Position numbers and translations under genes: made by a program
Origin: a virus
Strand: one strand, 5' to 3'
DNA: 20,177 nt
IMG/VR virus record: IMGVR_UViG_3300010885_050112
Coordinates: 1 to 20,177 of that record
Shown: positions 1 through 20,177 of the stretch, in pieces
Numbering within the stretch: position 1 is the first letter of the stretch
How the letters are laid out: each line of letters starts with the position of its first letter
The notes under the pieces: generated by a model
Told to the model about the DNA's origin: nothing
Seen by the model: the letters and a program-made list of their open reading frames with translations, nothing else
Database searches by the model: none

Positions 1-2
1 AA

Positions 3-356
3 TTTGAACCATTTTGCGACCAATTAGGAACGATTTGGCCAACTCAAGATTATCAATGGTCATTATATCAACATGATTTTTCATCTATACCATGGTTTAA
101 ATTTTGTAAAAATATGCCAGGTTCTAAGATTGACGAATTCGGGAAATGGCAGCCAGCGGATAATTGGTCTTTTGGTGCAGGTAACCAATTTAAAGTTAGC
201 AAACAACGAATACAAAAAAATCCGGCTAGTTTTTATAAAGAAATACAAGATTTTGCAAATTCTTACATGGATCCAAATGGTGACCAACGCCCGTCATGGC
301 AACAATTAAATCAAGGACCAAATATCATGGAAGGTATTTGGCAATTTATATTCTAA
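3..356 (+). CDS. C-terminal fragment of a DUF3431-like (glycosyltransferase-like) protein
   Basis: The reading frame is open from the window edge (frame begins at base 3) to TAA at 354-356, so the 5' part lies outside. The 117 visible residues are aromatic-rich. The stretch GAGNQFKVSKQRI followed by NPASFYKEI, and the ending MEGIWQFIF, resemble the C-terminal half of DUF3431 proteins, which typically show a 'GAQFAVSRERI...FY' block and end in 'WHxIF'. DUF3431 members are thought to be glycosyltransferase-related, which fits the sugar-modifying genes downstream. An internal ATG at 114 exists, but the open frame before it shows the same character, so it is not a credible start. The family call is from recalled motif similarity only; the partial state is certain. 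Confidence 0.5.
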   Translation, partial: FEPFCDQLGTIWPTQDYQWSLYQHDFSSIPWFKFCKNMPGSKIDEFGKWQPADNWSFGAGNQFKVSKQRIQKNPASFYKEIQDFANSYMDPNGDQRPSWQQLNQGPNIMEGIWQFIF

Positions 357-370
357 AATTAAGTTAAATT

Positions 371-379
371 ATATTTATA
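371..379 (+). promoter_or_regulatory. ATATTTATA motif, candidate late-type promoter for the FkbM gene
   Basis: ATATTTATA lies in the 32-bp gap between two genes and ends 9 bases before the ATG at 389. The same nonamer precedes several other genes in the window. No TTGGAT-like -35 is found 17 bp upstream, so it is listed as a -10-only element, as in T4-like late promoters. Promoter activity is inferred. Confidence 0.4.
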
Positions 380-388
380 TAAAAAGTT

Positions 389-1039
389 ATGCATATTACA
401 ATTCCAGAATTACCAGAATTAATACGTTCTAAATCTAACATCGTTCCATTAAATATTTTCGAAATTGGGGCATCGAATGGAGCAGATGCGAGTTATTTAC
501 AACAATCGTTTGATATTGATCCAATAAATACATATTGTATTGAAGCAAATCCGATAAATTACCAAACTTTGTGTGATAATTTTCCAAAGTTTAATAATTT
601 TCATATTGCAGTATCTGATTTTACGGGTAAACAAATGTTTCAATTACATGGTCCTGCTGCCGACATATCATCATTTAAAAAACGAATAAGTCATTATGTT
701 TATCAAGGGCATTATTTGGATAATTATACTGAAATTGAATTAAATACATATCGAATGGATGATTTTATTATCGAACATAAAATTAATTCAATTGATATAT
801 GTAAAATTGATGTAGAAGGATGTAGTTATGAAGTATTAATTGGATTTGGAAAACAATTAAATATTGTTAAATCGATCCATATCGAAGGCGAACTAACTGA
901 ATTATACGAAAATCAAAAATTATTTAATGATTTCAAAATTTTATTAATAGATGCCGGATTTACTATGGTTGATTATTGTGATTTTGATAATGCGACACAG
1001 TGCGATTCCGTTTGGATAAAAAATGAATTTTTAAAATAG
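389..1039 (+). CDS. FkbM-family SAM-dependent methyltransferase
   Basis: This 216-aa protein matches the FkbM methyltransferase pattern. The SAM-binding motif I is FEIGASNGAD (residues 24-33), the acidic post-motif is IEANP (51-55), the KIDVEG motif is at 139-144, and IHIEGE (163-168) follows. FkbM enzymes usually O-methylate sugars or small molecules, and in phages and bacterial surface clusters they sit among glycosyltransferases, as here. The length is normal for a stand-alone FkbM domain and no membrane segment is seen. The start ATG has the AAAAAGTTATG context found at other genes in this window. It is followed after 9 bases by the epimerase gene. Substrate is unknown; methylation of a glycan made by this cluster is an inference. 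Confidence 0.85.
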   Translation: MHITIPELPELIRSKSNIVPLNIFEIGASNGADASYLQQSFDIDPINTYCIEANPINYQTLCDNFPKFNNFHIAVSDFTGKQMFQLHGPAADISSFKKRISHYVYQGHYLDNYTEIELNTYRMDDFIIEHKINSIDICKIDVEGCSYEVLIGFGKQLNIVKSIHIEGELTELYENQKLFNDFKILLIDAGFTMVDYCDFDNATQCDSVWIKNEFLK

Positions 1040-1048
1040 AAAAAAGTT

Positions 1049-1999
1049 ATGAAAATATTAATAACAGGTGCTGCAGGATACATTGGATCCGTTTTAATTG
1101 ATTATTTGTTTGCAAATCATGATGAAATGTTTGAGAAAATTATCGCCGTAGATAGTTTAATGTATAATCAAACTACGTTAACTAAATACACGCATCGTGA
1201 TGAATTTGAATTTCATAAGTTAGATGTTCGCAATTACGATGAAATGCTTCCTTTAGTTCAAGAAGCTGATGTTATCATACCTTTAGCATGTATAGTCGGT
1301 ATGCCAGCATGTAAAAAATATCCAGAACTTACAGTAGCTACGAATCAAGAAGCAGTGCAATGGTTAACTAAAGTAACAACCGATAAACAAAAAATCATTT
1401 TTCCAACTACAAATAGTGGATATGGTATCGGTCAGGATGGAATTCATTGTACAGAAGAAACGCCACTGAATCCAATATCACTTTATGGATTAACTAAAAC
1501 CGAAGCCGAACGTTCGTTACTAAATAATGGAAATGCAGTAACGTTAAGATTGGCTACTGTATTTGGTATGTCGCCTAGAATGCGTTTAGATTTACTAGTA
1601 AATGATTTTACATACAAAGCATATAAAGATAAGTACATTGTTTTATTTGAATCGCATTTTAAACGTAATTTTATACATATTAGAGATATTGCATATACAT
1701 TTGTATTCGTTATGCAAAACTTTGATAAAATGCGCGGTCAAACGTTTAATGTAGGATTGAGTTCTGCTAACATAAGTAAAAAAGAATTATGCGAAACGAT
1801 TAAAACATTTATTCCCGAATTTTATATAGCTGAAAGTGAAATAAATGAAGATCCGGATAAACGTAATTACATTGTAAGTAATGATAAAATAGAATCATTA
1901 GGATGGTATCCTAAATTTACCTTAGAAGCCGGTATTGCTGAATTACTTAAAGCATATCCAATAATTGAAAATTCAAACAATAATTTTACAAATTTGTAA
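1049..1999 (+). CDS. NAD-dependent epimerase/dehydratase (extended SDR)
   Basis: This 316-aa protein is an extended short-chain dehydrogenase/reductase acting on nucleotide sugars. It has the Rossmann motif GAAGYIG (residues 7-13), the PTTNSGYG block (119-126) that holds the catalytic Ser/Thr region, and the active-site YGLTK (Y146, K150), followed by a RLATVFG strand typical of UDP-glucose 4-epimerase relatives. The length is normal. It lacks features that would fix the exact substrate (4-epimerase, 4,6-dehydratase or reductase). It probably supplies the modified sugar used by the neighbouring transferases. The start has an AAAAAAGTTATG context, and its TAA overlaps the next ATG by one base (TAATG), implying coupled translation. 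Confidence 0.88.
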   Translation: MKILITGAAGYIGSVLIDYLFANHDEMFEKIIAVDSLMYNQTTLTKYTHRDEFEFHKLDVRNYDEMLPLVQEADVIIPLACIVGMPACKKYPELTVATNQEAVQWLTKVTTDKQKIIFPTTNSGYGIGQDGIHCTEETPLNPISLYGLTKTEAERSLLNNGNAVTLRLATVFGMSPRMRLDLLVNDFTYKAYKDKYIVLFESHFKRNFIHIRDIAYTFVFVMQNFDKMRGQTFNVGLSSANISKKELCETIKTFIPEFYIAESEINEDPDKRNYIVSNDKIESLGWYPKFTLEAGIAELLKAYPIIENSNNNFTNL

Positions 2000-3585
2000 T
2001 GAAAATACTTTTTATAGCTAAAGGTGATTTACCCGATTACCAAAGTGATATGGTATTCCATGGAGGACGATCTACGTTAGGGGCTAATTTTGTCGATTGT
2101 AATAAACTATGGTACATGTATAAAGATGAAAAGGAATTGTATTGGACATCTCGGGTACCTGATAATGGTAAAGCATATGGACGCGGATTTACAATGTGCG
2201 GCCGATTGACAGAAGACAATGTTGATAGAACTAATATTCCAGAAAAAATTAAAAATCATTATTTTGATAAAATCATATATGGTTCATGTACGCGATGTTT
2301 AGATCATATGGAGTTAGTTCAACAACATTATGATAAACGAGACGTTATATTAATCGATGGGGAAGACGATCAAGAAATACGTACCAAATTATTAAATTAT
2401 GGGACATACTTTAAACGAGAACTTTTAACAAAAGATATGGATAAAGCAAATGCATTGTATTTTGCTATTCCTGAAGATATTATCGTAACTAAAGTTCCTG
2501 ATAAGAATAAAGAATATGCAACAATCGTCCCTGGAGATTTATCTACATATGTATATGACAATGAACGAGATTATTATGATGGATATCAAGAATCATTTTT
2601 CGGAATTACGTTTAAAAAAGGAGGATGGGATTGTTTACGGCACTATGAAATTATCGCAAATGGTTGTATTCCATATTTCCTAGATTTAGAATATTGCCCA
2701 ACGCATACTATGCTAAGCTTTCCTAAAAAATTAATCATCGAATGCAATTCTAAATTACAAATAGGAGAATTGACGTCGGATGATGCTATCTCATATGCTA
2801 AATTGTTACTACAATACGCTAAAAATAATTTAACAACAAAACATCTTTTTAATTATATTATAAGAGAAACGAACGTGAAAGATACATATATTTTTATTTG
2901 CAATTATAATCGTTTAGAACCAACAAAACAATTGGTTAAAACATTAACTGATAGAGGTTATAACAATATTGTAATATTAGACAATGGTTCAACATATCAG
3001 CCGTTATTAGATTGGTATAGTACATTAAATACAGATCAAGTATATTTTTGTAAAAGTAATTATGGTCCGGAAGCATTAGATTGCGTTCGACATTATGAAC
3101 CGGAATTTCAAGAAAAATACAATCATATAGTTTTAAACCAATATCATGTATACACTGACAGCGATGTCGTACCAGTTGATGAAGTACCGGATTCATTTAT
3201 CGATGATATGATCGAACTTTGCAAAAAATATGAAATACCAAAATTAGGTTTAAGTTTAAAAATTGATGATATCCCAGATCATTTCATATTGAAAGATCGA
3301 ATAATAAAACATGAAAGTAGTTTTTTTGAAAGAGAATATATTATTGATGAAAAATGTCAATTATTTAAAGCTCCGGTAGATACTACATTTGCAGTAAATA
3401 GTCCTGGTTTGCCATGTGGATATAGTGATTTTGCATATCGCGCAGCTGGTAATTATTTTGCAAGACATACACCGTGGTATTATGATTCGTCTAATTTACC
3501 CGATGATGAAAAATATTATTTACAACATATACAAGGTCAAAGACCGCATTGGTCAAATATTTTAAAATCGATGATATCACAATAA
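1999..3585 (+). CDS. Two-domain glycosyltransferase fusion
   Basis: This 528-aa protein appears to join two transferase domains. Residues 1-285 look like a GT-B/GT1-type domain: KGGWDCLRHYEIIANGC at 207-223, followed by a proline- and aromatic-rich FLDLEYCP, is like the donor-binding end of exostosin/GT1 proteins. Residues 294-528 restart with a GT2-like N-terminus (TYIFICNYNR), an ILDNGST strand (326-332) and a TDSDVVP segment (386-392) that can serve as the metal-binding DxD. This suggests two successive sugar transfers by one polypeptide. It starts in a TAATG overlap with the epimerase and is followed after 7 bases by another glycosyltransferase. Donor, acceptor and whether both domains are active are unknown. 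Confidence 0.72.
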   Translation: MKILFIAKGDLPDYQSDMVFHGGRSTLGANFVDCNKLWYMYKDEKELYWTSRVPDNGKAYGRGFTMCGRLTEDNVDRTNIPEKIKNHYFDKIIYGSCTRCLDHMELVQQHYDKRDVILIDGEDDQEIRTKLLNYGTYFKRELLTKDMDKANALYFAIPEDIIVTKVPDKNKEYATIVPGDLSTYVYDNERDYYDGYQESFFGITFKKGGWDCLRHYEIIANGCIPYFLDLEYCPTHTMLSFPKKLIIECNSKLQIGELTSDDAISYAKLLLQYAKNNLTTKHLFNYIIRETNVKDTYIFICNYNRLEPTKQLVKTLTDRGYNNIVILDNGSTYQPLLDWYSTLNTDQVYFCKSNYGPEALDCVRHYEPEFQEKYNHIVLNQYHVYTDSDVVPVDEVPDSFIDDMIELCKKYEIPKLGLSLKIDDIPDHFILKDRIIKHESSFFEREYIIDEKCQLFKAPVDTTFAVNSPGLPCGYSDFAYRAAGNYFARHTPWYYDSSNLPDDEKYYLQHIQGQRPHWSNILKSMISQ

Positions 3586-3592
3586 ATTAGTT

Positions 3593-4315
3593 ATGTTAAT
3601 AGCAACACTTAATCACAATTTACCGTTATGGACTGATAATTTAGTTAATCAGTTAAAACGAGACACATTATTTTCAGAATGCGAATTAATGGTATTGGAT
3701 AATGGATCTACGGAGCCATTGGCACAATCTACAACGCATCGATTAGAAGAAAATGTATTTTTTGGAGGCGGCATCAATGTAGTTATAGATTATTTTTTAT
3801 CTACCGATCATGATTACTTATATTTTTTGAACAATGATTTAGTATTTCACGGTCCTGGATTTTTAACTACATCATTACGAGAAGCACGCGAAACAGATGC
3901 TGCAGTTTATTCTCCTAGTATTATCAATGCATCAATTGAACAATGTCATTGGAAACAAATGTGGAATTGGGGCGTCAGATTGCGAGATGTGCGATGGATA
4001 GATTTTCAAGCACCATTGCTTCGGAGAGATGTATTAGAAATTATACAACAATATCCGATGGAATTAATTTATGGATGGGGCAATGATTTATATACGGGAT
4101 GTATTACGGAACGTAATGGATTGCGAACCATAGTTTCTGATACGAATACAATTGCACACATGAATTCATTAACATTTAAAGAAAATAAAGTAAATATCGG
4201 CGTTGATGAATTTTGCAGAAATGCCGAAACTAAAATGTTTGAATATTTTAGGAATTCTGATATGAATTCATTATATTGGGATATGAGACGATACGGAGAA
4301 ACATACGATTTATGA
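3593..4315 (+). CDS. GT2-like glycosyltransferase
   Basis: This 240-aa GT-A fold transferase has the usual N-terminal strand (MLIATLNHNLP), LDNGST (35-40), a GGGIN segment near 58-62 and LNND (79-82) as the DxD-like metal site, the layout of rhamnosyltransferase-type GT2 proteins. There is no membrane segment, so it should be cytosolic. The start ATG is in a TTAGTTATG context. Its TGA overlaps the ATG of the next transferase (ATGA at 4312-4315), so the two are probably translated together. Acceptor and donor are unknown. Confidence 0.78.
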   Translation: MLIATLNHNLPLWTDNLVNQLKRDTLFSECELMVLDNGSTEPLAQSTTHRLEENVFFGGGINVVIDYFLSTDHDYLYFLNNDLVFHGPGFLTTSLREARETDAAVYSPSIINASIEQCHWKQMWNWGVRLRDVRWIDFQAPLLRRDVLEIIQQYPMELIYGWGNDLYTGCITERNGLRTIVSDTNTIAHMNSLTFKENKVNIGVDEFCRNAETKMFEYFRNSDMNSLYWDMRRYGETYDL

Positions 4316-5481
4316 TATCATTTATAATACCTAGTTACAACAATTTGCAACATTTAAAAAATGTATATGCAAGTATTCAAAAACATGCCCCCGAAGTCGA
4401 AGTAATTCTATTAGATGACGGTAGTACAGATGGCACTTGGGACTGGATGCAAGAAAAATACAAAGAAGATGAAAATCTAGTTATATTACGGATAGATGAA
4501 AGAGTAGGACATACAATATTGTATGATAAAGGTATTGAGTTAGCTACTAATGACATGGTAGGTATATTACATGCTGATATGATTATTGGACCAAATTATA
4601 TCGAAAACTTAGTTAAACACATACAACCCGGCAAAGTGGTATGTGCAACCCGTATCGAACCACCTTTACATCCAGAAGGCCCGGAGAAAATTATACAAGA
4701 CTTCGGAATGGATTTTGATACGTTGAATATTGATGCATTTGAACAATTTGCACTTAAAATGCAAAAGAAACACAACAACGAAACAACTCGTGGGATGTTT
4801 GCACCATGGATCTTGTATAAAAAAGATTTTGAAGCTATTGGAGGACATGATCCATTATTTGCACCATTTCCATATGAAGATTCGGATATATTTCAACGTT
4901 GGATATTAGCAGGATATGAAATGATACAAAGTCGAGATGCGTTTGTATATCATCTAACATGTAGAGGACATCGTTGGAATGAACAAGTAGGACAAGATGA
5001 TGCGTATTACAAAATAGCATCACATCGTGCGGCAAGAAACTACATACGCAAATGGGGTAGTTGGATACGAAATGATGAATATCAACATCCTGTAATTATT
5101 CCAAAATATAACATAGGCATACAAGTTACACATTGCAATTCGGAATTGTTAACGGCATTAGAGCCATGGTGCGATAGAATCTACATAGATGATGAAATGC
5201 AAGTATTAACTACACATTACATGGATTCGGAACAACCCAATACGAGTTTCGATTTAACTAAACGCGTAATGACAACGACATATAGTAATCCGCATGAATA
5301 TGATGACGTCGTTGTGGAATTGGATCGACATACATTCACTCAGCAAGATTTTGGATATATTCAACAATTAGCAGAAATCATACAATCATCCGGCGAACCA
5401 GGTGAATTTCGTTTAGGAAATCTCAAAATAACAATTTATCGAATCGAATCTCGAGAAAAAGATTTGATTGTTTGCGAGTAA
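4312..5481 (+). CDS. GT2 family glycosyltransferase with C-terminal extension
   Basis: This is a clear GT2 enzyme. It begins MISFIIPSYNN, then has DDGSTDGT (35-42), HADM (87-90) as the metal site, and GGHDPLFAPFPYEDSD (177-192) with the acidic pair expected for the catalytic base. The start at 4312 is preferred over an in-frame ATG at 4276 because it forms an ATGA overlap with the upstream stop and places the first beta strand at the N-terminus. After about residue 265 there is a roughly 125-residue C-terminal region without an obvious family, perhaps acceptor binding. It is the last gene of the sugar island. Its length (390 aa) is above a minimal GT2 because of that extension. Confidence 0.85.
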   Translation: MISFIIPSYNNLQHLKNVYASIQKHAPEVEVILLDDGSTDGTWDWMQEKYKEDENLVILRIDERVGHTILYDKGIELATNDMVGILHADMIIGPNYIENLVKHIQPGKVVCATRIEPPLHPEGPEKIIQDFGMDFDTLNIDAFEQFALKMQKKHNNETTRGMFAPWILYKKDFEAIGGHDPLFAPFPYEDSDIFQRWILAGYEMIQSRDAFVYHLTCRGHRWNEQVGQDDAYYKIASHRAARNYIRKWGSWIRNDEYQHPVIIPKYNIGIQVTHCNSELLTALEPWCDRIYIDDEMQVLTTHYMDSEQPNTSFDLTKRVMTTTYSNPHEYDDVVVELDRHTFTQQDFGYIQQLAEIIQSSGEPGEFRLGNLKITIYRIESREKDLIVCE

Positions 5482-5484
5482 ACC

Positions 5485-5503
5485 ATATTTATAATAAAGT
5501 TAC
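5485..5503 (+). promoter_or_regulatory. Candidate late-type promoter, copy 1 of an exact 19-nt repeat
   Basis: ATATTTATAATAAAGTTAC lies just after the last glycosyltransferase stop and 49 bp before the holin-like gene. The identical 19 bases occur at 19951-19969 before groEL. It contains the ATATTTATA nonamer and a TATAAT at 5490-5495. No good -35 is seen at 17 bp. Confidence 0.5.
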
Positions 5504-5539
5504 TTGAATACCATTCAGTTACGCGTTCTAACCATTAAA

Positions 5540-5547
5540 AAAAGGAA
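5540..5547 (+). promoter_or_regulatory. Shine-Dalgarno-like site in shared AAAAAAAGGAATAG block
   Basis: An A-run followed by AGGAATAG stands just before ATG 5553. The same 14-base block (AAAAAAAGGAATAG) occurs before ATG 10881. It is one of the few purine-rich ribosome binding sites in the window and supports both starts. Confidence 0.5.
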
Positions 5548-5552
5548 TAGTA

Positions 5553-5816
5553 ATGAAGGGATTTAAAGAAATCTTCAAAAACTCGAGTGATTACAACGAG
5601 AAAACAATCATTGGGTTTATGTCTTTTGCAGTGATGACACTTGCAATGATCGTAGACTTAGTAACAGGGTACTTTGGTACTGAATTGAAACTAAACGAAT
5701 ACATTTACAATTCGTTTTTGTGGATAACGATTGGAAGCTTCGGTATTGCAGGTGCTGAGAAATTTTCTCCACACGCAAACAAAGGTAAAGAGTCGAACGA
5801 AGAAGAATTAGGTTAA
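5553..5816 (+). CDS. Holin-like two-helix membrane protein
   Basis: This 87-aa protein has two hydrophobic segments (about residues 19-42 and 50-67) joined by a short polar loop (GTELKLNE), and a charged C-terminal tail (HANKGKESNEEELG). Size and topology suit a class II holin, which would form the membrane lesion that lets the endolysin reach the cell wall. The call is strengthened by the cell-wall enzyme gene 27 bases downstream. An A-rich AGGA site and a candidate late promoter precede it. Antiholin or another small membrane function cannot be excluded. Confidence 0.65.
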   Translation: MKGFKEIFKNSSDYNEKTIIGFMSFAVMTLAMIVDLVTGYFGTELKLNEYIYNSFLWITIGSFGIAGAEKFSPHANKGKESNEEELG

Positions 5817-5843
5817 TTTTATTAGAAAAGGTTTAATAGCATT

Positions 5844-6668
5844 ATGGTATTGAAACGAGGTGACAAGAATGATTTTGTCAAACAATTACAGCAAAAAATA
5901 GGTTTAGATGCAGGAGCGGGAGCTGGAACATTTGGTCCAAAAACTGAAGATGCATTGAAAGCTTGGCAGAAAGCAAATGGTTTAACAGCTGATGGAGTAG
6001 CAGGTCCTGCCACTCTTGCAAAATTAGGAATCGTAACGCCAGCTGCACCTGCCGCAGCAGCACCAAAAGCAACAACAGGTAATCTTTATTCAAAAGAACT
6101 TATCGAAACGGCTGTTAAGGCAAAAGGATACAAATGGTTCGATGAAAAAGATTTAATGTTGAACATTGTCGGTGTTAGAAATTCAGCAACAGGTAACGCA
6201 GTAACAAATCTATTTGATGATAGAATTACATTGTCTTACTTGGACGGAGGAGTTTGGAAATACTACGAATGGACAAACACAACAGATCCAGGTAAAAAAG
6301 GTGTGAAAGAGTATCATAATGCTGCAGGTGTTGCACGATTAGTAGAAGGACAATACATTGGTTCTCATACATTAGGTTTGCACCAAGGCAAATATGAAGC
6401 ATTGAAACAAGCAAAAGCAGTTAAAGTTTATCGTGATGCGAATCGTGATATGACGTATGACGAAAACAAAATACAAGAAGGTGTTTTTGGAATCAACATA
6501 CACAAAGCTGGTGCTGATTCAACTTATGTTGAAAATTGGAGTGAAGGATGTCAAGTATTTAAAAAAGCGGCAGACTTCGAAGCATTCATGGCAATTTGTC
6601 GTAAAGCAGCTGCAATACATGGTAAATCATTTACTTATACATTGATTGAATCATCAGATATTAAATAA
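5844..6668 (+). CDS. Putative endolysin: PG_binding_1 domain plus YkuD-like domain
   Basis: This 274-aa protein begins with a PG_binding_1-type repeat (residues 1-62: LKRGDKNDFVKQLQQKIG, then TFGPKTEDALKAWQKANGL and DGVAGPATLAKLG), followed by an Ala/Pro linker (65-76). The C-terminal part contains GINIHKAG (216-223) and NWSEGCQVF (231-239). His220 and Cys236 with Ser233-x-Gly235 resemble the H...SxGC catalytic motif of L,D-transpeptidase (YkuD) folds. It has no signal peptide, so export would depend on the holin. Position directly after a holin-like gene suggests peptidoglycan cleavage in lysis. Transpeptidase versus peptidase activity cannot be told from sequence. Its TAA overlaps the ATG of the next small ORF. 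Confidence 0.72.
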   Translation: MVLKRGDKNDFVKQLQQKIGLDAGAGAGTFGPKTEDALKAWQKANGLTADGVAGPATLAKLGIVTPAAPAAAAPKATTGNLYSKELIETAVKAKGYKWFDEKDLMLNIVGVRNSATGNAVTNLFDDRITLSYLDGGVWKYYEWTNTTDPGKKGVKEYHNAAGVARLVEGQYIGSHTLGLHQGKYEALKQAKAVKVYRDANRDMTYDENKIQEGVFGINIHKAGADSTYVENWSEGCQVFKKAADFEAFMAICRKAAAIHGKSFTYTLIESSDIK

Positions 6669-6763
6669 TGAAAACAACGACGTTAGCAATATACTTAACG
6701 ATAACAACAACCGTGTCATTTATCTGGACATATTTCTTCAATCTTACCATGGCAAACGCCTAA
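6668..6763 (+). CDS. 31-aa single-helix ORF, in frame with the holin-like gene after its stop
   Basis: ATG 6668 overlaps the endolysin stop (TAATG). The ORF encodes 31 residues starting MKTTTLAIYLTITTTVSF, one hydrophobic helix, and ends with TAA at 6761-6763. The same frame continues without a break into the holin-like sequence from 6764 to 7087. It therefore looks like the true N-terminal helix of that protein, separated by one stop codon. It could also be a separate small membrane peptide. It is too short for routine gene calling. Confidence 0.45.
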   Translation: MKTTTLAIYLTITTTVSFIWTYFFNLTMANA

Positions 6764-6769
6764 CAATAC

Positions 6770-7087
6770 TTGGCGGTCGTATCGGTAGTTTTGTTGGATG
6801 GATTTTTTGGCATAGTTGCTGGAGCAAAACGTGACGGATTTCAAACCTGCAAAGCAGTTAAAGTACTTCGCACATTGTTTACGTGGATTTGCATTTTAAC
6901 AACGTTGTTATTTGTTGAACGAGGATTTCCGGGTACGGGGTGGTTAAGTGAAACCATCCTGTTACCCTTTATTGTGTTTCAGATAATGAGTGCATTGAAA
7001 AATGCTTCAATGGCAGGATTTATCAAACGAAGCTTATTGAATGATATACTCGACAAATTCGATAAGCACAAAGGTGAACGTTCCTAG
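6770..7087 (+). CDS. Holin-like membrane protein (Phage_holin_4-like), start uncertain
   Basis: The only usable start after the in-frame TAA at 6761 is a TTG at 6770 with no Shine-Dalgarno site, giving 105 aa. Hydrophobic segments lie at about 1-19, 34-50 and 58-75. The pattern LLDGFFGIVAGAKRDGF, a middle membrane helix and a late MSALKNASMAGF block resembles the toxin-secretion/phage_holin_4 layout (D..tGi.aA.k.g ... NE...N....G). Those holins normally have one more N-terminal helix, which the 31-aa ORF in the same frame would supply. The gene may thus be broken by a nonsense change, read through, or re-initiated. It is placed in the lysis region. Confidence 0.5.
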   Translation: MAVVSVVLLDGFFGIVAGAKRDGFQTCKAVKVLRTLFTWICILTTLLFVERGFPGTGWLSETILLPFIVFQIMSALKNASMAGFIKRSLLNDILDKFDKHKGERS

Positions 7088-7092
7088 TTCAT

Positions 7093-7121
7093 TAGGATTA
7101 CATCCAGAAATTTATTATAAT
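7093..7121 (+). promoter_or_regulatory. Sigma70-like promoter (TAGGAT-N17-TATAAT), near-leaderless
   Basis: The -35-like TAGGAT is at 7093-7098 and a perfect TATAAT at 7116-7121, spaced by 17 bases. Only 5 bases separate the -10 from ATG 7127, so the predicted transcript starts at or next to the start codon. A small palindrome GGAT-TAC-ATCC (7095-7105) overlaps the -35. The promoter before 12366 has the same architecture. Confidence 0.7.
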
Positions 7122-7126
7122 ACGAT

Positions 7127-7477
7127 ATGAATTATCGTTACATCATTCCCGCATACCTATTGTTCATGTTTGGCCAAATCTTAGTTTGGTTGCAAATCAA
7201 TGGACCTATATTATGGCCATCATTCCGAAGCAATCGAATGTGGTTGTTGTTAATGGGTATTCCAATTACGTGGATTTTCATGATTGCTACCGAATGGGTA
7301 GTAAAAGGTTTTGGAGGTCAATTTTGGCCTGGTAGATTCATGTCATTTACTGCAGGTATTGTTATTTTTACGGCAATGACATACATATTCAAAGATGAAG
7401 GAATCAATCTTAAGACCACCATATCATTGTGTCTTGCATTTGCATTGATAATAGTTCAACTCTTTTGGAAGTCTTGA
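7127..7477 (+). CDS. Four-helix membrane protein of unknown function
   Basis: This 116-aa protein is very hydrophobic, with predicted helices at about residues 5-23, 38-57, 70-88 and 97-114 and several Trp residues. I do not recognise the family. It has its own sigma70-like promoter whose -10 ends 5 bases before the ATG, so its mRNA may be leaderless, and it would be expressed apart from the lysis genes upstream. A role in the host inner membrane, such as exclusion of other phages or modulation of an envelope process, is possible but not shown. Confidence 0.7.
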   Translation: MNYRYIIPAYLLFMFGQILVWLQINGPILWPSFRSNRMWLLLMGIPITWIFMIATEWVVKGFGGQFWPGRFMSFTAGIVIFTAMTYIFKDEGINLKTTISLCLAFALIIVQLFWKS

Positions 7478-7485
7478 TATTTATA
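7477..7485 (+). promoter_or_regulatory. ATATTTATA motif before the 619-aa gene
   Basis: The nonamer begins in the TGA stop of the previous gene and ends 19 bases before ATG 7505. It is followed by an A-rich leader containing AAAAAAGAAATG. It is part of the set of eight motif copies in this window. Confidence 0.4.
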
Positions 7486-7504
7486 TTAAAAAAGAAATGA
7501 ACTA

Positions 7505-9364
7505 ATGAAATCAGCCGTATTATTAGATAAGATAATTCGTGAAGAACTTGTTAAAGTTCGTGAAGAACAGTTAACGGAATTTATCGCAGCATCTAAAGTT
7601 AATAAAAACTTTAAACCAGAAGATCAAGAGCCGTGGAATACTCCGGCTGAAGCTGCGTTAAAAGAATTAGGCGCACAACCATTTGATAATGGAATTAATC
7701 CGGATGGATATGAAATAACATTTAAAATGTATGGAACTGGTGCCGGTGACAGACTTTGGTTCTATGATAACGGTGACGTAATTAGTACCAACAATGCAAA
7801 GATAATTGGATATCATTTAAACGATAAAGGAGTTTTAGAACTTTGGAGTGAACCATGGTCCAAAGAAAAATTACCAGACAACACATATTGGAAAATTGGT
7901 GATTTGAAACGCGTTGGTAACAACGTAACATTGATTGAAACTGAAGAAAATAAACGACGTCGTGGAGTTAAACCAAAAGCGGCAGAAGAACATCCATTAC
8001 TAGATAAAATACAATTTGGATTAGACATTGCAGGAATGTTTCCGATTGTTGGTGATATTTTAGATGTTGTAAATGCCGGAATATCATTATTCAGAATTTA
8101 TTATTTCAAAGAAGATACTTGGCAACGTTGGTTAGATTTCTTTTTATCTATAATAGCAGTTATACCGTTTGTAGGTAGTGCTGCAAAAGCATCCATCAAA
8201 GCAGCATTGAGTGCAGTTGATGGAGCTAAATTCTTAAAACTATTTAAACGTGCTGGCGATAGTGCAGATGGTGCTAAAGAATTATGGGCTGCGTTAAAGG
8301 CAGATGGCGTTTTCACAGAAAAAACCATGAAAGAATTTGCTAATGGTGCAGATGAAATTGTTAATAAAATGAAAACATCTTACAAGGATATCGAAAAATA
8401 TCCATATGGAGATGAATTAGTAGGATATCTTAAAAAATTAGAAGATTTCTTCCAAAAACAAAAATTTGCTATTAATGATTTAGAAGGAGCGGTAAAACGT
8501 GCCGATGATTTAACTGCATTGAAACAAATGCCAGATGTAGTTAAAAATGCATCATTCTTGAAACGTTTTGGAAATAACATAACATTTCAACTAGTTCCTA
8601 AATTGAAACAACTTCCATGGTTCCCCGCTAAAAAATTGCAAGCTCTCGCAGTTGGTATTGAGAAACGATTCGTTAAACAAGCATCGGATCCAGGAAAATT
8701 AACTGTTATGATGAAATTTGACACTAGCAGACATTTCTTGAATCAAGCAGATGGATTATTCAAAAGTCGTTTAAAGAAAATGGATCCGGCTGAATTACAA
8801 TTGTTACAACGACGAATTCCAGGATTGAAAAACACAAGTTTTGATTTAGCTAAATTGAGTACACAAAAACTTGCACAATTTTGGAAAACTATAAAACGAT
8901 TAGATCCAAAGTTATATGATGCAGTAGCGAATGATATCGTAACGACATCTATGAAAAGTGGAAATAATGCAATGTTTACTTTGTTTAAAAACAATGAATT
9001 GGAAAATTTGAAAACACTGATGAGTAAAGATATGATACCGGGTGTTAAAGGCGGAAAAGATTGGATTAAAAGTTTCGATGTATCATTCCGAAAAAATGCT
9101 GATCTGATTTGGAATGAAATTCAAGATGCATCAGAATCATTTGGAATCAAAGATAAAGATGAACTTAATGGAATTGTATGGCCAGTAATTACTGCAGGTG
9201 TTGCAAGTTATATGCCTGGAGTTTACAATGCTGGTTTGTCTTCAAGAGACTTTCTAAAAAAATTGAAAGGTACTCCGGAAGTACAAGCCGCATCAAGCAT
9301 AATTGCTCCAGAAGAACTTACTACATATGATGTTTCTAAACAAGGTGGTGGCGAATACAAATGA
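7505..9364 (+). CDS. 619-aa phage protein with pre-toxin-like membrane module
   Basis: I do not recognise the full protein. Residues 1-160 include an N-terminal helix and a beta-rich section (65-145). Residues 168-230 hold two hydrophobic, glycine-containing stretches, LDIAGMFPIVGDILDVVNAG and DFFLSIIAVIPFVGSAAK, separated by a charged loop. This 'PxVGDxxDxxNA ... D..LS..A..PxvGs..K' pattern is like the pre-toxin (PT-TG type) modules of polymorphic toxins and can insert in membranes. The remaining 390 residues are helical and Lys-rich. It is led by an ATATTTATA motif and overlaps the next gene by ATGA (9361-9364). A virion or ejected protein that crosses the membrane is plausible; no toxin domain is identified. 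Confidence 0.7.
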   Translation: MKSAVLLDKIIREELVKVREEQLTEFIAASKVNKNFKPEDQEPWNTPAEAALKELGAQPFDNGINPDGYEITFKMYGTGAGDRLWFYDNGDVISTNNAKIIGYHLNDKGVLELWSEPWSKEKLPDNTYWKIGDLKRVGNNVTLIETEENKRRRGVKPKAAEEHPLLDKIQFGLDIAGMFPIVGDILDVVNAGISLFRIYYFKEDTWQRWLDFFLSIIAVIPFVGSAAKASIKAALSAVDGAKFLKLFKRAGDSADGAKELWAALKADGVFTEKTMKEFANGADEIVNKMKTSYKDIEKYPYGDELVGYLKKLEDFFQKQKFAINDLEGAVKRADDLTALKQMPDVVKNASFLKRFGNNITFQLVPKLKQLPWFPAKKLQALAVGIEKRFVKQASDPGKLTVMMKFDTSRHFLNQADGLFKSRLKKMDPAELQLLQRRIPGLKNTSFDLAKLSTQKLAQFWKTIKRLDPKLYDAVANDIVTTSMKSGNNAMFTLFKNNELENLKTLMSKDMIPGVKGGKDWIKSFDVSFRKNADLIWNEIQDASESFGIKDKDELNGIVWPVITAGVASYMPGVYNAGLSSRDFLKKLKGTPEVQAASSIIAPEELTTYDVSKQGGGEYK

Positions 9365-10716
9365 TAACGGAATACGAAACACACGGCACACTTAATCTAA
9401 AGCTTTGGAAAGACGGAGAACTTCGTCCCAAGCTTCGCATCGGTTTCATGAAAATTGCGAAAGCATTTTTTGATTTCTTGGAAGTTGATACGGATATATT
9501 GGATGTAATTATTATTGGTAGCAATGCAAATTACAATTATACAGAACATAGTGATATTGATTTGCACGTAGTAATCAACTATGCAGCAGTAGGAGACAAT
9601 CAATTACTTGTTAGCAATTACATGCACGCCAAAAAAAGCATATGGAATGTAAATTATCCATTAACATACAAGGGTATGAACATTGAATTGTATGCACAAG
9701 ATTCAAACGAAGTATTAGGTTCAACTATAGGCGTATATTCACTGCTTCATGGCAAATGGATTAATCGTCCTAGTTCGGATGTAATATCCATAGACGATGC
9801 TGCAATACAACAAAAGGCAGATCCATATGAATATGAAATTGATTCAATCAAAGAATCAGACCCGCACGCGGAACAAAAAATTAAAAACATCATACAACGG
9901 CTTCGTCATTTAAGACAAACAGGTTTAGAAGCAGAAGGCGAGTATTCATTGGAGAATATGGCATATAAACACCTTCGTAATAAAGGTTATATCGAACGTT
10001 TAAAACGTCTTGAACAAAAAATAGTAAGAGGTCGCCTCGCAGTAGAACAACAAGTAAATGAACTCAACGTGCCGGAATTTGCAAATAAAACCAAAGAACA
10101 AGTAAAACGGTTTGTTAGTGCAATGCGCAATGAGACTGATGAGACTAAACACGCAATGGCAATGCTTCTTCAACACCTTAACGGGGAGAAACTATCTCCA
10201 GAAGAATGGCGTTGGGTTCGCAATCAAATGAAAGATGTTCTCAAATTGATTGGACTTACAACAATGGCTGTTGCACCGGGTGGCAGCTTATTAGCAATAT
10301 TAGTAAAAGCATTGAAAGTGGATAAACATATTTTACCGTCATCATTTCAGAAAAAAGATGATGCGGAAGTTACGGAAGCGTTGTTGAAACATGTACGCAA
10401 AGAAAAACTGCTTGATGAAGCGGCATGGGACAACATCATACAAAAAACGGGTGCAGTAGTAGATCCAAGAGGACAATGGGATCATCCAGGACGATGCACA
10501 ATGATACCAACTGAAGATGGTAGCATCACAATGCAAAACGTTCCACATCCAGTAACGGGTATTGATAATACAGGTCATATGATACTAATGCAACCAGAAC
10601 AAGATTACAAGTTTCCAGGTTTGCAAGTATTTGAAATACCACATACAGCACAATGGCAAACTATGGCAATGCAACTTCAAAATTCACTTCGTAACGGGAC
10701 AATGTATGCAAAGTAG
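9361..10716 (+). CDS. Nucleotidyltransferase-LETM1-like fusion protein
   Basis: This 451-aa protein has three parts. Residues 30-135 form a Pol-beta-type nucleotidyltransferase: GSN at 53-55, SDIDLHVV with Asp65 and Asp67, and a likely third acidic residue in NIEL (Glu109). Residues about 250-330 resemble a LETM1-type domain: KLSPEEWRWVRNQMKDVLKLIG, APGGSLLAILVKAL and ILPSSF. Residues 355-451 form a Pro/Gly/His-rich domain without a name I can give (WDHPGRC, PHPVTGIDNTGH, DYKFPG). The catalytic residues look intact, so transfer of a nucleotide to a protein, RNA or small molecule is possible. It is coupled by ATGA overlap to the 619-aa gene, and its last codons overlap the next small gene. Confidence 0.75.
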   Translation: MITEYETHGTLNLKLWKDGELRPKLRIGFMKIAKAFFDFLEVDTDILDVIIIGSNANYNYTEHSDIDLHVVINYAAVGDNQLLVSNYMHAKKSIWNVNYPLTYKGMNIELYAQDSNEVLGSTIGVYSLLHGKWINRPSSDVISIDDAAIQQKADPYEYEIDSIKESDPHAEQKIKNIIQRLRHLRQTGLEAEGEYSLENMAYKHLRNKGYIERLKRLEQKIVRGRLAVEQQVNELNVPEFANKTKEQVKRFVSAMRNETDETKHAMAMLLQHLNGEKLSPEEWRWVRNQMKDVLKLIGLTTMAVAPGGSLLAILVKALKVDKHILPSSFQKKDDAEVTEALLKHVRKEKLLDEAAWDNIIQKTGAVVDPRGQWDHPGRCTMIPTEDGSITMQNVPHPVTGIDNTGHMILMQPEQDYKFPGLQVFEIPHTAQWQTMAMQLQNSLRNGTMYAK

Positions 10717-10900
10717 AGGTTTAGGCGATGATATTGCAAAAATAACTCGTGCAACTGGTTTAGACCAACTTGCCAAAAAGATTGCACAATTGTTAGATGA
10801 AGATTGCGGTTGTGATGACCGTCAAACATGGCTAAACGAACAAACAAAAGATTGGCCTGTATACAAAAAAAGGAATAGCGATGAAAAAAAGAATCAATGA
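10706..10900 (+). CDS. Small Cys-containing phage protein (RGLGDDIAKIT type)
   Basis: This 64-aa protein begins MQSRGLGDDIAKITRATGLD and contains CGC at residues 34-36, then DDRQTWLNE. Short proteins with 'GLGD.(I/V)AKITKATG(I/L)D ... DCGC..R...LN' are widespread in tailed phages, but I know of no settled function. ATG 10706 is chosen over an in-frame ATG at 10631 because it gives just this core and a short 11-base overlap with the upstream gene. Its end overlaps the next ATG (10881) by 20 bases. Confidence 0.72.
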   Translation: MQSRGLGDDIAKITRATGLDQLAKKIAQLLDEDCGCDDRQTWLNEQTKDWPVYKKRNSDEKKNQ

Positions 10901-11351
10901 ATGTGACTGCGGTTGTGGAAGTGTTGGTAAATGCGACCAAGAAAGTGGACATTACATGTTTATGAGCAATTTAAAAACAATGCGTAATCATATTGATGCA
11001 ATGCTTCAATTGAGTCCTGAACAAGTTCAACAAATTCTAGCAAATGGACATGATTGGGCAGCAGATCATATTGCAACATCTAAAGACGATGTAGAAGAAG
11101 TTGCAGGATTTCTTGCAAATGCGATGGGTAACGATGTTGATATGGAATACAATTCACAGAAACCACATTTCGTTCCGGTATCATTCAACAATCATGACGA
11201 GATGAAAAACTTTGTACGGGAAATTATCCGCAAAGTAAAAGATGGATATCGTTTATACAGTCACAAAGGCAAAAACTTAGGAACATTTGATACTAAAGCA
11301 GGTGCTGAAAAACACGAACGAGAAGTACAATACTTTAAACATAAAAAATAA
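10881..11351 (+). CDS. 156-aa protein with Cys-rich N-terminus, unknown function
   Basis: The N-terminus carries a compact cysteine cluster, CDCGCGSVGKC (residues 8-18), that could bind a metal. The middle is helical (SNLKTMRNHIDAMLQLSPEQ and following). The C-terminus, GYRLYSHKGKNLGTFDTKAGAEKHEREVQYFKHKK in parts, resembles a short basic tail seen in many T4-like phage proteins ('LYS.KGK.LG.F.TK..A..RE.QV.YFK'). The start is supported by the AAAAAAAGGAATAG site. Stop and next start overlap (TAATG at 11349-11353). It may be a structural or head-associated protein, but this is only suggested by context. Confidence 0.65.
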   Translation: MKKRINECDCGCGSVGKCDQESGHYMFMSNLKTMRNHIDAMLQLSPEQVQQILANGHDWAADHIATSKDDVEEVAGFLANAMGNDVDMEYNSQKPHFVPVSFNNHDEMKNFVREIIRKVKDGYRLYSHKGKNLGTFDTKAGAEKHEREVQYFKHKK

Positions 11352-11989
11352 TGTCATATCTAAACTGTAATATTCCAACCATTACATGTTATATTCGCAA
11401 CGAGTTTTTGTTCAATCATGAAAAAGGACATGGAGAATATACCGCAGCTGATGTACATAGTGTAGCATCCATACAAAAAAGAACACCTTTATTTGAAGCA
11501 TTTTTAGAAAATGGGGTAAATTGGACACGTAGACCAATTCACGCATTTGCTTGGCGTAAAGATGCGGAACGATTACCATTAACGGAACATGTATATTGGG
11601 ACTGTTTTTCTTCATACATCGATGTGCAAGTACGAGAACGATTAGCCGGATTGAGAGCTGATTTGATTTCGATAACCAACAAGAAACGACAAGGCACGTA
11701 CATGTTTACATTGGATTGGTCACATGAAAATCGCAACATGTTAGACACCAATTTTTCAGAAACTCCAGAACATAAATGCGGACATGTATTTAAAATGGAT
11801 AATGGAAACTATTTCATTTATCCAAATAACAGAATCATATGGACGGATACTGCTTGGACGTTTAATCGCATAGATAAGAATCCAGGTTATCGAATTGATA
11901 TGAACATATACAGCGTGGAAAACAAAGGAGAGTTTGAAACCGATTATTCGTATATGACCGAATTCACGCAAGATAAAACTAACAAATGA
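11351..11989 (+). CDS. Conserved-looking phage protein of unknown function
   Basis: This 212-aa soluble protein is rich in aromatic residues (many Trp, Tyr and Phe). It starts MSYLNCNIPTITCYIRNEF, and has a GHGEY segment (27-31) and later a HKCGHVF segment near residue 140. I see no catalytic motif that I can name, and no membrane helix or signal peptide. It starts in a TAATG overlap with the Cys-rich protein gene and ends in the TGA that forms part of the next ATATTTATT motif. Coupling suggests it is made together with its neighbours. Confidence 0.65.
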   Translation: MSYLNCNIPTITCYIRNEFLFNHEKGHGEYTAADVHSVASIQKRTPLFEAFLENGVNWTRRPIHAFAWRKDAERLPLTEHVYWDCFSSYIDVQVRERLAGLRADLISITNKKRQGTYMFTLDWSHENRNMLDTNFSETPEHKCGHVFKMDNGNYFIYPNNRIIWTDTAWTFNRIDKNPGYRIDMNIYSVENKGEFETDYSYMTEFTQDKTNK

Positions 11990-11997
11990 TATTTATT
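11989..11997 (+). promoter_or_regulatory. ATATTTATT motif at a gene junction
   Basis: The motif overlaps the TGA of the previous gene and is part of an 18-base string, TGATATTTATTAATATGA, that recurs exactly at 13914-13931. The ATG inside the repeat (12001) is the likely start of the next gene. Confidence 0.4.
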
Positions 11998-12000
11998 AAT

Positions 12001-12330
12001 ATGAAACTAAAGAATTTACTTTTTGAATCAAAAGACAAACCAGAAACTTTTGAATCGTTTGCAGATACTCGAGAAGCGGGTGCTGAAAAGATTGTAGATA
12101 ATGCAAAAAAGAAAGGTGGGCTAGCTTTGCTTACTTGGCATCATTTCAAAGTTAAATTGCCTTATTACAAACGTGCAGCTGCAGGTAAATTCAATTTAGA
12201 AGAAGCGCAACGCGAATTTGATGCAACATACAAAAAGATATCAACGTCAATGTCTCAAATTGAATTTCAAAGAGAAGTAGGACGATTAGAAGTACTAGGC
12301 GAATTGATTATTCGCGAAAAGAAAAAATAA
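12001..12330 (+). CDS. 109-aa protein with capsid-targeting-like N-terminus
   Basis: The start at 12001 is preferred over ATG 11986 because the stretch between them is the shared regulatory string. The protein begins MKLKNLLFESK. A short N-terminal leader ending in hydrophobic-x-Glu resembles the capsid-targeting sequences of T4 internal proteins, which are cut by the prohead protease after (I/L)xE. The rest is helical and basic (DNAKKKGGLALLTWHHFKVK, then a Lys/Glu-rich C-terminus). Internal head protein is a hypothesis. A sigma70-like promoter follows immediately. Confidence 0.62.
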   Translation: MKLKNLLFESKDKPETFESFADTREAGAEKIVDNAKKKGGLALLTWHHFKVKLPYYKRAAAGKFNLEEAQREFDATYKKISTSMSQIEFQREVGRLEVLGELIIREKKK

Positions 12331-12331
12331 C

Positions 12332-12360
12332 TTGGATAACATCCAACAATTTCTTATAAT
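12332..12360 (+). promoter_or_regulatory. Sigma70-like promoter (TTGGAT-N17-TATAAT), near-leaderless
   Basis: TTGGAT is at 12332-12337 and TATAAT at 12355-12360, with a 17-base spacer. ATG 12366 comes 5 bases after the -10, so the transcript would have almost no leader. TTGGAT-AAC-ATCCAA (12332-12346) is a perfect palindrome over the -35 and could be an operator. It has the same architecture as 7093-7121. Confidence 0.75.
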
Positions 12361-12365
12361 ATGTT

Positions 12366-12563
12366 ATGGAAGAGAACTTTATTAATAAGTTATTGATTAA
12401 TTCTATCAATCATATGAAAACAGGCAACTGGGAATGGCCATCCACATGGGACTTGGCTCGTAGAAAACAATTCCTGGAATCTTGTATGCAATATGCTGAA
12501 AAAAATGAGTTTTACGAACAATGCGCAATTATCAGAGATGTCCAAAAAACAATCAGTGAATAA
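12366..12563 (+). CDS. Small UVR-motif-like protein
   Basis: This 65-aa helical protein ends in LESCMQYAEKNEFYEQCAIIRDVQKTI (read in parts), which fits the UVR motif (L...A...E.YE.AA.lRD.i..l) of UvrB, UvrC, McsA and ClpC-type proteins. The N-terminal half has NWEWPSTWDL. UVR motifs mediate protein contacts. The gene overlaps the ClpS-like gene by 26 bases, which suggests a joint role in Clp proteolysis, although a role with Uvr proteins cannot be excluded. Start ATG 12366 has the GTTATG context and sits just behind a strong promoter. Confidence 0.65.
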   Translation: MEENFINKLLINSINHMKTGNWEWPSTWDLARRKQFLESCMQYAEKNEFYEQCAIIRDVQKTISE

Positions 12564-12813
12564 ACGGGGTCAATGGGAAGTAATCCTATTGAATGATACG
12601 CACAATACATTTGAACATGTAATTACATGTCTCATGGATATTTGTGGACATAACTATCTACAAGCCGGCCAATGTGCTAACATAGTTCATACAGTAGGAC
12701 AATGTTCTGTGTATGTAGATTGTTTTGATGAAGTTTCAGATGTGCGGCAAGAATTGTATGAACAAGGTTTAAATGTAACTATGCAGAAACACAAGAAACA
12801 TGAGATGGGTTAG
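12538..12813 (+). CDS. clpS: ClpS-like Clp protease adaptor
   Basis: From ATG 12538 the protein has 91 aa and matches the ClpS core: WEVILLNDTHNTFEHV (13-28) aligns with the E. coli segment 'YKVILVNDDYTPMEFV', and NIVHTVGQCSVYV (48-60) aligns with 'AVHYQGKAICGV'. Asn19, Asp20 and His51 correspond to the N-degron-binding Asn34, Asp35 and His66. Asp36 is replaced by Thr. Known ClpS delivers N-end rule substrates to ClpAP or ClpCP; a phage copy could redirect host proteolysis. Upstream in-frame ATGs at 12493 and 12505 lie deep in the UVR-like gene, so 12538 is preferred. Family call is firm from pattern; function is inferred. Confidence 0.78.
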   Translation: MSKKQSVNKRGQWEVILLNDTHNTFEHVITCLMDICGHNYLQAGQCANIVHTVGQCSVYVDCFDEVSDVRQELYEQGLNVTMQKHKKHEMG

Positions 12814-12976
12814 AAACATACGAATCGGTTTGCTTCATGCAACATATCATCGCAACTTGAAACAGGCAGAGTTAGCACAACAACAACACAACATAGAAGC
12901 GTTTAAAAAACATGTATACAAAGCAGAAGATGCTTGGCGTAAATTAGTAGTTTTACAGGAAAAAAACAAAAAATAA
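12800..12976 (+). CDS. 58-aa basic helical protein
   Basis: ATG 12800 opens a frame to TAA 12974-12976 that encodes 58 residues starting MRWVRNIRIGLLHATYHRN. Residues about 18-58 are helical with heptad-like spacing (LKQAELAQQQHNIEAF, then KAEDAWRKLVVLQEK), suggesting a coiled coil. The start overlaps the ClpS-like gene end by 14 bases and the gap to the next gene is only 5 bases. It fills an otherwise unexplained 168-base gap in a genome with almost no gaps, which supports it as real. Function is unknown. Confidence 0.6.
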   Translation: MRWVRNIRIGLLHATYHRNLKQAELAQQQHNIEAFKKHVYKAEDAWRKLVVLQEKNKK

Positions 12977-12981
12977 GTTAT

Positions 12982-13368
12982 ATGGGTAAAAAGTCAGCAC
13001 ACACGGGAATATCTCCGAAGGATCGTTCCGCAATTTTAATGGACAAATTCATTGCAAAGAATGCAAGGAAAACAAAGGATCAACCAATCCTTCCAGGACG
13101 CAGAAAAGATCCAAACATCCCAATGGAAGTATGGCCATTGAAAGATCAAATTGAATATTGGGAAGCACGTACAGATACGGATCGATTTGACGAACAATAC
13201 GCAGCATATTCAACATGGTATGCGGAAATAAAAAGTATCTCAGGAATCTATCCACAAACATTCATCGACTTCACAAACAAATTGAAACCGGCGATGCTTG
13301 AAATGTGGGAGCAAAAAATGTTTCCTAAACAAGCAATGCGTGAATTAAGAAAATTAGGAGTTTTTTAA
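12982..13368 (+). CDS. 128-aa basic protein of unknown function
   Basis: The protein has a basic N-terminus (MGKKSAHTGISPKDRSAILMDKFIAKNARKTKDQ), then a Pro-rich stretch (PILPGRRKDPNIPMEVWPL) and a helical C-terminal half containing many Trp and Tyr residues. No family recognised. It starts in AAGTTATATG and its TAA overlaps the following ATG (TAATG at 13366-13370). The position before the HNH protein suggests nucleic-acid contact is possible, but nothing in the sequence proves it. Confidence 0.6.
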   Translation: MGKKSAHTGISPKDRSAILMDKFIAKNARKTKDQPILPGRRKDPNIPMEVWPLKDQIEYWEARTDTDRFDEQYAAYSTWYAEIKSISGIYPQTFIDFTNKLKPAMLEMWEQKMFPKQAMRELRKLGVF

Positions 13369-13916
13369 TGGCTGAATACAAGTACGTATATGGCAGAGGT
13401 CGAACATCGTTTGATTTACCAGAGTCTGATATTCGTTATGCAATAGAGAACACCAAATCTAATGCAGAAGCGGCCCGATTCCTTAAGGTATCATATCCAA
13501 CGTATCGACGTTATGCTAAAATGTATACGGATAGAGAAACAGGTAAAACATTGTTTGATTTGCATTTGAACCAAGCAGGTCATGGCATATCCAAAGATGT
13601 TATCAAAGCGGCGAGTGGTCCATACAACATCACCAACATACTTGAAGGCAAACATCCTAATTATCCAACATGGAAGCTACGCAATCGCTTGTTGGCTTTG
13701 GGCATAATGCAAGAAGAATGCGGATCGTGTGGATATGCGGAACGCAGAATAACTGATGATACAGTGCCATTGCTTTTGGATCATGTTGATGGAGATGAAA
13801 CCAATCATCGCATTGAAAATTTGCAAATGCTTTGTTTGAATTGTTATTATCAACAAACCGGCAATCCATTCAATCAAGACAAAGAAACGTTTTGGAATTA
13901 TAATTTGTTAGAGTGA
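13368..13916 (+). CDS. HNH-type protein with HTH domain, final His replaced by Tyr
   Basis: This 182-aa protein has an N-terminal helix-turn-helix-like part (SNAEAARFLKVSYPTYRRYAK, residues 31-51). The C-terminal half is a zinc-ribbon HNH: CGSC (Cys118, Cys121), LLLDHVDGDETNHRIENLQ (with His139 and Asn151) and CLNC (Cys156, Cys159). In the usual 'CPNCHSQT' ending the residue after the last Cys is His; here it is Tyr160. It may therefore be a weak or inactive nuclease or a DNA-binding protein. Such HTH-HNH proteins are common free-standing genes in T4-like phages. Coupled by TAATG to the upstream gene. Confidence 0.8.
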   Translation: MAEYKYVYGRGRTSFDLPESDIRYAIENTKSNAEAARFLKVSYPTYRRYAKMYTDRETGKTLFDLHLNQAGHGISKDVIKAASGPYNITNILEGKHPNYPTWKLRNRLLALGIMQEECGSCGYAERRITDDTVPLLLDHVDGDETNHRIENLQMLCLNCYYQQTGNPFNQDKETFWNYNLLE

Positions 13917-13924
13917 TATTTATT
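13916..13924 (+). promoter_or_regulatory. ATATTTATT motif, second copy of the 18-base junction repeat
   Basis: It begins in the TGA stop of the HNH gene. TGATATTTATTAATATGA at 13914-13931 is identical to the string at 11987-12004. In both cases the motif covers the stop of one gene and the start of the next. Confidence 0.4.
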
Positions 13925-13927
13925 AAT

Positions 13928-14680
13928 ATGATATCAATGAAACAATTAATAATTGAAGGGCGTTACGATAGCTTAGTTACTAAACTATCCAACAAGTTGC
14001 TGGAAGTTATCAAGAACAGTTATTCTGCAGTATCAGATCCTAAAGGTAAATTTGGAAAACAAAAAACATATTTCCGTAAAGGTGAAAAACTCACGTACAT
14101 CGAAACGGAAAAATATCGTCCTACATATTGGGAAGAAGTAAATGCACCTGATATTCCATTACAATTTTACTTGTCACTCAAAGTTCAATGGCAGGAAGGT
14201 TTGGGTACCATGATAACGGATGGTGGTGCATACAATGACAGCAAAAAAGTTACTAATGCCGAAGAACCACCGTTAATTGAATTTTTGTTTGAATTAGATC
14301 CAGAACAGTATCCAAACATATTGTCACGAGTTGCAATGGAACTACGAGACATACTTCGTCATGAAATTGAACATTTAACGCAGTCAGGTTGGAACATCAA
14401 CATGGCAAAGTATTTGCGAGGCGATGAAGCACGTAGAAATAAAATTAATGCCAGAGAATTACCAGTATACAAATACTACACGTTGCCAAAAGAAATTCCA
14501 GCAATGATACAAGGTTTGTATATGCGTGCCAAAAAATCAAAACAACCATTCAAAGATGTAGTAAATGCAAATTTGCAACGTGGTGTTGATAACGGCGTAA
14601 TATCAGCTGAGGATAAAGAAACAATAATCAAAACTTGGAGAAAGTATCTCCCTAAATTAGGTATTCAGCAGGAGTTGTAA
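13928..14680 (+). CDS. HExxH metallopeptidase-like phage protein
   Basis: This 250-aa protein contains LRDILRHEIEHLTQSGW, with HEIEH at residues 145-149, the zinc-binding HExxH signature of metallopeptidases. The N-terminus MISMKQLIIEGRYDSL looks like a T4-type capsid-targeting leader, being ten residues ending in IIE. The start at 13928 is taken by analogy with 12001, since both ATGs lie in the same repeat; 13937 and GTG 13913 are alternatives. A third zinc ligand is not clearly seen. It could be a protease packaged in the head or a structural protein that kept the motif. The stop overlaps the next ATG (TAATG). Confidence 0.65.
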   Translation: MISMKQLIIEGRYDSLVTKLSNKLLEVIKNSYSAVSDPKGKFGKQKTYFRKGEKLTYIETEKYRPTYWEEVNAPDIPLQFYLSLKVQWQEGLGTMITDGGAYNDSKKVTNAEEPPLIEFLFELDPEQYPNILSRVAMELRDILRHEIEHLTQSGWNINMAKYLRGDEARRNKINARELPVYKYYTLPKEIPAMIQGLYMRAKKSKQPFKDVVNANLQRGVDNGVISAEDKETIIKTWRKYLPKLGIQQEL

Positions 14681-15117
14681 TGAATTATATTGATGAAGCT
14701 TGTTGGGATGGTTACCAACAATACGGAATGAAAATGAAGAACGGAAAACAAGTTCCAAACTGCGTTCCGATAAAAGAAGCGGCAGGTTATTGTTCTGCGT
14801 GTTTGATTGAAGCCATAAAGTCGGCAGATGCTAATCCAGAATACATCACCGTTATGCAACCAGGACTCAATGAAGCTGAGTATCATGGAAAAGAAGTACA
14901 ACTAGGTAAACCATTTTACACACCTGACGGACCAAAGAAACGGTCTGTATACGTTAAGAATGCAAAAGGCAATGTTGTTAAGGTTAATTTTGGTGACCCT
15001 AACATGAGAATAAAGAAATCAATTCCAGCACGTAGGCGTTCTTACAGAGCAAGACATCATTGTGAAAATCCAGGACCGAAATGGAAGGCCAATTACTGGT
15101 CATGTAAAGCATGGTAA
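14680..15117 (+). CDS. 145-aa phage protein with conserved basic, Cys-containing C-terminus
   Basis: The N-terminal half has DGYQQYGMKMKNGKQVPNC. The C-terminal half contains KEVQLGKPFYTPDGPKK, VYVKNAKGNVVKVNFGDP and RARHHCENPGPKWKANYW (116-133). The latter blocks are familiar from many T4-like phage proteins, where they often form a C-terminal module, but I cannot name a proven role. Cys and His spacing near the end could bind metal. It starts with an SD-like CAGGAG seven bases upstream and overlaps the previous stop by one base. The gene is complete, so the following homing endonuclease has not broken it. Confidence 0.7.
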   Translation: MNYIDEACWDGYQQYGMKMKNGKQVPNCVPIKEAAGYCSACLIEAIKSADANPEYITVMQPGLNEAEYHGKEVQLGKPFYTPDGPKKRSVYVKNAKGNVVKVNFGDPNMRIKKSIPARRRSYRARHHCENPGPKWKANYWSCKAW

Positions 15118-15121
15118 TGTT

Positions 15122-15754
15122 ATGTATTACGTATATCTTTTAATAAACCCAGTAACTAATCAACCGTTTTATTGCGGAAAAGGAAAAGGCGATCGTTGGA
15201 AATCGCATTTGGGATATTGGTCTGGTAATGGTAAAAATAACAGATGCGAAAATAAAATAAAATCTTTAAGATCACAAGGAATTGAACCAACTGTACGATT
15301 TTTAGTTGAAAATATAGAAGATGAAAATGAAGCGTATGAAATTGAAGAAAAATACATACGTGAAAATTTTGAACATTTAGTTAATTTAAAAATTGAAGCA
15401 AGGCCGCCTTCAAATAAAGGAAAGACTCCATGGAATTCTGGAAAGAAGATGCCTGCAGGCTTTTCTGAAAATCAAAGTAGGCGACTTAAAGAAGAATATA
15501 CGACAAAAAAACGAATACATTGGTCTAAAAAACTTTCTCAACAAGACAAAGTGGAATTTTACAGTAAAATGTCAAAATCAAGACTTGATTATACATCAAA
15601 AAATAAAACAAAAATATACTGCGTAGAACTACAAAAAGAATTTGAATCACAAACTGAAGCAGCTATTCAATTGAATATTCGACAAGGTGATATATCAAAT
15701 GTATTAAGGGGTAGACAAAAAACTACAAAAGGATATACGTTCATATATATTTAA
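15122..15754 (+). CDS. GIY-YIG homing endonuclease
   Basis: From ATG 15122 (GTTATG context) this is 210 aa. The GIY-YIG domain is seen as YVYLL (3-7) and FYCGKGKGDRWKSHL (16-30), with Arg25 and a later Glu in YEIEEKYI as likely catalytic residues. The C-terminal part has PSNKGKTPWNSGKKMP (NUMOD3-like) and a final IYCVELQKEFESQTEAA ... DISNVLRGRQKTTKGYTF (NUMOD1-like) DNA-binding section. This is the domain order of phage free-standing homing endonucleases. The gene is visibly more AT-rich than its flanks, as expected for a mobile gene. An in-frame ATG at 15062 is rejected because it lies inside the upstream gene. Confidence 0.85.
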   Translation: MYYVYLLINPVTNQPFYCGKGKGDRWKSHLGYWSGNGKNNRCENKIKSLRSQGIEPTVRFLVENIEDENEAYEIEEKYIRENFEHLVNLKIEARPPSNKGKTPWNSGKKMPAGFSENQSRRLKEEYTTKKRIHWSKKLSQQDKVEFYSKMSKSRLDYTSKNKTKIYCVELQKEFESQTEAAIQLNIRQGDISNVLRGRQKTTKGYTFIYI

Positions 15755-15778
15755 TACATTAATGTAATGGAGCAAGTT

Positions 15779-15931
15779 ATGGATATCGAAGCAATCTTAA
15801 TGGAAGCGTACGCACTAGGCATACGAGAAGAAGTAATGGAATTAGCACGCGTATTGCAACGCAAACACCCACATGATCTCAAAGCAGCATACGAAGAAGC
15901 ATACCAGACAATCACGGAAAAAGTTTCATAA
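15779..15931 (+). CDS. 50-aa helical protein
   Basis: ATG 15779, in the AGTTATG context, opens 50 codons to TAA 15929-15931: MDIEAILMEAYALGIREEVM and an Ala/Glu/Lys-rich helical rest. An in-frame ATG at 15767 would add four residues. It lies directly before the promoter of the AAA+ gene and would otherwise leave a gap of about 230 bases. Function unknown; amphipathic helical content suggests a small protein-binding factor. Confidence 0.55.
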   Translation: MDIEAILMEAYALGIREEVMELARVLQRKHPHDLKAAYEEAYQTITEKVS

Positions 15932-15933
15932 AC

Positions 15934-15968
15934 GGTTGGATCTGACTCATTTATTTCTTATATTTATA
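15934..15968 (+). promoter_or_regulatory. Sigma70-like promoter (TTGGAT-N17-TATATT), copy 1 of a 35-nt box
   Basis: TTGGAT is at 15936-15941 and TATATT at 15959-15964 with a 17-base spacer. The box continues into TATA to form ATATTTATA. The whole 35-nt box matches 17213-17247 at 31 positions. ATG 15987 lies 22 bases after the -10. Confidence 0.75.
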
Positions 15969-15977
15969 GTATAAATA
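15961..15977 (+). promoter_or_regulatory. Perfect palindrome TATTTATA-G-TATAAATA
   Basis: The 8-base arms are exact reverse complements around one G. The right arm TATAAATA equals the T4 late promoter consensus. It overlaps the -10 and the predicted transcription start of the AAA+ gene, so it could be an operator or a second promoter. Confidence 0.45.
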
Positions 15978-15986
15978 AAATGAGTT

Positions 15987-17129
15987 ATGAAAGAAACAAA
16001 AAAGTATGGTACCGTTATCAACGGACGAGTTATTGATGTAAAGACAGGTGCAGACATTACGGATATGTTCCGACAAGTAATGATTGACCACGCAATCCGA
16101 GAAAATCAAGGTCTTGTGTATGATTTAGAAACAGATAGAGCAAGACGCATTGACATGGATGAATTGCCAGATCATGGCACAGAAGTTAAAAAACCAGCTA
16201 TGACAACAGCAGATCCAATATTGTCGCTTATTCATAAAGCGTCAGAAATCAAACCAGCAGACTTGGAAATGTCTGACATTAAATGGAAATACCTAGTTCG
16301 TTCAGCAGTTCGTGGTAAAAATATCATGATGGTTGGACCTGCAGGTTGCGGTAAGACGGCCGCTGCAAAGGCACTGCCTGTTGCTACCAATCGTCCATTC
16401 TTTTATTTTAACTTGGGTGCAACTCAAGATCCTAGAGCAACCCTTATTGGTAACACTCACTTCAAGGATGGAGAAACTACATTTGACGAATCTGCTTTCG
16501 TAAAAGCAATTCAAACACCAGATGCGGTTATCCTTATGGATGAGTTATCCAGAGCGCATCCTGAGGCTTGGAACATATTGATGACGGTGCTTGACGAAGG
16601 TCAACGCTATCTTCGAATTGATGAAGATGTAAATGCACCAACCATCCATGTTGCTCCGGGCGTATCATTTATTGCCACAGCAAACATCGGTACGGAATAT
16701 ACATCCACTCGGGTATTGGACCGTGCATTGATGGATCGTTTCGAAATCATTGAAGTTGATATCCTTTCCTTGGATCGCGAAGAAGCATTGTTGAAATTCA
16801 AGTTCGGTAAACAAATAACCAACTCATTGATCCATGCGGTAGCAGACATTGCAGATTCCACTCGCAAAGAATGGCGTTCGGAAGAAGGTAAATTGACTAC
16901 GATGATATCCACTCGTATGACGGTTAGAGTGTGCGAATTGTTAGCAGATGGTTTCACATTGCAAGAAGCTGCAGAAGTTGCAATTCTTCCTTTCTTTGAA
17001 GCGGCAGGTGGTGCGGATTCAGAAAGAACCTTTGTTAAGCAAATCATCCAAAAGCACATGGAAACTGAGAAACAAGACATCTTCAACACCAATGCGGAAT
17101 CTGCAGAGTCAGATGCATTACCGTTCTAA
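15987..17129 (+). CDS. cobS: CobS-like / CbbQ-type AAA+ ATPase
   Basis: This 380-aa MoxR-clade AAA+ protein has Walker A GPAGCGKT (117-124), Walker B VILMDE (181-186), sensor 1 ATAN (230-233), and Arg246 and Arg251 as likely finger residues (RALMDRF). Residues 1-90 are a less conserved N-terminal part. Relatives (CobS, CbbQ, NirQ/NorQ) are hexameric ATPases that work with a VWA-domain partner, and such a partner is the next gene. CobS homologues are known in T4-like phages, where they are annotated as cobaltochelatase subunits, but their true role there is uncertain; no other cobalamin gene is seen here. The symbol marks similarity only. It has its own promoter and a terminator-like hairpin after it. 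Confidence 0.82.
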   Translation: MKETKKYGTVINGRVIDVKTGADITDMFRQVMIDHAIRENQGLVYDLETDRARRIDMDELPDHGTEVKKPAMTTADPILSLIHKASEIKPADLEMSDIKWKYLVRSAVRGKNIMMVGPAGCGKTAAAKALPVATNRPFFYFNLGATQDPRATLIGNTHFKDGETTFDESAFVKAIQTPDAVILMDELSRAHPEAWNILMTVLDEGQRYLRIDEDVNAPTIHVAPGVSFIATANIGTEYTSTRVLDRALMDRFEIIEVDILSLDREEALLKFKFGKQITNSLIHAVADIADSTRKEWRSEEGKLTTMISTRMTVRVCELLADGFTLQEAAEVAILPFFEAAGGADSERTFVKQIIQKHMETEKQDIFNTNAESAESDALPF

Positions 17130-17142
17130 TTTTTCATAGCTC

Positions 17143-17206
17143 AAAAAAGAAACAGTTACGGCAAAAATCACCATTCGTTAATCAGCGTGATCTGTTTCTT
17201 TTTTTT
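17143..17206 (+). terminator. Terminator-like hairpin with long apical region
   Basis: The left arm AAAAAAGAAACAG (17143-17155) is the exact reverse complement of CTGTTTCTTTTTT (17192-17204), and the run of Ts extends to 17206. Inside, ATCAC (17167-17171) can pair with GTGAT (17187-17191), stacking on the outer stem. The structure lies between the AAA+ gene stop and the promoter of the VWA gene, a sensible place for Rho-independent termination. It may also be a stable small RNA. Confidence 0.6.
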
Positions 17207-17212
17207 GATTTC

Positions 17213-17247
17213 GGTTGGATCATACTGAATTATTTCTTATATTTATA
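17213..17247 (+). promoter_or_regulatory. Sigma70-like promoter (TTGGAT-N17-TATATT), copy 2 of a 35-nt box
   Basis: TTGGAT is at 17215-17220 and TATATT at 17238-17243 with a 17-base spacer, and the box ends in ATATTTATA. It is the near-twin of 15934-15968 and lies directly downstream of the terminator-like hairpin. AAAAAAGG (a weak Shine-Dalgarno site) and ATG 17258 follow. Confidence 0.75.
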
Positions 17248-17257
17248 AAAAAGGCAT

Positions 17258-19416
17258 ATGAAGAAACATAAAGCAAAAAACCGTTACGATTACGCATCCC
17301 GCTTTTGGTTAGGATCGGATTTTGATACCGACTTTAAACGCAAAGATGGTGTTGATTATACCAAATTGGCTGCAGCACAACGCGCCATTGGTAACTTTGT
17401 TAACATCGTTACGGGTAAACAAATTCCAGTTATATTTCAAAGCAATGACCAAAGCTATACCAATGGAGAACGTGTTGTTATTGGTACTAAATTAGACAGC
17501 AAAGAATTTGATCCTGCAGTAGGTTTAGCATTGCATGAAGGATCTCACATTGCCTTTACGGACTTTGAAATGTTCAAACCTCAAAATGGAGGTTACGCAC
17601 ACCATATATCCAACACGAAAATGGCTAACATAGTGCGGATGAATGGTTATGATCCGGATATGTCCATGACAGAAAGAGATTTCTTTCGCATCAAAGATTT
17701 GTTGAATTGGATTGAAGATCGTCGCATTGATTATATCATATATACCACTGCCCCAGGGTATCGTATGTATTATGAGTCAATGTATAACAAATTCTTCAAT
17801 GACAAAGTTATTGACAAAGCACTTCGAAGCAATGCTAAAACTTCAGAGACTTGGGATGATTACATGTTCCATATCATTAACTTTACCAATCCGAACCGCA
17901 GACTGAATGCATTGGCTCATTTGCGCGATATTTGGAATGTTATTGATTTGAAAAACATTAATCGTTTACAAAATACCATGGATGCTTTGTTGCTTTCCTG
18001 TCAAGTTTGGAAAATCATTGAAACTGCAACTATCCAAGAAAAACAAGACGAATTGGATGAAGTACGAACGGCATTCCAACAAGGTGGTATGATGGATCCA
18101 ACTCCCAACGATTCCGAAGATGGAGATGGTGCATCTGGTTCTATTAATGCAAACGTTCAAAGCGATTCAATCGAATCAGACGAAGAAACAGATCACGAAT
18201 CAGACGAAGACGCGGATGGTGAAGATTCAAAAGATGACTCGGAAGTACCAAGTATGGGCGATGCTGACATGGATGATGAAGATGATGACCTTATTGAATT
18301 GACTCAAAAAGAATTGGATCAATTGCAAAAGGCAATTGCCGCACAAAAGAAATTCGTTGAAGGCAACACAAAGAAAAGTGGACGATTGACCAAGACACAG
18401 TCCCGATTAGTCAAAGCAATACGCGAGTCTGGAACTGAGACGCGTCAAGTATATACAGATCAATCCGGCACAATGTCTCCGATTGAAACGGTTGTTATTA
18501 AAAAATTGACTCCGGCTATTATAGATTCCATGCCTGAATTGTTTGAATCGTATGCCTCAGAATATCTTACCGGTCAGCGTAACTTAACTGATAGCAATTC
18601 TTATACGGGTCGTAGAATACATGAAAATGAAACTGCGGTGCAACGTGGATTGGTCTTAGGACGCCAATTGGGTAATCGTTTGCAACTTAGAAATGCAGAC
18701 AAATCATTGAAATCAACTCGTTTGCAATCTGGTAAGATTGACCGCAGACTGATATCGCAATTAGGATATGACAATGCAAATGTTTTCCATCGCATCGTTA
18801 CGGATCGATTCAAAAACTATTTCATACATATTTCAATTGATGCATCAGGATCTATGTCAAGTGGTGAGAAGTTTCAAAATGCTATAACAAGTGCAGTAGC
18901 AATCGCACAGGCAGCATCCATGACAACCGGTATTCGGGTGCAAATATCATTACGTGGAACGGAACGCTTAGGGGGTGATACGGAACGTTGTGTTACTATG
19001 TATGTGTATGATTCGGCAAAAGACAAAATGAATAAGATTAAAACTTATTTTAAATATTTGTCAACGTTTGGTTGTACTCCAGAAGGATTGGCATTTAAAA
19101 GTATCGAATCGGATTTGATTAAAGATGCTAAAGGAGATGAATGTATCTTCATTAACTATTCCGATGGTGAGCCAACAGATGTAGCCGGAACGGCTCGTAG
19201 TTACAATGGAGTTGATTTTACCAAACGCGCCATAATGAATATGCGAAGCAACAACATCAATGTTATTAGTTACTTCATAAGCGCCGGAGGTGTATATGAG
19301 AGTACCAGAACTAATTTTTGCACGATGTATGGTCAAGACGCATCATTCATTGATCCAAAAAATGTATTGCAAGTTGCAAAAACAATGAATAAGAAATTCT
19401 TAGAAATAGCATCATA

Positions 19417-19417
<1 letters not shown>
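17258..19417 (+). CDS. CobT-like protein: metallopeptidase-like domain, acidic linker, VWA domain
   Basis: This 719-aa protein has three parts. Near the N-terminus LALHEGSHIAFTDF gives an HExxH motif (HEGSH, 93-97), and NWIEDRRIDY (150-159) supplies the downstream acidic zinc ligand typical of peptidase-like domains linked to VWA proteins. Residues about 285-346 are a highly acidic Asp/Glu/Ser linker as in CobT. The C-terminal VWA domain has an intact start of the MIDAS motif DASGSMS (528-534). VWA partners of MoxR/CobS ATPases bind metal or clients and are remodelled by the ATPase. Its position after the AAA+ gene with a matching promoter supports one complex. Similarity to CobT is clear in layout; cobalt chelation is not shown. 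Confidence 0.82.

Positions 19418-20177
<760 letters not shown>

Follow-up and report, generated by a model that had tools for sequence, protein, structure and literature searches.

A phage gene pair labelled 'cobS/cobT' looks like an ATP-driven protein-remodelling machine with metal-protease signature residues in its second protein

Introduction

A gene pair of the cobS/cobT type belongs to the core of marine T4-like cyanophages and is usually counted as vitamin-B12 auxiliary, and many surveys list cobS among viral B12 genes. Two published readings of this phage pair, as B12 auxiliary genes and as a MoxR-vWA-metallopeptidase machine, conflict with each other. According to Liu et al. (2021; PMC8651126), the pair represents CobST, which borrows the CobN of the host, and cobT was 'mistakenly annotated as a peptidase'. 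In group 2.2 jumbo phages, Iyer et al. (2021; PMC7824862) described a MoxR-vWA chaperone pair with a metallopeptidase domain at the N-terminus of the vWA protein, and they proposed that it helps to assemble virions and processes structural proteins. The architecture is thus already known from this one earlier prediction for giant/jumbo phages; no experimental test of the phage MoxR-vWA-metallopeptidase design was found in the literature. For NorQD, cryo-EM revealed a finger of the VWA protein in the AAA+ pore, and the VWA domain was seen to rotate relative to the N-domain, with the linker being stretched (PMC13036017). If it is true that the phage pair is a protease or remodeller, claims on viral B12 genes need revising. 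The question is testable in a laboratory strain, as close homologues are found in IncA/C plasmids and in PhiR41_1, a phage-plasmid of E. coli K-12 with 98.7% identity to the homologue of pSTEC409_1.

Results

The HExxH-VWA protein and its AAA+ partner

The window analyzed here is a whole virus record of 20,177 bases. In it, a CobS/NorQ-type AAA+ gene adjoins an HExxH-VWA gene on the upstream side, and GroEL starts at position 19992. The following features were assigned to the HExxH-VWA gene:

17258..19417, + strand: HExxH-acidic linker-VWA protein, 719 aa (ORF translation)
17291..18085, + strand: N-terminal metallopeptidase-like helical domain, residues 12-276 (AlphaFold2 model, BFVD matches)
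17534..17548, + strand: HEGSH, residues 93-97, with candidate Zn ligands H93 and H97 and candidate base E94, in a confident helix (invariant in 86/86)
17705..17731, + strand: NWIEDRRID, residues 150-158, with E153 or D154 as candidate third ligand (N150, E153, D154 and D158 invariant in 86/86)
18086..18292, + strand: acidic disordered linker, residues 277-345 (42% D+E, pLDDT <50)
18305..18697, + strand: helices and a beta hairpin (strands 394-399 and 408-414) preceding the VWA core (predicted secondary structure)
18815..19414, + strand: VWA domain with complete MIDAS formed by D528, S530, S532, T607, and D636 (Foldseek, conservation)

The first-pass annotation, which was made from the sequence alone, had placed HEGSH and NWIEDRRID at the N-terminus and DASGSMS at the C-terminus of this ORF and had seen an acidic linker between the HExxH and VWA domains. 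These domain calls were correct, the linker (residues 277-345) being composed of 42% D+E and 1% K+R. HEGSH is the sole HExxH motif of the protein; in 20,000 composition shuffles, any HExxH appeared in 161 cases (<1%) and an HExxH followed by N..ED.R.D in none. D154-x3-D158 is spaced like the thermolysin-type ExxxD motif. DASGSMS comprises residues 528-534 and, together with T607 and D636, completes the MIDAS pattern DxSxS-T-D.

The features of the AAA+ gene are:

15987..17129, + strand: AAA+ ATPase of the CobS/NorQ/CbbQ/GvpN type, MoxR class, 380 aa (Pfam, PHROG, conserved residues)
16335..16358, + strand: Walker A motif GPAGCGKT, residues 117-124 (AAA+ homologue alignment)
16539..16544, + strand: acidic pair of Walker B, D185-E186 (AAA+ homologue alignment)

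The protein matched Pfam AAA_5 (E 5e-20) and CbbQ_C (24.0 bits at a cut-off of 20.6), which bears out the MoxR-type partner proposed on first reading, and phrog_249 'porphyrin biosynthesis' (1e-30). Residues G117, G120, G122, K123, D185, E186, N233, R251, R293, and R310 were invariant among 18 homologues including cellular CobS. An AAA+ gene was located directly upstream of the VWA gene in 59 of 83 loci. GroEL followed within ≤1 kb downstream of the VWA gene in 46 of these loci of the window lineage.

Comparison with described systems

The jumbo-phage pair of Iyer et al. (2021; ASV44729.1/ASV44728.2) can be likened to the window pair by description: it has the same three parts, is phage-borne and received the same reading of the N-domain, whereas the window module comes from an aquatic metagenome lineage and adjoins GroEL. 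Of the features of this type, the adjacent MoxR-class AAA+ gene and the vWA domain with MIDAS are both present in the window pair. In the case of the zincin-like N-domain, the motif is invariant but the fold matches to solved peptidases are weak, all having E >1. As for the hallmarks of zincins and gluzincins, HExxH is invariant in the relatives except for that of phage nickie, and the downstream residues E153, D154, and D158 are invariant.

The 'peptidase' (T4-GC 146) and cobS (T4-GC 150) genes of cyanophages, present in 463 phage records, have HExxH, N..ED.R, linker, VWA domain and an adjacent CobS-like ATPase as in the window. They differ in that the kinship is at profile level only, the peptidase gene precedes cobS, and the site lies between gp46 and gp45. 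NorQ/NorD and likewise CbbQ/CbbO, RavA/ViaA, and Rea1 have in common with the window pair the VWA fold, MIDAS, disordered linker and a MoxR-class ATPase, and the window VWA domain shows the features of NorQD-type MoxR co-chaperones, i.e., the DxSxS-T-D MIDAS and a NorD-like fold. NorD, however, lacks HExxH, and its client is nitric oxide reductase. A NorD-like protein from pSymA was considered as an HExxH relative and rejected, since it also lacks the motif.

CobS/CobT have the ATPase class and the layout of N-domain, acidic linker and VWA in common with the window pair, and by eye the HDxxxH...E.AR.E...PG of CobT resembles the HExxH...ED.R.D...PG of the phage proteins. CobT differs in lacking HExxH, in an N-domain profile match that is not significant, and in its partner CobN, which was not found in 15 phage records. 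The putative metallopeptidase-VWA proteins of PF13203/PF09967 (DUF2201) also have an HExxH domain followed by VWA, with an AAA+ gene before them in some loci, but the window protein had neither a Pfam match nor an N-domain profile match to them, including DUF2201_N (PF13203).

Predicted structure

The full-length model was confident outside the N-terminus, the linker, and residues 478-517, with pLDDT <50 for linker residues 277-345. In a Foldseek search with the whole protein, the best PDB match was the NorD VWA domain of the NorQ-NorD complex (9qh6, E 3e-7), followed by Rea1/MDN1-MIDAS, and the matches were confined to the VWA domain. The isolated N-domain was modelled by AlphaFold2 with a pLDDT of 90.3 and a pTM of 0.84, both motifs lying in confident helices. 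Against the PDB, Foldseek gave no significant match for the isolated N-domain. Among its 50 listed weak matches, 23 were HExxH zincins (ArdC, ACE/ACE2, M4 family), all with E >1 and with ACE2 being over-represented in the PDB. Against predicted viral proteins (BFVD), the N-domain matched phage 'CobT/VWFA' proteins with a best E of 4e-6.

Conservation of the motifs and spread of the module

IMG/VR contains at least 547 stretches coding for relatives of the window VWA protein. An alignment of 86 sequences showed H93, E94, H97, N150, E153, D154, and D158 to be invariant, and the MIDAS DxSxS-T-D was invariant wherever the alignment covered the VWA domain. Most relatives were retrieved with two conserved sequences, ALHE and N..ED..I, which contain part of the motif, so that the invariance of H93, E94, E153, and D154 is in part a product of ascertainment; H97 and D158 lie outside the retrieval patterns and are free of this bias. 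The first-pass annotation had staked its reading on zinc ligands that are conserved in relatives and close together in a model. With respect to the first half, the candidate ligands were strictly conserved (86/86). For the cyanophage 'peptidases', a test set was fetched with unrelated peptides and without use of the motif, and HEVGH and N..EDAR.E were invariant in 81/81.

The HExxH...ED pattern was also found in 'CobT' of Ochrobactrum phage OC, in Bacteroides phage BS162P1, in a Rhizobium phage, in SSU5 and SSU5-like phage-plasmids, and in IncA/C plasmids. Across five lineages (23 sequences), only 11 positions were near-invariant, namely D..G...HE..H, N..ED.R, and PG, a pattern that resembles an active site. 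N-domain profiles linked the window family to the Bacteroides phage (98.6%) and to the cyanophages (74%), the cyanophages to the Ochrobactrum phage (97%), and IncA/C to single lineages (91-96%). A scan of bacterial and archaeal genomes yielded four matches of the window subfamily in 84,980 species, which makes this subfamily essentially viral. The HExxH-VWA module is real and conserved.

Two natural variants depart from this pattern. In 'CobT' of Pseudomonas phage nickie (locus L195, 4974-7058), SEISK replaces HExxH and ES replaces ED, and the phage retains this gene and its cobS partner despite the loss of both metal motifs. Thermus P23-45 has an AAA+/VWA pair without HExxH. These variants suggest that catalysis is dispensable in some lineages.

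A putative ATP-driven remodelling machine

The domain order, the VWA fold, the distribution of the module, and the strict conservation of the candidate metal-site residues were established computationally in this study. With moderate confidence, we propose that the pair forms an ATP-driven MoxR AAA+/VWA remodelling machine whose N-domain most likely cuts a client protein; zinc binding, cleavage, ring assembly, and the identity of the client are the parts of this mechanism that we infer. By analogy to NorQD, a hexamer of the ATPase encoded at 15987 would enclose the VWA protein in the pore at its centre, with the beta hairpin 394-414 of the latter as a candidate for the pore-inserting 'finger', and the MIDAS metal would dock an acidic residue of the client. 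ATP hydrolysis would then turn the VWA domain against the N-domain via the flexible acidic linker, and this rotation could strain or open the client and offer a segment of it to the N-domain. As the gluzincin-like signature, HExxH with an E-D motif further downstream, is complete, the intact site suggests that the N-domain cuts the client.

Consistent with such a machine are the invariance of the motifs in 86 relatives and 81/81 cyanophage homologues, the closest similarity of the VWA domain to NorD/Rea1, the AAA+ gene of the CbbQ/NorQ class directly upstream in 59/83 loci, the independent proposal of the same architecture for jumbo phages, and the absence of CobN from 15 phage records. Points that count against it are the lack of a significant PDB match for the N-domain, the motif-less proteins of nickie and Thermus P23-45, and the partial ascertainment of some of the residues.

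The natural variants without the metal site make a non-catalytic remodeller the main rival. The pair would then remodel clients in a chaperone-like MoxR/VWA manner, and its HExxH domain would not cleave but bind metal or serve only as a specificity and lever arm. It would fit with this that the N-domains of NorD and CobT lack HExxH, that NorD acts as a metal-insertion remodeller (PMC13036017), that the nickie gene was kept after motif loss, and that the window lineage pairs the module with GroEL. However, E94 and both histidines are invariant in two independent and diverse families, and a purely structural metal site needs no catalytic glutamate; we therefore regard a non-cleaving function as rather unlikely.

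The pair is probably not a cobaltochelatase

A CobST motor that borrows the CobN of the host and boosts cobalamin production has already been proposed in print (Liu et al., 2021; PMC8651126), and the CobS-like ATPase (phrog_249), the CobT-like order of domain, acidic linker and VWA, and a weak match of the VWA protein to CobT_C (PF11775; E 0.009) speak for it. This match, however, reached 16.1 bits at a cut-off of 21, and a search with PF06213 gave a best E of 0.12, below the gathering score. With hhalign, the N-domain had no significant match to cellular CobT or DUF2201_N, also when a merged five-lineage profile was used; the highest-ranking local match to CobT had an E of 0.06, is located on the E-D motif, and is a lead only. 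Five cellular CobT proteins were compared at the site of the phage HExxH, where they carry HDxxxH or lack a motif of this kind.

CobN (PF02514) was detected in 0/15 phage records, some of which are fragmentary; this search covered phage records and not the hosts. PF02514 was likewise not found in E. coli and Bacteroides control genomes, whereas the GroEL control found all 14 genomes, and in the E. coli genome lacking PF02514 the GroEL and RNR controls were detected. Homologues of the pair nevertheless occur in E. coli. The doubt on the cobaltochelatase label that the first-pass annotation had raised is thus strengthened by CobT scores below cut-off, by a cellular CobT without HExxH, by the absence of CobN from 15 phage records, and by homologues in E. 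coli, whose control genome lacks PF02514. We conclude that the AAA+/VWA pair is probably not a cobaltochelatase, the CobST function being very unlikely, and that the phage HExxH-VWA genes are probably misannotated in many records. As far as the protein is concerned, the evidence favours the reading of Iyer et al. (2021) over that of Liu et al. (2021).

Genomic context

In the cyanophages, Ochrobactrum phage, SSU5, nickie, and the Rhizobium phage, the module has replication/recombination genes as neighbours and not structural genes; across the other phages and IncA/C, these neighbours include gp46/gp45, ligase, dnaE, and ssb-bet-exonuclease. In IncA/C-type plasmids (loci L190, 4941-6737, and L192, 7363-9159), a HEAAH...EDCRIE-VWA protein is encoded beside ssb, bet, and exonuclease, and >800 plasmid records match this version at ≥80% coverage. 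Within E. coli, the IncA/C version is present in 85 of 5,426 genomes, and the phage-plasmid version adjoins its own AAA+ gene. Iyer et al. (2021) saw in the pair an assembly factor of virions that processes structural proteins, and the published analogy to the MoxR-vWA pair required for the Acidianus two-tailed virus tail (PMC7824862) as well as the GroEL neighbour of the window lineage could be cited for it. Such a role is improbable, because IncA/C conjugative plasmids carry the same module and make no virions, and because a virion-only role fails to cover all homologues, given the replication/recombination neighbours outside the window lineage.

In extension of the proposed remodelling protease, we tentatively suggest, as a conjecture that we ourselves hold to be doubtful, that the 'cobS/cobT' pair of marine T4-like cyanophages and its relatives in the SSU5-like phage-plasmids and IncA/C plasmids could be a single, widely distributed metalloprotease of mobile elements, driven by an AAA+ ATPase and acting on DNA-bound replication/recombination complexes. 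Cellular CobT would then be a derived form with a dead protease site.

The first base of the ORF 19417-19950 coincides with the final base of the stop codon of the VWA gene, so that the ORF is adjacent to this gene. It was found in only 16/83 relatives, mostly as the next gene behind the VWA gene, and had no match in Pfam or the PDB. Its invariant residues G.DH...NEHKKL...KT appear PD-(D/E)xK-nuclease-like by eye only. The first-pass annotation had named its product as a possible target of the machine. Of that reading, the metallopeptidase-like N-domain, the VWA domain, the MoxR-type ATPase, and the doubt on the cobaltochelatase stood; the target did not, as occurrence in 16/83 relatives rules out a conserved partner or obligate target and makes the ORF an optional neighbour.

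Further genes were noted in the surroundings. A second, unrelated HExxH protein (RHEIEHLTQSG), encoded at 13913-14680, is conserved near the module in 52 related loci and had no Pfam or PHROG match. A GIY-YIG homing-endonuclease-like gene (GIY-YIG plus I-HmuI-type NUMOD) at 15062-15754 is located just upstream of the AAA+ gene; a homologue was found in 0/85 related loci, and the gene is therefore probably a recent insertion. In alphaproteobacteria (loci L098, L101, and L102), a J-domain (DnaJ-like) gene and a bolA gene are located near cellular cobS/cobT.

Intergenic elements

Three elements flank the two gene starts in the window:

15934..15970, + strand: promoter-like element upstream of the AAA+ gene, GGTTGGA...TATTTCTTATATTTATA (repetition)
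17143..17206, + strand: terminator-like hairpin between the genes, AAAAAGAAACAG...CTGTTTCTTTTTTTT (fold z -2.7)
17213..17243, + strand: second promoter-like copy, upstream of the HExxH-VWA gene (repetition)

Both gene starts have the element GGTTGGATC..ACT...TATTTCTTATATTTATA in common, and its repetition alone suggests a promoter-like function for 15934-15970 and 17213-17243. A consensus scan did not detect the hairpin 17143-17206; T-tailed hairpins were present at the equivalent intergenic site in several relatives. Given the repeated upstream element and the T-tailed hairpin between the AAA+ and VWA genes, the two appear to be transcribed separately yet under common regulation. In locus L003, a similar promoter-like motif occurred six times versus 0.11 expected, including positions just upstream of both genes.
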